From: Caldilineales bacterium
GTDB lineage: Bacteria > Chloroflexota > Anaerolineae > Caldilineales > Caldilineaceae
DNA: 64,000 nucleotides
Assembly (NCBI GenBank): GCA_012271135.1
Contig: JAAXGZ010000040.1
Span: 16,879 to 80,878, forward strand
Direction of reading: 5' to 3'
How positions within the stretch are numbered: the stretch's first letter is position 1; each line of letters starts with the position of its first letter. The translations under genes were made by a program, and so were the position numbers. This document shows positions 1 to 64,000 of this stretch, piece by piece. The notes below the pieces were generated by a model, which was not told the DNA's origin, did no database searches, and saw only the letters and a program-made list of their open reading frames with translations.

Positions 1-1
1 A

Positions 2-256
2 GCTGCTTGCCGTTCCGGAAGCACTGCTGGGCCGGCGCAGAGGATGGCCTGGGGACCCTTGGCACCCTCCCGCAGGACAAAGGACCGCCGCCCCGCGCCC
101 CTCTCACCCAACCCCACAGATTCCCCAATCTGCAGGTCGAATACAACATGCAAGTTGCTGCTGCGCCGCGAGACCATGGCCAAGGGTGTCATCACCGCCC
201 AGTGCAAGCAGGCCGGCTGGAACAACGAGTACCTGCTCAAGGTCCTGTCAAATTAG
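2..256 (+). CDS. possible 3' end of an unrecognised gene
   Basis: This frame is open from the window edge to a TAG stop at 254-256. The last 26 residues (from MAKGVITAQCK to the end) look protein-like, but the upstream part is rich in Arg, Pro and Ser and could be non-coding. I recognise no family. It may be the tail of a gene that starts outside the window, or a decayed fragment. Nothing in the next 130 bases ties it to the sulfur-carrier operon downstream. Confidence 0.2.
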   Translation, partial: AACRSGSTAGPAQRMAWGPLAPSRRTKDRRPAPLSPNPTDSPICRSNTTCKLLLRRETMAKGVITAQCKQAGWNNEYLLKVLSN

Positions 257-386
257 AATGCAATTGCCCTGCCCCTAACGCATCTCCAATGATTGAACTT
301 GGTTCCCGGTGCTAAGATATCGAGCGAAATGGGCAGACACCTGCCCAAGACTGGACTTCATTCATCAGAAAGCTGACATAACCAGC

Positions 387-671
387 ATGACCACTGTCTA
401 CATTCCCACTCCCCTGCGACGCCTGACGGCCGGTGCCTCCAAACTGGAGGTGGAAGGCAGTTCGGTGGGCGAACTCATCCAGGCCGTGGATGCGCAGCAT
501 CCGGGGGTGGCGGCCAAGATTCTGGATGCCGACGGCGAGGTCAAGCGCTTCATCAACGTGTTTTGCAATGATGATGAAATCCGCTCGCTTGAAGGATTGG
601 ATACCCCGGTCGGGGAACGGGATCGCATATCCATCGTCCCCGCGATGGCGGGCGGTGCGGCAACAGCCTGA
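387..671 (+). CDS. MoaD/ThiS/CysO-like sulfur-carrier protein
   Basis: This 94-residue ubiquitin-fold sulfur carrier is the type whose C-terminal Gly-Gly is adenylated by an E1-like enzyme and converted to a thiocarboxylate. The ATG at 387 gives the usual family start (MTTVYIPTPLRR); longer in-frame starts would add an unrelated leader. The conserved FINVF strand, the ERDRISIVPA region and GG at residues 89-90 are visible. Unusually, four residues (AATA) follow the Gly-Gly, so the tail would have to be trimmed before activation, as is known for QbsE-type carriers. The next two genes encode a rhodanese-E1 fusion and a cysteine synthase-like enzyme, so a CysO-like role in cysteine synthesis is more likely than molybdopterin or thiamine synthesis. 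That role is inferred from context. Confidence 0.82.
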   Translation: MTTVYIPTPLRRLTAGASKLEVEGSSVGELIQAVDAQHPGVAAKILDADGEVKRFINVFCNDDEIRSLEGLDTPVGERDRISIVPAMAGGAATA

Positions 672-700
672 AGCAGATTGGGAATCAGGAGAAACAGGAC

Positions 701-1903
701 ATGGCGCACTTGAACAGGGACCAGCTGGTGGAGTTGGCCAAGAGCGAGATTACGGAGATCACGGCGGATCAATTGAAGGCGCGCCTTGATCAGGGCGAAG
801 ATCTGACGGTGATTGACATCCGGGAACGGGACGAGTTCGTGCAGGGCCACGTGCCCGATGCAACCTTTGTTCCGCGCGGCCATCTGGAGCTTCAGGTGGA
901 ACAGCACCAGCCGGACCGGGACGAGCCGGTTGTGCTCTACTGTGCGGGCGGGGTTCGTTCGGCCTTGGCGGCGCGCAATCTCAAGGAAATGGGCTACCGC
1001 AACCCCATTTCCCTGATCGGTGGCTTCAACGGCTGGAAGAACACAGGGTTGGAGTTCAAGGTTCCGGTGGTGCTGAACGACGAGCAGCAGATCCGGTACA
1101 GTCGGCATACGATGCTGTCGGAGATCGGTGAGGCCGGCCAGATCCGTTTGCTGGAAAGCAGCGTCCTCTTGATTGGCGCCGGTGGTCTGGGCAGTCCGGC
1201 TGCCATGTACCTGGCGGCCGCCGGGGTTGGCAAGCTGGGCATCATCGACTTCGATACAGTCGACGTTTCAAACCTCCAGCGGCAGTTGCTGCACGGGCAG
1301 AAGGATGTGGGACGTCCCAAGATTGATTCGGCCCGCGACCGCATTCAGGACATCAACCCGGATGTCGAGGTGGTGGGTTACAACGTGCCGTTGAAGAGTT
1401 TCAATGCCATGGAGATCATCTCGGAGTACGACCTGGTCATCAACGGGTCGGACAATTTCCCGACCCGCTACCTGGTCAACGACGCCTGTCATCTGCTGGA
1501 CAAGCCGCTGGTCGACGGCAGTATCTTCATGTTCGAGGGTCAGGTTACGGTCTATGACGGTACGGGACCCTGCTACCGATGCCTGTATCCGGACCCGCCG
1601 CCTCCCGGCGAGGTTCCGAGTTGCGCCGAGGCTGGTGTCATGGGCGTGCTGCCGGGTATTGTGGGCTCGATGCAGGCCTTGGAGGCCATCAAGCTGCTGG
1701 TCGGATTTGGCGAGCCGCTGTCAGGCCGTCTGTTGATGATCGACACGGCCGACATGACCGTACGGACGCTGCGTGTGGATGCGGCCCTGGATTGCCCGTT
1801 GTGCGGTGGTCGGCCGACAGTCACCGAGCTGATCGACTACGAGGAGTTCTGCGGACTTCCGAGCCTGGCGGACCATCCGGAAGCGGTGCCCGAACCGGCC
1901 TGA
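701..1903 (+). CDS. rhodanese / ThiF-MoeB E1-like fusion, sulfur-carrier activating enzyme
   Basis: This 400-residue protein should adenylate the C-terminus of the preceding carrier and load sulfur onto it. Residues about 15-120 are a rhodanese domain with the persulfide loop CAGGVRS (Cys81). Residues about 128-385 are a ThiF/MoeB domain with the nucleotide loop GAGGLGS (159-165), the NLQRQ motif, Cys308 and two zinc CxxC pairs (291/294 and 365/368). In MoeZ/MOCS3 proteins the E1 domain comes first and rhodanese last; here the order is reversed, as in some other bacterial fusions. It starts 29 bases after the carrier gene and ends just before the cysteine synthase-like gene, so the three are almost certainly co-transcribed. 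Confidence 0.9.
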   Translation: MAHLNRDQLVELAKSEITEITADQLKARLDQGEDLTVIDIRERDEFVQGHVPDATFVPRGHLELQVEQHQPDRDEPVVLYCAGGVRSALAARNLKEMGYRNPISLIGGFNGWKNTGLEFKVPVVLNDEQQIRYSRHTMLSEIGEAGQIRLLESSVLLIGAGGLGSPAAMYLAAAGVGKLGIIDFDTVDVSNLQRQLLHGQKDVGRPKIDSARDRIQDINPDVEVVGYNVPLKSFNAMEIISEYDLVINGSDNFPTRYLVNDACHLLDKPLVDGSIFMFEGQVTVYDGTGPCYRCLYPDPPPPGEVPSCAEAGVMGVLPGIVGSMQALEAIKLLVGFGEPLSGRLLMIDTADMTVRTLRVDAALDCPLCGGRPTVTELIDYEEFCGLPSLADHPEAVPEPA

Positions 1904-1909
1904 GACAGG

Positions 1910-2860
1910 TTGGCAGCGGCCGTGGCGGCTCACAACACATCGGCCGCGGGAGGTTTGGGATCCCGGTCGATCCTGGACCTCGTGGGAGGCACGCCGCTCC
2001 TGGACCTTTCGTCGTGGGCCTGGGGGGAGGGTGTGCCCCGCGCGGTCCGTATACAGGCCAAGGCGGAGTGGTTCAATCCCGGCGGCTCGGTCAAGGCGCG
2101 GGCGGCTGCCTGGATTTTCCGGGATGCCTTACAATCGGGCGCGCTAGCGAAAGAGCGGTGCCTGATCGACAGCAGTTCGGGCAACACGGCCATCTCCTAC
2201 GCCCAAATCGGGGCGGCGCTGGGCTACCGCGTCAAGTTGGTGATGCCGGCCAACGTGTCGATCGAACGCAAGACAATGGTGCAGGCCTACGGTGCCGAAT
2301 TGATTGAGTCGGACCCCCTGGAAGGGTCCGACGGTGCGATCCGCGTGGTGCGCCGGCTGGTTGCCGAGGATCCGAGCCTGTTTCACGCCGACCAGTACGC
2401 CAACCCTGCCAACTGGAAGGCCCACTACGAAACCACCGGTCCCGAAATCTGGCAACAGACCGAGGGTCGCGTCACCCATTTCGTGTGCGGTTTGGGCACC
2501 ACCGGAACGTTTGTGGGCGTCGGCCGCTACCTGCGCGAGCAAGATCCGGACATCCGGCTCGTTTCCGTCCAGCCCTCGGATGAACTGTCGGTGATTGAGG
2601 GGCTCAAGCATTTGCCAACGTCCATTGTGCCGCCCATCTATGATCCCGGTGTGGCCACGTCGGAGATGACCGTGGACCCCGAAGCCAGTTGGGATCTGGC
2701 GCGCCGCCTGGCCCGCGAACAGGGCATTTTCATGGGGCTGAGTGCGGGTGGCGCCGTGGCCGCGGCCTTGGAAGTCGCCAGGGAGCTTGAGCGCGGGGTG
2801 GTTGTCACAATCCTTCCGGATGACGGCAGCAAGTATGTGAGTCTGGGCGTCTTTGACTGA
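1910..2860 (+). CDS. PLP-dependent cysteine synthase family protein (CysM-like)
   Basis: This fold-type II PLP enzyme joins a sulfur donor to an activated serine. The PLP lysine lies in NPGGSVKAR (Lys62), the phosphate-binding loop is GLGTTGT and the substrate loop is SSSGNT. The annotated start is TTG at 1910, six bases after the previous stop; GTG at 1922 is an equal alternative, and no clear ribosome-binding site decides between them. The operon with a sulfur carrier and its E1 resembles the mycobacterial CysO-MoeZ-CysM route, in which O-phosphoserine reacts with CysO thiocarboxylate. Use of the carrier is inferred. The JAMM peptidase (Mec) that releases cysteine in that route was not found here. 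Confidence 0.85.
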   Translation: MAAAVAAHNTSAAGGLGSRSILDLVGGTPLLDLSSWAWGEGVPRAVRIQAKAEWFNPGGSVKARAAAWIFRDALQSGALAKERCLIDSSSGNTAISYAQIGAALGYRVKLVMPANVSIERKTMVQAYGAELIESDPLEGSDGAIRVVRRLVAEDPSLFHADQYANPANWKAHYETTGPEIWQQTEGRVTHFVCGLGTTGTFVGVGRYLREQDPDIRLVSVQPSDELSVIEGLKHLPTSIVPPIYDPGVATSEMTVDPEASWDLARRLAREQGIFMGLSAGGAVAAALEVARELERGVVVTILPDDGSKYVSLGVFD

Positions 2861-2909
2861 ACGGCCGGCCGGATCCCCGGCAACTTCGCTTCGGACAGAG
2901 GGGGCGAAC

Positions 2910-3698
2910 ATGTCCATGCAAATTGACCTTTCCGGCCGTGCCGCGCTGGTCACCGGTGCCTCTCGGGGCATTGGTCTGTGCATCGCCAAGACTTTCGCAC
3001 TGGCTGGGGCACGGGTGGCCATGGTGGCGCGCAAGGAGGATGTGTTGACGCAGGCGGCCCGGGAGGTCGAACGGTCCGGTGGGCAGGCACTGGTCGTGGC
3101 CGCCAGTACCAGCCGGGACGAGGAGGTTGCCAGAGTCCGCGACACTGTGGCGGATGCTTGGGGTCACGTGGATATCCTGGTCAACAATGCTGCCACCAGT
3201 CCCCATTTCGGTCCGGTGCTCGAGGCGGATACAAAGGTCTTCCAGGCTACGCTGAACACCAATCTCCTGGGATATTTCCGGACTGCACAGGCCTTTGCAC
3301 CCGGCATGATTGAAGCCGGTGGCGGTCGGATCCTCAATGTGTCGTCAATCGCGGGCCACAGGCCGGCCGCGGGATTGGGCCTGTATGCAATCTCCAAGGC
3401 CGGGGTGGGCATGCTCACGGCCTGTCTGGCCAGGGAGTTGGGACCGCACAACATCCTGGTCAATGCCATTTCGCCCGGTCTCGTGCGAACGGATTTCAGT
3501 CGGGCACTGTTCGACATGGACAAAGGGTCCGACCCGGAAGTCAACGACCTGTCGCACGCGTCCTATGTAAAGGCGACGCCCCTGGGACGCGCCGGCGAGG
3601 CGCAGGAAGTGGCAAACCTGGCCTTGTTCCTTGCTTCAGGGATGGCTGCCTATGCCAACGGAGCCGACATCCCGCTGGATGGCGGATATCTGGTTTGA
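2910..3698 (+). CDS. short-chain dehydrogenase/reductase (SDR)
   Basis: This is a 262-residue classical SDR, an NAD(P)-dependent oxidoreductase. It has the dinucleotide loop TGASRGIG (15-22), NNA (92-94) and the catalytic set Ser146, Tyr159 and Lys163 (YAISK). The ATG at 2910 follows a purine-rich GAGGGGGCGAA and gives the normal SDR N-terminus; an upstream in-frame GTG at 2853 would overlap the cysteine synthase-like gene and add an unrelated leader. Its substrate cannot be read from the sequence. It resembles FabG- and gluconate 5-dehydrogenase-like members. It is 49 bases downstream of the sulfur-transfer genes and may be co-transcribed without sharing their function. Confidence 0.85.
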   Translation: MSMQIDLSGRAALVTGASRGIGLCIAKTFALAGARVAMVARKEDVLTQAAREVERSGGQALVVAASTSRDEEVARVRDTVADAWGHVDILVNNAATSPHFGPVLEADTKVFQATLNTNLLGYFRTAQAFAPGMIEAGGGRILNVSSIAGHRPAAGLGLYAISKAGVGMLTACLARELGPHNILVNAISPGLVRTDFSRALFDMDKGSDPEVNDLSHASYVKATPLGRAGEAQEVANLALFLASGMAAYANGADIPLDGGYLV

Positions 3699-3809
3699 GC
3701 GCGCAGGGGATCGAAACGGCCTGTACGATTTCCGGTCACCGTGCATCTGGCAGCTGCGTCTGATGGCAGCAAGCCCCGCCGGGATCCCGGCGTCGGCATC
3801 GGATGCCGG

Positions 3810-3818
3810 TGATAGGAT
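3810..3818 (+). promoter_or_regulatory. possible extended -10 element before the M24 peptidase gene
   Basis: TGATAGGAT matches an extended -10 (TGnTANNAT) 36 bases upstream of the M24 start. No -35 is visible. It is the only promoter-like motif in the 156-base gap after the SDR gene. Confidence 0.3.
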
Positions 3819-3854
3819 GGGGGGTAGCCTCGGTCAACCAGTCTGGAAACCCAC

Positions 3855-5087
3855 ATGCTCTCCGATCTCGATGCCTTAATGGTGGCACGCGGCCTGGATG
3901 GGCTGCTGGTCATGGGGGACAGCTCTGGCAATCCGGTCATGCAGTACCTGGTGGGTCATGTCCACTTTGAACGCGCCGTAATCTACAAGCCGGTAGGCGG
4001 GGACATTACGCTGATTCACGGATCCATGGAGCGGGACAACGCCGCCCGCACCGGATACCGGCTGGTCGATCGCGACCAGGTCTACAACGCGTACGAATAC
4101 CTTAAACGCCATGAAGGCATCCAGCTGGATGCCTCTGTTCACATGCTCCTGGATGTTCTGCGTGACAGCGGCATGCAGGGCACGGTCGGGTTTTACGGCA
4201 CCCAGGACGTGGGAGCCGGATGGACGCTGTTAAACAACCTGGCCGACCGGCTAGAGGGGATCGACATCAAGGGCGAGTTTGGCCAGACCCTGTTTGCGGA
4301 GGCGCGTGCGACCAAGGACAGCCGTGAATTGGCCGAATTGGCCGAGCTTGGGCGTCGGACCTGCACGGTCGTGCACGAGGTCGAGGATTTCCTGACCGGC
4401 CACGCCGTCGCCGGCGATCACGTGGTGAAGGAGGATGGCACCCCACTCACCATTGGTGACGTGAGGACGTTCCTCCGGGGCCGCCTACAACTGCAGGAAC
4501 TGGCGGAAGATCATCAGACCATATTCGCCCAAGGCGCCGAAGCCGGCGTCCCGCACAATGCCGGCACCAATAGTGTTCGGCTGCGCACCGGCTCGCCCAT
4601 CATCTTTGATATTTTCCCCAAGGGACGTTCAGGCTACTTTCATGACATGACCAGAACCTGGTGCCTTGGACATGCTCCGGATCACGTGACCGAGGCTTGG
4701 ACCGCCACCAAGCAACTGTTCGACGAGGTGATGGCCAGGTTCAGGGTCGGAGAGGCCTGCGCCAGTTTTCAGGCACAGGCCTGCGACTTCTACGAGGGGC
4801 TGGGCCACCCCACGCCGCGTACCCATCCGGGTACCCATGAAGGTTACGTTCACAGCCTGGGGCACGGTATCGGACTGGATGTCCACGAGGGGCCCAACCT
4901 GAGCCTGGCCCAAGGCAATACGGACGTGCTTCGGCCGGGCCATGTAATCACGGTGGAACCCGGCCTGTACTATCCGGACCGGGGATGGGGGGTGCGGCAC
5001 GAAGACGCCGTGGCCCTCGACGAGGATGGCGAACTCGTTTGGCTGACCAACTATCCCGCCGAGTTGGTGTTGCCCATGCGCGGCTGA
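3855..5087 (+). CDS. M24 family metallopeptidase (Xaa-Pro aminopeptidase/prolidase-like)
   Basis: This 410-residue protein has a creatinase/prolidase N-terminal domain (1-150) and a pita-bread peptidase domain (160-405). All five metal ligands of the family are present: Asp252 and Asp264 (FDIFP, FHDMT), His337 (SLGHGIG), Glu368 (TVEPGL) and Glu383 (RHEDA). It should therefore be a functional dinuclear metalloenzyme cleaving Xaa-Pro or related peptide bonds in the cytoplasm. Some M24 relatives are creatinase or DMSP lyase, so the substrate is not certain. It is convergent with the pucR-type gene, whose stop lies 45 bases away. Confidence 0.87.
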
Positions 5088-5132
5088 GCGGCGTGGTTGC
5101 GGTTCCCGGCAGGCCGGTACCGGCTTCGCCGT

Positions 5133-6854
5133 TCAAACGTACAGGGTGCGCAGCTTGAGCGCCAGCTGCAGGCCAAATCGGGCATCAGCCTCTTCCAGGT
5201 CGATTTGGGTGATGGTGTGGATGCGGTTCAGTCGATACGTGAGTGTGTTGCGGTGGACCTGCAGATAGGCGGCCGTCTGGCTGATATTGCCGTGGCAGGC
5301 AAAGAAGGCGTCCAGCGTCTGCATCAGGCCCGCCTTGTGGGAGTTGTCATAGGCGATGAGATCCACGAGGGTTGACTGGTAGAAGTGTTCCGTTTCGGGA
5401 AAGGAGCGGAGTGCCGTCAGATATCGGTACAGTCCCAGGTCCTCGAACTGGGTCACTGACGATGACCCCCAGCGTTTGTTGGCCCGGAGGCACTCCCAGG
5501 CCTGCTGCTGACTTTGCAACCACGCCGAGAGCGAATGGACTGCGTTGCCAATGCCAATGTGGATTTCACTGCCGGGAGCAGCGCGCGTCAGATCCTCCAC
5601 CAGTTCCTGGGCAAGCTGCTTGCCGGCAGCATTGGCCTCGTCACCCTCAGGGCCCACGGGCAGGTAGAGGAGCAGGCTTTGGTCCCGGCTGCTGGACAGG
5701 ACCTTGAAGTTTCTTCTGGCGAGCGCGGTGAACAGGACGTCGGGCCAGGGATCGAGGCCTTGAGCCTCCACCATCCACGCGACATGGGGCTTGTCCAACG
5801 CGTAACCCAGCGAGCGGCCCCTGCGAATCCAAGCTTGTTCGTCCGCGATGTTGGAACCCAGGAGCTCGTCCAGAAACGACGCGCGCATGCGTTCCTCGGC
5901 GGCCCCCACCGCATTGCGCGTGACCCAGTCCAGGGCCACTGCGGCAGCCCCCTGCACGATGGCCATTTTCTCGATGGGTGAAAGGTTTGGCGGATCCTCG
6001 GTGCGGCGCAGAAGCATGCAATAGCCCTGGATTCTCTCCGCCGCCACTACGGCGCCAATCGCTGCCCGGTTGCAGTCCCGCAGTGGAAAACGGTCTCCCA
6101 GTTCCCATGTCTCGACGCTGCTGGCCAACTCCTCCGGGGGTTTGCCCACCACCCAACTGCGCAACCGCATCACGTTGGGCAGGGCGGCTTGCAGACTGGC
6201 GATGCCACCATGGACGCGCTCCGTACCAGCTGCCGTGACGATGTGCCCCGCGTCGTCCAGGATCAGAAACGGCTGGTTGGTAACGTGGTGAATCTGGGCC
6301 GCGATTGCCTTCTGGCCGCCTCCGTCCAATGTGATCTGGTTCAGGTCCCGCTGAAGATCCGACGCGCGCTGCAGGACATAGGCAGAACGGTCGACGATCA
6401 GACGGATGATGTCGCGCTCAACCTGCAAGAGGGACACTCCGTCCGGAATCGCAAACAGCGGAACGGACTCCCGAACGGCAGTTTCGCGCGCGTTACGGGA
6501 CAGGCGGCCCTGGGCCGCGACCCCCGAGATGGCAGCTTCGCGCAACCGCGAGATGACGTTGCCCAAATCGCCGCTGGCCTCGAACACCCGCAGGTCTTCC
6601 ATATTGATGAGCGCGAGTTCACCGCCTTCGAGAGTGGGGAATGCCGGCGGGCTGGGACGGCTGCTGCAGGCCCAGCTGACCGACACGCGCAGATTTGCGT
6701 CGGGGGTGAGCAACTCCGTGCCCACCGGCAACACCAGATGGAAGATTTCTTCGAGAGTTGTGGCGGTCAAGTTCATGGTCTGCACCGAAGGCACGGATTC
6801 CTCAACCTGCAACAGGCCTGCGATTGGGCCCGGATCATGGTAGGCAGATGCCAT
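5133..6854 (-). CDS. PucR-family transcriptional regulator
   Basis: This is a 573-residue regulator. The N-terminal region (about 27-150) matches the PucR domain. The middle is a variable, GGDEF-like sensor region. The C-terminus (about 515-570) carries the PucR helix-turn-helix, with GNISQTAAYLQVHRNTLTYR as its core. Members control purine, amino-acid or small-molecule catabolism; the effector here is unknown. The ATG at 6854 lies eight bases after a TATAAT hexamer, so the message may be leaderless. An alternative ATG at 6776 would begin right at the PucR domain. The promoter carries a palindromic site (see 6867-6881) that suggests autoregulation. Confidence 0.88.
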   Translation of the reverse strand: MASAYHDPGPIAGLLQVEESVPSVQTMNLTATTLEEIFHLVLPVGTELLTPDANLRVSVSWACSSRPSPPAFPTLEGGELALINMEDLRVFEASGDLGNVISRLREAAISGVAAQGRLSRNARETAVRESVPLFAIPDGVSLLQVERDIIRLIVDRSAYVLQRASDLQRDLNQITLDGGGQKAIAAQIHHVTNQPFLILDDAGHIVTAAGTERVHGGIASLQAALPNVMRLRSWVVGKPPEELASSVETWELGDRFPLRDCNRAAIGAVVAAERIQGYCMLLRRTEDPPNLSPIEKMAIVQGAAAVALDWVTRNAVGAAEERMRASFLDELLGSNIADEQAWIRRGRSLGYALDKPHVAWMVEAQGLDPWPDVLFTALARRNFKVLSSSRDQSLLLYLPVGPEGDEANAAGKQLAQELVEDLTRAAPGSEIHIGIGNAVHSLSAWLQSQQQAWECLRANKRWGSSSVTQFEDLGLYRYLTALRSFPETEHFYQSTLVDLIAYDNSHKAGLMQTLDAFFACHGNISQTAAYLQVHRNTLTYRLNRIHTITQIDLEEADARFGLQLALKLRTLYV

Positions 6855-6862
6855 CCAGCCTG

Positions 6863-6890
6863 ATTATATGCAATCTGCATAATGATACAA
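6863..6890 (-). promoter_or_regulatory. promoter of the pucR-type gene
   Basis: Read on the minus strand, this is TTGTAT, a 16-base spacer and a perfect TATAAT (6868-6863). Transcription would begin about at the ATG at 6854, giving a leaderless or near-leaderless mRNA. The spacer holds most of a perfect inverted repeat, so a bound repressor would block the polymerase. Confidence 0.65.
6867..6881. promoter_or_regulatory. candidate operator, perfect palindrome
   Basis: TATGCAATCTGCATA is a perfect inverted repeat with 6-base arms and a 3-base centre. It sits in the promoter of the pucR-type gene. Thirteen of its bases (TGCAATCTGCATA) recur at 7038-7050, in the same orientation and 169 bases away. 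Two spaced copies fit looping or cooperative binding by a dimeric regulator, most simply the PucR-type protein itself. Binding is inferred. Confidence 0.55.
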
Positions 6891-6923
6891 TCCCTCCCTC
6901 ACAAAAAGAGGTATTGGAACATC

Positions 6924-7025
6924 GTGTCAACCATTGATTCGTATGGAATTAGCATCTCAATTGGTCATAGAGTACAAAACAATCTCATAGTAGTCTATAT
7001 GGATCGTCGCTGGTGGCAGTACTGA
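6924..7025 (+). CDS. possible 33-codon small ORF in an AT-rich gap
   Basis: An open frame starts at GTG 6924 and ends at TGA 7025, divergent from the pucR-type gene, with AGAGG upstream at a long spacing (13 bases). The region is much richer in A/T than its neighbours. It lies between the two TGCAATCTGCATA copies and is followed by a 26-bp perfect palindrome. It could encode a short peptide, or be part of a small RNA. No homologue is recognised, and 33 codons can be open by chance. Confidence 0.25.
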   Translation: MSTIDSYGISISIGHRVQNNLIVVYMDRRWWQY

Positions 7026-7037
7026 AGATTGCTGCCG

Positions 7038-7050
7038 TGCAATCTGCATA
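7038..7050. repeat. second copy of the pucR-region operator-like motif
   Basis: TGCAATCTGCATA is identical to 6869-6881, but the outer arm is incomplete (CG instead of TA before it). It ends three bases before the palindrome at 7054-7079. Confidence 0.6.
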
Positions 7051-7053
7051 GAA

Positions 7054-7079
7054 AACGCACCGCCCATGGGCGGTGCGTT
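7054..7079. terminator. 26-bp perfect palindrome, terminator-like
   Basis: AACGCACCGCCC is followed immediately by its reverse complement, with no loop beyond the central AT. On the minus strand the hairpin is followed by TTTTC; on the plus strand only by a short TT. It could terminate the AT-rich transcript upstream, or stop minus-strand read-through from the IS607 remnant. Confidence 0.45.
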
Positions 7080-7192
7080 CCGGGTCTGGTTGTACCTATT
7101 GGTCGGGGCCGGTGTCAACGTCCGACTGCAAGCCGACCGCGCGGAACCGAAGGGTTGGCAACTGTTGATGATTTGGCCTAATCTAGTTGGCC

Positions 7193-7638
7193 ATGGATAT
7201 TGTTGGTCGCCGCATCGGTCGCACCGCGTGGGGTCGCCTTTACGGTTTGGACAAGGCCACCATGGCCCGCAGGCACCATGCCGGGCGGTTGCCGCCTGCG
7301 CTTCCGATGGAGCGACTGCCCAACGGCTGTTGCCATGTGATCGTACCTCCCGAGCGGGATGGATGTGGTGTGGTGTACGCGCGCGTTTCGTCTACGGGCC
7401 GGAAGGCTGATCGAGACCGGCAGGTAAGCCGGGTCGGAGCATGGGCAACGCAGCCGAGCTGCCGGCTCGCTGAAGTGGTCAAGGGGATCGGTTCCGGCCT
7501 GCATGGCAACCGACGACGGTGGCGGCGGCGGGTCGCGGAGCACACGTTGGGGAAGACAGTGGTGGAGCCCCAGGGGCGGTTGAGCATTCCGGGCTTGAGT
7601 ACGTAGAGGCCGCGCGGGCGGCGGTGCAGGCAGGCTGA
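7193..7638 (+). pseudogene. IS607-type serine recombinase TnpA, frameshifted and truncated
   Basis: A MerR-like N-terminal half (residues about 1-55) precedes the resolvase motif YARVSS with the nucleophilic serine, then DRDRQ and VVKGIGSGLHG, all hallmarks of IS607 TnpA. After about codon 100 the frame breaks. The expected continuation (GLEYVEAAR) appears in another frame from 7591 and ends at TGA 7638. The C-terminal part of the catalytic domain is missing. This is a relic, not a working recombinase. Confidence 0.75.
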
Positions 7639-7680
7639 TGCCGCATCCCGGCACCTGTCAGACGCGCGTGTCCGCGTACG

Positions 7681-9073
7681 TTGGCGTTGAGCGCCAAGCC
7701 GGCGACGCGGCGTGAACTCTACGGGCGCGTGGAGCGCAAGCTGTTCGCCGAGGTGTCGGCGGTGTCGTTGAAGCGTGCGTACCGGGAGCGGTACGGGATC
7801 CCGGCGCGCCTGTTCAACGCGGTGCGGGTGTCCCTGGAAGGCAGGATGGCGTCCGGTCCGGGCGCTGGGAGCAGGTTCACCAACAGAAGCGTCGGTGGGC
7901 GGCCCTGCAGTCGCAGCGTGCGGCGTTGCGGGAGGACATGGAAGCGGGACGGGTGCGGCTCTGCTTCGGTTCGAAGCGGCTCTGGCGCCAGCATCACCAT
8001 CTGGCGGAGAACGGCCATGCCAGCCATCAGGAATGGCTCCGGGATTGGCGGGATACCCGCAGCGACGAGTTCTTCGTGCTGGGTAGCCGGGACGAGACGG
8101 CAGGCTGCCAGCTGTGCGTAGCCCGCGTGGCGGACGACGGATCGCTGACCCTGCGGCTGCGACTGCCCAACTGTCTGACGGCTCGGTACGGCAAGTACCT
8201 GGTGATCCAGGGTGTGCGCTTTGCCTACGGCCACGCGCAGGTGCTGGCGGCGCTGGACCGCAATGCCGAGTACGTCCGGTACCGGCGCGAGTAGGCGGTG
8301 AGAGCCCCGGCGCTGGGGCAGGCCATCAACTACCTTTTCAAGCGGGACGCGAAAGGCTGGCGGGTGTTCGCGACCACCGACAGGATGGACGTGCCGGTGG
8401 TGACAGACAAAGGGTGCGGCGCCATCGACGTGGACCTGAATGCCGACCACCTGGCCGTGGCCGAGACCGATGCCTCGGGAAACCCTGTCAAGGCCTTCTG
8501 GATGCCGCTGGTCACCTGCGGCAAGTCCCGGCATCAGGCCGAAGCGATTGTCGGCGACGCCGCGGCCCGCGTGGTGGCCTATGCCCGTGAGACAGGCAAG
8601 CCCATCGTCATCGAGCGACTGGACTTCCGGCAGAAGAAGGCGGAGCTCGAAGGCGAGTCCCGCCGTTACAGCCGGATGCTGTCGAGTTTCAGCTACGGCA
8701 AGGTCAAGGCATACTTCCTCTCCCGCAGCTGCCGGGAGGGGGAGTAGAGGTACAGCAGGTCAACCCGGCCTTCAGTTCCGTGATTGGCCGGGTGAAGTTC
8801 ATGGAACGTTACGGGCTCAGCGTGTACCAGGCAGCAGCCCTGGTGCTGGCCCGACGTGGGCTCGGCTGTTCCGAGCGCATCCCACGCCGACGGATGGCTC
8901 CCGTCGGTCATGGCGTCCAGGTCGCCTTCAGCGTACCCGCGAGGAAGCGGGTGAAGCACGTGTGGACGTACCGGGGTGCGGTTGCGGGGCAGCGGGGACC
9001 GGCGCTTGCAGCGCAGCACCGGCTGGCGGAGAGGCCCCCATCTCCGGTGCCGGCTGTCCGGAGGGTGGCTTGA
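7681..9073 (+). pseudogene. TnpB-family RNA-guided nuclease gene, broken
   Basis: The protein is recoverable in pieces. The N-terminal part (ATRRELYGRVERKL) is in one frame up to about 7860, then the frame shifts. The middle runs to a TAG at 8292-8294 and continues in the same frame after it. A last shift at the G-run near 8740 leads into VNPAFSSVIGRVKF and QAAALVLARRG. RuvC-type acidic residues survive (IDVD near 8430 and the glutamate of IVIERLDF near 8610). It belongs to the TnpB-related group found with IS607/IS605 elements. Two frameshifts and one nonsense codon make it non-functional. Confidence 0.78.
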
Positions 9074-9218
9074 GCGGGGACCGGCTCGGTGTTCCGGAAT
9101 GTCAGGGTGGAGCCGCCTTGCACTGTTGGGGCGGCGGCGCGGCTAGGATCGCGTCTTCAGGAATGGACGAAGGCGGTGTGCCACCAACGTCAACCACTTT
9201 TACAACGGTTTGAATCGA

Positions 9219-9719
9219 TCACCGACTCATGGGAAAGGCTATCGCGGCACTCCAAACAACCCCCCACAGGATAAAGGCGGTCTGCAACCAGTTGGGATCC
9301 TGTCCCAGAGGGCTTGCCAACACCAACACCAGCAGACTTCCGACGATACAACCCGCGATGCTGAACAGGACCAAGCGTCCGAACGCAACGCCCTTGGCCG
9401 TTGCGCCGACCAACAGGCTCCAGAACAGTGCGGAGAGAACCAACAAGCCCAAGGCGCTGCCGACGGCACCCAATATCGCGGGCACAATCCCCTCGCCAAT
9501 GTTGCCGTTGCCCAATGCGCGGCCTAGTGCCGGCAGCGCGCCCATTACCAGTAGGGCGATGACGACGTTGACGACGGTGGCGGAGCTGATCAGGAACGTG
9601 GCCACCACCACGCCAATCAAGCTGGCGACAAACGTGTACAGGCAGACTTTGTTTACAAGAGGCTGGCTGTCGCCGGACGCTCCGGCATCACCAGCCGCAA
9701 CAGTCATCATGGAAAACAC
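9219..9719 (-). CDS. multi-pass membrane protein of unknown function
   Basis: This is a 166-residue, very hydrophobic protein with about five membrane segments (for example VCLYTFVASLIGVVVATFL and LGLLVLSALFWSLLVGA). I chose GTG at 9719 because AGGAGA lies seven bases upstream; ATG codons at 9710 and 9707 are alternatives. No family is recognised. The glycine- and alanine-rich helices and small size suggest a structural or carrier-like membrane protein. It is divergent from the MFS transporter gene and ends right beside the IS607 remnant. Confidence 0.7.
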   Translation of the reverse strand: MFSMMTVAAGDAGASGDSQPLVNKVCLYTFVASLIGVVVATFLISSATVVNVVIALLVMGALPALGRALGNGNIGEGIVPAILGAVGSALGLLVLSALFWSLLVGATAKGVAFGRLVLFSIAGCIVGSLLVLVLASPLGQDPNWLQTAFILWGVVWSAAIAFPMSR

Positions 9720-9953
9720 GTTGAAATCTCCTAACTGAGTGGACGCTCGGGACCGGGTCGCGGGCTTGCCAAGCAGAATTGTATCAGGATTGGGTTGTGT
9801 ACCGTCCCCGCCGGGGCGGATGATGGCCGGAAGCAGGAATATGCGTCGGGTTCCGTCCGTCCCCGTTATCATGGGCGGATCGCTTGGCCACCGGGCGGGC
9901 GCAATACGCGGTCATGCCAAAGAACCCGGGCGGGTACCAGCATATTTCAACAC

Positions 9954-11222
9954 TTGACCCAGTACAGCGACCTGCTTCGATACAACAGCAACGTCCGCTG
10001 GCTGTGGTTTTCCCACGTGTTGAGCCTGTTTGGCGACTGGTTCAACTTCATTGCGTCGACGCAGTTGGTGGCCCAGTTGGCGCCGTCGCCCCTAGCGCTC
10101 TCGATTCTCGTTGGCATTCGAACTGCGAGCCCGGTGTTTGGTGCGCCCCTAGTGCCGTACATTGTGCGGCGCATGCGGCGCCGTACGCTGCTGATTGGCG
10201 CCGACGTGATTCGATTCTTCTCGGTACTGGCGCTGCTGCTGATCCGTAGGCCGGAAGACCTGTGGATTCTCTACGCCATGATTGGCCTGCAGGGGTTTCT
10301 GGCAGGGATGTTTATGCCGGTGCGCATGGCGATTCTGCCCAAGATTGTGGCCAACGAACATGAGCTGGGGACTGCCAACACCCTGTCGTCGCTGAGTTGG
10401 ACGGCCATGATTGCGCTGGGCATGTCGTTGGGAGGCGTGGTTACGGCCAAGGCGGGGATCAACGTCTCCTTTGTGGTTGACGCCCTGACGTTCCTGGGTT
10501 CCGCAGGCTTGATTACGCTTATGCATTACGAGCGCAACGCAGGCCCGGGTCAACCGCGGGACATTGGCCTGCCTGCGATGGACGAGCGCGTTACGTATCC
10601 TGATTTGTTTCGGTTCCTGCGAGTCAACCTCGACTTCCTGTTCGTGGGCTCCATGAAGACCTTCGTGACGGTTTTCAGCTTCGTGCCCACCCAGGTGTTG
10701 CAGGTCATGCTCAGCTACCGCTACGAACACATTGGGCCGAGTGCCATCGTGGTAGGGATCATCTTTGGCATCGGTGGCTTGGCGAGTTTCTTTGCACCGT
10801 TGGTGACAAGGGTGTTTACGGGAAACGACCACATGAAGCTTCGGCACGCGGTGACCATGAGTTTCCTGCTGACCGGTCTCGGCATGTGGTTCCAGGCTCC
10901 CATCCCGCCTTTTTCGGTTTTGTTGTTCGGTGTGGCGTTGCGCAATGTGGGGGCAGTGCTGATCTGGACCTTTTCTTCCCAGATTCTGCTCAGCCGGGTT
11001 CCCGCCGCGATGCGAGACCACGTGTTGTCGGCCGAGTTCCTCTTGTTGAACCTGGCTGGTGTCTTGGGAGTCGTGCTGCCGGCCCTTACCTCCGGCAACC
11101 CGGATCGCGGGATTCCGATTGCCTTCATCGCGCTGGGAATGTGCTTTGCCGTGGGAGCCGGTGGGTGGGCACTGTGGCTGATGCGAGGTCGGTACTCGTT
11201 GCCGGAGGGTGAACAGGAGTAA
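9954..11222 (+). CDS. MFS transporter (MFS_3 / drug-exporter-like)
   Basis: This is an about 422-residue transporter with 10-12 predicted membrane segments. It starts around WLWFSHVLSLFGDWFNFIAS, the usual first helix of MFS_3 exporters such as EntS-like and macrolide-efflux proteins. The cytoplasmic loop RRMRRRTLLIGADVIRF matches the motif-A region. The open frame extends upstream to 9795, but that leader is not MFS-like, so I place the start at TTG 9954. No good ribosome-binding site supports this choice. The substrate is unknown. Confidence 0.78.
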   Translation: MTQYSDLLRYNSNVRWLWFSHVLSLFGDWFNFIASTQLVAQLAPSPLALSILVGIRTASPVFGAPLVPYIVRRMRRRTLLIGADVIRFFSVLALLLIRRPEDLWILYAMIGLQGFLAGMFMPVRMAILPKIVANEHELGTANTLSSLSWTAMIALGMSLGGVVTAKAGINVSFVVDALTFLGSAGLITLMHYERNAGPGQPRDIGLPAMDERVTYPDLFRFLRVNLDFLFVGSMKTFVTVFSFVPTQVLQVMLSYRYEHIGPSAIVVGIIFGIGGLASFFAPLVTRVFTGNDHMKLRHAVTMSFLLTGLGMWFQAPIPPFSVLLFGVALRNVGAVLIWTFSSQILLSRVPAAMRDHVLSAEFLLLNLAGVLGVVLPALTSGNPDRGIPIAFIALGMCFAVGAGGWALWLMRGRYSLPEGEQE

Positions 11223-11490
11223 CCGGTGGTTGCCGGACACCTGCCGAGAAGGTTGGTCCGCGGTCCGCGGGAGCGTTTGCGTCATACGGGCCCAATCCCG
11301 TGGCAATAGGCTTGGCATCCATTGCGTCCCGACCAGGAACAGGGCTGGTCACGTCCTCGCGAATATAGCCCCGAGTTTGGCCAGTGTCAGGACTTGCAAA
11401 TGGGCCGGCCAAGAGCCTGTACTCTTTGTCCGGTCTTTCAATTGAGGGAGGGAGGCGGCCGACCAAGCGGGGTAACCCGCGCGGCTGTGC
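11223..11490. other. gap after the MFS gene
   Basis: No gene, RNA or strong hairpin is recognised in these 268 bases. The IS701-like fragment that follows suggests insertion and decay here. Confidence 0.4.
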
Positions 11491-11640
11491 AAGGTGGGCC
11501 TGGCCCTCGACGCTCCCTTCGCAATCAGTCCGGGGTTGGCTCGGTGCATGCTGGACCGGGTGCTGGCCATCGGGGTGCCCATGGCCTGGGTGGTGATGGA
11601 CAGTGACCATGATCACTGCCGCGGTCGGTGCATCCGGCTG
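11491..11640 (+). pseudogene. fragment of an IS701-like DDE transposase
   Basis: About 45 codons read KVGLALDAPFAISPGLARCM, then LDRVLAIGVPMAWVVMDS. This matches the IS701-type pattern in which a transposase is open through LARxMLERALxAGVPxAWV and then reaches a catalytic Asp. The following Y-G-x-D segment is lost and the frame degenerates. Both ends of the gene are missing, so it is a remnant. The assignment rests on motif recall, not an alignment. Confidence 0.5.
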
Positions 11641-11690
11641 GAGGACCGGAGCTTGTTCCACGTGCCAATTTCGGCGGGCATCTCCCAACC

Positions 11691-12737
11691 CTACCCGAGT
11701 CCTGGGGGCCGCTGTTCTGGTTCAATGTTGGAAACGATCATCCCGGATGTCAGGGTGATGGGTTGTTTGTGCTCGACGCCCAATGCCCGAACATGGCCGA
11801 ATTGCACGGGCAGGGCTTGGTCCGTGTACAGATTCGGGCCGTTCATCAGATGGTAGTGCAGGTGCGGGCCGGGAGAGTGGCCGCTGTTGCCGACGTACCC
11901 AAGGAGAGTGCCCCGTCGGATGTGATCCCCAACCTTGACCTGCACGCTGCTCTGTTGGAGATGGGCCAGGTAGGAGAATTCACCCCTGCGGTGACTGAGG
12001 GCAACAGCGTTGCCCAACACCCGGCGCGCGTCTCCCTGCATCATGGCCGGATCGGGAACCTGGCCCGGAGCCATATCCGGCATGTCCCAAATGGTAAAGG
12101 CCACCCGCGCAGAGGCGGGAGCGTAAACGGGCTCCCCAAAACTATAGTGATCCTCGAGATTGGCACCGGTGTTGCCAAAAAAGCGGTTGTCGGAACCCAA
12201 CTTGACGAAATCGAGCGCAAAGGCTTGGCTGACCGGCTCCGCCTTGTGCAGGTCTCGCCAGTCGTTGCCTTGAATCACCCACCAGCTGCCCTGCAACGGA
12301 AATCGGAGATCGGTGGACTGTTGCGGAAACGTCACCGGTATCCGGAGGGTCTCGTTCCAGGTTTCGCTGTTTGCGGAAGCCAACACGGCTGTGACCAGCA
12401 CACAGTCCGCGCGGACATAGGCCGGAGCGTTGAAGTACAGGTGTTGGATGGCCAGACCCGTTCCTTCCTCGATCTCCAGGGACGGCAGGCTGGTATGTGC
12501 CTGCAGCATCGCGGCCGTCCAGGCCTGTTCGGACAATATCTGGTGGTCCGCCAACAGATTCACCGCCAGCCCAAGGAGGACCATGTTGCCTCTGACGGCG
12601 GTGATGCCCAGTGTGAAGACCAGTTCCTGCCGCGGACCGGCGAAGTGGGGATGGGGCAGGTCGACGTACGCAGCTGCGAAAACGTGGGGGGGACTGGCTT
12701 GCAGTCGTGCCAACTCGGGCCGTTCGAATTCGGGCAT
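11691..12737 (-). CDS. M23 family (LytM-like) metallopeptidase
   Basis: This is a 348-residue protein with a C-terminal peptidase M23 domain. The HxH zinc motif is GPHLHYHL, and the first ligand region lies around LHKAEPVSQAFALDFV, where Asp follows ALDF as in the SQRxALDF subfamily. Such enzymes cut peptidoglycan cross-bridges or related peptides. No signal peptide is visible from ATG 12737; GTG/TTG starts farther upstream overlap the previous gene. It is the last gene of the long trp/aro transcription unit, 19 bases after the lipoprotein gene. Its link to tryptophan synthesis, if any, is not obvious. Confidence 0.8.
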   Translation of the reverse strand: MPEFERPELARLQASPPHVFAAAYVDLPHPHFAGPRQELVFTLGITAVRGNMVLLGLAVNLLADHQILSEQAWTAAMLQAHTSLPSLEIEEGTGLAIQHLYFNAPAYVRADCVLVTAVLASANSETWNETLRIPVTFPQQSTDLRFPLQGSWWVIQGNDWRDLHKAEPVSQAFALDFVKLGSDNRFFGNTGANLEDHYSFGEPVYAPASARVAFTIWDMPDMAPGQVPDPAMMQGDARRVLGNAVALSHRRGEFSYLAHLQQSSVQVKVGDHIRRGTLLGYVGNSGHSPGPHLHYHLMNGPNLYTDQALPVQFGHVRALGVEHKQPITLTSGMIVSNIEPEQRPPGLG

Positions 12738-12756
12738 CGCGTTCGAAAGGGACCGG

Positions 12757-14064
12757 TCAGCGGTCCGTCTGTTCGTTGACCAGCAGCGAAAACCTGGCGA
12801 CAAGATCGGCAGGCGGTTCCTGACCTGCCAGGGCGCGCTCGAACATGATCTGGGCCAGGTCCCAAATCACCTTGGCCCCGGCCCCCACGTGCATCGGCAC
12901 CGTTTGCTCGAGCAACGCCTTGAATTCGCGGGCTGCGCGTGGATCGGCATCGAACTCTCGTTGGGCAGCCGGCAACCCGCGCGTGGTGTGTGGAGAATCT
13001 GCCGCCAGTTCAATCAGGGTCAGGGCCGCCATCACGCTGGCATCTGTGTCCCGAGGCGATTGCCCGGCGATTACGAAGAACGACTCGGAAGTCACAAAGG
13101 GGCGTGCCGGGCCGGCCGGACCATCCGGAATGGACAGCACGCGCAGGCTGTCCCCCAATGCCGTAACAAAGGAGTCGAGGACCCATGACCCGTCGATGAT
13201 CATGGGCAGTTCTCCGTGACGAAAGGCGCGCTGGAGTTCGGCATAGTCCTGGGAGATCCAGATTCCCCCGGATTGATTGGCCTCGCGCAGCCACGTCAGC
13301 CATGCCTCCGCGCCCGGTTGCTGATCCAGCACCACGCGATAGCCGGCATCTAGCATGACCGCACCATGGGCCGGGAATCCCCAACCGAGGTGAAACGGGC
13401 TGATGTACAGGCCCAGCAGCGGAGAGTCGGACATGTTGGCCCGGGCCAACAGATCGTGCAGTGTCCGGGGAACTTCATCCGGCGCAATCAGGTTCGTGTT
13501 GACATACAGTGCAACGGTCTCCACCCACGCCGGCAGTGCAACCAGACTGGAGGCAATGATGTTGCCGTACCAGGCGGAAGACAGCAAGTGGGCCTCCTGG
13601 ACCAGGTCCATGTAGCCGTTGAGCGGTTGGACCAGATCCTCGGACGCCAGATCGGGATACCGGGCGATTGGCCCCAGCAACAGGCTGGGGCCGTTCCCGG
13701 CCAGGATGGCGTCCAGCAGGCGCCACCGGACTTCGGACGGACCTACGTGGACCGCGTCTAGGTACAGGTCCGGATGGTCGGACTGCAACCGGTCCAACAT
13801 CGAACGGAGGATCTTGAGGTCTTCGCCGTTCCAGGAGTGCCACAGGATGATGTCGCCCGACAAGCCGAGTTCGGGTTCGGGCGTCGAAGTGGAAGATGGC
13901 AACGGGGTAGCGGTTGCCGGAACCGAATTTGTTAGGACAGGTTCCGGGGTGGGACCGGGTGCGGGTTCCCTGACACAGGCTGCCAGGACCAGGCCGAGTG
14001 CCATCGGCAGGATTAGTCGAGCCGCCGCTCGAAATGCCAGGACGGCCCTTCCCTGAGGAAGCAT
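12757..14064 (-). CDS. extracellular solute-binding lipoprotein (ABC sugar-type)
   Basis: This is a 435-residue family-1-like periplasmic binding protein. The N-terminus has a hydrophobic stretch ending in the lipobox LVLAAC, followed by a Pro/Thr-rich linker. The mature part contains IILWHSWNGEDL and MIIDGSWVLD, typical of carbohydrate-binding proteins. ATG 14064 is chosen over the TTG and GTG codons just upstream. No permease or ATPase gene is adjacent, so it is an orphan binding protein; it may serve a transporter encoded elsewhere or a non-transport role. It sits 21 bases after aroQ in the same run of genes. Confidence 0.83.
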   Translation of the reverse strand: MLPQGRAVLAFRAAARLILPMALGLVLAACVREPAPGPTPEPVLTNSVPATATPLPSSTSTPEPELGLSGDIILWHSWNGEDLKILRSMLDRLQSDHPDLYLDAVHVGPSEVRWRLLDAILAGNGPSLLLGPIARYPDLASEDLVQPLNGYMDLVQEAHLLSSAWYGNIIASSLVALPAWVETVALYVNTNLIAPDEVPRTLHDLLARANMSDSPLLGLYISPFHLGWGFPAHGAVMLDAGYRVVLDQQPGAEAWLTWLREANQSGGIWISQDYAELQRAFRHGELPMIIDGSWVLDSFVTALGDSLRVLSIPDGPAGPARPFVTSESFFVIAGQSPRDTDASVMAALTLIELAADSPHTTRGLPAAQREFDADPRAAREFKALLEQTVPMHVGAGAKVIWDLAQIMFERALAGQEPPADLVARFSLLVNEQTDR

Positions 14065-14085
14065 CACCAACAAGGCGGGAGCCGC

Positions 14086-14526
14086 CTAATCCGACGCCTG
14101 CAGGTAGCGTTCCAGGGCGGACACGGCAAGGTGGTAGCTGTTCCGGCCGAAACCGCTTACCTGACCCAGACAGGCCGCCACCAAAACCGACGTGTGGCGA
14201 AACGCATCCCGGGCGTGGATGTTGCTGATGTGCACTTCAACCACCGGGATTTCAATGGCCTTGATGGCGTCGTGAATGGCCAGCGAATAGTGCGTGAAGG
14301 CACCGGGGTTCAGGACCACGCCATCCGCCTGGCTGCGGCATCGGTGCAACTCGTCGACAATCTCGCCCTCGTGATTGGACTGGAAGAATCCAAGGCTGTG
14401 CCGCCCGCCGAATTCGGCGGCTAGGGACCGTTCGACGTCGGCCAGCGTAAAGGTGCCGTAAATTGAGGTTTCGCGGGTGCCCAGCAGGTTCAGGTTGGGG
14501 CCGTTGACGATCTGGATGCGGGCCAT
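14086..14526 (-). CDS. aroQ: type II 3-dehydroquinate dehydratase
   Basis: This is a 146-residue AroQ, the usual length for the dodecameric type II enzyme that converts 3-dehydroquinate to 3-dehydroshikimate. Visible motifs are NGPNLNLLGTRE at the N-terminus with the catalytic Arg/Tyr loop (ETSIYG), QSNHEGE, LNPGAFTHYS and EVHISNIHARD. ATG 14526 gives the standard start; a longer open frame overlaps aroKB and is not protein-like. It is 14 bases downstream of aroKB, so dehydroquinate made by AroB passes to the next gene product. Confidence 0.95.
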   Translation of the reverse strand: MARIQIVNGPNLNLLGTRETSIYGTFTLADVERSLAAEFGGRHSLGFFQSNHEGEIVDELHRCRSQADGVVLNPGAFTHYSLAIHDAIKAIEIPVVEVHISNIHARDAFRHTSVLVAACLGQVSGFGRNSYHLAVSALERYLQASD

Positions 14527-14540
14527 GCGGAGTTCCCAAG

Positions 14541-16202
14541 TCAGTTCAGGATGTGTTCCCAAGCCGCCAGCACCAGTTCGTTGCCGGGATTGGGGATCAC
14601 GGTGAGCCGCTGAAGATCCTCGAGCACGACAAAGCGCAGGACGGCTCCTCGGCGTTTCTTGTCGGTGCCCATGGCGGCCAGCAAGTCGCCGGCTCGGCCC
14701 GACAGGTCCGGCGCGGAGTCGATGTCGCGCACGCGGACCGGAAGTCCCAGTCCTGTCAGCAGACTGCGGATGCGCTGCGCCGTGGACGGAGAACACAGGC
14801 CGGCCTGCACGGACAGGCGGGTGGCGGCCATCATCCCCACCGCTACGGCCTCGCCATGGCGAATCGTGTATTGGCTGACCTGTTCGAGGGCATGGGCAAA
14901 GGTGTGGCCGAAGTTCAGGATGGCCCGGCGTCCCTGTTCCAGCGGGTCCTCCTCGACAACATCGATCTTAACCTGCACGGCTGCCGCCAGCCAGTCGGCA
15001 GCGGGAGATGCCGGGGTACGCATCAGCATCTCAAACAGATGTTCATCCCCGAGAATGGCGTGCTTGGCGACTTCCGCCATCCCGGCCCGGAGTTCGGCCG
15101 GCGGAAGCGTGTCCAGGAGATCCGGATCGAGCAGTACGCCCACCGGCTGCTTGAAGGCGCCGATCAGGTTCTTGCCCTCCGGCAGGTCCACCCCGCACTT
15201 GGCGCCGACCGAGGAGTCCACCATGGCCAGCAGGGTGGTTGGTGCAACCACATAGGGCACACCGCGAAGATAGGTGGCAGCCACGAACCCTGCCGTGTCG
15301 GTGACCACGCCGCCGCCCAGGGCCAACACCGGGCTGCCCCTGTCCATGCCGGCTGCCAGGAGGTCGGAATAGAGCCCCCGGACCGTTTCCAGGGTCTTGT
15401 GTTGCTCGCCCTCGGGCATGGTGAATACCCGGGGCTCGAAACCGTCCGCACGCAAGGCGTCGACCAGGCCGGCTGCATGGAGTGCCTCAACATCCGGGTT
15501 GGAGAGGATTGCGACGTTGCTCCCTTCGAGGCCGCACTCGCGCAGCAGGTGTCCGGTGGCTGCCAGGGCTCCGGAACCTGTCCAAATTGGATAGGACCCG
15601 TCCGGGCTGTCCACGGCAAGGACCTGCAACGAACCGATTGCGTCCGGCACGGCGGGATGCGGGAGCCGCGCTTCCGCCTCAGTTCCGCCGGATACCAGAG
15701 TTAGGATGCGCTCCACAATCTGTTCGACAGTCAAGTCCGTGGTGTCGATTTGCAGTGAAATCGAGCTGTAGCGCTCGTCCCTTTCCGCCAACAGGGCGCG
15801 GATGCGCTCCAGACGGTTGTCCGGGGCTAGGTCCAACAGCGGCCGGTGGGTCTCGTTGCGGATGCGCTCCAAAATCTGTTCGGGTGTTGCCGACAGACAG
15901 ATTACGGTGCCCGATTCGGCCAGTACCCGGTGGTTCTCCGGATTGACCAGGGCGCCGCCACCCGTGGCCAGGATCAGATCGGACCGTGCGGCCACGTCCC
16001 GGCACACTTGGCTTTCAATGTCGCGGAACCGGGTCTCGCCGTAAATTGTGAAGATTTCAGGCACCGTCAAGCCGGCACCCTCCTCGATAAGGTCGTCCAT
16101 GTCCTGGAACCGGCGGTCCAGGTGTGCGGCCAGCGCCTTGCCGGCGGTGGTCTTGCCCGTGCCCATGAAGCCGGTCAGGATGATGTTGCCGTTGCCTGGC
16201 AT
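14541..16202 (-). CDS. aroKB: fused shikimate kinase / 3-dehydroquinate synthase
   Basis: This is a 553-residue bifunctional protein. Residues 1-175 are shikimate kinase, with the P-loop GFMGTGKTT, the DMDD region and LATGGGAL. Residues about 195-550 are dehydroquinate synthase, with ALGGGVVTDTAGFVAATY, PTTLLAMVDSSVG and the zinc-site histidine in NFGHTFAHALE. AroB acts at step 2 and AroK at step 5 of the shikimate pathway, so the fusion does not join consecutive steps. It begins seven bases after aroC. Fusions of this kind are known in several bacteria. Confidence 0.95.
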   Translation of the reverse strand: MPGNGNIILTGFMGTGKTTAGKALAAHLDRRFQDMDDLIEEGAGLTVPEIFTIYGETRFRDIESQVCRDVAARSDLILATGGGALVNPENHRVLAESGTVICLSATPEQILERIRNETHRPLLDLAPDNRLERIRALLAERDERYSSISLQIDTTDLTVEQIVERILTLVSGGTEAEARLPHPAVPDAIGSLQVLAVDSPDGSYPIWTGSGALAATGHLLRECGLEGSNVAILSNPDVEALHAAGLVDALRADGFEPRVFTMPEGEQHKTLETVRGLYSDLLAAGMDRGSPVLALGGGVVTDTAGFVAATYLRGVPYVVAPTTLLAMVDSSVGAKCGVDLPEGKNLIGAFKQPVGVLLDPDLLDTLPPAELRAGMAEVAKHAILGDEHLFEMLMRTPASPAADWLAAAVQVKIDVVEEDPLEQGRRAILNFGHTFAHALEQVSQYTIRHGEAVAVGMMAATRLSVQAGLCSPSTAQRIRSLLTGLGLPVRVRDIDSAPDLSGRAGDLLAAMGTDKKRRGAVLRFVVLEDLQRLTVIPNPGNELVLAAWEHILN

Positions 16203-16209
16203 TTCCGTG

Positions 16210-17451
16210 TCAAACCTCAGGAAACAATCTGAAACGGTCCGTGTCGGCGTCCCCGGCCTGGTGCATCAGGACGGCGTTCATCAATTCGATCGCCATGCGC
16301 GACTCGAGGGTGATGCCGGCGCGGACTCCTACGCAAGGGTCGTGGCGCCCCCGTTTCAGCTGAAAGTCGATTTCGTCCAATCCTTTCGTCACGGACTGTT
16401 GCGGCAGGGCAATGGATGACGTGGGCTTGAATCCCACCCGGAATGATAAGGGGCTACCCGTGGTGACCCCGCCCAGCAAGCCACCGTGGTGATTGCCCTG
16501 GTAGCCGCGGGCGCGAATGGGATCATTGTGTTCGCTGCCCCGGCGGCCGACCGATGCCCAGCCCGAACCCATCTCGCAGGACTGTACCGCGTGCAATCCG
16601 CCCAGGCTGCCCATCAGGCGCAGCTTGAGGCTCTGGTACAGGGGTTCCCCGACCAGGGGCGGAGGATTCAGCGCCACCACCTCGATGCCCGCGCCGAGTG
16701 AATCGCCGCGCACCCGTGTGTCGCGGATCAGTCGGCCGGCGGCCGACGCGAATTCGGTGCTGCAGGCATGGAGCTCGTTGTCCGCAAGCTCCCGTTCCAG
16801 TTCGGCAATGCCCTCGGCCGAAATTCGGCCGCGACCGATTGCGAACCGATCGAGCACGGAGTGGTCCGACTTCAGTTCCCCGACTTGGCAGATGGACGAG
16901 ACGATCACCGTGCCGAACTTTCGCTGGAGGTAGAGCCGTGCCACACTGCCGCCGATTACGTCGGAAATGGTGGAGCGGTAACTGGAGCGGCCGCCGCCGC
17001 GCACGTCTGTGAACCCCCGTGACTTGTGGTACTTGACCAAGTCCGCATGGCCGGGCCGCACCGCCCCCTGCAATCCCTGCAACTGGTCGTAGTGGGCGGA
17101 TTTGCGGCTGCGCGAAAACACCAGGGCGGACAGCGGTTCGCCGGTGGTGAAGCCACCGCTGTACGTTTCCAGGGCCGGGCTGTCCGGGGCCGCAACGGAG
17201 AGGCGGATGGCCGGGCCGTCCAGCAAGCGTTCCGTGCGGTACAGGCCCCCGGTCAGGAACACGGTGTCGTCCTCGCGCCGAGGTGTGCCGTGCTTGCTGC
17301 TGCCAGGCCTGCGGCGGTCCAGGAAGGCCTGTATTCGGTCCCGTTCAATCTCGAGGCCGGCAGGGCAGCCGAAGACGATGGTGGTCACGGCCGGGCCATG
17401 GCTTTCGCCTGCACCGGCGACGGCGAACAGCGGTCCGCCCAGGATCTCCAC
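16210..17451 (-). CDS. aroC: chorismate synthase
   Basis: This 413-residue enzyme makes chorismate from EPSP, using reduced FMN. Visible signatures are GESHGPA near the N-terminus, RPGHADLVKYHKSRGFTDVRG, GRSSYRST and GYQGNHHGGLLGG. It is slightly longer than the typical 360-390 residues. The family more often reads GRSSARET at the third signature, so SYRST is a variant. It follows trpF by 12 bases. The branch-point product it makes feeds TrpE and TrpG, encoded upstream in the same unit. Confidence 0.93.
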   Translation of the reverse strand: MEILGGPLFAVAGAGESHGPAVTTIVFGCPAGLEIERDRIQAFLDRRRPGSSKHGTPRREDDTVFLTGGLYRTERLLDGPAIRLSVAAPDSPALETYSGGFTTGEPLSALVFSRSRKSAHYDQLQGLQGAVRPGHADLVKYHKSRGFTDVRGGGRSSYRSTISDVIGGSVARLYLQRKFGTVIVSSICQVGELKSDHSVLDRFAIGRGRISAEGIAELERELADNELHACSTEFASAAGRLIRDTRVRGDSLGAGIEVVALNPPPLVGEPLYQSLKLRLMGSLGGLHAVQSCEMGSGWASVGRRGSEHNDPIRARGYQGNHHGGLLGGVTTGSPLSFRVGFKPTSSIALPQQSVTKGLDEIDFQLKRGRHDPCVGVRAGITLESRMAIELMNAVLMHQAGDADTDRFRLFPEV

Positions 17452-17463
17452 GGTATGCCGTTC

Positions 17464-18153
17464 CTACGCCTGCGCGGCCGGGTCGAGTTCCCGATTGGCG
17501 ACCGCCTGGCGCGCCTGGCTCACGAACGCGCGCACCGCGTCAACATCCTTCAGGCCGGGTGCGGCCTCAACGCCGCTGGACACATCCACGCCCCAAGGAT
17601 CCGTCTGTGCCACGGCTTGTGCCACGTTGTCCGGCGCCAAGCCTCCCGCCAGCATTGTTCTGGGCACGGAAATGGTCACGGTACGTACCAGGGACCAGTC
17701 CGCCTGCTCACCCGTTCCACCCCATGCCCTGCGCGAGTAGCTGTCGACCAACAGGCCGGGGCCTGCACCCCGGGAGACTGCACCATAGCGGCCGGCCAAC
17801 TCGGAGGCCTCATTCCGGGAACGCGGACGCACAGCCATGAAGCACTCCGGCACGAGCGCCGTCAAGTCCTCCGGGTCCGGGTTGCCGTATACCTGCAGGA
17901 GATCGATTCCGGAGAGGGCTGCGGCCTCGTTCATCTGTTTCGGGGTGAGGTTCACGCAGAGGCCGACGCACCGGGCTCTGCCGTCGGCCAAGCGTTCATG
18001 CGCGCCGAGGTGGTTTATGAGCTCACCGGCCCTTGCGGGTTCGATGAAGCGCGGCGAGGGCGGATGGAACACGAAACCAAGGTAGTCGGCACCCGCGTCC
18101 AAGGCGGCTTCCGCATCTTCGGGCCTGGTCAGGCCGCAGATCTTGACCTTCAT
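17464..18153 (-). CDS. trpF: phosphoribosylanthranilate isomerase
   Basis: This is a 229-residue TIM-barrel enzyme of the tryptophan pathway. It starts MKVKICGLTRPEDA with the catalytic Cys in KICG and has the Asp of LLVDS. The phosphate-binding end is LAGGLAPDNV followed by GVDVSSGVE. ATG 18153 is the correct family start; the frame is open much farther upstream but overlaps trpC. It is 26 bases downstream of trpC. Confidence 0.94.
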   Translation of the reverse strand: MKVKICGLTRPEDAEAALDAGADYLGFVFHPPSPRFIEPARAGELINHLGAHERLADGRARCVGLCVNLTPKQMNEAAALSGIDLLQVYGNPDPEDLTALVPECFMAVRPRSRNEASELAGRYGAVSRGAGPGLLVDSYSRRAWGGTGEQADWSLVRTVTISVPRTMLAGGLAPDNVAQAVAQTDPWGVDVSSGVEAAPGLKDVDAVRAFVSQARQAVANRELDPAAQA

Positions 18154-18179
18154 CGATGGTTCAAGGCCCTCCTGGGGCC

Positions 18180-19040
18180 CTATTCTTCGACCGCCGCCAA
18201 CGAACCGGCGGCGGCGAATTCCCGCACCTTGCGCTCGCGGCGGGACTGGGGCAGTTTGCTGAAGGCTTCGCCGACCAGAATGGCGTCGCATCCCATTTCG
18301 GCCATGGTGGCGGCATCGGCAGCTGTCGTGATGCCGCTTTCGCCGACCAGCACCCGATCCTCGGGGATCCGATCGCGGAGTTTGCGTGTGGTTTCGAGGT
18401 CCACCGTAAACGTCCGCAGATCGCGGTTGTTGACGCCAATGATACGGGCATCCAGCGCCAGCGCCCGATCCAATTCCGCCTCGTCGTGCACTTCGACCAG
18501 GGCCTGCATCCCGGTGGTGTGCGCCAGATCCAGAAGGGATCGGCACTCCTGGTCTCCCAGGACGGCCATGATCAGCAACAGGCCGTCCGCGCCGGCGGCC
18601 CGCGCCTCCCAGACCTGGTACGGATCGAAAATGAAGTCCTTGCGCAAAACCGGAACGGGTTGCCCTTCCGCCTCGAGACGGTTCCCGATCTGTTCCAAAT
18701 AGGCCAAATCCCCCTGGAAGTGGGTCTTGTCGGTCAGGCAGGACAGGGCGGCCGCGCCGCCGCGCACGTAGGCCGAGGCCATGGCGGCCGGATCCCAGTC
18801 GCGGGCAATCAGACCCCGCGAAGGGCTGGCGCGCTTGATTTCCGCGATGATGCTGGCACCCGGCTCGCGCACCAAGGCACCGGCCAGATCCTGGGCTGGC
18901 CGCGCGAGCCGCGCCATGGCGATCAGCTCCTCCTCCCGCACTCGGCGTTTAGCGGCCGCCACCTCCTTGCGGCGTACGGCCATGATTTTGTCCAGGACCC
19001 TGCCCTGGAACTTGGCGATGTCCAATTGCGACCGCTTCAT
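18180..19040 (-). CDS. trpC: indole-3-glycerol-phosphate synthase
   Basis: This is a 286-residue IGPS. Visible motifs are IIAEIKRASPSRG with the catalytic lysine, VLRKDFIFDPYQV, ALVEVHDEAEL, GVNNRDLRTF and LVGESGI. The length is normal for a monofunctional enzyme. The start overlaps the trpD stop by four bases (ATGA), which suggests translational coupling. Its product, indole-3-glycerol phosphate, would need TrpAB, which is not encoded in this window. Confidence 0.95.
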   Translation of the reverse strand: MKRSQLDIAKFQGRVLDKIMAVRRKEVAAAKRRVREEELIAMARLARPAQDLAGALVREPGASIIAEIKRASPSRGLIARDWDPAAMASAYVRGGAAALSCLTDKTHFQGDLAYLEQIGNRLEAEGQPVPVLRKDFIFDPYQVWEARAAGADGLLLIMAVLGDQECRSLLDLAHTTGMQALVEVHDEAELDRALALDARIIGVNNRDLRTFTVDLETTRKLRDRIPEDRVLVGESGITTAADAATMAEMGCDAILVGEAFSKLPQSRRERKVREFAAAGSLAAVEE

Positions 19041-20074
19041 GCCTGTTGGTCCTGTGTAAACGCGACAAACCGCTCCAGCGTGTCCAGGGCCTTGCCGGAG
19101 TCTATGCTTTCCTTGGCCTCCGCCAGGTGGGCGCCGATGTCCCCGTCCTCCGTGGCCAGGGCCGCGGCGGCGTTGAGGACAACCATGTCCCGCATGGGGC
19201 CCTTGACCTCACCGGACAGGATCCCGCGGGTATATCCCGCGTTGTCCGCCGGGTCACCGCCTTTGACCTTGTCCAGGCCCGATCGGGGCAAACCCAGCTC
19301 CACCGCGTCCACGGTCCTTTCCTGGATGCGGCCATTGTGCAGGTGGACGATGTGGTTGGGGCCGGCCAACGACAGTTCGTCCATGCCGCCCGCGCCGTGG
19401 ACGACGAACGCCGCCCGTTTGCCCACGCGCTGCAGCATCCGGGCCAGCTCGATGCTGAGGTCGGGACTGTAGACCCCCATCAGGACATTGGTTACCGGCG
19501 CGGGGTTGGACAACGGTCCAATCAGATTGAACAACGAACGGATGCCCAGTTCCATCCGAGCCTTGCCCACATGCCGCATGGCGGGATGGCAGTGAGGCGC
19601 AAACAGGAACACAAACCCGACTTCGTCGAGGCAGGCTCCCGCCTGGTCCAGCGACATGTCGAGATTGGCCCCGAGTTCCCGCAGGACATCGGCGCTCCCG
19701 CTGCGGCTGCTGGCGGCCCGATTGCCGTGCTTGGCCACCGACACCCCAGTGCCGGCCACCACCAGGGAGGCCGTGGTGCTCACGTTGATGCTGTGGGATC
19801 CGTCGCCGCCGGTGCCCACGACATCGAGCAGGGGTTCGTGCCGGCCGTTGGCCGGGAATGGGGAGGCGTGTTCCATGAGGGAGTTCCAGAACCCCGTGAT
19901 TTCGTCCACGGTCGGCCCCTTCATGTTCATGGCCACCAGGAACGCACCGATTTGGGCATCGGTGGCGTTGCCCGACACCATCTCGCTGAGGACGGCCTGG
20001 GCCTGGTCCTGCGCAAGATCGCCTCGTTCCATCACATGTCGAATGGCGGTGGACAAGTCCATTGTTTGTGCCAT
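19037..20074 (-). CDS. trpD: anthranilate phosphoribosyltransferase
   Basis: This is a 345-residue TrpD. Visible motifs are DVVGTGGDGSHSINVST (the PRPP/metal loop), VAKHGNRAASSRSGSADVLR and FNLIGPLSNPA. ATG 20074 lies four bases after the stop of the phosphotransferase-like gene, with AGGAGG 12 bases upstream inside that gene. It transfers phosphoribose to anthranilate. It ends overlapping trpC by four bases. Confidence 0.95.
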   Translation of the reverse strand: MAQTMDLSTAIRHVMERGDLAQDQAQAVLSEMVSGNATDAQIGAFLVAMNMKGPTVDEITGFWNSLMEHASPFPANGRHEPLLDVVGTGGDGSHSINVSTTASLVVAGTGVSVAKHGNRAASSRSGSADVLRELGANLDMSLDQAGACLDEVGFVFLFAPHCHPAMRHVGKARMELGIRSLFNLIGPLSNPAPVTNVLMGVYSPDLSIELARMLQRVGKRAAFVVHGAGGMDELSLAGPNHIVHLHNGRIQERTVDAVELGLPRSGLDKVKGGDPADNAGYTRGILSGEVKGPMRDMVVLNAAAALATEDGDIGAHLAEAKESIDSGKALDTLERFVAFTQDQQA

Positions 20075-20078
20075 GGTT

Positions 20079-21140
20079 CTATTCGCCTCCTGCCGCCATT
20101 GGCATGTCAGGTTGTAGCCTGCGTTGGTATTGGCAGGCAAATTGATCCAACTCTTCGTCTGCGAAGTCCAGTTTCAGGGCACGGTTCACATCGGACATGC
20201 ATTCGCGGAATGCCACCCGCAGCAACGGTCCGACCCTGTCCGCGCCGGTTTCGGCTGTGGGCTGCCGCCGGGTCAGTAGCAGGGCCAGGTTGAGCAGCCC
20301 CTCAAGGGGCAGCAACCGGCCGTACAGTTCCACGCGCGGGGCCAAGTCGGTCTGACCCAACTCCGACAAGTAACGATCCTGCCATGCCTGGCAGTCGTCC
20401 GCTGTCAAATTCCTCAACATGTGGAGCATGACGTGGGCGCATTCACGGGCCGGATCGCCGATGCCGGCCAGTTCCCAATCCACCATCCGGACGCGCCCGT
20501 CGTACATCAGGCAGTGTTCCGCGTACAGTTCCCCGTGGACGACCGCTGCCGGGGCCGAGCCTTCCAGACCGGTTACGAGTGCAGACAACTGGCGGGGCCC
20601 CTCCTGCGTCACCGTGGCCAGGGCCGTATTGAATTCATCGCACGGTTGTTCCAGCCGCCAACGTTCCAACCTTCGTAGACTGCCCTCAATGAGCTTCCAC
20701 TGGTACCCCGCGTTGATCGGATGGGGACTGAGCCGCGTGTCGGGTGTGGTCGCCAGGCGATGCAGCCGGCCCAGACTTTGGGCCAGAGCCTCCCTGTGGG
20801 CCGGCTCGCGAACGTCCACTGGACACCCTGGGCACCATCTGTAGACCAGCACCTGGCGTGCCAGACCCTCGGGGTAGCGATCGAACACCAATGGCTCCGG
20901 TGCCAGGTCCGCCCGCCAAGCAAGGGTCTGGGCATTGTATTGGCGCCGCCCGCGGGCCTGGCCTGCATCCAGGAACATCTTAAGCACCAGGCTTGCCGTA
21001 CCGGCCTCCACCTTCCACAAGGCATTGCTGTCACCGGTCAGGGTGTCCGTGAGACGGACAGCCTGGCCGTGCACCGGGCTGGCCGGGGCATGAGCCAGCC
21101 AATGCAGAGGATCCCGAATCGTATCGGTCTCGGAAGCCAT
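20079..21140 (-). CDS. phosphotransferase family protein (APH/choline kinase-like)
   Basis: This is a 353-residue kinase-fold protein embedded in the trp operon. The APH pattern is visible: HGELYAEHCLM corresponds to the catalytic HGDxxxxN loop, with Glu for Asp and His/Cys near the Asn position, and VDWELAGIGDPA to the metal-binding DxE/D loop. The catalytic base is thus substituted, which may alter or reduce activity. The start is uncertain: ATG 21140 (used here) or ATG 21194, which would overlap trpG. Neither has a clear ribosome-binding site. The substrate is unknown, and it is not a standard tryptophan gene. Confidence 0.75.
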   Translation of the reverse strand: MASETDTIRDPLHWLAHAPASPVHGQAVRLTDTLTGDSNALWKVEAGTASLVLKMFLDAGQARGRRQYNAQTLAWRADLAPEPLVFDRYPEGLARQVLVYRWCPGCPVDVREPAHREALAQSLGRLHRLATTPDTRLSPHPINAGYQWKLIEGSLRRLERWRLEQPCDEFNTALATVTQEGPRQLSALVTGLEGSAPAAVVHGELYAEHCLMYDGRVRMVDWELAGIGDPARECAHVMLHMLRNLTADDCQAWQDRYLSELGQTDLAPRVELYGRLLPLEGLLNLALLLTRRQPTAETGADRVGPLLRVAFRECMSDVNRALKLDFADEELDQFACQYQRRLQPDMPMAAGGE

Positions 21141-21177
21141 GGTGGGCGGCGACGCGGATGGACAGGTGGTGTGCCGG

Positions 21178-21765
21178 TTAGGCTGGGCGGGCATCGGGAC
21201 CGGGCAAGTCCAAGAAGTTCTGCAGCATGTCGTGACCCTGTTGCGTCAGAAAACTCTCCGGATGGAACTGGAGGCCGTGGATCGGCTTTCTGCGGTGGCG
21301 TACGCCCATGATGTCGCCGCCTGCGGTCCAGGCCGTGACGGCCAACTCCGGGGATACAGGCCGGTGAATGATGAGCGAGTGGTAACGCGTGGCAGTGAAG
21401 GGGTTGGCGATGCCCTTGAACAGTCCTTCCCCGTCATGATGGATTTGGCTGGTCTTGCCGTGCATGATCTCCGGCGCGCCGGACACCTCGCAGCCGTGTA
21501 CGTGGCCGATGCACTGCTGCCCCAGGCACACGCCGAGGATTGGAGTCCGGCTGCCCATGGTTTCGATCAGCTCATTGCTGATGCCGGAGTCTGCCTGGGG
21601 TGTTCCCGGCCCGGGGCTGATCACGATGTGGGAGGGTTCGTCGGAGGCCACGGTTGCCACCGGCACCTCGTCGTTGCGGTAGACCTTCAGCGATGCCCCC
21701 AGCTTCCCCAGGAACTGGACCAGGTTGTAGGTGAAGCTGTCGTAGTTGTCGATCACAATCACCAT
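21178..21765 (-). CDS. trpG: anthranilate synthase component II (glutamine amidotransferase)
   Basis: This is a 195-residue class I amidotransferase that supplies ammonia to TrpE. The nucleophile is in GVCLGQQCIGH, and the His-Glu pair is in LQFHPESFLT. It begins MVIVIDNYDSFTYNLVQFLG. It may also serve p-aminobenzoate synthase, as TrpG/PabA proteins are interchangeable in many bacteria. It starts one base after the trpS stop. Confidence 0.94.
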   Translation of the reverse strand: MVIVIDNYDSFTYNLVQFLGKLGASLKVYRNDEVPVATVASDEPSHIVISPGPGTPQADSGISNELIETMGSRTPILGVCLGQQCIGHVHGCEVSGAPEIMHGKTSQIHHDGEGLFKGIANPFTATRYHSLIIHRPVSPELAVTAWTAGGDIMGVRHRRKPIHGLQFHPESFLTQQGHDMLQNFLDLPGPDARPA

Positions 21766-21766
21766 G

Positions 21767-22876
21767 TCAGGCCTCCCGGTTGGCGGCTTGGCGTTTGGCG
21801 AACTTCTCGCCGCTGCGTCGGATGCGGTTCCAAATGCCCGTCAGGCCCATCGCCTTCTTCATGGCCATGACGGTCTCCCGGGCCTCCGCGCGGGCCTGTT
21901 GGGTACCCGTCTCCAACAAGTGGTCGACGAATCCCGTCCGCGACTCAAAATGGGCCCGGCGCTCGCGGGTGGGTTCCAGAAAGTCGTTGATGGCCCGGGC
22001 CAGCGTTTGCTTGACTTCGACGTCACCCACGGTGCCCTGGCGGTACCGATCCTTGAGGTCCTCCACCACGGTTCCGCCCGGATTGCGTTGGGATTCCGGA
22101 ATGGCCGGATTGGCTCCGTCCGGGTGGAAGAAGTCCAGATACTCAAACACCGGGTTGCCCTCGACCGTTCCGGGAATATCGGCCCGAATCCGCTTCGGAT
22201 CCGTGTACATGCCCATCACGCGCCGATTGACGGTCGCCTCGTCGTCCGCCAGAAAGACAGCGTTGTTGAGGCTCTTGCTCATCTTGGCATTGCCGTCCGT
22301 GCCCACTAGCGTGCCGCCCACCACCATCGCCTCGGGAATGGGGAACACTTCGCCGTAGGCCAGATTGAAGCGCCGCGCGATTTGCCGGGTCATCTCGACG
22401 TGAGCTTCGTTGTCCTGTCCAACCGGCACCAGGTTGCCGCGGGGCATCAGGATATCGGCGGACTGCAGGACCGGATAGCCCAGCAGGCTGTAGGGGATCT
22501 GGTCCATGCCCGCGGCGGTGGCCATGTCCTTGATGGTGGGGAGCTGCTGGATCCGCTCGACGGTCACGAGGCTGCCCAGCAGCAAGTTCATTTCGTAGAC
22601 CTCGTGCACCGCGCTTTGCAGATAGAAGGTGACTTTTTCGGGATCGATGCCGATGGCTAGGTGGTCCAGCACGATGGCCCGGGCGTTGTCGGCAATGGCT
22701 TCGATGCTGGCCTTGTCCGGTTTGGTGGTCAGCATGTGCAGGTCCGCCACCAGGAAGAAGCACTCGTACTTGCCCTGCAGGGCCAGGCGGTGCCGATGGC
22801 TGCCGATGAAGTGGCCCAGGTGCAGTTGCCCGGTGGGCCGGTCTCCGGTCAGGATGCGGGGTTTGGTATCGCTCAT
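21767..22876 (-). CDS. trpS: tryptophanyl-tRNA synthetase
   Basis: This is a 369-residue class I synthetase. The HIGH-like motif is PTGQLHLGHF, the second signature is KMSKS, and DQIPYSLLGYPVLQSADIL lines the Trp pocket region. ATG 22876 has GAGAGGA eight bases upstream; an in-frame ATG at 22891 would overlap trpE. Its place between trpE and trpG means that the T-box controls both tryptophan synthesis and charging of tRNA-Trp. Confidence 0.95.
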   Translation of the reverse strand: MSDTKPRILTGDRPTGQLHLGHFIGSHRHRLALQGKYECFFLVADLHMLTTKPDKASIEAIADNARAIVLDHLAIGIDPEKVTFYLQSAVHEVYEMNLLLGSLVTVERIQQLPTIKDMATAAGMDQIPYSLLGYPVLQSADILMPRGNLVPVGQDNEAHVEMTRQIARRFNLAYGEVFPIPEAMVVGGTLVGTDGNAKMSKSLNNAVFLADDEATVNRRVMGMYTDPKRIRADIPGTVEGNPVFEYLDFFHPDGANPAIPESQRNPGGTVVEDLKDRYRQGTVGDVEVKQTLARAINDFLEPTRERRAHFESRTGFVDHLLETGTQQARAEARETVMAMKKAMGLTGIWNRIRRSGEKFAKRQAANREA

Positions 22877-22887
22877 GTTCGGTCCTC

Positions 22888-24426
22888 TCAAAGCTGCAAG
22901 GCGTTTTCGGCCAGGGCGACGGCCGTGGTCAGGGCGCGCATCTTGTTCATGGCCTCGTTGTATTCGTATGCGGGCTGGCTGTCCATGACCAGGCCGCCAC
23001 CGGCCTGCAGGACACAGGTCGCACCCAACATGGTGATGGTCCGGATGGTGATGCAGGTGTCCATGGTCCCATCGTGGTCGATGTACCCGACCACCCCGGC
23101 ATACGGTCCCCTGCGGGACGCCTCCAGTTCCTCGATGATCTCCATGGCCCGGATCTTCGGCGCGCCGCTGACAGTGCCGGCCGGCAGGGTCGCCCGGATT
23201 AGGTCGATGCCGTCCATGCCATCCCGGAGCCGTCCCTGGACATCGCTGACGATGTGCATGATGTGGCTGTAGCGTTCGATCTGCATCACGTTGGCCACCT
23301 GCACCGACCCGTAGTCGCAGACGCGCCCCAGGTCGTTGCGGCCCAGGTCCACCAGCATGACGTGCTCGGCCCGTTCCTTGGGATCCGCCAGCAGGTCCTC
23401 CGCCAGTTGCCGGTCCTCCTCAGGGGTTTCGCCGCGCCATCGCGATCCCGCGATCGGGTGCAGGCTGGCCTCGCGGTCCTCCAACCGCACATGCATCTCG
23501 GGGCTTGAGCCCACCAGGCGCATCGGCGGCCCCTTGAGGCCGGGGATGTGCGAGAAATCCAGGTAGAACATGTAGGAGGAAGGGTTGACCATCCGTAGGG
23601 CGCGGTAGATGGTGAAGGGGTCCGCCTGTGTCGCGCGCGTCTGGCGCATGCTGAGCACGCCCTGAAAGATGTCGCCGGCGATGATGTATTCCCTGGTACG
23701 GCGCACGATCTCCGCGTATTCCTCCGGGGTCTTCGAGCAGGCCCACGGAGAGTCGTCGCAAATTTCCGGCAGGTCCGGTTCAGCGAACGGTGCATGGATG
23801 CGATCGCAGATGGCGTTGATGCGCCGACAGGTGTCGGCATAGGCCCGATCCAGGTCCGCGTGGGTCAGGTCCAGGTTCACCATCACCAGGAGGCGGTGCT
23901 TGACGTGGTCGAAGATGACCAATTCGTCGCTGAACAGCATGACCATGTCCGGAGTGCCGATGAGGTCCTCGGCGGTGGCCGGCAGCTTTTCGATGAACCT
24001 GACCATGTCGTAGCCGAACATGCCCACGGCACCGCCCTTGAAGCGCGGCAGGTCCGGCACATCGACCACGGTTTCCGACGTGACCTGCGCGCGCAGGACA
24101 TCGAAGGGATCGCCGCACAGTTCCTTGACCGAGCCGTCCTGTCCGGCCAGGGTCATGCGGTCCCCGTAGGCCACCAGGCTGCGGGAGGGGTTCAGCCCGA
24201 TGAAGCTGTAGCGGCCGAACCGTTCCCCGGCCTCGGCGGATTCCAGCAGGAAGCAGGGCTGCGTAGCTTGGGATCCTTGGATTAGTTGCTGGTTGGGGTG
24301 TCGGCACAGCTTCAGGAACACGGACACGGGCGTGTCCATGTCGGCCGGGATTTCCCGATAGACGGGATATCGGGTTGCCTCCCCCCAATGTGCCTTGACC
24401 GTCTCCAAGGCCGGAACAAAATTCAC
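22888..24426 (-). CDS. trpE: anthranilate synthase component I
   Basis: This is a 512-residue enzyme that turns chorismate into anthranilate. The catalytic core includes GDIFQGVLSMR, PIAGSRWRGET, LVDLGRNDLGRVC, GTVSGAPKIRAMEI and AGGGLVMDSQPAYEY. Leu-Leu-Glu-Ser in PCFLLESAE corresponds to the feedback-inhibition motif, so Trp inhibition is expected. I chose GTG 24426, with GGGAGG seven bases upstream; the open frame continues back through the T-box leader, which is not coding. It is the first gene of the unit. Confidence 0.95.
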   Translation of the reverse strand: MNFVPALETVKAHWGEATRYPVYREIPADMDTPVSVFLKLCRHPNQQLIQGSQATQPCFLLESAEAGERFGRYSFIGLNPSRSLVAYGDRMTLAGQDGSVKELCGDPFDVLRAQVTSETVVDVPDLPRFKGGAVGMFGYDMVRFIEKLPATAEDLIGTPDMVMLFSDELVIFDHVKHRLLVMVNLDLTHADLDRAYADTCRRINAICDRIHAPFAEPDLPEICDDSPWACSKTPEEYAEIVRRTREYIIAGDIFQGVLSMRQTRATQADPFTIYRALRMVNPSSYMFYLDFSHIPGLKGPPMRLVGSSPEMHVRLEDREASLHPIAGSRWRGETPEEDRQLAEDLLADPKERAEHVMLVDLGRNDLGRVCDYGSVQVANVMQIERYSHIMHIVSDVQGRLRDGMDGIDLIRATLPAGTVSGAPKIRAMEIIEELEASRRGPYAGVVGYIDHDGTMDTCITIRTITMLGATCVLQAGGGLVMDSQPAYEYNEAMNKMRALTTAVALAENALQL

Positions 24427-24749
24427 CGCTGCACCTCCCGAAAACAAAAAACCCCGGATGCCGTTCACAACGAGACATCCGGGGACGAAATCCGGGGATT
24501 CCGCGGTGCCACCCCACTTGAGTGCCCGAGCCGTGCCCGTCACTCCTCTCTGCGGGAACGGGACTTGCGTCCGATTCCCCGCGCCCTGATAACGGTGGCG
24601 TCTCCGGCTTGCCTATTGGGAGGGTTTCCGTTCGGCTTGCGACTCACCGGTCCATTCACCTGCCTCTTGCCTGCTTCCTTTCCACCGGCCGGAAGCTCTC
24701 TGAAGGCAGACTGGCAGGCTACTAGCCCGGATCACAGTCCGTTTACATT
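24427..24749 (-). promoter_or_regulatory. T-box leader, tryptophan-specific, upstream of trpE
   Basis: Read on the minus strand, the leader holds AGAGAGC (the stem I K-turn signature), a specifier context GGTGAATGGACC with TGG (Trp codon) at 24654-24652, and the T-box core GGGTGGCACCGCGG (24514-24501). The antiterminator 3' side TTCGTCCCC follows, then a terminator hairpin. Known T-boxes bind uncharged tRNA with the matching anticodon and then form the antiterminator. Here low tryptophan should allow transcription of trpE and everything behind it. Confidence 0.9.
24446..24484 (-). terminator. T-box regulated intrinsic terminator
   Basis: The stem is CCCCGGATG (24484-24476) with CATCCGGGG (24460-24452), followed by six T and GTTTT. 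The 5' arm overlaps the CGTCCCC needed for the antiterminator, so the two structures exclude each other. Confidence 0.9.
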
Positions 24750-24755
24750 GGCGCA

Positions 24756-24784
24756 AGGATACCGTGTGGGAAGGGTACTGTCAA
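24756..24784 (-). promoter_or_regulatory. promoter of the trp/aro operon
   Basis: On the minus strand: a perfect TTGACA (24784-24779), 17 bases, then TATCCT (24761-24756). Transcription would begin near 24749 and read about 320 bases of T-box leader. Confidence 0.75.
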
Positions 24785-24836
24785 CATTGGCCCTGCCCCG
24801 TCGCTGACTGCTGGTTACAGTCCAACGACCGGGTAT

Positions 24837-24868
24837 CGCCCCGCCGAAGGCATTGCATCGGCGGGGCG
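24837..24868. terminator. GC-rich hairpin between the surface-protein genes and the trp operon
   Basis: CGCCCCGCCGA pairs with TCGGCGGGGCG across a 10-base loop. On the plus strand it is followed by TTCGTTTT. It sits 29 bases after the stop of the minus-strand gene at 24898-25080 and could insulate that unit from the trp promoter. Confidence 0.55.
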
Positions 24869-24897
24869 TTCGTTTTCAGGGTAGTACGGTTGGAAGC

Positions 24898-25080
24898 CTA
24901 CGGGTCGCTGCCGTCACGTTTGGCCACGGCCGTCAAGACCCTGACCACCCCAAAGCTCAGGACGGCCAGCGATGCAAATTGCACGGCGATGATGATCTGG
25001 ATATCGGAGACCATCATCCCCAGCGTGCCGCCGGACATGACCACCGAAGCCAAGCCGATCAGGTAGAACAGCCACTTCAT
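24898..25080 (-). CDS. small two-helix membrane protein
   Basis: This is a 60-residue protein with two hydrophobic segments (about 3-23 and 28-48) and a short charged tail (AVAKRDGSDP). Its ATG overlaps the stop of the upstream gene (ATGA), so translation is probably coupled. The family is not recognised. It could be a partner or membrane anchor of the secreted protein encoded just upstream. Confidence 0.65.
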   Translation of the reverse strand: MKWLFYLIGLASVVMSGGTLGMMVSDIQIIIAVQFASLAVLSFGVVRVLTAVAKRDGSDP

Positions 25081-25547
25081 CCGCCATCCTCCAACGGAAG
25101 TCGAAAGGGATCGTCATCGTATCGTCCCTCCCACCAGTTCGTACTATCCAGGAACTCGCACCCTTGCCAGAATTCGATTACGAACTCGTGATTGTAGAGC
25201 GCCTCGTACTGAAGACCCACGATACCCGTTTCGGGATCGTGGGCCACGGCGAAGATACGGATATTGTCCGTGTTGGGCCACTCGTCAAATGCTGTCTTGT
25301 ACTTGAGCACTGTAGCATCCTGTACGCCGCCATCGCTGCCCGTGATGCAGGTACCATCCGCCATGACCAGCGGCTCCGAGTCAATCCACAGGGCTTCGAT
25401 GGCGTCCACCCTTTCCGTCAAGGCCTGCAACCGTTCGGCCAGGCCCTCGAGACTGACATCACCCTGGGCCAGCAACAGGCCCGGCACGACCAGCCACAGC
25501 GCCGCCAGGCACGCCAGCGACACAACAACCAGCTTCTTTCCTTTCAT
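25077..25547 (-). CDS. secreted protein of unknown function with N-terminal coiled-coil stretch
   Basis: This is a 156-residue protein. The N-terminus is a signal peptide (MKGKKLVVVSLACLAALWLV, cleavage likely after LLLAQ). A short Leu/Glu-rich helix with coiled-coil spacing (LEGLAERLQALTERVDAIEAL) is followed by an acidic, Trp-rich domain of unknown type. ATG 25547 has GAGGGGG six bases upstream. The gene is translationally coupled to the next small membrane protein gene. Confidence 0.65.
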   Translation of the reverse strand: MKGKKLVVVSLACLAALWLVVPGLLLAQGDVSLEGLAERLQALTERVDAIEALWIDSEPLVMADGTCITGSDGGVQDATVLKYKTAFDEWPNTDNIRIFAVAHDPETGIVGLQYEALYNHEFVIEFWQGCEFLDSTNWWEGRYDDDPFRLPLEDGG

Positions 25548-25724
25548 GGGAGCCCCCTCGTGGTAGCGAACAGCGTTACCACACAGCCGAACAGCATGCA
25601 CCAGCGAGGAGGCGTGCAATGCGCCGTTCGCGCCGGTGCGAAGCCCAGAGGGCTCTTTTCGACTGTGTGGTGGATGCACCGTACCACGTGAAAACCCAGC
25701 CCATCAAATCCTGGTTATAATTTC

Positions 25725-25925
25725 CATGTTTTTGCTTGGCGCCCGGAGGTTGACAACGAGCTTGCCGACCACCGTCACCACGATGAATGGTTGTTCTATG
25801 TGGTTCGGTCGGATGTCCTGCCGGAAGGCCAGAAGTCCATCGGTCTGAGTGGCATTGAACGACTCGCGCACCCGGTGAACATCGAAGCCCTGGCGGCAGT
25901 CGTACAATCGGCGCTTGACTCCTGA
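25725..25925 (+). pseudogene. C-terminal remnant of a PD-(D/E)XK-like gene
   Basis: This frame reads HVFAWRPEVD, then ADHRHHDEWLFYVVRSDVLP and GQKSIGLSGIERLAHPV, ending at TGA 25925. By eye it is about three-quarters identical to the last 69 residues of the intact gene at 34764-35351. The N-terminal two-thirds, with the catalytic motif, are absent. It shows that this gene family has been duplicated or inserted and then lost. Confidence 0.85.
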
Positions 25926-26164
25926 AATACCAGCCGCCCCCACATGCCAGCATGTGGGGGCGGCCGGGCGCGAGGCATCATCGAATTGGAGGTCCGGACC
26001 GGACGCGGCCGCCTTATCCGTGGATGCGCGTATTCCCCCGGCGATCGGCGTCGCAGACTCCCTTGTTCCAGTCCGCTGCCAACGAGCCGACTGGGGACAA
26101 CAGGTCAGGACATGGACATGGCCAAACCAATACCGGTTTCAGTCCGTACGGTGCTTGGCCGCGG
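25926..26164. other. gap between the nuclease remnant and the first 18-Cys gene
   Basis: Apart from the hairpin at 25934-25963, nothing is recognised. Confidence 0.4.
25934..25963. terminator. 13-bp perfect stem, terminator-like
   Basis: CCGCCCCCACATG pairs with CATGTGGGGGCGG across CCAG. There is no T-run on either strand. It lies nine bases after the remnant's stop codon and 202 bases after the end of the minus-strand gene at 26165. Confidence 0.5.
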
Positions 26165-27616
26165 TCACTCGCAGATATCCTTGGTCCGCAATGCGCCGGT
26201 TGCGGCCCAGGGATCGGAACCCGCGTGATCGGCGACCACGAAGTTGTGCTCCTGGAAGCCGGCGGCGCACAGGCATTCGGGAGTCCGGTCCCGTGCCTCT
26301 TCCACGACTTGCCGGACCGACTGGGCCAACTCATCGGCCACCAAGCCCTTTAGGGGTCCGATGTCCCAGAGAAACACCAGTTCGCGCAGGATCCCGGTGT
26401 TCCGGGCGGGACAGTACTTGGCTGCAGTCCTAATGCGTTCGTCGCACAGGGCGAGGTTTGGGTTGTCGAACTTGACGGCGGCGGCCGAACCCACGTCCCA
26501 GCCCAGTCGGTCCATGCAGTTCAACACGTGACTGTCCTCAATCACGATGTGGAAGTTGCGCATGTAGTCCCGGAAGGCTCCACTGTCGACTTCGGCGTTC
26601 AGGCACCCAATCACGGTGTTGCAGACCTCAACCGGATGCGCGGACGACGACTCCAAATAGGAGGTGAAATCCACCGTCAGGTATGGGGTACCGACAGGTT
26701 TGAAACCGGGTCCGTCAATCTCGATACTGGGCATGGACCGGAAGATTGATCTGGGGGACCTGCTTTCCCAGGCCTTGAGGTATCGATCCAGCAGCTTGGC
26801 GTTGGTGCGCGCAGCCGAGTCGGCGTCCAGCACGTTGCTGATGCTGTCTGTGTAGTCGAGCAGGATGAAGCCGCGCAGGTCTTTCCGGACGAAGTCCATG
26901 GTGCGGTAGGCGCTGGAGCGCGGCACGTGTGTCTCGAACCAGTCCCGGAGGGCGTCGTCGGCACACTCCCACATGAGAGCCCACACATTGCTGTAGAAGC
27001 AACTGTCGGCTGCCCCCCAGAGTTCGGAGACCTGGGTCCAGCCACTGCTTTTGAACAGTACGCTTGCACAATCGGCCGCGTTGTAGCAGAAGTGGAGTTT
27101 TTCGGCACACTCGTCGTCGCCCGGTTCGCAGTAGGGCGAGATCTCGAACGCCGGTGTCAGCGTGAAGTTGGGCCAGACGAGGTCGTAGATGCGGTGCTTG
27201 GCGCCCCAACAGGTGTGGAACGCGGCGTTGCGGCTGTTTTCGTCGGCCGCGACCGGGGCACTGCACATCTCAAGCAGGCCCCTCCAGGCCTCGGTTGGAT
27301 CTTTCTTGTCGGGGTTGGGAATCGTGCCGTTCCGAATCGTGACCTGTACCGAGCAGTGGATGTCCAGGCTGGTGCACTGGCCCGGTGCCAGTATCGAAAA
27401 GTTGGCTGTCTTCTCGGTTGCGGACAGGATTTCGAAGTAGCCGTCGGCGAAGTCGGTCGCGGAGGCAGCCTGTACGGAACTCCCGAACACGAACATCAGC
27501 AGAATGGCAGCCAGCAGTCCGACGACTGTGCCGCCGAACCATGGTTGCAGGGACCAAGATCGCGTAGGGCTCGGCGACGTTGGGGTTGGACAACTGGTGG
27601 TCAAGGGAGAGAGCAT
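26165..27616 (-). CDS. secreted 18-cysteine protein of unknown function, paralogue A
   Basis: This is a 483-residue protein. A long N-region precedes a signal helix (about 27-50, GTVVGLLAAILLMFVFG) with likely cleavage near VQAASA. The mature part has 18 cysteines, every one of which has a counterpart in the paralogue at 28136-29464. Blocks shared with it include SPYCEPGDDECAEKL, VCNTVIGC, CMDRLGWDV, ALCDERI, RDRTPECLCAAGF and a terminal DIC[ED]. An even number of conserved Cys suggests nine disulfides in an extracytoplasmic domain. I recognise no family. No ribosome-binding site is evident before ATG 27616. Confidence 0.82.
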   Translation of the reverse strand: MLSPLTTSCPTPTSPSPTRSWSLQPWFGGTVVGLLAAILLMFVFGSSVQAASATDFADGYFEILSATEKTANFSILAPGQCTSLDIHCSVQVTIRNGTIPNPDKKDPTEAWRGLLEMCSAPVAADENSRNAAFHTCWGAKHRIYDLVWPNFTLTPAFEISPYCEPGDDECAEKLHFCYNAADCASVLFKSSGWTQVSELWGAADSCFYSNVWALMWECADDALRDWFETHVPRSSAYRTMDFVRKDLRGFILLDYTDSISNVLDADSAARTNAKLLDRYLKAWESRSPRSIFRSMPSIEIDGPGFKPVGTPYLTVDFTSYLESSSAHPVEVCNTVIGCLNAEVDSGAFRDYMRNFHIVIEDSHVLNCMDRLGWDVGSAAAVKFDNPNLALCDERIRTAAKYCPARNTGILRELVFLWDIGPLKGLVADELAQSVRQVVEEARDRTPECLCAAGFQEHNFVVADHAGSDPWAATGALRTKDICE

Positions 27617-28011
27617 GGCGTTTTGGCGAAAGTGTTGAAGGCTTGGCAGGCCAAGACGGGCGTGTCCAATGGCTGTTGAAGGTCGATGGATGGGACAGCG
27701 AGTCGCGGCATGGCACCAGACGTCCGCGTTTCCTGATCGACTCGGTTTGGATAAAGGCCGGTCTGGGATGATGACTCAATTGCTGGCGATTGTGGCTGCA
27801 AATTTCACCGGTATCGATGCAGGGCACCGCGTCGGTGGTCCCGAGGCCCCCGCTTGCTCCAGGGAGAATGATGCGGAGCCCCCAGTGGGTTCACCGTGTG
27901 CACGGACCGATCCGTGCGCACCTCGGGTTGGCCCATTGACGTCCGCGGAGCGAGGTGCACCAGAAACGGGATGGCACCGCATCGGCCGCAAGCCGGGTTG
28001 CCGATCAAAAT
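27617..28011. other. gap between the two 18-Cys paralogues
   Basis: About 395 bases with no recognised gene or repeat. It should contain the promoter of paralogue A, but no convincing -35/-10 pair is visible. Confidence 0.4.
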
Positions 28012-28047
28012 GCCCCGGACACAGTTCCGCGCAACTGTGTCCGGGGC
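28012..28047 (-). terminator. terminator of 18-Cys paralogue B
   Basis: GCCCCGGACACAGTT pairs perfectly with AACTGTGTCCGGGGC (15 bp) across six bases. On the minus strand it is followed by ATTTTGATC. It lies 88 bases after the stop of the gene at 28136-29464. Confidence 0.7.
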
Positions 28048-28135
28048 TTGGTCAAGTCCGACAAAAGAAGTCAAACCCGGTTCGCCGGAGCGGTCGACAC
28101 ATCGGGGCTTGAGCCGTGCCAGGCTCCGGGTCCGG

Positions 28136-29464
28136 TCAGTCGCAAATGTCCTCCGTCCGCATTGCACCGGAGCGCTCCCAGGGATCGTCCATCGTTTCGG
28201 GGGTGACGATGAAATTCTTCTCCTCGAATCCCGCGGCGCACAGGCACTCCGGAGTCCGGTCGCGGGCCCGTTCCACCTGCAGGCGCAGCGACTGGGCGTA
28301 GGAGTCGGGGAGGATTCCCCGCAGGAGCCCGTTGTCCCACATCTCGAACAGATCGGCGCCGGCGCCGGTGTCCTTGGCCGGGCAGACTTCGTTGGCGGTC
28401 TTCATCCGTTCGTCACAGGCGATCAGGTCGGCGTTGTCGAAGGGGATGGCGTGATCATCTTCCACGTCCCATCCGGCCCGGTCCATGCAGCGCAGCACCG
28501 AACTGTCCTGGATGATGATGTGCAGGTTCTGCATGTAGCTCCGGAAGGTGTTGCTGTGGGTTGCCACGGTCACGCAGCCAATGGTCGTGTTGCAGACCTG
28601 GTACGGCCCGGTCGATTCCAGGAAGGCCGTGAAGTTGACCGTCAGGTACTCGTCCTTGGTCAGGCGGAAGCTGGGCCCGTGGGTGTCCACATCGTCCACC
28701 GAGGCGTAGATGGAGGTTGGGGTCCGGGACGCCCATATCCGCTGGTACCGTTCAAGTACAGTCTCGGATGAGCTTGTGGACGACTGGTCACCGACATCAT
28801 CCAGGTCGTCTTCGTAGTCCTCCAGGGTGAAGCCCCGGTCTTCGTCCTCCTCGTCCTCCAGGTCGTCATAGTCGTCGTTGCGACCCATGTTGTCATCGAG
28901 CCAGTCATCAAAGGCTTCGTCGATGCACTCCCAGACGTCGTCCTCGTCATCGTCGTACAGACACGAACCGGCCTCGTCCCACAGGTCGCCCACTTGGGTC
29001 CACGGCTTTCTGCCGTAGCTGTTGTCATCGCAGTCGTTGGCGTTGAAGCAAATGCGCAGCTCCTCGGCGCACTCGTCGTCACCACTCTTGCAGTACGGAG
29101 TGATTTCAAAGTCGTCATCGGGGTTGATGGTGGGCCAGGTCACGGTGAAGCCGGAACCCCAACAATCCTCGAAATCCTGATAGCGCCCGTCACCGCTGCT
29201 GGCGTCGCTGCAGGCCTCCAGATCGTCCTCCCAGTTACTGGCAGGTGTCCCCGACACCCTCACCGTGCAGTTTTCGTCTGTGTCGTCGCAACTGGTGTTG
29301 ATTGAGAAGTAGGCGGTACTGGACGACTTTTCGACTATGTCAAAGTAACTGCCGTGGAAATTGGTTTCGGTCGCCAGCGCGACGGATGTCATGCCGGCTG
29401 CGATCAGGATGGTGCCCAGCAACACCAACAGGAACCTGGCTGGGAATTTCGAGTGTCTGTTCAT
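28136..29464 (-). CDS. secreted 18-cysteine protein with Asp/Glu-rich segment, paralogue B
   Basis: This is a 442-residue protein with a clear signal peptide (about 10-31, cleavage near ALA) and AGAGGAG seven bases before ATG 29464. Its 18 cysteines (59, 66, 85, 101, 125, 132, 139, 145, 168, 180, 291, 297, 326, 350, 361, 407, 409, 441) all match paralogue A. Residues about 170-226 are strongly acidic (DDDEDDVWEC, then YDDLEDEEDEDRG), whereas the aligned part of A is ordinary. This suggests Ca2+ or other cation binding, or a surface-charge role, in B only. No known family is recognised. Confidence 0.85.
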   Translation of the reverse strand: MNRHSKFPARFLLVLLGTILIAAGMTSVALATETNFHGSYFDIVEKSSSTAYFSINTSCDDTDENCTVRVSGTPASNWEDDLEACSDASSGDGRYQDFEDCWGSGFTVTWPTINPDDDFEITPYCKSGDDECAEELRICFNANDCDDNSYGRKPWTQVGDLWDEAGSCLYDDDEDDVWECIDEAFDDWLDDNMGRNDDYDDLEDEEDEDRGFTLEDYEDDLDDVGDQSSTSSSETVLERYQRIWASRTPTSIYASVDDVDTHGPSFRLTKDEYLTVNFTAFLESTGPYQVCNTTIGCVTVATHSNTFRSYMQNLHIIIQDSSVLRCMDRAGWDVEDDHAIPFDNADLIACDERMKTANEVCPAKDTGAGADLFEMWDNGLLRGILPDSYAQSLRLQVERARDRTPECLCAAGFEEKNFIVTPETMDDPWERSGAMRTEDICD

Positions 29465-29532
29465 GGTGTCTCTCCTCTGGAGGCGTGAGGGACTGGTTGT
29501 GTTGTGGCGTGAGTGTCAGGTTGCCGACCGGG

Positions 29533-30765
29533 CTACTTCTTGACGGCCCAGTTGACAATCGCGGTGGCATCGGCCGCGGCGTCGAAGTATTCGACCCGGA
29601 CCGTGCGCGTGCCGTAGCGCGGCGTGTAGTCCCGGTAGACAAGCGTGGCGGCCTGCCCTTGCCATTGGTTGATGATCAACTGATCGTCAACCCAGACTCG
29701 AATGCCGTCGTCGGCAATCGCCATGAACCGATACTCTTGGCCGGTGAACTGGAAGGTACCGGTCCACCGCACACTGAAGTCGTTGGGGATGCCGGCTCCG
29801 GGCGAGGCCTGCTGCCAGTGGAAGGCAATCTGGTTGTCTTGCCTGGTCACCACTGGAGCGCCGTCCAGACTGGTGTTGGCGAAGTACTGCGCGGTCCACG
29901 GACCCACACCGTAGTAGCCGGCCAGAGGTGCCGCTGCCGGGGGTGGAGTCGGTGCGGGCGCTGGGGCCGGTGTCGGTGCAGGGGCAGGAGCGGGCACTGG
30001 TGCAGGAGCGGGTACGGGTGCAGGAGCGGGTACGGGTGCGGGCGTCCAGGGCTGCTGGGTTGGCACTGGTCCTGAGCAGGAAGCGGGAAGCCAAATGCGT
30101 TGCCCTGTGTAGACCAGGCTCGGATTGGCAATGTTGTTGACCTGGGCCAGGAAACTGGTCGCGCAGCCGGTGCTCAGGGCGATTCGAGCCAGGAAGTCAC
30201 CCCGTTGGATCGTGTACCAGCGGCCCTCGCCCTGTCCGGCCTGCGGAACATCCTGCCGGGATGCAGTGGACGGGGTCGTGATTTGCGTACCGCTGGACGG
30301 CGTTCCGCCAGTACCTCCAGGAATGCACAGCTCCGTGCCTGCTGCCAGCCACGAGACCACCGACTTGTTGTTGACCAAGGCCAGGGTGGAAGCTTCCACA
30401 TCGAATTCCGCCGCAATGGAGGCGAAGGTGTCCCCGGCTACCGTGGTGTAGGTATTCGGACACAAGGCTATGACTGTGCCGGGCTCCGCTTCCTCTTCTA
30501 CCTCCTCACCGGGCAGCAGGATCGTAGCCCCCACGTAGATCTGGTTGGCGTTCCCGATGCTGGGGTTCAACGCCAGGATCTCTTCAATCGTGGTGTCGTG
30601 ATCCTCGGCGATCTGGCGAAGACTGTCGCCGGATCGGATGATGTACGTCGTCGTACCCGATTGAGCCAGGACGACGGTTGACATAACAACTAGGGACAGC
30701 ACAAGATGTACCGCGCCGAGGGCCAACACCCTGGCAAGGGGTCTCGCAACAATCGATTTCAACAT
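29533..30765 (-). CDS. secreted protein with three LysM repeats and a C-terminal PA14-like domain
   Basis: This is a 410-residue protein. A signal peptide (about 10-34) is followed by LysM domains at about 40-86, 104-150 and 183-228 (for example YIIRSGDSLRQIAEDHDTT and YTIQRGDFLARIA). A Pro/Ala repeat linker spans about 235-281 and a PA14-like beta-barrel about 285-410 (YFANTSLDG, FSVRWTGTFQF, VRVEYFDA). LysM binds peptidoglycan or chitin; PA14 usually binds carbohydrate. It is probably a wall-bound or secreted glycan-binding protein. ATG 30765 follows AGGAG at seven bases; a GTG... start farther up would extend into non-family sequence. Confidence 0.85.
   Translation of the reverse strand: MLKSIVARPLARVLALGAVHLVLSLVVMSTVVLAQSGTTTYIIRSGDSLRQIAEDHDTTIEEILALNPSIGNANQIYVGATILLPGEEVEEEAEPGTVIALCPNTYTTVAGDTFASIAAEFDVEASTLALVNNKSVVSWLAAGTELCIPGGTGGTPSSGTQITTPSTASRQDVPQAGQGEGRWYTIQRGDFLARIALSTGCATSFLAQVNNIANPSLVYTGQRIWLPASCSGPVPTQQPWTPAPVPAPAPVPAPAPVPAPAPAPTPAPAPAPTPPPAAAPLAGYYGVGPWTAQYFANTSLDGAPVVTRQDNQIAFHWQQASPGAGIPNDFSVRWTGTFQFTGQEYRFMAIADDGIRVWVDDQLIINQWQGQAATLVYRDYTPRYGTRTVRVEYFDAAADATAIVNWAVKK
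29982..30040 (-). repeat. 18-bp tandem repeat in the Pro/Ala linker
   Basis: The unit GTGCAGGAGCGGGTACGG occurs at 30000-30017 and 30018-30035, with partial copies on both sides. It encodes part of the APVP linker repeat. Such tracts can change length by slippage. Confidence 0.75.
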
Positions 30766-31124
30766 CGTGTGACTCCTCGGTTTCTCCAACGATCAGGGTG
30801 CTTGCCTCGGCAATGTCCGCATGATTCGGTCATGTCCCCGACTTCGGGGCAGACCCGTCCCCGTCTATCGCCAAGCTTTAGCCGGCCCGGACGCGTCCGT
30901 TTGGGAGCGAGTCCCGCGCCTGCATGCGAGCACAGCGACTCAGGGTACAGGTGCCCTGTTTATATAAGACGACCGAATGTTGATATTGTTACGTAATTAC
31001 AATGCACAAGGTGGCCGTGGGTGACCTCAAATCCGGGATTCCGGCTGACGGGCACGGTGCGTCCGGAAACAGTGACAGACTCATCCACTTGCTCCCGGCC
31101 ACACAACGACACTTGGGATCAAGC
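30766..31124. other. divergent intergenic region, AT-rich core
   Basis: This gap separates the LysM gene (-) from the ABC-F gene (+). Around 30960-31000 the sequence becomes AT-rich (TTTATATAAG, and the partly symmetric ATTGTTACGTAATTACAAT). Promoters for both genes probably lie here, but no clean -35/-10 pair can be chosen. The ABC-F frame is also open from ATG 31002, which would add 41 residues. Confidence 0.4.
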
Positions 31125-33047
31125 ATGAGCGTGGTGGTTGGCCGCTCCCTCGAAAAGCGGTATGGCAACGACCTGGTCTTTACGGGTCTGGACTTCGCGA
31201 TCGGCCAGGGCGACCGCATCGGCCTGGTCGGGCCGAACGGCAGCGGCAAGTCCTCGCTGCTGAGGGCCATCGGAGGTCTTGACGACTACTTTGACGGGCA
31301 GCTGATCCACAGTCGGGAGCTGACCATCGGATACCTGGCCCAGGAACCTCCGGGCACCATCCGCCTCCCGGTGCTGGACTTCCTCCGCTCCGCGTTCCGC
31401 GAACTGGCGGAGCTTGGCAGGCAACTGGAGAACCTGACGACCGAGCTTGAGACGGGTGTCGAAGAACCCCGGCACGAGGAATTGCTGGAACGCTATGCCC
31501 GGGTTCAGGCTTCGTTCGAAACACGGGGCGGCTACACCATGGACAGTCGGCTAGAGGAGACACTGGCCAACCTGAGGATCCCGGAGTCCAGCTGGCAATC
31601 CCCCGTGTCGGATCTGAGCGGCGGCCAGCGAACAAGGCTACACCTTGGTCATGTCCTCCTGGAACAGCCACGGCTCCTGTTGCTCGACGAACCCACCAAC
31701 TACTTGGACGAAGTCTCGCTCCCTTGGCTGATTCGAACCCTGAAGAACTGGTCGGGCAGCGTGGTTGTGGTATCCCACAGCCACGCGTTCCTAGAACAGG
31801 TACCGACCAGGATCTGGGAGCTAGACCGGCATGGTCTAACCCAATACAAGGGCAACCACGCCGCGTACCGGCAGCAACGGGCAGCCCGGCGCGAGAGGCA
31901 GGCCAAGGAATATGCGGCCCAACAGGCATTTGTGGCCAAGACGGAGGAATTCATTCGCAGGAACAAGGCCGGAGTCCTGTCACGGCAGGCGCGCGGCCGG
32001 GCGACCCGGCTGGCCCGACACCTAGAACGGCACGGTGTGGAACGGGTCCATGCCGATCCGGCCTTGCGGTTTTCCTTTCCGTCCAGGGTCAGAAGCGGCG
32101 ACATCGTGCTGCGCACCTACGGCCTCGTGGTGGGTTACGGACCCGGCAAGCCCATCCTGCGCGTGCCCGACCTTGAGCTCAGGCGTCAGGCGCGGGTGGC
32201 CGTCGTTGGCCCCAACGGTGCCGGCAAATCTACTCTGTTGCGGGCGCTGGTCGGGCACCTGGAGCCTGTTGAGGGCGAGTTCGAAATGGGCGCGAGCATA
32301 TGGCCCGGCTACTTCGCCCAGCATCACGTGCGGGACGACTTCTCCGTGTTGGACCCCGCACAGACACCGTTCGACCTCATCAAGGATCAGATGCGCCTCA
32401 AGGACCAGGACGTGCGGGCTCACCTGGGTGCCTTCCAACTAAGCGGCGAAGATGTTTTTCGCCCCTTGGGAACCCTGTCGGGCGGTCAGAAGAGCCGATT
32501 GATGTTTGCCCACCTGGCTCTTCAGGACACCAATCTTCTGGTGCTGGATGAACCGCTCAGCCACTTCGACAGTCATAACGCCCTGTTGACCTCGTTGCAG
32601 GGGTACGGGGGCACGATTCTGGTGGTGTCCCATGATCAACGCCTCGTGTCCAACCTAGCCACCCAGGTTTGGCACATTACTCCCGGGCAGGAGGGACAAC
32701 TGTCCACACTGGAGGTTTTTCACGGTTCCTGGTCGGCGTGGCGCAACAAACGCGCCAATGGCCGGCGGAGAGCCCTGCCGGACACAACACCGGTGTCCAG
32801 GGTGCAGGATGCGGACACCACGGCTCCAAACCAGTTGGCCAGGCAGCAACGGGTGGAGACCGAACGCAACTTGGAAAGGGAGATAGACCTTCTGGACCAG
32901 AAACTGGAGGCGGTCCTGGAACGGCTCAACGCAGCGTCGGGCGCGGGGGACGGCGAAGCCATACGAAAGCTCCAAAAGGCACACCGTTTCCTCCAGGACG
33001 AGTTGGATGGCAAGTGGGCGGCTCTGGCCGAACTGTACGAGGCATGA
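31125..33047 (+). CDS. ABC-F family ATPase
   Basis: This 640-residue protein has two ABC domains and no membrane segments. Domain 1 has GPNGSGKSS, LSGGQRTRL and LLLLDEPTNYLDE. Domain 2 has GPNGAGKST, LSGGQKSRL and LLVLDEPLSHFD, the latter unusual for the normal DEPTNHLD. A charged P-site-tRNA-interaction linker (about 240-310) lies between them, and the C-terminus is a predicted coiled coil. ABC-F proteins work on ribosomes, either easing stalling or giving antibiotic protection. ATG 31125 matches the family start; 31002 is the longer alternative. It overlaps coaE by four bases. Confidence 0.9.
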   Translation: MSVVVGRSLEKRYGNDLVFTGLDFAIGQGDRIGLVGPNGSGKSSLLRAIGGLDDYFDGQLIHSRELTIGYLAQEPPGTIRLPVLDFLRSAFRELAELGRQLENLTTELETGVEEPRHEELLERYARVQASFETRGGYTMDSRLEETLANLRIPESSWQSPVSDLSGGQRTRLHLGHVLLEQPRLLLLDEPTNYLDEVSLPWLIRTLKNWSGSVVVVSHSHAFLEQVPTRIWELDRHGLTQYKGNHAAYRQQRAARRERQAKEYAAQQAFVAKTEEFIRRNKAGVLSRQARGRATRLARHLERHGVERVHADPALRFSFPSRVRSGDIVLRTYGLVVGYGPGKPILRVPDLELRRQARVAVVGPNGAGKSTLLRALVGHLEPVEGEFEMGASIWPGYFAQHHVRDDFSVLDPAQTPFDLIKDQMRLKDQDVRAHLGAFQLSGEDVFRPLGTLSGGQKSRLMFAHLALQDTNLLVLDEPLSHFDSHNALLTSLQGYGGTILVVSHDQRLVSNLATQVWHITPGQEGQLSTLEVFHGSWSAWRNKRANGRRRALPDTTPVSRVQDADTTAPNQLARQQRVETERNLEREIDLLDQKLEAVLERLNAASGAGDGEAIRKLQKAHRFLQDELDGKWAALAELYEA

Positions 33048-33655
33048 ACTCCCGACGGCGTCCATTGGTGATTGGAATCACCGGCAACATCGCGGCGGGA
33101 AAGTCAACGGTCATGCGGCTGCTGGCCGACCGGGGTGCGACCCCGATCGATATGGATCTGGTGACGCGCGATGCGTTGCGTTCGAACGGGGCCGGGTTTG
33201 GCCCGGTGGTCGAACGGTTTGGGCGGGAGATTCTCGATGACACCGGCGAGATCGATCGGGCGCGCCTTGGTCGGATGGTGTTTGCCGACCCCGAGAATCT
33301 GCGTGACCTTGAGCAAATCCTGCATCCCATCGTGGGCGGGATCGGCAGGACCATGGTGGAGGAAGCGGACACGGATGTGGTCGTGATCGAAGCCATCAAG
33401 ATGCTGGAGGGTGGTCGGTCCCGAGAGTTGTGCGACCAGATCTGGGTTGTCGCGTCAGATGAAGCACTGCAACTGGCGCGACTTCAGGAGACGCGTGGGA
33501 TGTCGGCGCAGGACGGACTTGCCCGGCTGGCAAACCAGAGCAGCCAGGAATGGAAGATTCAACAGGCGGACCGGGTGATCACCAACACGGGATCCCTGCA
33601 GGACTTGGAGCGGCAGGTCGACGAGCTTTGGCAGTCGTCCGGTGCTCGGACCTGA
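33044..33655 (+). CDS. coaE: dephospho-CoA kinase
   Basis: This is a 203-residue P-loop kinase that performs the last step of coenzyme A synthesis. Visible motifs are GITGNIAAGKSTV, IDMDLVTRDAL (the family reads DADxxxR/H), LHPIV and the LID region RLQETRGMS. The start ATG overlaps the ABC-F stop (ATGA), so the two are translationally coupled. The final motif IxNTGSLQDLERQVDELW is typical. Confidence 0.92.
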   Translation: MNSRRRPLVIGITGNIAAGKSTVMRLLADRGATPIDMDLVTRDALRSNGAGFGPVVERFGREILDDTGEIDRARLGRMVFADPENLRDLEQILHPIVGGIGRTMVEEADTDVVVIEAIKMLEGGRSRELCDQIWVVASDEALQLARLQETRGMSAQDGLARLANQSSQEWKIQQADRVITNTGSLQDLERQVDELWQSSGART

Positions 33656-34731
33656 CATAATTCCAGCGATCGGCCGCGGCCGGCGGTCCGTCGGTTGATT
33701 CCGGGATGGAACTCCCGAATTGAACAGCCAATGCTGAGACCGTCTCGGATTTCCGAGTGCAGGGGCCAAAGAGGCTGGTCTTGTGAGCAACCGCAGAGGC
33801 GGTGAGAGAGGACACCACAGGTTACGGTCCCATCAACGTGTAATCGTGTAGTGATTTGGGACCTGTGGACTCCGGTTGGCCATTGACATCACCGTTCCAA
33901 CCCTTGTAACCGGCACGGCCAGCCAATTCGTAGAACCACCCCGCACTACGACCCGCGATATCTCCGGGTTCGGCGGTGCATCGCTCTGAACATTCTGCAG
34001 CGAAAATGCTGGTCCAACGTGTCAATGCGCCGGTTGCGCAAGATGGAGAACCGGAATCCTGCCTAACCGATGCCGGTCATGGCCTGTTGACGACTCTTGT
34101 CAACGCCCTAGGCTACTTCTCGAAGCTGATGCCTTGGTTGGCTTGGGCTGGCCTGAATGCAGGTTGGCGTGCTCCATGGGATGTGGTGCTGCTTGCCCGT
34201 CCGTCTACACACGGTTGTCGAGCCAACCCATCTTGTTGTCTGGAGGGTTCCTCGGCCATTTAAGCTCGGTCGGTACGGTACGCGGGGCAAGGCGGTCCAG
34301 GACTAATCTCCTGCCTATGGTTGATCCATGCAGGAGGGCACCATCGGGTCAACAACCGCCAAACCATCAGGATCTTCGGCTGGCAAACGAACATGGTCGG
34401 CGCGGTCTGGTTGACCGAATCTCCCACCTGCTTCTGAAAGCTCCAGAGACCGATCGCCATCGGACCTCGTGTCCGGGATGCTGTGGGTACTTGTCGCGCC
34501 CCTTGGCCAGGCCTCTGACCCTGTTCCTCCCAACGCCTATTTCTGCATTAAGCACAGGGCTCCGCATGGGGCTCCCGAGCAAACATCTCCTGTCTCCAAC
34601 TTACTGACAGTGGTGGGACTTACAGTGCGAAACCGACGCCGACCTGTCCAAACCACGGCAACAGGCACTGCGCGGTGGCTCCAACCATTACCATGGATTC
34701 CCTCCGGACGTCCACGTTTGCCGGTCGGACG
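33656..34731. other. about 1.1 kb without an intact gene
   Basis: The only recognisable content is the 5' remnant of the PD-(D/E)XK-like gene at 33883-33955. Several frames of 60-150 codons are open, but none resembles a known family or has a ribosome-binding site. It has the look of decayed mobile or accessory DNA. Confidence 0.5.
33883..33955 (+). pseudogene. promoter and 5' remnant of a PD-(D/E)XK-like gene
   Basis: Bases 33883-33936 closely match 34732-34785, upstream of and into the intact gene. TTGACA, a 16-base spacer and TGTAAC are preserved exactly, but the start codon is ACG (33915) instead of ATG. The reading frame then diverges within about 10 codons. Together with the 3' remnant at 25725 this gives two decayed relatives near one intact gene. 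Confidence 0.7.
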
Positions 34732-34759
34732 TTGACATCACCGTCCCAACACCTGTAAC
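34732..34759 (+). promoter_or_regulatory. promoter of the PD-(D/E)XK-like gene
   Basis: TTGACA, 16 bases, then TGTAAC, with the ATG only four bases after the -10. The same arrangement and sequence recur at 33883-33910. Transcription would start inside or at the first codons, so either the mRNA is leaderless from a later start or the -10 is elsewhere. Confidence 0.45.
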
Positions 34760-34763
34760 CGCC

Positions 34764-35351
34764 ATGACCAACCAATTCGTCGACCAACGCTCGCGCCACG
34801 ACGCGCGGCACCGCAGGGTGTTGCGGCGCATTCAACGGCAGTACGACATCCCGATCATGAACAACACGCACAGGGGAGAGTACGTGCAGCTGCTGGTGCT
34901 GGACACGCTTGGTGAAGGATGGCGAACCCACGGCGACCCTTGGCTGTCCTGGGACATCGAGCACTCGGATGGTACGAAAGTGGAAGTCAAGCAGTCCGCA
35001 GCGTGTCAAGGTTGGCACGATGGAACCCAGCGATCCCTTGCAGCCGCGCGAAAGAAAGCCCGATTTGGCATTGCAAAGGGTTCCCGCGCCTGGACACAGG
35101 AAGCGGGATGGATCGAACCGACGGACAGACTGGCCGACATCTATGTGTTTGCTTGGCATCCGGAGGCCGACGTTGGTCTTGCCGACCACCGCCACCACGC
35201 CGAATGGAGATTCTACGTGGTCCGATCCGATGCTCTCCCCGATGGTCAGAAATCCATCGGGCTGAGTGGAGTTGAAAGGCTCGCGGATCCTGTGGGCATC
35301 GACGCTCTGGCCGCCGCGGTGCAATCAGTAAAGTTGGATCAGGGCCAATGA
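34764..35351 (+). CDS. PD-(D/E)XK nuclease-like protein of unknown function
   Basis: This is a 195-residue cytoplasmic protein. The arrangement Glu39 (GEYVQ), Asp64 (SWDIEHSDG) and Glu74-Val-Lys76 (KVEVKQSA) fits a PD-(D/E)XK restriction-endonuclease-like active site: a helix with Glu, a strand with Asp, and ExK on the next strand. After it come ADIYVFAW, HRHHAEWRFYVVRSD and GQKSIGLSGVERL. No methyltransferase or partner gene is adjacent. Two decayed relatives lie at 33883 and 25725. It might be a solitary nuclease of defence or of a selfish element. The catalytic assignment is by motif only. Confidence 0.68.
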   Translation: MTNQFVDQRSRHDARHRRVLRRIQRQYDIPIMNNTHRGEYVQLLVLDTLGEGWRTHGDPWLSWDIEHSDGTKVEVKQSAACQGWHDGTQRSLAAARKKARFGIAKGSRAWTQEAGWIEPTDRLADIYVFAWHPEADVGLADHRHHAEWRFYVVRSDALPDGQKSIGLSGVERLADPVGIDALAAAVQSVKLDQGQ

Positions 35352-35464
35352 CGAAGTTGACGGCACGTCCACCAATGGTTCATGGGCGGACAGCTGGGCT
35401 GCCGAACCCAAGGGGACCTCGGTCGGGCACCCTCTTTGCAGGCTACTCCATGGCCGCGGCTTCA
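35352..35464. other. gap before the MITE
   Basis: No gene or structured element is recognised between the PD-(D/E)XK-like gene and the MITE target site. Confidence 0.4.
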
Positions 35465-35472
35465 CCATAGAC
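35465..35472. repeat. left target-site duplication of the MITE
   Basis: CCATAGAC directly abuts the left inverted end and is repeated at 35615-35622, directly abutting the right end. Confidence 0.85.
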
Positions 35473-35614
35473 GGCACTGTTTCACTTTCGTTGAAAACCG
35501 TTCAGGCGGACATGAACGGCTCCTTTTGCACGGTCTTGGTGGTCGGCCGGCTTCAAGGGAAAGGAAGCCGTATATGTCCGTATAAGCCGCTTTCAACGAA
35601 AGTGAAACAGTGCC
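35473..35614. mobile_element. 142-bp MITE with 24-bp perfect terminal inverted repeats
   Basis: Bases 35473-35496 (beginning GGCACTGTTTCACTTTCGTT) are the exact reverse complement of 35591-35614. Inward of these, the arms stay partly complementary for another 25-30 bases, so a transcript would fold back. The 8-base sequence CCATAGAC occurs directly on both sides (35465-35472 and 35615-35622), a target-site duplication. There is no coding capacity. Ends starting GGC and an 8-bp duplication are reported for IS1595-family elements, so a transposase of that type may mobilise it; that link is inference. Confidence 0.88.
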
Positions 35615-35622
35615 CCATAGAC
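35615..35622. repeat. right target-site duplication of the MITE
   Basis: CCATAGAC, identical to 35465-35472, follows the last base of the right inverted end. Confidence 0.85.
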
Positions 35623-35702
35623 GACGATGCTCCGTGTCCGCAGGTCCTAATGTAGAATCAGCAGTTTGCTTGAAACCCGCGCATCCGGATGAGGTGCTTT
35701 AG

Positions 35703-35894
35703 GTGCATCGGCCGACTGGTGCTCCCTGGCTGCGGACCTTCTTGGTGTTGTCCGTCGCCATGGTCCTCATCATGGCGATCACGCTGCGAAACTCCTTTGC
35801 CTCGGGACGGGAGTTCGTGGTGTTGACGGGGGTGGTTTTGATACTGGCGGCACTTTGCACCTGGATCATCTCCATCGCCTCCGATGCGGATTGA
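35703..35894 (+). CDS. small two-helix membrane protein
   Basis: This is a 63-residue protein with two hydrophobic helices (about 10-29 and 38-58) joined by a short polar loop. The GTG start at 35703 has GAGGTG about six bases upstream. It lies 40 bases before dnaJ and is probably co-transcribed with it. AATGTAGAAT, which also precedes the small gene at 41364, is found about 50 bases upstream. The family is not recognised. Confidence 0.6.
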   Translation: MHRPTGAPWLRTFLVLSVAMVLIMAITLRNSFASGREFVVLTGVVLILAALCTWIISIASDAD

Positions 35895-35934
35895 CGGTTC
35901 CCCAATATGTTCCCAGTGGCTCTGACCTGAACCC

Positions 35935-37050
35935 ATGGCAAAGCGAGACTACTACGAGGTGCTCGGCGTATCGCGCACCGCCAGCGGCAACGAAATCAAA
36001 CGGGCCTTCCGCAAGATGGCCCAGCAGTTTCACCCCGACCGCAACAAGGAGGCCGAAGCCGAAAGCCGCTTCAAGGAAGTGGCTGAGGCCTACCAGGTCC
36101 TGGGGGATGATCAGAAGCGCCAGATGTACGACCGCTATGGCCACGATGCCGAACGGATGACGGGTTCGCCGTTCGTGGACATGGGCGATGTCGGCAGCCT
36201 GTTCGAGCAGTTTTTTGGCATGGGCATGGGGGGATCCGGCGGCCGGACCCGGCGGGCCCGGGCCGGCAACGACCTCAAGGCCACGGTGAGCCTGAGTTTC
36301 GGCGAAGCGGCCTTCGGCGCAACCAAGGACCTGGATATTGACATCCTGGACCTCTGCGACCGGTGCGATGGTTCCGGTGCCGAACCTGGGCACCCTCCCG
36401 AACCCTGCAGCCATTGCCATGGCCACGGGTCCGTACGGACGCGGCAGGAGGTTCCCCTGTTCGGCTCGGTGGTCAGCGAACAGACCTGCCCGGTATGTGG
36501 CGGATCTGGTCGGCAAATCACGCACCGGTGCCGACAGTGCTACGGGGACAAGCGGACGCCGGTCTCGCGCACCGTCAACTTCTCGGTGCCGGCTGGCGTC
36601 AGCGACGGCCAGCGACTGCGACTGTCGGGGCGGGGCGAGCCGGGATTCAACGGAGGTCCGCCCGGAGACCTCTATGTCGAATTCGACATCCGGCCCCATC
36701 CCACGTTTACCCGCGAAGGCACGGACCTCTTGCTGGACGTTCCCGTTACGGTACCGCAGGCGACCCTGGGTACCGTGATTAGCATTCCCATGCTCGAGGG
36801 CGATGAGGAGCCGCTGGAGATTCCACCCGGTACGCAGCCGGGCACCGTCTTTCGGAAACGGTCCAAGGGCATTCCCCGGCTCCAATCCCATGGACGCGGT
36901 GACATGCTCATCACGGTGAAGGTCGTCATTCCCACTCGGCTCGACGAGCGTCAAAAGGAGCTGTTTAGGGAACTCGCCGACGCCATTGGCGAGGATGCCC
37001 ACGACGAAAAGAGGGGATTCTTCTCGCGCATTCAGGAACTCCTGAGCTGA
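35935..37050 (+). CDS. dnaJ: type I DnaJ chaperone (J-protein)
   Basis: This is a 371-residue Hsp40. The J-domain (1-70) has the HPD motif that stimulates DnaK. A Gly-rich stretch (MGMGGSGGR) follows, then the zinc region with four repeats (CDRCDGSG, CSHCHGHG, CPVCGGSG, CRQCYGDK), the last lacking the usual final Gly. The C-terminal client-binding domain is complete. dnaK and grpE are not nearby. It precedes prmA, a pairing seen in many bacteria. Confidence 0.94.
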   Translation: MAKRDYYEVLGVSRTASGNEIKRAFRKMAQQFHPDRNKEAEAESRFKEVAEAYQVLGDDQKRQMYDRYGHDAERMTGSPFVDMGDVGSLFEQFFGMGMGGSGGRTRRARAGNDLKATVSLSFGEAAFGATKDLDIDILDLCDRCDGSGAEPGHPPEPCSHCHGHGSVRTRQEVPLFGSVVSEQTCPVCGGSGRQITHRCRQCYGDKRTPVSRTVNFSVPAGVSDGQRLRLSGRGEPGFNGGPPGDLYVEFDIRPHPTFTREGTDLLLDVPVTVPQATLGTVISIPMLEGDEEPLEIPPGTQPGTVFRKRSKGIPRLQSHGRGDMLITVKVVIPTRLDERQKELFRELADAIGEDAHDEKRGFFSRIQELLS

Positions 37051-37103
37051 GTTGATCCGGATCGGGCCGGGCATCCGACAAGCGATTCAACGCGTGTTCA
37101 GCC

Positions 37104-38069
37104 ATGGCCGGACTGCTGCAAATCAGCGTTGCGGTGGACACCGAAGGGGCGGAGGCTGTCTGTTCCCTGTTCAACGAGCTGAACAGTCCGGTGGCAATCC
37201 CGGATGGAATCCCCCGTACCGGAGGTTCGCGCGCGGTCATTGAAGCAACCGGGTTTCCGGACGATGCCGACCTGGAACCGCACGAAGTGACAATGGACAT
37301 GGCACAGATCCTGCGTGTCAAGACCTTTGTCGCCCCGGGGCCCGATGCAGAGACTGTGGTGCAGCGTATCCGGGAAGGCCTGTACTGGCTTTCCCGCCTC
37401 CATCCCGTCTCCGAACCGATAGTTGAAGTTGTTGAGGACAAGGACTGGCAGGAAGCCTGGAAGGAGCACTACGCCGCGTTCGCGGTCGGGCGGTTGTTCC
37501 TGATCCAGCCGGCATGGGACGAGGCTGGTGCCGCACCGGCCGGCCGCCACGTGCTGCGGCTGAACCCGGGTATGGCCTTCGGTACAGGCCTGCATCCCTC
37601 CACCAGGTTGTGCCTTGTGTTGTTGGAAGGGCTGGGTTTGCAAGGGGCGCAAGTGCTGGACGTGGGCACGGGAAGTGGCATCCTGGCCCTGGGCTCGCTC
37701 AAGCTGGGAGCGGCTCGGGTAGTGGCCACCGATACGGATCCAACCGCCCTGTCCGTCGTCGCGGAAAATGCCTCCTACAACGACGTTGCCTACGGACCGG
37801 TCGGTCCCTTGGTACCGTTCGCAGGATCCTTGCCCCCACCTGCCGAATTCGATGTGGTCGTGGTGAACATCCTGCCCCACGTGATCGTGTCCCTGCTGGA
37901 CAGGGATTCGCTTGCTGCCTACGTGGCACCGACCGGTCACTTATTGCTGTCGGGCATCATCGATGGGCGTCGAGCCGAAGTTGTGGATGCCTTGCAGCGA
38001 CACGGTTTCAAAGTCTCCCTTGCCCGGCACGAAGAAGACTGGGTCGCACTCCTCGCCGCTCGCGAGTAG
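37104..38069 (+). CDS. prmA: ribosomal protein L11 methyltransferase
   Basis: This is a 321-residue SAM-dependent methyltransferase. The N-terminal domain contacts L11. The catalytic domain has FGTGLHPSTRLCL, the SAM loop VLDVGTGSGIL and the VVVNILPHVI motif, where the family reads NILA. It trimethylates Lys and N-terminal groups of L11. It is 53 bases after dnaJ and probably in the same transcript. PrmA is not essential in bacteria tested. Confidence 0.9.
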   Translation: MAGLLQISVAVDTEGAEAVCSLFNELNSPVAIPDGIPRTGGSRAVIEATGFPDDADLEPHEVTMDMAQILRVKTFVAPGPDAETVVQRIREGLYWLSRLHPVSEPIVEVVEDKDWQEAWKEHYAAFAVGRLFLIQPAWDEAGAAPAGRHVLRLNPGMAFGTGLHPSTRLCLVLLEGLGLQGAQVLDVGTGSGILALGSLKLGAARVVATDTDPTALSVVAENASYNDVAYGPVGPLVPFAGSLPPPAEFDVVVVNILPHVIVSLLDRDSLAAYVAPTGHLLLSGIIDGRRAEVVDALQRHGFKVSLARHEEDWVALLAARE

Positions 38070-38127
38070 CCAACGCCGGGGTGGAGTAGGCCAGGCAGTA
38101 CCGACCGGCGTCGGGCCAGCGGCTGTT

Positions 38128-38133
38128 TATAAT
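38128..38133 (+). promoter_or_regulatory. -10 element of trxB
   Basis: A perfect TATAAT lies 50 bases before the trxB start, in TGTTTATAATC. No good -35 is seen at 16-18 bases; the T-rich stretch just before it may assist. Confidence 0.4.
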
Positions 38134-38183
38134 CTCGTTCGCATCAGGTCACGTTGCCCAGCCGCTTCAGGAGCCCTCTTTCA

Positions 38184-39218
38184 ATGACCTTCTCCCCCAA
38201 TGGCGCCAGCGCCGACGAACATGTCCACGACGTTTTGATCATCGGCAGCGGTCCGGCCGGATTCACTGCCGGGCTCTATGCGGGCCGCGCCAACCTGAAC
38301 CCGATTCTCTTCACGGGCCAGGAGTACGGTGGCCAGGTCTCCCTGACCTACGAAATCGAGAACTATCCGGGGTTTCCGGAGGCTCTCGGCGGCCCCGAGC
38401 TGGTTGAACGGATGAAGTTGCAGGCGGAGCGGTTTGGCCTCAAGGTCGAATTCGACTATGTGACAGAACTGAATGTGGACGAACATCCCTTTACCCTCCG
38501 CACGGAGGCGGGCAAGGTGTACCGAACCCGTTCGGTTATCGCCTCCACGGGTGCGCGTCCTCGGTACCTGCATATTCCAGGCGAAGAGGAACTGACTGGA
38601 CGCGGCGTGAGCTACTGTGCTACGTGCGATGGGTTCTTCTTCAGGGACAAGGATGTCGTGGTGGTCGGAGGCGGTGACAGCGCCTTGGAAGAGGGGTTGT
38701 TCCTGACCAAGTTTGCCAATCGCGTCCGGGTTATCCACCGGCGCGACGAATTCCGGGCCTCTAAGATCCTGCAGGACCGGGCTACGAAGCACGCCAAGGT
38801 GGAGTTCGTCCTCAACAAGGTTGTGACTTCCATCCACGCCGGCGAAGAGGGTACGGTCACCAACATCGACCTGAGGGATACGGTCGAAGGGGTGGACAGC
38901 AACATTGAGACCGACGGCGTCTTCATCTTCATCGGCCACATCCCCAACAACGAGCTGTACCGGAAGGACTTCCACCTCGACGACGAAGGCTATCTGGTGA
39001 CCGACAAGCACATGCGCACCAACGTCCCCGGGGTCTTTGCCGCCGGCGAGATCCAGGACAAGGTCTTCAAGCAGGTTGCCACCAGTGTGGGGCAGGGCTG
39101 CGCGGCCGCCATGCAGGCCGGGAAGTTCATCGAGGATCTGGAAACCCATCCGTTCGCAGGCAAACACGCGGATCCGCGCGAACTGGATCCGGATGTGTTG
39201 TCCTTCGTCCACGTCTAG
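38184..39218 (+). CDS. trxB: thioredoxin reductase
   Basis: This is a 344-residue flavoprotein that reduces thioredoxin with NADPH. The FAD loop is [17 protein letters not shown], the redox disulfide is CATC ([11 protein letters not shown]), the NADPH loop is [11 protein letters not shown] and the final FAD motif is [10 protein letters not shown], where the usual Asp is Glu. ATG 38184 has CAGGAG about 12 bases upstream; an in-frame ATG at 38154 gives a longer leader. It stands alone, between prmA and murJ. Confidence 0.93.
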
Positions 39219-39288
39219 CCCCTATCCGGGTTCAGGATCCGGCCGTTTAATGCGGACACCCTGAAGCGGCTTGGCCGCAACGGGCGAC

Positions 39289-40908
39289 ATGTCCTCCAAC
39301 CCGCGGGCAGCGGCAGATGTGGCCGCCCCCGAACCCGAAGGCGCTACGGCGCGCAACGCCGGCCTGCTCGCTGCCGGATCACTGGCCGGCCGCGCCCTGG
39401 GACTCGTGCGCGAAATCACGATTACGCGCCTGTTCGGCCAAAGTGGCCGGGTCAGTGCGTTCGTGGTGGCCAGCCAGATTCCGGTCATGCTGCATGACCT
39501 GATCGTCGGCGGCTATGTGAGCGCGGCGTTCGTACCCGTCCTGGCAGCCAGGCTGGAGAACGACGGCGGGTCGGGCTACGGCCGCCTGGTCTCCGCGCTC
39601 CTGTTTGCGTTTGGCCTGATTTTGCTGGGTGTGGCGACCCTGATGCTGTGGTTTGCCGATCCCATTGCCCGGGTCATGGCGGGGGGATTCGCCCGGTTCA
39701 GTCCCGAACTGCTCGACGAAACGGCTGACATGGTGCGGTGGATGATCCCTGTCCTGTGGTTGATCGGAGTGTCCGGTGTCCTGAATTCCGTCCTGTTCGC
39801 GATGGCTCGCTTCAGCTGGCCGGCGGTGGCCAACGCCACGGTGAACATGGGCATCATCGCAATCGCGCCGCTCTGGGCTCGCGAGCACGGGGTGATGACC
39901 TTGGTTTGGGGCTTGTGGGCCGGCCATGCACTGCAGGCCCTGATTTTGGCCACGGACTTGAAACGGGCCTCCCTGCGGCTGTTCCGCAACGTGTTTGATC
40001 CCGGATTGCTGCAACTGTTCCGGCGCTATTTGCCGATCATCACCAGCCTTGTTGTCAGTCAGGTTCAGGTGCTGATGGACCGGCGCTTCGCCAGTGGAAC
40101 CGGGTTGTCGAGCATCGCCTGGATGAGAACGGCGACCACGTTGCAACAGTTGCCGCTGGGGCTGATCAGCTTCTCGATTGGGTTGGCTACCTTGCCGGGT
40201 CTCGCCCGCAGCCACGCAGGAGCCCGCGGCAGCGAATTCCGCAGCCGAACGGTTGCGTCCCTGGGCCAGGTTCTGCTGTGGATGACACCTGTGCTGGTCT
40301 GCATGGGTCTGTTGGCCGAACCCATCGTAAGACTGTTGTTCGAACGCGGTGCGTTCACGGCGATGGACACGGCCAGTGTGCTTCCGGCGGTCCGGATATA
40401 TCTGGTCGGCGCGTTTTGCGCCGCCTTGGATCAACTGCTCAACAATGCGTTCTACGCGCGCCAAAACACCCTGGTGCCTGCGCTGGCCGGCGTGGGCAGC
40501 GTCCTGGCCTACTTCGCAGCAGCGTTCCTGCTGCTTGACGGGTTCGGCTACCTGGGTCTGGTCTGGGCGGACACTGCCAAACATGCGGTCCACATGATTG
40601 TGATGTTGGTACTGGTCGGGCGACGCGGGTTCGGGGCCTGGCATGGCTTGGCCGTAGAACTGGTTCCCTTGGCGTGGCGGCTGGTTATCGGGGGTTCGCT
40701 ATGCCTGGGTGCTGTTGTTTTGGTTCGGTGGGCAGTCGGCGCGGTGATGTCTCCGTCTGCCGGATATGACCTGGTTGACATAGCGCTGTCGGGCGGCGTT
40801 GGCATCGCAGTCTACTTCGGTTGCCTGCTTGGTTTGCGCACTGCCGAGTTGGTTGAATTGGCCCGGTATGCCAAGGGCCAATTCCCTTGGCTGCGGTCGG
40901 CTCCCTGA
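39289..40908 (+). CDS. murJ: lipid II flippase MurJ (MviN family)
   Basis: This is a 539-residue protein with about 14 membrane segments, the MOP-superfamily exporter fold. Typical features are the first-helix region GSLAGRALGLVREITITRLF, LHDLIVGGYVSAAFVPVL and the Arg/Asp-bearing cavity helices. MurJ moves lipid II across the inner membrane for peptidoglycan synthesis. ATG 39289 is used; TTG 39271 is an alternative. It is not adjacent to a mur cluster. Confidence 0.88.
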   Translation: MSSNPRAAADVAAPEPEGATARNAGLLAAGSLAGRALGLVREITITRLFGQSGRVSAFVVASQIPVMLHDLIVGGYVSAAFVPVLAARLENDGGSGYGRLVSALLFAFGLILLGVATLMLWFADPIARVMAGGFARFSPELLDETADMVRWMIPVLWLIGVSGVLNSVLFAMARFSWPAVANATVNMGIIAIAPLWAREHGVMTLVWGLWAGHALQALILATDLKRASLRLFRNVFDPGLLQLFRRYLPIITSLVVSQVQVLMDRRFASGTGLSSIAWMRTATTLQQLPLGLISFSIGLATLPGLARSHAGARGSEFRSRTVASLGQVLLWMTPVLVCMGLLAEPIVRLLFERGAFTAMDTASVLPAVRIYLVGAFCAALDQLLNNAFYARQNTLVPALAGVGSVLAYFAAAFLLLDGFGYLGLVWADTAKHAVHMIVMLVLVGRRGFGAWHGLAVELVPLAWRLVIGGSLCLGAVVLVRWAVGAVMSPSAGYDLVDIALSGGVGIAVYFGCLLGLRTAELVELARYAKGQFPWLRSAP

Positions 40909-41363
40909 CAGTACAACCCTTCTTCTAGAAACCGACGGGTCGCACAGTGTCAAATCTGCCAACGGTTCCGGAGCGCGGGGAGCCGACGCAGCGCGTTACT
41001 GTTCTGCAACCGTGTTGAGTAACCTTGGTTGTCATGGACACAAGGTACCGCTGCACATGTACCGGTTCCGCCCACCGATGTGCCTGACTTGGTATTGCGG
41101 GACAGTGGGTGCAACGAGGGGGCGTCCAAAAGGGCGATCGAATTACGCAGTTGCCATAGGTCATGCCAGTCCGCATCGGGGTTGCGTTGACATCCGGCAG
41201 GCTGCTTGTGGCGTTGCCTGCCAGTCGGCTGGAGCATACCTTCCAGTCCAATTTCGGTTTGGCAGACCTCCCTGTGATGCCCGGATTCAATGTAGAATGG
41301 GCATTCACCGCCAAAACCACGCACGGAAGCACGTGCTCCCGTCTCTTTGAGGATCGCTTGTCC
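40909..41363. other. 455-base gap after murJ
   Basis: No gene, tRNA or strong hairpin is recognised. A -10-like TAGAAT at 41293-41298 in AATGTAGAAT lies about 70 bases before the next start and probably promotes it. Confidence 0.4.
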
Positions 41364-41645
41364 ATGTCCAAACGCAAGCGCCAACGCAGTCGAGGTCGGC
41401 GACGAGGCCAAGCTGCCGGTTCAAGGCCCAATCGCGTCGTCAGGCCATCGCCGCGACCGGAGGTGCCAACAGTCCAGGAGGTCGCGGCACCGGTTGCCGC
41501 ATCACCGGTCAAGTCCCCAGTGCCGTCTCCTGCGGCTGTGTGGAAGGAACAGTACGGTTACGTGGGTCGGGATCTTAAGTTGATGTCGGTCACCTCGGCC
41601 ATCCTCTTCGCCGCGATCGTGGTTGCCAGTTTCTATCTCCGCTAG
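41364..41645 (+). CDS. small basic protein with a C-terminal membrane anchor
   Basis: This is a 93-residue protein. The N-terminal third is very basic (KRKRQRSRGRRRG), the middle is Pro/Val-rich, and the C-terminus is one hydrophobic helix (MSVTSAILFAAIVVASFYL). This tail-anchored layout with a basic, nucleic-acid-like head suggests a cytoplasmic basic domain tethered to the membrane. GAGGAT precedes ATG 41364 at about 11 bases. A longer open frame from 41163 is not supported. Confidence 0.6.
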   Translation: MSKRKRQRSRGRRRGQAAGSRPNRVVRPSPRPEVPTVQEVAAPVAASPVKSPVPSPAAVWKEQYGYVGRDLKLMSVTSAILFAAIVVASFYLR

Positions 41646-41752
41646 GTTCCTGGGCGGCCGAGGCGGGACAGCGGTGGCAGCCGTGGGGCCTCGCCGACAG
41701 GCGCAGGCGGGCACCGCGTTGCGGGAAGGCGATCCCACACCGGGCCTGATCC

Positions 41753-41971
41753 ATGAAGCTGCGCTGGCTGCTGTTCCTACTCCTGATAGCGGTTGTCTTT
41801 GCCGTTTTGAAACCCGGCAGCACGTGGCAGGAATTGAAGCGGTCTTGGGCCCGGCGCGAGTGGATTGTTACCGTATTGCTCGTAGCTGTTCTTGGCTACT
41901 TGGCATGGGGCCTGTACAACGCGGTGTCGTCCGGGGTTCTGTCTATCGGTTTCAGCCCGGCACGGGGTTGA
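41753..41971 (+). CDS. small two-helix membrane protein
   Basis: This is a 72-residue protein with hydrophobic helices at about 4-20 and 38-58, separated by a charged loop (KRSWARRE). It lies 107 bases after the basic membrane protein gene, same strand. The family is not recognised. Confidence 0.55.
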   Translation: MKLRWLLFLLLIAVVFAVLKPGSTWQELKRSWARREWIVTVLLVAVLGYLAWGLYNAVSSGVLSIGFSPARG

Positions 41972-42076
41972 TGGAATATTGATTCGAAGTGAAGACGCGA
42001 CAGGTTCGACCAATCTTGTCGCTTGTCGCCGCCCTCCTGCCTCCTCCCGAATTTCCAGTCCTCCAAGGGTTCGAAC

Positions 42077-43474
42077 ATGGCCAAAATCGTTTTCATCGGT
42101 GCCGGCAGCACGGTCTTCGCCAAGACCCTGCTGGGCGACATTCTTGGATACCCGGCCCTCCAGGATGCCGAAATCGCCCTGTTCGACATCGATCGTGAAC
42201 GGCTGGCAACCTCAGAGGTGGTGGCCCACAAGGTGGCATCCGTCCTGGATGCCTCCCCGCGCATCGTGGCCACGACCGACCGCCGGACGGCCCTGCAGGA
42301 TGCAGACTATGCGATCAACATGGTGCAGATCGGTGGGTATCGGCCCGGAACCGTGAACGACTTCGAAATCCCGGCCCGGTACGGGTTGCAGCAGACCATT
42401 GGCGACACGCTGGGCATCGGCGGAATCATGCGCGGCCTGAGAACCATCCATTTCCTGCTTGACCTGTGCGCGGACATGGAGGCCGTCTGTCCGGAGATCA
42501 TGTTCCTCAACTATTCCAATCCCATGGCCATGAACTGCTGGGCCATCAGCCGCGCGTCCGAAATCCGGACGGTGGGGTTGTGCCACAGCGTGCAGGGCAC
42601 GGCCGCGATGCTGGCCCGGCACATCGACGTGCCGATTGGGGAGGTCGACTACCTCTGTGCCGGCATCAACCACATGGCCTTCTACCTCGACTTCCGGCGC
42701 CGAAATGGCGCCGGGGGCGAGGACCTTTACCCGCAACTGCATCGGGTGGTGGCCGACGGGCGCGTGCCGAAGGACAACCGGGTCCGCTACGACATGCTCA
42801 CGCGCACCGGATATTTCGTCACGGAGTCCAGCGAGCACTTCGCCGAGTACGTTCCGTGGTACATCAAGCGCGACCGCGCCGACCTGATCGAGGACATGAA
42901 CGTACCGATCGACGAGTACCTGCGCCGTTGCGAGGTTCAGATCACCGGTTGGCGCTATATGAAGCGCAAGATCGAGGATCCCGATGCGGACCTGACGGAG
43001 GAATTCCTGCAGGCCATGGCCGAGGCCGGGGTCCCGGAGGACCATCTGCCGCGGGTGCGCCATGGCTTCGAGAACATGTACGAGATTGAGCGGAGCCATG
43101 AGTACGGCTCCCAGATCATCCATGCCATGGAAACCGGCGAGGAGGATCTCATCTACGGCAACGTGCGCAACGGCAATCTGATCGGCAACCTGCCGGCGGA
43201 CTGCTGCGTGGAGGTTCCCTGCAAGGTGGACCGCGATGGTCTGCACCCGCAGGCGGTGGGGATACTCCCGCCCCACCTGGCCGCCCTGATGCAGACGAAC
43301 ATCAACGTGCAGGCCCTGACCGTGGAAGCCGCCCTAACCCGTAGGCGAGACCACATCTACCATGCCGCCATGTTGGATCCCCATACGGCCGCGGAACTTG
43401 ACCTGGACCAAATCTGGTCCATGGTTGACGAACTCCTGGAAGCCCATGCCGACTACCTGCCCGCCTATGCATAG
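42077..43474 (+). CDS. family 4 glycoside hydrolase (alpha-galactosidase/glucosidase, MelA-like)
   Basis: This is a 465-residue GH4 enzyme, which uses NAD+ and Mn2+ and works by oxidation, elimination and re-reduction. It begins with the dinucleotide motif KIVFIGAGSTVFAK and has the metal-site CHSVQG with Cys and His, NYSNPMA, and ICAGINHMAF-like (LCAGINHMAF). Length and motifs match the MelA branch. ATG 42077 has AAGGGT eight bases upstream. No sugar transporter is adjacent. The exact glycoside is unknown. Confidence 0.9.
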   Translation: MAKIVFIGAGSTVFAKTLLGDILGYPALQDAEIALFDIDRERLATSEVVAHKVASVLDASPRIVATTDRRTALQDADYAINMVQIGGYRPGTVNDFEIPARYGLQQTIGDTLGIGGIMRGLRTIHFLLDLCADMEAVCPEIMFLNYSNPMAMNCWAISRASEIRTVGLCHSVQGTAAMLARHIDVPIGEVDYLCAGINHMAFYLDFRRRNGAGGEDLYPQLHRVVADGRVPKDNRVRYDMLTRTGYFVTESSEHFAEYVPWYIKRDRADLIEDMNVPIDEYLRRCEVQITGWRYMKRKIEDPDADLTEEFLQAMAEAGVPEDHLPRVRHGFENMYEIERSHEYGSQIIHAMETGEEDLIYGNVRNGNLIGNLPADCCVEVPCKVDRDGLHPQAVGILPPHLAALMQTNINVQALTVEAALTRRRDHIYHAAMLDPHTAAELDLDQIWSMVDELLEAHADYLPAYA

Positions 43475-43507
43475 GCTCGGGGACTGCAGCCGGCGCGTGT
43501 TGCAAGA

Positions 43508-43580
43508 CGCCCTCTCCAGGGATCGAACCTGGGACACGTGGTTTAGGAAACCACTGCTCTATCCGCTGAGCTAAGAGGGC
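43508..43580 (-). tRNA. tRNA-Arg (anticodon CCT)
   Basis: A complete cloverleaf is read on the minus strand: acceptor GCCCTCT/AGAGGGC, D-arm GCTCAGCGGATAGAGC, anticodon arm GTGGT-TTCCTAA-ACCAC with CCT, and T-arm CCAGG-TTCGATC-CCTGG. Discriminator is G, and CCA is not encoded. It decodes AGG. Confidence 0.96.
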
Positions 43581-43594
43581 AGGAACGGACAGGG

Positions 43595-43623
43595 ATCGTA
43601 CATCCGGCCATTCCGTCGGTCAA
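43595..43623 (-). promoter_or_regulatory. promoter of tRNA-Arg
   Basis: On the minus strand: TTGACC (43623-43618), 17 bases, TACGAT (43600-43595), then 14 bases to the tRNA 5' end. Confidence 0.65.
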
Positions 43624-43682
43624 GACGGTGCCGGTTTCACATCCGCCGGACCCGCGGCGGCCACCAGCCAAGGAATCGCTTC

Positions 43683-44648
43683 ATGGAACAGGTCAAGGCA
43701 TTTGCCGACAATGTCCGCCGCACGGTCGGCAAAGTCATTGTCGGCAACGACGACGCGGTCGAACTGCTGGTGATCGCCCTTCTGTGTGAAGGGCACGTCC
43801 TGCTGGAGGATGTGCCCGGTGTGGGCAAGACCATGTTGGCGCGTTCCTTGGCGATCGCACTCAACATCGATTTCCGCCGATTGCAGTGCACCCCCGACCT
43901 CCTGCCCAGCGACATTACGGGCGTGTCGATCTTCAACCAGGCCACCCGGGAGTTCCAGTTCATTGAAGGTCCAGCCTTCACACAGATCCTCCTGGCGGAC
44001 GAAATCAACCGCGCCACGCCGCGCGCCCAGGCGGCCCTGCTGGAGTGCATGGGCGAGAGCCAAATCACCGTGGAAGGGGTGACGCGGCGCCTCAGCCGTC
44101 CCTTCATGGTCCTGGCCACCCAGAATCCCATCGAGTACGAAGGCACGTTCCCGTTGCCGGAAGCACAGCTGGATCGGTTCCTGTTCAAGTTCAGGCTGGG
44201 CTACCTGGACTTCGACCATGAATTGACGATGATGGGCAATCTGGGCAAGGCCCATCCCATCGAGTCCCTGACCAGTGCGGTGGACGGGTCCGCGCTGCCG
44301 GAACTTAGCCGTGCCGTCTGGGAAGTGCATGTTGAGGACAGCCTCAGGCGCTACATCGTGAGTCTGGTTCACGCGACGCGCGACCACGGCGAGTTGGAGC
44401 TGGGCGCCAGCCCGCGCAGTACCCTGGCCCTGTACCGGGGAGCCCAGGCCAAGGCGGCCGTCCAGGGGCGGGATCACGTCCAGCCGGACGACATTCAGGA
44501 ATTGGTACCCTTTGCCCTGCCCCATCGCTGCATCATGAAGGCCGACAGTGCCCTGCGCGGCCGCACGGCCGAACAGGTGGTGGGGGACATTCTCAATGTC
44601 ACCCCCCTGGACCTGGAACTGCCGGACACGGTTGGCGAAGCCGATTAG
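43683..44648 (+). CDS. MoxR-family AAA+ ATPase
   Basis: This is a 321-residue MoxR ATPase. Visible motifs are Walker A GVGKT (PGVGKTMLAR), Walker B LLADEINRA, the sensor region LATQNPIEYEG and the arginine-rich PLPEAQLDRFLFK. MoxR proteins are chaperone-like and usually act with a DUF58/VWA protein, encoded next. It starts 60 bases after the tRNA promoter region, on the opposite strand. The role may be maturation of an enzyme complex or cell-envelope protein; that is not determined. Confidence 0.93.
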   Translation: MEQVKAFADNVRRTVGKVIVGNDDAVELLVIALLCEGHVLLEDVPGVGKTMLARSLAIALNIDFRRLQCTPDLLPSDITGVSIFNQATREFQFIEGPAFTQILLADEINRATPRAQAALLECMGESQITVEGVTRRLSRPFMVLATQNPIEYEGTFPLPEAQLDRFLFKFRLGYLDFDHELTMMGNLGKAHPIESLTSAVDGSALPELSRAVWEVHVEDSLRRYIVSLVHATRDHGELELGASPRSTLALYRGAQAKAAVQGRDHVQPDDIQELVPFALPHRCIMKADSALRGRTAEQVVGDILNVTPLDLELPDTVGEAD

Positions 44649-44699
44649 GCGGGCCTCCCGTTCCGACCCCGCGGATTCGCCGTCGGGAGGCGCCCCGCC

Positions 44700-45893
44700 A
44701 TGCGCGAGTACACCTTTTGGCTCATCATCTTTCTGGTGGTGGCCGTCCTTCTGCGGCTTGATTGGGTGTACTACCTGGTGTATGTGGCCGGAGGGGTTTG
44801 GGGGTTGAGCCTGCTGTGGGCCAAGTACCACCTCCGTTGGATGCGCGTTACCCGCACCACCCCTTCGCACGCCTTCAGTGGCGAACTGGCCGAGGGTGCG
44901 GTGCGGATTGACAATCTGGGACTGGTTCCGGTTCCCTGGGTCCGGGCGCGTGAGGCGGTCCCGCTGGAACTGCGCAGCCGCAACCGCTACCAGACCGTGG
45001 TGTCCTTGAACGGACGCTCGGCGGTAAACTTCGTGTACGAGTTAAGGTGCCGCCAGCGGGGGTATTTCCGGGTGGGACCGCTCTCGCTGTCGACTGGCGA
45101 TCTGTTTGGCTTCGCGGACAGCGGCTTCGTCGAGGAGGAGCCGGAAACCATGATCGTGTTCCCGCGGGTCCTGCCCCTGGAGAAGATCGGCCTGCAGAGC
45201 CGGATGCTGTTTGGATCGCTCGCCACCCGGCGCCGGATCTTCGAGGATCCCACCCGCCTGTCCGGGGTGCGGCCGTACATGTCCGGCGATGAATTGAAGC
45301 ACGTCCACTGGAAGGCCACGGCGCGCGAAGGGCGGACACAGACCAAGAAGTACGATCCGGCCATCGCCTACGAGGTGGTGATGGCAATCGATCTGGACAC
45401 CCGATCCTATGGTACGCATGGGGTAGTCAGTCACAGTGAGTGGGCAATTGTGATTGCGGCTTCGTTGGCGTCGCATCTGAGTGAACGGCAGCAGGGGGTT
45501 GGCCTGCGCACCAACGGCTTGGATGCAATGACCGAAGAACAGATGCAGGTGATGCCATCCGCACCCGGCCGGGCGCACTTGACTGCATTGCTGGAAGCCT
45601 TGGCCCGGGTGCAGGTGACCAAACCCGCCGAAGGCTTTGCGGACTGGTTGGGTACCCACACCTACGATTTGGTATGGGGTACGACTCTGATCGTGATTGT
45701 TCCGGTGCTTACCGGCGACCTGCTCTGGATCCTGCACGACCGATATCGCAAGGGCATGAATATTCTGGTCATGGTGCTGGTGCCTCACCACGACCTGTCC
45801 CGGCTGAGGGCACAGGGCGAGGCTTTGGGCCTCACGGTACTGCTTATCGAGCGGAACGTGGATCTGCTGGAACTGGCCTATGAACCAAGCTGA
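44700..45893 (+). CDS. DUF58 domain protein
   Basis: This is a 397-residue protein. Two N-terminal membrane helices (about 4-20 and 24-40) are followed by a DUF58/VWA-like domain. The signature HWKATAREGRTQTKKY is present, with the metal-site-like MAIDLDTRS downstream. It lies 51 bases after moxR and overlaps the next gene by 14 bases. MoxR-DUF58 pairs are often linked to transglutaminase or protease-like genes. Confidence 0.88.
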   Translation: MREYTFWLIIFLVVAVLLRLDWVYYLVYVAGGVWGLSLLWAKYHLRWMRVTRTTPSHAFSGELAEGAVRIDNLGLVPVPWVRAREAVPLELRSRNRYQTVVSLNGRSAVNFVYELRCRQRGYFRVGPLSLSTGDLFGFADSGFVEEEPETMIVFPRVLPLEKIGLQSRMLFGSLATRRRIFEDPTRLSGVRPYMSGDELKHVHWKATAREGRTQTKKYDPAIAYEVVMAIDLDTRSYGTHGVVSHSEWAIVIAASLASHLSERQQGVGLRTNGLDAMTEEQMQVMPSAPGRAHLTALLEALARVQVTKPAEGFADWLGTHTYDLVWGTTLIVIVPVLTGDLLWILHDRYRKGMNILVMVLVPHHDLSRLRAQGEALGLTVLLIERNVDLLELAYEPS

Positions 45894-47616
45894 ACGCATG
45901 GCCGCCATCCCGGTTGAGGATGTGCGACAACCCGATTTGGAGCTCACCACGGTCGAATTTGACCGGCAATGGCAACACTCGCTGCTGCGGCCAGTTTTGC
46001 TTACGCTGATGCTGGGGTGCGTCGTGACCGCCTGCACCTATGTCTTCGTGGTTCTGCTCAACGGCTTCACGGAGTCGATGGCAAATATGATGGTGGTGGC
46101 ATGCAGTGCCGCCGCGTTGACGGCCTGTGCCATGGGGGCCTTGACCTGGCAGGCAGGCAAGGACGTAACCGAACGCCTGAAGTTCCGGATTGGCGAGCCG
46201 TTGATTTGGATTGTGGTCCTGCGCCTCGGGTTGTGGCTGGTCACGAGGTCGACGCCGCCCTTGGGGTTGCTGGTCCGGGAGCCGATCTCCACTGTGTTCG
46301 ATGCCGCCTTCATTGTGGGCGCGATTCTGGTTCTCCTGACGTGGGGTGCCGCAGAGGCGATGAACCGGATGTTGATCGGCCTGTCCCTGCAACCGGACGA
46401 AGTGGAGCACATCGCCCGCGCCTACGGCAGGCTGTCGGATCCGGTTGAGAACACGTTGCGCAGCGATCGGCGGGCCCAGTTGGATCGATTCATCGCCTTG
46501 TGGATTGGCCTGGGCATTCTGGTGATCGTGCTGGCGGCGGGCAGTCAGGTTCGCCCAACCGAGGGCGAAGGCCTTCTGACCATTCGGTCCCAACTGATTC
46601 ACCCGCGGGCCATTGTGTCCACGATCATCTATTTTTTTGCGGGCTTCTTGGTGATTGGCCAGTCCCGGTTGGTGGCGTTGCGGGCGCGCTGGGCCTTGGA
46701 CGGGTTGGCCGTGGACGAGGGCCGGTTCCGGAACTGGATGGCCTATGTGGTGGCGTTTGTGGCGGTGGTCGGCCTGATTACCAGCCTGGTGCCGATTGGC
46801 GACACCATCCTGTTGTTCAAGGCCATTCAGGCCGTGTCGCAGGCGGTCATGGCCTTCATATTCCTGTTGCTCCGAAGTTTCGGCTGGCTGGTCGGCTTGT
46901 TCGTACAGGAGGGTTCGGGGGGTAGTGAGGAACCGGTACCCGTCACATTCGACATGCTGAAGCCGCTTGAGGTATCGGAGTTACCGATGTCGGTCGGGCG
47001 CGAGCCCAACATTGGTGAGTGGGTGTTCTATTCGGCCGCCGGTGTCGCCGGAGTGATCATGGGTTATCACCTTCTGGCCGCCCGGGGATTTGATTGGGTG
47101 TGGCTTGTTTCCCGCCTGGCGATGCTTCTGGGATTGTTCCGCAAGACGGTCGGTGCCGGAGTGGGATTCTTGGCTGGCGTGGTCAACCGCGTTGCTGGGA
47201 TTGATGTCCAACCTCGTCAGTCCTCAATCCGGCAGGCTGCCCAAGGAATGTCCTTGGACGAGCAGGTGCAATTTACTTACCTGTCGGTGCTGGACGAGGC
47301 AGCGGAGCGAGGCGCGGGTCGCAAACCGAGCGAAACCCCCAGGCGCTATGCCCCCAGACTGTCCCAGGCCCTGGCGGAAGAAGAGGTTCGGCAGGTTCAT
47401 GATGAACCCAACGGTGGAACGGCTTCGGATGGTCGGGAGGACGTTGCTCCACCATCGACTCAGCCACCACCGGACGTGGGCGGCTTGACGGACGCGTTCT
47501 ACAAGGCCAGATACAGTTCCGAATCCGTGGACCCAAGGGATGTGACCTTGGCCGAGCAGGTTCTGCGTCGCATAAGGGCTTTATGGCGCCGCCCCGGCCC
47601 TTCAGATTCTCCCTAA
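45880..47616 (+). CDS. membrane protein with C-terminal DUF4129-like segment
   Basis: This is a 578-residue protein with about 8 membrane helices in the first 400 residues. The C-terminus resembles DUF4129: RRYAPRLSQAL, then DAFYKARYSSE. DUF4129 is normally the tail of TgpA-like transglutaminases, but no transglutaminase core is visible here. ATG 45880 overlaps the DUF58 stop; ATG 45898 does not and is an alternative. It completes the MoxR-DUF58-DUF4129 cluster. Confidence 0.78.
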   Translation: MNQAERMAAIPVEDVRQPDLELTTVEFDRQWQHSLLRPVLLTLMLGCVVTACTYVFVVLLNGFTESMANMMVVACSAAALTACAMGALTWQAGKDVTERLKFRIGEPLIWIVVLRLGLWLVTRSTPPLGLLVREPISTVFDAAFIVGAILVLLTWGAAEAMNRMLIGLSLQPDEVEHIARAYGRLSDPVENTLRSDRRAQLDRFIALWIGLGILVIVLAAGSQVRPTEGEGLLTIRSQLIHPRAIVSTIIYFFAGFLVIGQSRLVALRARWALDGLAVDEGRFRNWMAYVVAFVAVVGLITSLVPIGDTILLFKAIQAVSQAVMAFIFLLLRSFGWLVGLFVQEGSGGSEEPVPVTFDMLKPLEVSELPMSVGREPNIGEWVFYSAAGVAGVIMGYHLLAARGFDWVWLVSRLAMLLGLFRKTVGAGVGFLAGVVNRVAGIDVQPRQSSIRQAAQGMSLDEQVQFTYLSVLDEAAERGAGRKPSETPRRYAPRLSQALAEEEVRQVHDEPNGGTASDGREDVAPPSTQPPPDVGGLTDAFYKARYSSESVDPRDVTLAEQVLRRIRALWRRPGPSDSP

Positions 47617-47778
47617 TTGGAGATCGTTGCCGTTTGAGCCGGGTCCCCTTGTTGGAAATCGGCTTTCGTGCGGAAGTCTTGTCTGCTTGCAGTTCGCATA
47701 GCCGGATAGTCTTTGGCTGGCTGCAGTCTCAACATTCAGGAACTTGGTTTCGGTTAACCACGACGTAAATCGTTGTAG
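47617..47778. other. gap before a TnpB remnant
   Basis: No feature is recognised in these 162 bases; the repeat- or terminator-like content is slight. Confidence 0.35.
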
Positions 47779-48010
47779 TTGAAGCTTGGCGGCCAGGCCG
47801 GAACCCTGGCCAAGGCGGACCCCTCCCACACATCGCAGACCTGCAGTGTTTGCGGCTACGCGCACAAGACCAACCATCGTCGGTGGCATTTGCGTGCGGA
47901 TCCTGGGTCGTCGGGCCGGCGCGGATCACAAGGCCACCCTCAACATCCTGACCGGGCGGGCCTTCCGCTCCGCGCCCTTTCGGCTCGGGGCATGGGGGCA
48001 TTTGCACGGC
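47779..48010 (+). pseudogene. C-terminal zinc-finger remnant of a TnpB/OrfB protein
   Basis: ADPSHTSQTCSVCGYAHKTN is the first half of the TnpB C-terminal zinc finger. After a frameshift the second half follows as LGRRAGADHKATLNILTGRA, matching the family pattern with an Asp-rich end (usually ADRDxNAAxNI). The two halves lie in different frames and the rest of the gene is missing. This element is distinct from the one at 7.2-9.1 kb, whose TnpB has no such zinc finger. Confidence 0.78.
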
Positions 48011-48211
48011 GGGGGGCGTTGCAGCCAGGCACTCCAACCACTCGTGGACAAGGTGGTCCGGGATCCCCAACTACCAATTTCCCTTCCAATCCATGTAGTT
48101 TGTTGTGTCCGCCGGGTGTCGATGAATATCGGTTTCCAGGCTTCCCCGCCGGTAATTTCGAACGGCAGGCAAGATTGGTGGCGGACAATGTGTTGTTTGT
48201 GTGTGAAGGTT
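48011..48211. other. gap downstream of anmK
   Basis: No gene or clear terminator is seen; it contains degraded sequence after the TnpB remnant. Confidence 0.35.
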
Positions 48212-49396
48212 TCAGGTGGCGGCTAACCCAACGGTCTGCAACAGTTTGCGGAAGTTGCGGCCTGGGGCCAGTTGGCCCAGGACCGTTGCTCTGTCCGCTC
48301 CTGTGCAACGGGGCAGGTTGCCCGGCCGGCCGTGAAGGGTTTCGTGGGCCAGTACTGCGAAGGCAACGGCTTCCTTCGCGTTCCACTCGCTGGGATCTTC
48401 CGCAAGTGGCGACACGGGTATGTCTGCGAGGTCCGCCTGCAGCCAAGCCACGAGGGTGTTGTTGTGCACTCCGCCTCCGCTGAGCCAGACCCGGTCGACG
48501 GTCCCTGGCAACAGGTCGCGCACCGCACCAGCAATAGACCGGCTGGTCAGGGCGGTGACGGTTGCTACTCTGTCCGCCTCTGCCAACCCCCTGTCGCTGG
48601 CCTGGGACCAAAGGCCGTCCGCCCGTGCCCGTCCGAATTGTTCCCTGCCTGTGGACTTCGGCGGTGGGAGCCTGAAGAAGGGATCGGCCAGCAGTTCGCA
48701 CAGCCAGTCCTCGTCCACCACACTCTGGCGGGCGATTTCACCGTCCTGGTCCCATTTGGATTCGCCCCCGGTCATCAGTTCGACAAACCGGTCGATCAGC
48801 ATGTTGCCGGGCCCGGTGTCGCAGGCAAGTACGTCGTCCAAACCTGCGTTTCGAGGCATGTAGGTCAGGTTGGCGACGCCGCCTATGTTGACCAGAACTC
48901 GGGCTTCGACCGGTGATCGGTGCAGCAACCAGTCAACGTACGACACCAAGGGGGCGCCTTGGCCTCCTGCCGCCACGTCCGCCGGACGGAAGTTGCCCAC
49001 TGTGGTGATACCGGTTCGCTGCGTCAACACGGACGGATCCCCGATTTGGAGTGTGGCCGGTTCCCTGCCTGCGACAGTCACGGCGTGGTGAATCGTCTGG
49101 CCGTGTGATGCGATCAGATCGATGTCGGAGGCATCCGCACCGACTTCCGACAAGGTGGCTTGAACCGCGTCGGCGAACCAGTTGGCGATCAGGACATTGA
49201 GTTCGCACACGTCCGCGACTCCCGCCTGTTCGGAACCGCAAACCAACGCCAGGCGGCGGCGCTGTTCGTCCGTGTACGACCAGCACCGGAATGCCTTGAG
49301 TTCGACTGTGAGATGGGGTGGCGACCCGGTGACGGATGTCAGCGCACAATCGACACCGTCCAGCGACGTGCCTGACATAAGTCCCAATATCAACAT
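48212..49396 (-). CDS. anmK: anhydro-N-acetylmuramic acid kinase
   Basis: This is a 394-residue ASKHA kinase that hydrolyses and phosphorylates 1,6-anhydro-MurNAc during cell-wall recycling. It begins GLMSGTSLDGVD with the ATP loop. ASHGQTIHH, NFRPADVAAGGQGAPLVSYVD, NIGGVANLTY and CDTGPGNMLID follow. ATG 49396 is the standard start; the longer open frame runs back into the sulfatase gene and is not protein-like. It lies 152 bases downstream of the sulfatase gene. Confidence 0.94.
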   Translation of the reverse strand: MLILGLMSGTSLDGVDCALTSVTGSPPHLTVELKAFRCWSYTDEQRRRLALVCGSEQAGVADVCELNVLIANWFADAVQATLSEVGADASDIDLIASHGQTIHHAVTVAGREPATLQIGDPSVLTQRTGITTVGNFRPADVAAGGQGAPLVSYVDWLLHRSPVEARVLVNIGGVANLTYMPRNAGLDDVLACDTGPGNMLIDRFVELMTGGESKWDQDGEIARQSVVDEDWLCELLADPFFRLPPPKSTGREQFGRARADGLWSQASDRGLAEADRVATVTALTSRSIAGAVRDLLPGTVDRVWLSGGGVHNNTLVAWLQADLADIPVSPLAEDPSEWNAKEAVAFAVLAHETLHGRPGNLPRCTGADRATVLGQLAPGRNFRKLLQTVGLAAT

Positions 49397-49548
49397 GAGG
49401 GCATGGGTCCTGGTTGGTGGTTGTCGAGCTGCGACTGCGGAGACGCAGGCACTCCCTCCGGGTGATCGACACCCTCTGTGAGCCCGTTTCGCGGTTGGAT
49501 GTCGAAAAGCCCCCGCGTGGCTGTCGCCAATCGGTTTGGCACTGACTT

Positions 49549-51087
49549 TCAGGCTCCGGCGACCCGTGCCATGGGTGAGGACTCCCTCTCCATTTCCGCC
49601 TGCAGGAACCTGTGCATGAGGTTCGACCGCACCTTGGCGTGGTCGCGGGCGTGGAATAGGTTCCGGGTTTCGTCCGGATCGGTCTCCAAGTCGAACAGTT
49701 CCCCTTCCGCGGTCCCGCGGTAGAGGGTGAGCTTGTACCGGTCGGTGATCAATGTGCGCAGGTGCACCGTTGTGGGATTGTGGCGATTTTCCACCATGGC
49801 CCAATCCCGTACGCCGTGGGCAGAGCCGTGCCAGGCATCAAGCTGGTCCACACCCTGCATCACGCGGGGGATTTCACATCCCGCTGCGCTCAGGAAGGTT
49901 TGGGGAAAGTCCACCAGGCTCTGCAAGGTTGCCGATCTGGCGCCTGCTGATACCTTGCCCGGATGGCGCACGATCATCGGCACCCGAATGACGTCTTCGT
50001 AATGGAACGGGCCCTTCGCAATGAGACCGTGCTGGCCGAGAAAGTGGCCATGGTCCGAGGTGAAGACCACCAGAGTGTTGTTTGCCACTCCCTGCGCGTC
50101 CAGGGTATCCAGGATGCGTCCAATGTTGGCGTCCATCAACCCGATCATGCCGTAGTAGATCGCCATGCTGCGGCGCATTTCGGTTTCCGAGTGCAAGTGC
50201 GAGTGAAACCCGTGGACACCTTGGCCTCCGGGTTCGTTCCAGTCGGAGAAGTCCGGCGATGTTTCCCGGGTCAGTCGGTGATGCCGGGGCATGGATGCCA
50301 TTTCGCCTTCGACAAAGCGGCCGATTTCCATGTCGGCGGGGTCGTACATGGAGGACCAGGGTTCCGGGATGACGTAGGGCGGATGCGGGTCGAAGAAACT
50401 GGACCACAGAAAAAATGGTCGGTCGGCGGCCACGGCATCCTCGATGTGGGTACACGTGCGTTCACCAACCCAGTGCGAGTGGTGGAACCGTTCGGGCAGG
50501 TCCCAGGTCATGCCACCGCGCAGGTAGCGGCCGCGGGCATATTTGTCATCTGGATTGGGTGGCCACTGCTGAAAGTAGTCCTGCCAGTTGGCAAGGCCGT
50601 TCTCCTCCATCCAGATGGCGTAGTGCTGGCCCGCATGCGACTCGAAGCCGTGCATCCGTGCCGTTTCGACATGCTGGAACCCGTACCAATCACCCTTGAA
50701 CCGGCGCCAGTAATCCAGATCGCGCAGCAGGGGCTGGCACTCGATGGATGGTGCTTCGGGCGTGGATGTCAGGGGCTGGAAGTGCGCCTTGCCGATCAAA
50801 CCGGTCGCGTAGCCGACCCGGGTCAGGGCATCGCCCACGGTCGGGACGTTCTCCGGCAGTCCGACGCCAATGGCCCAGCATCCGTGCCGCGAAGGGTACT
50901 GTCCGGTGATCAACGAGGCCCTGGTGGGCGAGCAGGTCGGATTGGGGCAATAGGCCCGCGTGAAGGTCGTGCCCTCGCGAGCAAGCCGGTCCAAGGCCGG
51001 TGTGCAAATTCTGGGATTGGTCGTTCCGAGGGTGTTCCAGTGTTGTTGATCGGACGTAATCAACAGGATGTTGGGCGGTTTGGTCAC
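49549..51087 (-). CDS. sulfatase (formylglycine-dependent type I)
   Basis: This is a 512-residue sulfatase. Cys52 in CSPTRASL is the CxPxR signature that is converted to formylglycine. Asp13 (ITSDQQ) and the pair in FTSDHGHFLG bind calcium. No signal peptide is visible, unlike most bacterial exported sulfatases, which suggests a cytoplasmic enzyme or export by another route. The start is GTG 51087, with GAGAGG five bases upstream. It overlaps the stop of a small upstream gene (GTGA). Confidence 0.9.
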   Translation of the reverse strand: MTKPPNILLITSDQQHWNTLGTTNPRICTPALDRLAREGTTFTRAYCPNPTCSPTRASLITGQYPSRHGCWAIGVGLPENVPTVGDALTRVGYATGLIGKAHFQPLTSTPEAPSIECQPLLRDLDYWRRFKGDWYGFQHVETARMHGFESHAGQHYAIWMEENGLANWQDYFQQWPPNPDDKYARGRYLRGGMTWDLPERFHHSHWVGERTCTHIEDAVAADRPFFLWSSFFDPHPPYVIPEPWSSMYDPADMEIGRFVEGEMASMPRHHRLTRETSPDFSDWNEPGGQGVHGFHSHLHSETEMRRSMAIYYGMIGLMDANIGRILDTLDAQGVANNTLVVFTSDHGHFLGQHGLIAKGPFHYEDVIRVPMIVRHPGKVSAGARSATLQSLVDFPQTFLSAAGCEIPRVMQGVDQLDAWHGSAHGVRDWAMVENRHNPTTVHLRTLITDRYKLTLYRGTAEGELFDLETDPDETRNLFHARDHAKVRSNLMHRFLQAEMERESSPMARVAGA

Positions 51088-51374
51088 GAGCGCCTCTCAA
51101 TGTCCAGTGGGTTTGGGTGCCAATCGACGGCAGGCTCCCGGGCAAAGCCTAAGCCAAGGCACACATGCTCCGCGCATTGGGCACACCAATTCGCGCAGAG
51201 GCCCAATCCCCCGGGAGCACCGGCAAGTGTCTCGCTCGGAATTGTGCACGTTTCCCGGATGTGACGGACAACTAGTCCCTTTTCGGCATAGCCAACAGCT
51301 GCCCGGTGCACGAACCGGCACTGTTGGCCGGCAGCAGTGCCGGTTGGCAGCATCAAGTACGTGTAGCGCTTCAT
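51084..51374 (-). CDS. small Cys-rich protein coupled to the sulfatase gene
   Basis: This is a 96-residue protein with Cys at 19, 43, 60, 64, 67 and 72. The last four form CANWCAQCAEHVC, a plausible metal-binding cluster. Its stop overlaps the sulfatase GTG start, which favours a real, translated gene. Upstream, AGGAG directly touches the ATG and is too close, while AGGA 10 bases before is better placed. No family is recognised. It might aid metal or formylglycine loading of the sulfatase; this is speculation. Confidence 0.5.
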   Translation of the reverse strand: MKRYTYLMLPTGTAAGQQCRFVHRAAVGYAEKGLVVRHIRETCTIPSETLAGAPGGLGLCANWCAQCAEHVCLGLGFAREPAVDWHPNPLDIERRS

Positions 51375-52114
51375 CTCCTCAACATCCTGTCATTGTCACC
51401 GCGTACCGGCAAGGAGTACGGACCTTTCCGCCGATGTGTTTGGATAGCGGCGGGTTGGGTTGGCATTGGCCTTGCAGCGCGTCTCGGTGCGCACGACCCT
51501 GGTTCATCTCTGTTGCAAGGACGGTGGACAACGTCGGACATCGGCAATCGGTCTGCTGCCTGTTGCCCCGGGTTGCTGCAACGTGTTTGAGGGGTATGGT
51601 GTGGAATTTCGATCGCAATGTCCAAAGCTGTGGGTCGGGTTCCCGACTTGGGTTCATGAGGGCAGGGAACGCAATCCGTTGGCCTTTGAGGGATGCCGGG
51701 ATCGGACGGTTTGCACAAGTATGCAGTCGCAAAACACATGCTGCCGCCAACCGAACTCCGCGCCGGTGTTGACCACCGCATCGGGATTGGCGCCGCAGGG
51801 CTGGTTCCGGGCACGCGACTTCCGCCTTGTCCTACCGGCTGGCTGAATTGACCCTTGAATCGCATGGTGCTAGACTCATGGTCGGAATCCAGGGATGCAG
51901 AAATCGATAAGTTGGAATTCAGGTTTCAGGTGGCGGAACCTGCCGCACATCATCTGAACCCCCTTGGCAGATTGCCGGTACTGTCATCCAGCTTGTGACG
52001 TTGGCGCCTGATACAGGTCGGGCCATCCAGTTGAAAGTAACGCCTGTCTTGCAGGTGCGGTATGCCCTGTTGTTTGGGCGGGTTTGTCTGTTTCAGTCAG
52101 GACAGTGAGCAGCG
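51375..52114. other. 740-base gap between the sulfatase unit and the S1 gene
   Basis: Apart from the promoter at 51848-51876 nothing is recognised. Several open frames are rich in Cys, Arg and Pro and look non-coding. Confidence 0.4.
51848..51876 (+). promoter_or_regulatory. promoter candidate for the S1-domain gene
   Basis: TTGACC, 17 bases, then TAGACT. It would give a leader of about 230 bases before the S1 gene, which has room for regulatory structure, but none was identified. Confidence 0.45.
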
Positions 52115-53392
52115 ATGAACGATTCTTACGGGTTTGGTCGCGACCGCGGCGATCGCGCACCGGGCGGCCGCGGTTATTCAGGCCGCCAGGACAATCCTTC
52201 CCGGTACAGTGAACGGCCGGGCGGGCGGCCACAGAGCAACTATGACGATGCGCTGGAAAGCGTCCAGCGTCATTCCGTCGTCAATGGCACGGTTCTGCAT
52301 GAGGATGACGACGGCGGGATCATCGTACAAATCAACGGAGCGCGGTTCGAGGGCAAGGTCTCGGAGACCGAGCTTCGCCATTTACCGCCCGAGATGCAGA
52401 CGGATCTGCGGGAGGAGGGGCACACGTGCGAGTTCTTCGTGCGGCGCACACCGGCACGGAATTCCCACCCAGAAGAGCCGATGTACTACGACCTGACCAT
52501 CACCGGTCTGTGGCGCGAGGAAGACTGGCGCCTGGCCGAAGACGCCCTGCGCTCCGGCGACGTGTTCCCCGCTGTGCCGACCAAGTACAACAAAGGCGGC
52601 CTGCTGGTTCGTTTCGGCAGGATGCTGGAAGGCTTTGTGCCGATTTCGCACATCTGGAACTTCCCCTCCTTCCGCGAGCCCGAGCAGCGCGAGGAAGCGC
52701 TCAACCGCTGGGTCAACGAAGGCGAGGAAATGATGGTCAAGGTCATCGAGGTCACGCGCGACAAGCGCAAGCTGGTCCTGTCCAACAAGGAGGCCGTCCT
52801 CGATCGCAACCGCGAAGACAAGGCGGCCCTGTTCGAGACCCTGCAGGTCGGCGACGTGGTGGAAGGCACCGTGCGCAACATCAGGGACTTCGGTGCCTTT
52901 GTCGACATTGGCGGCGTCGAAGGTCTGCTGCACATCAGCGAGATCGACTGGGACCTGGTGCGACATCCCAGCGACTACCTCCAGGAAGGCCAGGTTCTGG
53001 AGGTCAAGGTCCTGCACATCGACCGGGAGAAGGGCCGTGTCAAGCTGAGCCGCAAGGCTCTCGCACCGACCCCGTGGAAGACTGTGCCCGAGCGGTACAA
53101 CGTGGGCCAGGTGGTATGGGTGGACATCACCAAGAAGAAGGACTTCGGCGCCTTTGCCAAACTCGAACCCGGTGTCGAGGGATTGATTCATGTGTCCGAA
53201 GTGGCACCGAAGGCGGAGCGCAATCCGATGGTAACCATCAACGAGGGTGACCGGCTTGAAGTGGAAATCATCCGTATCGACGCCGCCAACCAGCGCATCG
53301 GTCTCAGCCGCGCCCGTGTTCTCAACGCGTCGTCGGGCTGGTCCGCCTCCGGGGAATTTGACGACGACTACGATGATTACGACGACTACTAG
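52115..53392 (+). CDS. S1-domain RNA-binding protein (ribosomal protein S1-like)
   Basis: This is a 425-residue protein. A Gly/Arg-rich N-terminus (about 1-45) is followed by four S1-type beta-barrels. The first (about 50-115) is divergent; the second spans about 145-220 (FGRMLEGFVPISHIW), the third about 235-310 (GTVRNIRDFGAFVDIGGVEG) and the fourth about 325-400 (KKDFGAFAKLEPGVEGLIHV). The tail is acidic (EFDDDYDDYDDY). It probably acts in translation initiation or mRNA binding, as S1 and its relatives do. Confidence 0.88.
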   Translation: MNDSYGFGRDRGDRAPGGRGYSGRQDNPSRYSERPGGRPQSNYDDALESVQRHSVVNGTVLHEDDDGGIIVQINGARFEGKVSETELRHLPPEMQTDLREEGHTCEFFVRRTPARNSHPEEPMYYDLTITGLWREEDWRLAEDALRSGDVFPAVPTKYNKGGLLVRFGRMLEGFVPISHIWNFPSFREPEQREEALNRWVNEGEEMMVKVIEVTRDKRKLVLSNKEAVLDRNREDKAALFETLQVGDVVEGTVRNIRDFGAFVDIGGVEGLLHISEIDWDLVRHPSDYLQEGQVLEVKVLHIDREKGRVKLSRKALAPTPWKTVPERYNVGQVVWVDITKKKDFGAFAKLEPGVEGLIHVSEVAPKAERNPMVTINEGDRLEVEIIRIDAANQRIGLSRARVLNASSGWSASGEFDDDYDDYDDY

Positions 53393-53443
53393 GCCGGGGC
53401 GGATCGGAATCGGCTGGGCCGGGCGTTACCCGCACTGATCAGG

Positions 53444-53467
53444 AACCGACCGCCTGGGCGGTCGGTT
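53444..53467 (+). terminator. intrinsic terminator after the S1 gene
   Basis: AACCGACCGCC pairs with GGCGGTCGGTT (11 bp, two-base loop), followed by TGCTT. It ends 50 bases before the Nudix start. Confidence 0.6.
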
Positions 53468-53516
53468 TGCTTCCGATGGCACACCGTAGCCTGCGAGTGG
53501 TCATCGCTTCGCATCC

Positions 53517-53951
53517 GTGAATCGACTCCGGTACGTAACCGGCGGCGGCGTAGTCCTGTGCATGGATCAGGCGGTTCTGCTGGACAGACCCTCGCGCCAG
53601 GAGATTCGGTTGCCCAAAGGCCATGTCGAACCAGGGGAGGAGCCGGGGGCAGCGGCTCGACGGGAGACTGCGGAGGAAACCGGCTTCGCGGATCTGCACT
53701 TGTTGGCCGGTTTGGGTGTGCAGACGGTGAAGTTCGAGTACCTGAACCAACGAATCCACCGAACCGAGCACTGGTTCCTTTACCAGTTCGGTTCGGCCGC
53801 CAGGCAGGATCGGCCCCCGGAGGATGAACGGCAGTTCAGGACAATGTGGCGTCCCTGGAGCCTGGCGCACGACCTGTTAACCTTTGAGGCCGAGCGACAG
53901 GTGTTGGCCAAAGCGGTTTTGGTTTGGCAGAAGCTCCAGGCGCAGGCCTGA
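53517..53951 (+). CDS. Nudix hydrolase
   Basis: This is a 144-residue Nudix protein. The box GHVEPGEEPGAAARRETAEE continuing into TGF matches Gx5Ex7REUxEExGU with all catalytic Glu present. It starts with GTG 53517. Nudix enzymes hydrolyse nucleoside diphosphates linked to another group; the substrate is not predictable. It is convergent with infA. Confidence 0.85.
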   Translation: MNRLRYVTGGGVVLCMDQAVLLDRPSRQEIRLPKGHVEPGEEPGAAARRETAEETGFADLHLLAGLGVQTVKFEYLNQRIHRTEHWFLYQFGSAARQDRPPEDERQFRTMWRPWSLAHDLLTFEAERQVLAKAVLVWQKLQAQA

Positions 53952-53986
53952 TGCCCCAGTGGTCTGCCCGGAATACCGGGTCGGAC

Positions 53987-54229
53987 CTATCGGCGGTAGG
54001 TGCCGGCAGCCTGGGAGCGGTGGCGGTAGGTGATGCGCCCTTTGGTCAGGTCGTACGGACTGACCTCGATGGTCACGCGATCTCCGAGCAGTACCTTGAT
54101 GTAGTTCTTGCGCATGTGCCCGGAGAGATAGGCAAGGATGCGGTGGCCATTTTCCATTTCAACCCGGAAGTTGGCGTTCGGCAGCGTTTCCACCACCGAT
54201 CCCTCCATCTCAATCTTTTCCTTGCTCAT
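53987..54229 (-). CDS. infA: translation initiation factor IF-1
   Basis: This is an 80-residue S1/OB-fold factor. It starts [20 protein letters not shown] and has [20 protein letters not shown] with the conserved basic loop, then [17 protein letters not shown]. It is slightly longer than the usual 72 residues because of a C-terminal extension. It lies 37 bases after rpsU on the same strand, which is not the usual ribosomal-protein cluster location. Confidence 0.95.
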
Positions 54230-54266
54230 CCATTTCTCCGTGGCTGGTCCGGTTCGAGCCCAAGGG

Positions 54267-54524
54267 TTAGTACCTGCGCCTGCTGCGCGCCCGCGCCATC
54301 GTTCGTTGGGCCTTGCGGATGGCTTTCTGCTTCTTGATGCGGTTGACTTCGCTTCTGGAGGTGAACCAGCGCTTCTGCCTCACTTGGGGAAGGATGCGGG
54401 CCTCGGAAACAGCTTTGCGGAATCGTCGCAACAGCGACTCCTGGGATTCGCCAGGCCGGAGATCTACGGTAATGGGAGCACCTCTGCCGATGTTTTTCGG
54501 AATCAATACGAACCTACGCAACAC
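54267..54524 (-). CDS. rpsU: ribosomal protein S21
   Basis: This is an 85-residue S21. The core [20 protein letters not shown] is followed by a basic C-terminus ([16 protein letters not shown]). GTG 54524 gives an about 17-residue extension before the core. The start is uncertain: a TATAAT lies only three bases upstream of it (see 54528-54535), so the true start may be downstream. It is followed by infA. Confidence 0.9.
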
Positions 54525-54527
54525 GCG

Positions 54528-54535
54528 ATTATACT
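54528..54535. promoter_or_regulatory. shared, near-symmetric -10 between rpsU and rsmG
   Basis: ATTATACT reads TATACT toward rsmG and TATAAT toward rpsU. The two starts are only 21 bases apart. The rsmG ATG lies 10 bases after its -10, so its mRNA would be leaderless or nearly so. No -35 was identified for either direction. Confidence 0.55.
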
Positions 54536-54545
54536 CGTTCCCCCG

Positions 54546-55322
54546 ATGACCAACACAAAACCGGATTCCTCATTCCCACAGGCCGTGCGCCGTCTCCTGT
54601 CGGACCGAGCTCGCGCCGTGGGCTTGTCGCTGGATGATGGCCAACTGGATCGGTTCGCCCTTTTCGCCGACTGTCTGCGGGACGGCAACACGCGGTTCAA
54701 CCTGACCGCCATCACGGACGTGGAAGGCATTGTGTTGAAACACTTCCTGGACTCTATGGCGGTGTGGCCGACGCTGTCCCGCGCACTTGAAGACTTGAAG
54801 GATGGCGACCGGCTGGCCGTGCTGGATGTCGGCACAGGTGCCGGGTTGCCCGGCCTCGCGCTGGCCATCCTGGATCCGGACATCCAGTTGACCTTGATGG
54901 ACGGCACTCTCAAGAAGGTGGACTTCCTGACCGCGGCCTGCAAGACGCTGGGAATGACGGAAGTTGCCGTGGTGCACGGGCGGGCGGAGGAACTGGGACG
55001 ACAGCCGGCCTTCCGGGAACGGTTTCCCGTGGTCGTGGCCAGGGGCCTTGCACCCTTGCCAACGCTGTTGGAATACCTGGTTCCGCTGACCAGCGTCGGC
55101 GGTCTGTGTCTGGCCTACAAGGGACTAAACCTGCCCGTTGAACTGCAGGCGGCCCAGCCGGCCCTGCAGGCATTGCGGGCGGACGTGGAAAGGGTGATCC
55201 CGATCCACGTGCCCGGGTTGGATGCAACCCGGCGGGTGGCAGTGTTTAGGAAAACCCGGGCCACGGCGGCCAAGTACCCGCGCGGCCAGGGACAGCCGCG
55301 GCGGCGTCCGTTGCAGGCTTGA
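54546..55322 (+). CDS. rsmG: 16S rRNA (guanine527-N7)-methyltransferase
   Basis: This is a 258-residue GidB/RsmG. Visible motifs are FNLTAITDVEGIVLKHFLDS, the SAM loop VLDVGTGAGLPGLALAI, and VVARGLAPLPTLLEYLVPL. It methylates N7 of G527 in 16S rRNA. ATG 54546 lies just beyond the shared promoter. The C-terminal basic tail (KTRATAAKYPRGQGQPRRR) is typical. It is not next to gidA/mnmG here. Confidence 0.92.
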   Translation: MTNTKPDSSFPQAVRRLLSDRARAVGLSLDDGQLDRFALFADCLRDGNTRFNLTAITDVEGIVLKHFLDSMAVWPTLSRALEDLKDGDRLAVLDVGTGAGLPGLALAILDPDIQLTLMDGTLKKVDFLTAACKTLGMTEVAVVHGRAEELGRQPAFRERFPVVVARGLAPLPTLLEYLVPLTSVGGLCLAYKGLNLPVELQAAQPALQALRADVERVIPIHVPGLDATRRVAVFRKTRATAAKYPRGQGQPRRRPLQA

Positions 55323-55342
55323 TGCGACGGGCAGGGACCCAA

Positions 55343-57106
55343 TCAGCCAAAGACGCCGTTCCCGATTCCAAAGACATTGTCCGGGTCGGCGCTGTGCTTG
55401 AGTTCCCTGAGCATGGAGCGGCTAGTCGAGGTCATGACCCGATCCAGGTAGTGCTGTCGCAGCTTGCCGACGCCGTGGTGGTGGGAGATGGAACCGCCGG
55501 CGGCCAGAATCGCTTCCCTGATGCCATGCTCGATGTCGATAAAAACCTCGAGGGGGTTTTCGAGACCGCGGTTGGAAAAGCCGTGGGTGAAGTAGATGCA
55601 GACCCCCGAGTGGTACACCTGCGTGATGCGGGCGGAAATGAACGGGTTGCCGTACAGGTTGTGCTTGGCATGCAGGTCCAGGGCCGCCTGCTTGACCGAG
55701 TCCACCACGTTGTGGATATTGTCCCAGGCGGTGGAAGTTTCGTAGGTCTCGCCGGAAATGAAATAGGGTGCCAGGAAGTCCCGGATGTAGGCGATGGCAT
55801 AAGTCAGCATGTAGCCCCGCTTGCCGTTTTCAGAACCTCCGGCCACGCCCCGAAACGACTTGGCCAGTGACTTGATGTGGCGAGCCTGATGGGAAACCTC
55901 CGACCTTGAACCTTCCATCACCACGGTTGCGGCCGAGATGTTGCGCAGGTCAAACCGGTACAGTTTCTCCAGGGCGGTGCGCTGAATTGTTTGCTCTACT
56001 GCCTTGAGGCCGGTGGCCTCGGGCTTGAGTGCCTGGCTGAACCGAAACTGGAGGTTGTCGACGAGGCGCACGCTGGCTGGCACCACCCCGGAACGCTGTA
56101 GGCGGAGCATGAAATCCACACCCCGGGGGAAGTCCGGGAAAACATACGAGGCGTACCGGGTTTCCTCGGGAATCCGGTGGATGTTGACCACGGCTTCGGT
56201 GATTAGGCCCAGGTTGCCTTCGCTGCCGAACACGAGGTCCCGCGGCTGAATGCCCGCCGAACGGCGCGGCGCGGAATCATGGTGGGTAACCTCGCCCCGA
56301 GGACTGATGAGGGTAACCTTCTCGACGATCTGCTCGATGTTGCCATATCGATTTTTTTTCATGCCGCTGGCGTTGGTCGAAATCCAGCCTCCCAGCGTGG
56401 ACAACTCCATGCTGTCGGGCTCATGGCCCACAATCCAGCCCTCGACGCGCAGCGCGCGTTCCAGTTCACTGCCGGTGATGCCGGCCTGCACGCGGGCTGT
56501 CTGATTCGTCTCGTCGATCGACAGCACCTGGTTCATGCGGCTCATGTCCACCGATACGATGGGACGGGTCTCCGCCGGCGACAGCAGCAGGGCGTTGCTG
56601 ACGTTGGTGCCCCCGCCATAAGGTACCAGGCACACGCCGTGTTTCCCTGCCAGTTGGATCAGCTGTTTGGCTTCCTCAGTGGATTCGGGCCAGACCACGA
56701 GATCGGCCACCCGCTCCAGGTTCTCATAGATGACCTGGTACAACTCCCAATTGGATGTTTGCCCGTGACTGTGATTGAGGCGCACCTTGGCGTTGTCCGA
56801 GACGCGGTCCTTGTTCAAGACGGTCTCGACAGCCCGGCGAAACTCGGGACACGGCAGCGGTTCCGGCACAACGGGCGCGGAGTTTGGCGACCTTAAGTCG
56901 GTGGGATCGATTTCGTGGCCCAGGATGTCCTGAACGAAAGGCCAGAACAGCGGCATTTCGGTTCCGGACATGTCATAGCGGTGGCCGGTCAATTCCACCA
57001 CGCCGCGCTCGTTGAGCCGGAAGCACGTGTCGCGGTATCCCCACAGATGGTCGTGCAGGGATTGGTCCAGGGACTGACCGGAACGGTTCAGGGCCTTGTC
57101 CGCCAT
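55343..57106 (-). CDS. alkyldihydroxyacetonephosphate synthase-like FAD enzyme
   Basis: This is a 587-residue VAO-family flavoprotein. The N-terminus (VVELTGHRYDMSG), the FAD-loop region PYGGGTNVS, the central GHEPDSMELSTLGGW and ASGMKKNRYGNIE, and the near-C-terminal SISHHHGVGKLR all match eukaryotic AGPS motifs. AGPS exchanges an acyl for an alkyl chain to make ether lipids. The exact lipid product here is unknown; a partner acyl-DHAP synthase is not adjacent. It is convergent with rsmG and divergent from the DsbA-like gene. Confidence 0.88.
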   Translation of the reverse strand: MADKALNRSGQSLDQSLHDHLWGYRDTCFRLNERGVVELTGHRYDMSGTEMPLFWPFVQDILGHEIDPTDLRSPNSAPVVPEPLPCPEFRRAVETVLNKDRVSDNAKVRLNHSHGQTSNWELYQVIYENLERVADLVVWPESTEEAKQLIQLAGKHGVCLVPYGGGTNVSNALLLSPAETRPIVSVDMSRMNQVLSIDETNQTARVQAGITGSELERALRVEGWIVGHEPDSMELSTLGGWISTNASGMKKNRYGNIEQIVEKVTLISPRGEVTHHDSAPRRSAGIQPRDLVFGSEGNLGLITEAVVNIHRIPEETRYASYVFPDFPRGVDFMLRLQRSGVVPASVRLVDNLQFRFSQALKPEATGLKAVEQTIQRTALEKLYRFDLRNISAATVVMEGSRSEVSHQARHIKSLAKSFRGVAGGSENGKRGYMLTYAIAYIRDFLAPYFISGETYETSTAWDNIHNVVDSVKQAALDLHAKHNLYGNPFISARITQVYHSGVCIYFTHGFSNRGLENPLEVFIDIEHGIREAILAAGGSISHHHGVGKLRQHYLDRVMTSTSRSMLRELKHSADPDNVFGIGNGVFG

Positions 57107-57294
57107 GGCCAGAATCCTTTGGCAAAGATGAGGAGTACGGAGCGGGCCTCCATTCTACTATCTGAAGGGATGGTCGGGTCGGCCGGGATGCACCGTTTTC
57201 GATGTTCGAACGCCACCTGCGGCTCGCCGCTGTGATTCTGCTTGCACCGTCTGCCGGAGGGAGCACGGCGGTCCGGCTGTGGCAGACTCATTGC

Positions 57295-58038
57295 ATGGCC
57301 TCTTCGCTCTTGCCCCGCCCTCTCTGGCAGGCCCTGGCCGCCGTTGCTGTCTTGGTCTTGATGTTGATGCTCGCGGCCTGCCGGGCCGATGCTCCTGACG
57401 AACCGGTCCCCCTCGTCGCCGGCGAGGAGCTGGCCCAGGCGGCCGAAATTGCGCCGGACGAACTGCCCGTGGGCCATACCGGGGAGGGATTTCTCTACCT
57501 TGGGTCCCCGGAAGCACCCCTGGTGCTGTACGAGATCTTCAACGCCAATTGCCCGGGATGCGGCAACCATCATCGGTCCCGGTTGCCGTCCCTGGTACGG
57601 GAACATGTCCAAAGCGGCGTGGTCCAGATGGTCATGGTGGATTTGGCCATCAGTCCGGAGTGGGGCGAGCAGGCGCATTTCACGGCCTGGTGTCTGGGCC
57701 AGCAGGTCGGCGCCCAAAGTCAATGGCAGTTTTGGACGGATCTGTTCGAAGGACAGGCCTCCTGGATCGCCGAAGGCGAGGCATTCTCGCTGCGGCTGGC
57801 CGACGAGGCGGGAGCCGAAGCGTCGGAGTTGCGAACCTGCATCGAATCGCAGGCTCCCGCCGCGGTGGCCGAACTTCAGGCCATTGCCGAGGATCGGCTG
57901 CTGCCGGAGCGATGGTCCACGCCCGTCTTCCGCATTGAGGACAGGACCGGCCGTTTCCTGGCGTCGCAGGTTGGCTCACCGTCGCTGGAGGCCTGGAACC
58001 GGCTCGTGGAGCAGGCCTTGGCCGTGGCTTCCTGGTAG
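57295..58038 (+). CDS. DsbA-like thioredoxin-fold lipoprotein
   Basis: This is a 247-residue protein. A hydrophobic signal ends in the lipobox LAAC (Cys29). The thioredoxin-like domain has the CPGC active site at 86-89 (FNANCPGCGNHH) and an extra Cys pair in WCLGQQ and RTCIES. The role is probably disulfide formation or reduction in the envelope. ATG 57295 gives the signal peptide; the longer open frame from 57202 is not protein-like. It is convergent with phyH. Confidence 0.85.
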   Translation: MASSLLPRPLWQALAAVAVLVLMLMLAACRADAPDEPVPLVAGEELAQAAEIAPDELPVGHTGEGFLYLGSPEAPLVLYEIFNANCPGCGNHHRSRLPSLVREHVQSGVVQMVMVDLAISPEWGEQAHFTAWCLGQQVGAQSQWQFWTDLFEGQASWIAEGEAFSLRLADEAGAEASELRTCIESQAPAAVAELQAIAEDRLLPERWSTPVFRIEDRTGRFLASQVGSPSLEAWNRLVEQALAVASW

Positions 58039-58074
58039 CCCGTTCCCAAGCCGGCGTTTCTCTTCGTTTGCCGG

Positions 58075-58956
58075 TTAGGCAGGAACGCGCTCGGGTCTGC
58101 CGGCCAGCCAGTCCTCCCGGGTGGCGACCCGTTCCGGAAACAGCCGGCTGCGCGCCAGGAAGCCGGCGCCGTGCTCCGGCATGGGATCCTGGTCCGTCGG
58201 CTGGTAGCGGATGTCGAGACTCCAGCGCACCTCGTCGGAGTTGTTGGGCGTGGACATGTGCACACACCGATCGTTGAACAGGATCAAGTCACCCTTGTCG
58301 GCAATCAACGGTACCGGTTGGCGGTTGGCCGGCAGGTGCTCGGCGTCGATTTCCAGGAATCCGGTTCCGGAATAGCTCTCCTTGTGCCACGACTTCACCC
58401 GTTGTCGGTGCGTGCGCGGCATTACATGCAGGCACCCGTTCTCCAAGGTCGAGTTCACGAAGGGGATCCAGACTGAAATGACCGGATTGGCGTTGGCATC
58501 GGGCCAGTAGGACTTGTCTTGGTGCCAGGGCACCACGCCCGCGGCCACGCGCGGTACTTTGGGACGCGTGTTGTACACGGGGTTGGAGAAGATTTCGGGA
58601 CCAATCAGCGATTCAACCGCGTCCAGAACGATCGGATTGGCCATGAGATCGTAGTAGCCCGCATCGCGGTCCCGCCAACCGCGTCCAAAGACCAGAAAGT
58701 CCGCGTCGGTCAGGTCGGCGAACAGATCCGCCAGGCGCCGCTCGAACGGCCGGTCGGCCATCGGATCCGGCACCAGGCCGTCGGCCACCAGTTTCCGGGC
58801 GATGGCGTCCACCTTGCGCTTCATCGCGGCGCGCGCCGGTTCGAGATCCGCGTCGTCAAGAACACCGGGCACGATGAGGTAGCCCTCTGCGTCGTAAAAG
58901 TGCACCTGCTTGTCCGAGAGGCTGCCGCCGTGGTCGCTGCGGAATGTGTCCAACAT
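58075..58956 (-). CDS. phytanoyl-CoA dioxygenase family protein
   Basis: This is a 293-residue Fe(II)/2-oxoglutarate oxygenase. The HxD pair is in VPWHQDKSYW and the distal His in CVHMSTPNNSDEVRWSLDIRYQ, with Arg for 2-oxoglutarate. It is not close to ectoine hydroxylase (EctD) in the segment after HxD. PhyH proteins hydroxylate diverse small molecules. It lies after the betaine transporter genes on the same strand, but a hairpin separates them. Confidence 0.88.
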   Translation of the reverse strand: MLDTFRSDHGGSLSDKQVHFYDAEGYLIVPGVLDDADLEPARAAMKRKVDAIARKLVADGLVPDPMADRPFERRLADLFADLTDADFLVFGRGWRDRDAGYYDLMANPIVLDAVESLIGPEIFSNPVYNTRPKVPRVAAGVVPWHQDKSYWPDANANPVISVWIPFVNSTLENGCLHVMPRTHRQRVKSWHKESYSGTGFLEIDAEHLPANRQPVPLIADKGDLILFNDRCVHMSTPNNSDEVRWSLDIRYQPTDQDPMPEHGAGFLARSRLFPERVATREDWLAGRPERVPA

Positions 58957-59002
58957 GGGTTACTCTTGGGTTGGGCCCGGACTGCGGACCAGGATTCGTT
59001 GT

Positions 59003-59039
59003 CGGCCCGGCTTCCTCGCCCCGCGAGGAAGCCGGGCCG
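59003..59039. terminator. 17-bp perfect hairpin between proX and phyH
   Basis: CGGCCCGGCTTCCTCGC pairs with GCGAGGAAGCCGGGCCG across CCC. No T-run follows. It probably terminates or attenuates the transport operon before phyH. Confidence 0.6.
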
Positions 59040-59100
59040 CGCATTTGGGGAGCAGTGTCTGTACGTCCTCTGTGACGACAACCCCAACTTCAGTCTCCGT

Positions 59101-60174
59101 CTATTGGCTCGGCCAGCCGTCGGCCGCCTCGCTGGCATCCAGGGCCGCCTGGATCTTCTCCGTAGCCTCGGGGGTTACCCACTGGCTCCAGGCATCTCGT
59201 TTGGCCTGCAGGAACCACAGCGCAGCATCCTGCTCAGTGGCGCCTTCGTTGGCTTGGGACCAGCGCGCGATGTCCTGGAACAGGACGATGTCGATGTTGA
59301 AGTTGCGCAGCATGTCCACGACCTCGGGCGCCCGCTCGAGCATCGAGGGATGCACGGCGATGCGAACGTCGGAGTCCACGTAGGCACAGGCTTTGGTGGT
59401 GGCCCAGCATTCCTCGCTGTAGGGCGGTTCCTCAAGCCGGACAAGGTCCAGCACGAGGGCGGGTTCGTTGGTGCCCCACTGGTACCCCAGCCAAGGTTCG
59501 CCCCGCTCGTACGCCCCGTACAGATCGGCGTTGGCCGCAGCTCCATCGCCCGGGTTCACGATGTATACGTGCTCTTCAAGACCGTAGGATGCGACCTGCT
59601 GGGCGTTTACCTCCTCGCAGGCCCAGCCAATTACGCAGGAAACCAAGCGAGCCTTGTCGCCGCTTTCGGCCGTGGTGAACAACGCCTTGAATTTCTCGTC
59701 CTTGAGATCCTCGACACTGTCCAGGTCGGGATACTGCTCCTGCAGGTAGGCCGGTATGACAAAGGCCGACTGCCAGTCGCCAACCAGGGTCTTGCCGATG
59801 TCGACGACTTCTTCGGCTGCGATGGCGTCATCCCACGTTTCCTGCTGATTGGGAAGCCAAATCTCAAGGGTCACGTCGGTGTCTCCATTGCGCAGCCCCT
59901 GGAACAGGGGCAGCGTGGCGCCGAAGGTGGCCCCCGTGGGGTAGCCGTATCCTTTTTCCACCAGGTATTGCGCAATGCGGTTTTGGATTAAGGCGCTCTG
60001 CCAGTTCAGGTCGGAAAAGACGATGGGGTCGTTGGAAACCGGTTCTGCCGCTTCCGCCGTGTCGGACACGGCGGAGTCGGTCGGCATGGCACAGGCGGCC
60101 ATCACCAAGGCGGCCAATGTCAGCAGGATTGTCAGAACCGGGGAACGACCTGGGAATTTCATGGTTTGATGCAA
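59101..60174 (-). CDS. proX: glycine-betaine/proline-betaine-type ABC substrate-binding lipoprotein
   Basis: This is an about 357-residue OpuAC/ProX-like binding protein. The signal peptide ends in AALVMAACA with the lipobox Cys, and the mature part has LNWQSALIQNRIAQYLVEKG and WLGYQWGTN. TTG 60174 is chosen because AAGGAGAT lies seven bases upstream; ATG 60162 is 12 bases farther and has no ribosome-binding site at normal distance. Ligand identity (betaine, proline betaine or choline) is not determined. proW and proV lie upstream. Confidence 0.88.
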   Translation of the reverse strand: MHQTMKFPGRSPVLTILLTLAALVMAACAMPTDSAVSDTAEAAEPVSNDPIVFSDLNWQSALIQNRIAQYLVEKGYGYPTGATFGATLPLFQGLRNGDTDVTLEIWLPNQQETWDDAIAAEEVVDIGKTLVGDWQSAFVIPAYLQEQYPDLDSVEDLKDEKFKALFTTAESGDKARLVSCVIGWACEEVNAQQVASYGLEEHVYIVNPGDGAAANADLYGAYERGEPWLGYQWGTNEPALVLDLVRLEEPPYSEECWATTKACAYVDSDVRIAVHPSMLERAPEVVDMLRNFNIDIVLFQDIARWSQANEGATEQDAALWFLQAKRDAWSQWVTPEATEKIQAALDASEAADGWPSQ

Positions 60175-60334
60175 AGGTAAATCTCCTTGTGCGTTGGTGC
60201 GGCACGCCCGGAAGGAAAACCCTTGGACGCGAAACATGCGACTTTGATCTGGGTTGCAGGCACGGCCGCGTCTGGTTTGGTGCGGAGGCTGGAGGTGCGT
60301 ACTTCGCCCAGGTCCCCATTGTATCGGAAGGCGT

Positions 60335-61315
60335 TCATTTGACCACGGCTTGCGTCATGCGATCCAGCATGATCGCCAAAAAGACAATGGCCAGTCCGGC
60401 GAGCATGCCATTGCCCGGTTCGTTTTTCTGGAGGGCTCTCAGCACCGTGTCGCCCAGTCCGCCCGCAGCCACCATGCTGGCGATGGTGACCATGGCCAGC
60501 GCCATCATCGTGGTTTGGTTGACTCCGGCCATGATGGTCGGGAGCGCCATGGGAATCTGGACCTTGGTTAAGGTCTGCAAGGGCGACGATCCGAAGGCCC
60601 GCGTGGCCTCGATGGCTGCGGGCGACACCTGCTGTATGCCGAGGCTGGTCAGACGGATCACCGGCGGTACGGAGTAGATGATGGTCGCGAAGATTCCCGC
60701 TGGCTTGCCAAGGCCGAAGAACAGGATGCCCGGAAGCAGGTACACGAAGCTGGGCATCGTCTGCATGGCGTCGAGCACGGGCCGCAGGATGTTGTCCACC
60801 CAGGCATTCTGGGCACTGATCACCCCGGTCGGGAATCCAATCAGGACCGATATGGCCACCGCCACGACCATGAGGGCGATCGTATCGATCATCTGGTTCC
60901 ACAGGCCCATGAAGCCGATGAACAGAAGCGAACCAAGAGTGAAGGTTAGGAGCGGCCATTGGCCGACACCGTAGGCGAACAGGGCCAACAACAACACCAA
61001 GGCCGGCCACGGTACCCACAGCAGGGACCTGGAAATGAAGACCAGGACACGCGTTACGAAGTCGCTAAGGCTGTCGAATAGCCAGCTGCCCTTGACGGTA
61101 AGCCAATCCACGAAATCGTCGATGGCCCCGGCCGTAACCTGCCGCACCGACTTGTCCAGGGTGAGGACCACGTCCCCGCCGCCGGACGACTCGACCCGCG
61201 AAACAGTGGTCGGATACTCCATGGCCGGTCCCCACAGGACCAGAGAAACCGCCAGCACCGCAATGACTGCGGCTGCCTTGGCAGCGAGACTGACGGTTGG
61301 GAACATGGAATTCAT
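60335..61315 (-). CDS. proW: glycine-betaine-type ABC transporter permease
   Basis: This is a 326-residue inner-membrane permease with about 7 helices, one N-terminal helix being followed by a large extracytoplasmic segment. The ProW/OpuAB motif EATRAFGSSPLQTLTKVQIPMALP, containing the EAA loop, is visible. It works with the ATPase and binding protein on both sides. The start is ATG 61315 (MNSMFPTVSLAAK). Confidence 0.9.
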   Translation of the reverse strand: MNSMFPTVSLAAKAAAVIAVLAVSLVLWGPAMEYPTTVSRVESSGGGDVVLTLDKSVRQVTAGAIDDFVDWLTVKGSWLFDSLSDFVTRVLVFISRSLLWVPWPALVLLLALFAYGVGQWPLLTFTLGSLLFIGFMGLWNQMIDTIALMVVAVAISVLIGFPTGVISAQNAWVDNILRPVLDAMQTMPSFVYLLPGILFFGLGKPAGIFATIIYSVPPVIRLTSLGIQQVSPAAIEATRAFGSSPLQTLTKVQIPMALPTIMAGVNQTTMMALAMVTIASMVAAGGLGDTVLRALQKNEPGNGMLAGLAIVFLAIMLDRMTQAVVK

Positions 61316-61453
61316 GCAAGTTGCCTGGAAGTGTGGACGCCCGGCGCAGCGCGTGTCGGACGGGGGACAAAAATGGGACTAGGCCGCTTTGGGCGCGGGG
61401 TACAGCCCATCCTTGGGTGAGCAACCAACGGCAGTGGAACCTTGGTGCCGTCT

Positions 61454-62701
61454 TCATGCCGCCGCGTGGTTGTGCTTCTCCCGCTTGTCGGGTGCGTGCT
61501 GTGCCAGGACTTTGGCCAGGTTGGCACGGTGGATTTCACCCACCAGCACTCCTCCGGTATTCGTGACCGGAACCGGATGTTCGCTGGCCATGGCCAGCGG
61601 AATCAGGGCATCAAGCAACGTATCGGGTGTAATCGGGGGACAGCGCACGATCATGTCGTTGCCGTCCCGCAGCGCCTTACGGCCCTCAGCGTGCATGCGT
61701 TCCAGGCGACCGCCGTCCAACAGACCCTGAAGGTTGTTGTCGGATCCGGTGACCCAGACAAACCCAAGCGGGTCGTATCCCAGGTGATCCAGAACGGATA
61801 TAGTGGTTTCGTTGCGGTCGAAAGCCCGGGACGGCTTTTTCATCACATGGCTCGCGGTCAGAACACCTGTCATGTTCACGCCGCGCGTGAACTCCGTCAC
61901 GTGGCTGTTGCTGGGGTTCAGCACAATGTTCGTGCCACTGCCGATCTGGACCACGCGTCCGTGGTGCAGAATGGCAATGCGGTCCCCCAGGCGCAGCGCT
62001 TCGTCCAGATCGTGGGTGATGAAAATGATGGTTTTGCGGAGTTCATCCTGTAGTCGGATGAGTTCGTCCTGCATTTGCCTGCGAATCAACGGATCAAGCC
62101 CGCTGAAGGGTTCGTCCATCAGCAGAATATTGGTGTCCGCGACCAGTGCGCGAGCCAATCCCACCCTCTGTTGCATGCCGCCCGACAGCTGGCGCGGGTA
62201 GGCCGACTCCCAGCCGGCCAAGCCTACAAGTTCCAGCATGGGCGCGGTTTTGGCATGGCGTTCGGCACGGGGAACACCGCGCATCTCCAATCCCCAGGCC
62301 GCATTGTCCAAGACGTTGCGATGGGGTAGCAGGCCGTAGTGCTGAAACACCATGGCTGCCTTGGTGCGGCGGAACTGCAGCAACTCCGCAGGGTCCATGG
62401 CGGTGACATCGTCGCCGTCAATGACGATGCGCCCGGACGTAGGTTCGATGAGGCGGATGAGTGTGCGTATCAGGGTTGACTTGCCGCTCCCCGACAGGCC
62501 CATGATGACGAACGTCTCGCCGCGGGCGGCCTCGAACGAAACGTCCTGCAAGCCAATCACCAATTGCAGTTCATTCTGGAAGTAGCGCTTGGCCTGCCCT
62601 CGGTGAGCCGAATCCAAGGCCCGTTCGGGTTGGTTCCCGAACACCTTCCACAACGAGTCGACGCTGAGGATGGGCTCGGTGGGAGCCTTGGTGGACTTCA
62701 C
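61454..62701 (-). CDS. proV: glycine-betaine-type ABC transporter ATP-binding protein
   Basis: This is a 415-residue ProV/OpuAA. The ATPase has GLSGSGKST, LSGGMQQRVGLARAL and ILLMDEPFSGLD. The C-terminal about 120 residues resemble the tandem CBS domains that sense ionic strength in OpuA-type transporters. It is the first gene of the transport unit. An AT-rich CATGATATATGAA lies about 140 bases upstream and may mark the promoter. Confidence 0.92.
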   Translation of the reverse strand: MKSTKAPTEPILSVDSLWKVFGNQPERALDSAHRGQAKRYFQNELQLVIGLQDVSFEAARGETFVIMGLSGSGKSTLIRTLIRLIEPTSGRIVIDGDDVTAMDPAELLQFRRTKAAMVFQHYGLLPHRNVLDNAAWGLEMRGVPRAERHAKTAPMLELVGLAGWESAYPRQLSGGMQQRVGLARALVADTNILLMDEPFSGLDPLIRRQMQDELIRLQDELRKTIIFITHDLDEALRLGDRIAILHHGRVVQIGSGTNIVLNPSNSHVTEFTRGVNMTGVLTASHVMKKPSRAFDRNETTISVLDHLGYDPLGFVWVTGSDNNLQGLLDGGRLERMHAEGRKALRDGNDMIVRCPPITPDTLLDALIPLAMASEHPVPVTNTGGVLVGEIHRANLAKVLAQHAPDKREKHNHAAA

Positions 62702-62899
62702 CGGGGGTTCGATGAGATTCCGCTCCTACGCGGCTTGAGGGCAGCACCACTTGGTGCCGACTGTCCCTCACCATGTTGGGGACGGCATGGACGGCCGCAA
62801 TTCATGGTCGGGGGCGGATTCAGACAGTTAGGGCATCGCTTACATGATATATGAACCGCCGGATGGCGACTCCCAACTTGCCGGTCAATGCGGCACCGG
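62702..62899. other. gap between proV and the Gfo/Idh gene
   Basis: This holds the upstream region of proV. An AT-rich near-palindrome CATGATATATGAA is at about 62843. No full promoter is assigned. Confidence 0.4.
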
Positions 62900-63937
62900 T
62901 CAAGTCAGGCGGGACCGCATCTCCGCCAGCAAGTCGGGCATCAGCGGACCTTCCAAACTCTCCGGCCGACCCGACAACCCGCTCGTGTACATCGCGAGCA
63001 TGAGCCGGAAGTCCCGCAGTGCGGAATCAAGGTTCAAGGCATGCACGGCGGTGTCGTCCTCCAGCCAGTCGAACATCGCTTCGCACATGTTGGCCTGGCC
63101 CACGATGTCCTCTTCGTGGTAATCATGCGTGCCGTGCCGATGCCGGTCGCCCTGCCGCGTCTCCCACCGGGTCATGGTCCATCGCACCAATCCGGTTTCC
63201 CCGGTCACCGCGATCTGCTTGTGGTGGCTGATGCGGGTGTCCTCCGGGTTGTCCGTCGGGGCATTGGTGCCGCACCTGAACCGTGCCGTGGAGCCGTCCG
63301 CGAACCGGATTTCCGCCTCGCACTCGTCCGGTGCCAAGTGCATCCGGGGATTGGGTTCCAGGCCTGCGGCACCCCGCAACAGGGATGTGGACACCGAAAC
63401 GGGAGGCGAGGTCTGGAATGCTTGGACAGCCTGCAGCACGTGGGTGCCCTGATAGGCCATATTCATGCGCGCACTGGCGTCGAGGCGACGGATGGACCCG
63501 ATTCCGCGCTGCCGCACCAGTGCCTGCAGAGCCAGGCGGCGCGGCTGGTAGTGGAGTTGATGGTTGATGGCGACTTTCAGACTGCTCTGCTCGGCGAACC
63601 TCTTCAGTGCCTGCCAGTCCTCGCCCTGCAGGGCCAGCGGCTTCTCGACAATTACGGACCTGACCCCGTTGAGGTCGGCGGCTTCAAGCACCTCCAGACG
63701 CACGTCGGGAGGGGTGTTGACGAGGACCAGGTCGAGATTCTGCTCGCGGAACATCTCGGTGTAGTCGGTGTAGGCGTGCGGCACGTCCCACCGGTCGGCG
63801 AACCGCCGCAGGTTCTCGGCCGTGCGGGTTGAGACCGCCGCCAGTTTCCCGCGCGGCATGTGGGCAAAGGCTTCCGCATGCCCGCGGGCGCGCCCGCCGC
63901 TGACCCCCACGATGGCGCATCGGTATCGGTCGCTCAT
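62900..63937 (-). CDS. Gfo/Idh/MocA-family oxidoreductase
   Basis: This is a 345-residue NAD(P)-dependent oxidoreductase. The N-terminal Rossmann domain begins CAIVGVSGGRARGHAEAF, and EKPLALQGED gives the conserved EKP Lys. The C-terminal domain has HYQPRRLALQ. The substrate is probably a sugar, inositol or similar polyol. The ATG start overlaps the stop of an upstream partial gene (ATGA), so they are co-translated. Confidence 0.87.
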   Translation of the reverse strand: MSDRYRCAIVGVSGGRARGHAEAFAHMPRGKLAAVSTRTAENLRRFADRWDVPHAYTDYTEMFREQNLDLVLVNTPPDVRLEVLEAADLNGVRSVIVEKPLALQGEDWQALKRFAEQSSLKVAINHQLHYQPRRLALQALVRQRGIGSIRRLDASARMNMAYQGTHVLQAVQAFQTSPPVSVSTSLLRGAAGLEPNPRMHLAPDECEAEIRFADGSTARFRCGTNAPTDNPEDTRISHHKQIAVTGETGLVRWTMTRWETRQGDRHRHGTHDYHEEDIVGQANMCEAMFDWLEDDTAVHALNLDSALRDFRLMLAMYTSGLSGRPESLEGPLMPDLLAEMRSRLT

Positions 63938-64000
63938 GCATCCTCCCAGGGCTTGAGCAGGACTTTCCCGCAGTTGCCGGTCATTTGCAGTTCCCAGGCA
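63934..64000 (-). CDS. 3' end of a gene, possibly a zinc-type alcohol dehydrogenase (partial)
   Basis: The last 21 codons read AWELQMTGNCGKVLLKPWED, ending at TGA 63934, which overlaps the Gfo/Idh start. A GKVxLKP end is usual for medium-chain dehydrogenases/reductases. The rest lies outside the window, so the family is only a suggestion. Confidence 0.4.
   Translation of the reverse strand, partial: AWELQMTGNCGKVLLKPWEDA

What the first reader, a model, noticed from the sequence alone, without database searches (positions are those of the whole stretch)
26165..29464. Tandem pair of secreted proteins sharing 18 cysteines, family unrecognised
The two genes are adjacent, on the same strand, and all 18 mature cysteines align (for example PYC...DDECAE, VCNTxIGC, CMDRxGWDV, CLCAAGF, final DIC[DE]). 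Overall sequence has otherwise diverged. One copy has a 55-residue acidic stretch. Conservation of every cysteine points to a fixed disulfide fold. I know no matching family, so this is the best candidate for an undescribed extracellular protein.
Basis: partly seen in the sequence, partly recalled or inferred. Interest (0 to 1): 0.72.

Follow-up and report, generated by a model that had tools for sequence, protein, structure and literature searches.

The report
Mosaic 18-cysteine secreted proteins, sponge symbionts
Two neighbouring genes in what is most likely a sponge-dwelling Chloroflexota bacterium encode secreted proteins of a previously undescribed 18-cysteine family, known only from one bacterial genus, in which the front part is swapped between copies and species while the back part stays nearly constant; this suggests a variable protein displayed outside the cell.

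Summary
Window ORFs 26165-27616 and 28136-29464 (both -) are true homologues (43% identity, 357 bits), each with a signal sequence, and all 18 mature cysteines align. They match no family in Pfam, NCBIfam, PHROGs or PADLOC and no PDB sequence. Profile searches of 46 Caldilineaceae, 396 class and 400 phylum genomes find the family only in the four genomes held of one genus (one from the sponge Aplysina aerophoba), at 3-7 copies each, with all 18 cysteines kept in every complete copy.

(1) The protein is modular: 10-Cys N domain, acidic or Pro-rich linker, 8-Cys C domain; in one copy a linker plus bacterial SH3 domain replaces the C domain. (2) A secreted LysM-PA14 gene lies directly upstream at both loci in all four genomes. 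(3) Many copies are mosaics: N domains are synonymously near-saturated between copies whose C domains differ by background amounts, and two copies are clear chimeras of both loci.

Best explanation: an exported, disulfide-rigid display protein whose N module is a recombination-diversified recognition surface, held at the envelope through the C module and/or the LysM-PA14 partner. Function, location and fold remain inferred; structure models were of low confidence.

The parts
26165..27616 (-). Cys18 protein, A type (483 aa): N-terminal leader/signal sequence, 10-Cys N domain, linker, 8-Cys C domain; the non-mosaic copy next to the trpE side, conserved in all four genomes
28136..29464 (-). Cys18 protein, B type (442 aa): signal sequence, 10-Cys N domain, acidic stretch, 8-Cys C domain; single B copy here, two or three B copies in sister genomes
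28889..29371 (-). N module of the B-type protein (approx. residues 32-192, Cys 1-10); the part that is mosaic/hypervariable among copies (strongest over Cys 1-4)
   Evidence: module boundary shown by the SH3 fusion in L034
28778..28963 (-). Acidic stretch and start of linker of the B-type protein (approx. residues 168-229; overlaps the last N-module Cys)
28139..28672 (-). C module of the B-type protein (approx. residues 265-442, Cys 11-18), conserved
26168..26713 (-). C module of the A-type protein (8 Cys)
29533..30789 (-). Secreted LysM(x3)-PA14 protein, 68 bp upstream of the B copy; same order at both loci in all four genomes
29465..29532 (-). Spacer between the LysM-PA14 gene and the B copy with a conserved purine-rich RBS-like motif; the same spacer type is found before the chimeric locus-2 copy of G001
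28012..28047 (-). Strong terminator-like hairpin (15 bp stem) between the B and A genes, suggesting that LysM-PA14 plus B form one transcription unit and A another

Best explanation
The pair belongs to a genus-restricted family of exported, disulfide-rich two-module proteins. Shown: an N-terminal export-type signal; a 10-Cys N module, a linker and an 8-Cys C module with all Cys invariant; a LysM-PA14 wall/glycan-binding-type gene directly upstream at both loci; tandem copy-number variation; and a mosaic history in which the N module (with leader and sometimes the upstream spacer) recombines independently of the C module. Inferred: the protein is displayed at the cell envelope or in the surrounding matrix; the C module and/or the co-encoded LysM-PA14 protein does the attaching (in one natural variant the C module is replaced by a linker plus bacterial SH3 domain, a module type common in wall binding); and the N module is the outward recognition surface, whose many old alleles are kept by selection for diversity (phage receptor or decoy, host or grazer contact, neighbour recognition). 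The disulfides would keep the scaffold fixed while the loops between cysteines vary.
For: Invariant 18 Cys, even per module. Modules separable: L034 copy = N module + Pro/Thr linker + SH3_3, E 2.4e-6. LysM-PA14 directly upstream at locus 1 (G000, G001, G003, and G002 on contig C329) and at locus 2 in all four genomes. Chimera: G001 C39 and G002 C63 group with locus-1 B copies in the N tree and with locus-2 copies in the C tree, 100/100 support both ways, with locus-1-type spacer upstream of C39. Mosaic dS: C39 vs C63 N1 1.5, linker 0.08, C 0.12; G001 copy 2 vs G002 copy 2 N1 saturated, C 0.15; G001 copies 1 vs 3 N1 saturated, C 0.26; four-fold sites N vs C Fisher p = 3e-7 to 7e-5. Background dS of lon and the ABC-F gene 0.16-0.25. 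Relics of the PA14 tail before second B copies in G001, G002 and G003 mark tandem duplication.
Against: No experiment, expression or localisation data. No structure: full-length AF2 pLDDT 52, C module alone 46, so fold and disulfide pairing are unknown. N-module dN/dS is about 0.2-0.3, so there is no sign of recent positive selection; diversity rests on allele replacement. A-type copies, W_B vs G3_1, G2_3 vs G3_2 and G0_C94 vs G3_C105 are not significantly mosaic in the N-above-C direction. The SH3 fusion occurs once and runs off a contig end. Association with LysM-PA14 is by gene order only. No VKOR homologue was found, though DsbA-like Thioredoxin_4 proteins are present.
Confidence: 0.42

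Rival explanations
1. Freely secreted effector or antimicrobial/host-directed protein: the disulfide-stabilised C module is the active part and the variable N module chooses the target.
For: Secreted, Cys-rich, tandemly expanded, genus-restricted in a lineage with a sponge-derived member; conserved C module with different N modules.
Against: No immunity-like gene beside each copy; conserved LysM-PA14 neighbour; in the L034 copy the C module is dispensable and replaced by SH3; no toxin family hit.
Confidence: 0.18
2. Structural matrix or sheath protein: disulfide-crosslinked envelope material, with copy number and mosaicism arising from neutral recombination between tandem repeats.
For: Tandem array with unequal-crossover relics, acidic composition, LysM-PA14 neighbour, purifying dN/dS.
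Against: Synonymous near-saturation confined to the N module against background dS of about 0.2 needs import of old alleles, more than neutral exchange among the few copies seen; A and B types are kept distinct.
Confidence: 0.18
3. Glycan-binding or degradation accessory: the Cys18 protein works with the LysM-PA14 protein on sponge-matrix or wall polysaccharides, the N module giving sugar specificity.
For: LysM (CBM50) was the most abundant CBM in Caldilineae/Anaerolineae sponge symbionts (PMC6306507); conserved LysM-PA14 neighbour; PA14 is often carbohydrate-binding (own knowledge).
Against: No catalytic or CBM hit in the Cys18 proteins; LysM/PA14 relatives are ordinary in all 46 Caldilineaceae genomes, which otherwise lack Cys18 outside the genus.
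Confidence: 0.17

Closest known systems
LysM-PA14 secreted proteins of Caldilineaceae
   Same: Exported; encoded immediately upstream of the Cys18 genes at both loci.
   Different: Different domains; no sequence similarity to Cys18 proteins; relatives present in all 46 family genomes searched, whereas Cys18 is in one genus only.
Recombination-diversified surface proteins of bacteria (Neisseria pilE/pilS, Borrelia vlsE, mosaic streptococcal surface proteins) - from own knowledge
   Same: Mosaic genes with one variable and one conserved part; conserved flanks around the variable segment; several copies per genome.
   Different: No silent partial-cassette store found; unrelated sequences; cysteines of the variable part are all conserved; surface location untested.
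Polymorphic toxins (domain-swapping secreted proteins) - from own knowledge
   Same: Secreted, modular, modules recombine.
   Different: Here the N-terminal module varies and the C-terminal module is conserved; no immunity gene next to each copy; no toxin domain hit.
Diversity-generating retroelement target proteins - from own knowledge
   Same: A hypervariable segment inside a conserved protein.
   Different: No RVT_1 hit in G000 or G003; the variable part is N-terminal and includes indels.

Membership tests
Any curated domain family (Pfam, NCBIfam, PHROGs, PADLOC) | Match above the curated or a significant threshold | tested here: not met
   Both proteins and the 16-member alignment: no match at or near threshold; best weak hits DUF4179 E 0.006 and cEGF E 0.056, each in 1-2 members
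Family with a solved structure | Significant sequence or profile match to a PDB chain | tested here: not met
   phmmer and hmmsearch best E 0.17-0.32, unrelated chains
Known fold (structural comparison) | Confident structural match | tested here: inconclusive
   AF2 models too poor (pLDDT 52 and 46); Foldseek had no hit at E <= 0.001, VIA Z at most 3.4
EF-hand / dockerin type Ca2+-binding proteins | Match to an EF-hand or dockerin model | tested here: not met
   No such Pfam match in any member; acidic run absent from A-type copies. Ca2+ binding by another mode was not testable
Diversity-generating retroelement target | Dedicated reverse transcriptase in the genome | tested here: not met
   No RVT_1 match in G000 or G003; one each in G001 and G002, on other contigs
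Silent-cassette gene conversion systems | Extra partial copies that serve as donors | tested here: not met
   Profile search of all four genomes found only whole genes, the SH3 fusion and contig-edge fragments; MAG gaps leave some room
Bacterial cell-surface display proteins | Export signal | tested here: met
   N-terminal hydrophobic signal with an A-x-A-like end in both proteins, read from sequence; no signal-peptide predictor was run
Bacterial cell-surface display proteins | Anchoring to wall or membrane | not testable with these tools
   No anchor domain hit in the Cys18 proteins; SH3_3 in one variant and the LysM-PA14 neighbour are indirect
Polymorphic toxins | Variable C-terminal toxin domain with adjacent immunity gene | tested here: not met
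   C module conserved, N module varies; no immunity-like ORF between tandem copies

The most novel reading that the evidence does not exclude
A bacterial symbiont keeps a dedicated, recombination-driven diversification system for a disulfide-scaffolded secreted recognition protein: a Cys-locked N module with swappable loops on a conserved C module, used in contact with the sponge host, its phages or rival strains.
Probability: 0.25. Interest if true: 0.8.

Novelty: new variant of a known kind. Interest (0 to 1): 0.55.

Why it matters
Sponge symbionts are hard to cultivate, and which of their proteins face the host, phages and neighbours is largely unknown. A genus-specific secreted family with an invariant cysteine scaffold and an N module that turns over by recombination points to a surface under selection for diversity, and gives concrete proteins to express, localise and test. 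It is also a two-domain protein family with no recognised sequence relatives.

Tried and rejected
Known-family matches: none. Phage, plasmid and viral-contig relatives: none. AlphaFold2 of full W_B and of its C module: low confidence; the Foldseek and VIA matches are not interpreted. Ca2+ binding by EF-hand: rejected. Internal duplication of the N and C modules: no similarity between them. Retroelement diversification: rejected. Rapid positive selection as the source of N-module diversity: not supported (dN/dS about 0.2-0.3, dS itself elevated). Misassembly as the source of the C39/C63 chimera: unlikely, as two independently assembled MAGs share the junction. Weak hits G375 and G051 outside the genus (E 0.04 and 0.8) were taken as chance. 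A search for the sample origin of SB0661 and IRC1 bins gave nothing.

Full report
Observation. The two ORFs exist at the stated places and are homologous along their whole mature length (43% identity, 357 bits). Each has 18 mature cysteines and all 18 align. Both begin with a hydrophobic export-type signal and have no lipobox and no C-terminal anchor (read from the sequence). The acidic stretch of the 28136-29464 protein is real.

Host and range. The window lies on contig C82 of a 4.05 Mb genome. Named records of three sister genomes are Caldilineaceae MAGs: SB0661_bin_34, IRC1_bin_30 and bin34; bin34 (MPMO) comes from the sponge Aplysina aerophoba (PMC5649159). The source of the other genomes, the window's own included, was not established here, so sponge symbiosis is stated for one and inferred for the rest. 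A profile of the family hits all four genomes held of the genus and nothing credible in the rest of 46 Caldilineaceae, 396 class and 400 phylum genomes. A pattern scan of 84,980 species genomes found only the same genus, although its patterns came from the N module alone.

Copies. I found 3 copies in the window's genome, 5 in G001, 4 in G003 and 6 in G002 (two of these cut by contig ends), plus a contig-end stub in G002. Locus 1 is ABC-F gene / LysM-PA14 / one to three B copies / one A copy; trpE lies on the A-copy side in the window and in G001, and a transporter gene follows the A copy in G001-G003. Locus 2 is lon / folD-like gene / LysM-PA14 / one copy / AAA-ATPase_like gene. A third place, next to nadD and obgE, exists only in G002. 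In every complete copy all 18 cysteines are kept.

Modules. The alignment falls into signal, N module (Cys 1-10), linker, and C module (Cys 11-18). The G002 copy at the third place (L034) has the N module with exactly 10 Cys, then a Pro/Thr-rich linker and an SH3_3 domain (E 2.4e-6) in place of the C module. The even numbers and this natural split fit disulfides formed within each module. DsbA-like Thioredoxin_4 proteins are encoded in all four genomes; VKOR was not found. Disulfides are not shown.

Mosaic history. Neighbouring genes give the background: lon and the ABC-F gene differ between genomes by dS 0.16-0.25. Orthologous locus-2 copies of G001 and G002 have dS 0.12 in the C module and 0.08 in the linker, but 1.5 in the first half of the N module; nucleotide identity runs 98% in the leader, falls to 41-73% in N1 and returns to 93-100%. 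Similar patterns hold for G001 copy 2 against G002 copies 2 and 3, and for G001 copy 1 against G001 copy 3 and G003 copy 1 (Fisher p 4e-7 to 7e-5). The two locus-2 copies are also chimeras: in the N-module tree they sit with locus-1 B copies, in the C-module tree with locus 2, with 100/100 support both ways; the spacer upstream of the G001 copy (C39) is locus-1 type. A-type copies show no such N-over-C excess. N-module dN/dS is 0.2-0.3, so the diversity reflects old alleles brought in by recombination rather than recent positive selection. Relics of the PA14 gene's tail in front of second B copies show how the array grew. MAG assembly of tandem repeats is a caveat for locus 1; the locus-2 chimera is seen in two independent assemblies.

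Mechanism. The LysM-PA14 gene lies 67-97 bp upstream of a Cys18 gene at both loci where measured, and a strong terminator-like hairpin follows the B gene in the window, so LysM-PA14 and B are probably one transcription unit. I propose a displayed protein: the C module and/or the LysM-PA14 partner holds it at the envelope, and the N module is the exposed, variable recognition surface on a disulfide scaffold. Location, partner and ligand are inferred. Rivals are a free effector, a structural matrix protein and a glycan-binding accessory.

Known or new. No curated family, PDB sequence, phage, plasmid or viral relative was found. Both structure predictions were poor, so a distant known fold is not excluded. 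Modular, recombining secreted proteins are a known kind; this family, its 18-Cys scaffold and its two-locus module exchange are new to the resources searched here.

Noticed in passing
window 24478-24744 (-): T-box leader (RF00230, 97.5 bits) directly upstream of trpE (22888-24543 -), so tRNA-sensing control of tryptophan synthesis is likely.
   Followed up: no
window 25077-25679 (-): 200-aa secreted orphan between trpE and the A-type gene, with a signal sequence and no Pfam or NCBIfam match.
   Followed up: no
L034:1-1222 (-): Natural fusion of the Cys18 N module to a Pro/Thr linker and SH3_3 domain in G002, at a site next to nadD/obgE that lacks it in the three sister genomes.
   Followed up: yes
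L026:6529-6744, L028:6912-7127, L029:9962-10164: Degenerate tails of the PA14 domain just upstream of second B copies, traces of tandem duplication.
   Followed up: partly
L030, L031, L032, L033 (locus 2 flanks): AAA-ATPase_like (PF09820 tested in L033) genes beside locus 2, two in a row in L033; they differ between genomes more than the surrounding genes (dS 0.7-0.8).
   Followed up: no
window 57493-57948 (+): DsbA-like Thioredoxin_4 domain (E 1e-14), a possible oxidative-folding helper.
   Followed up: no
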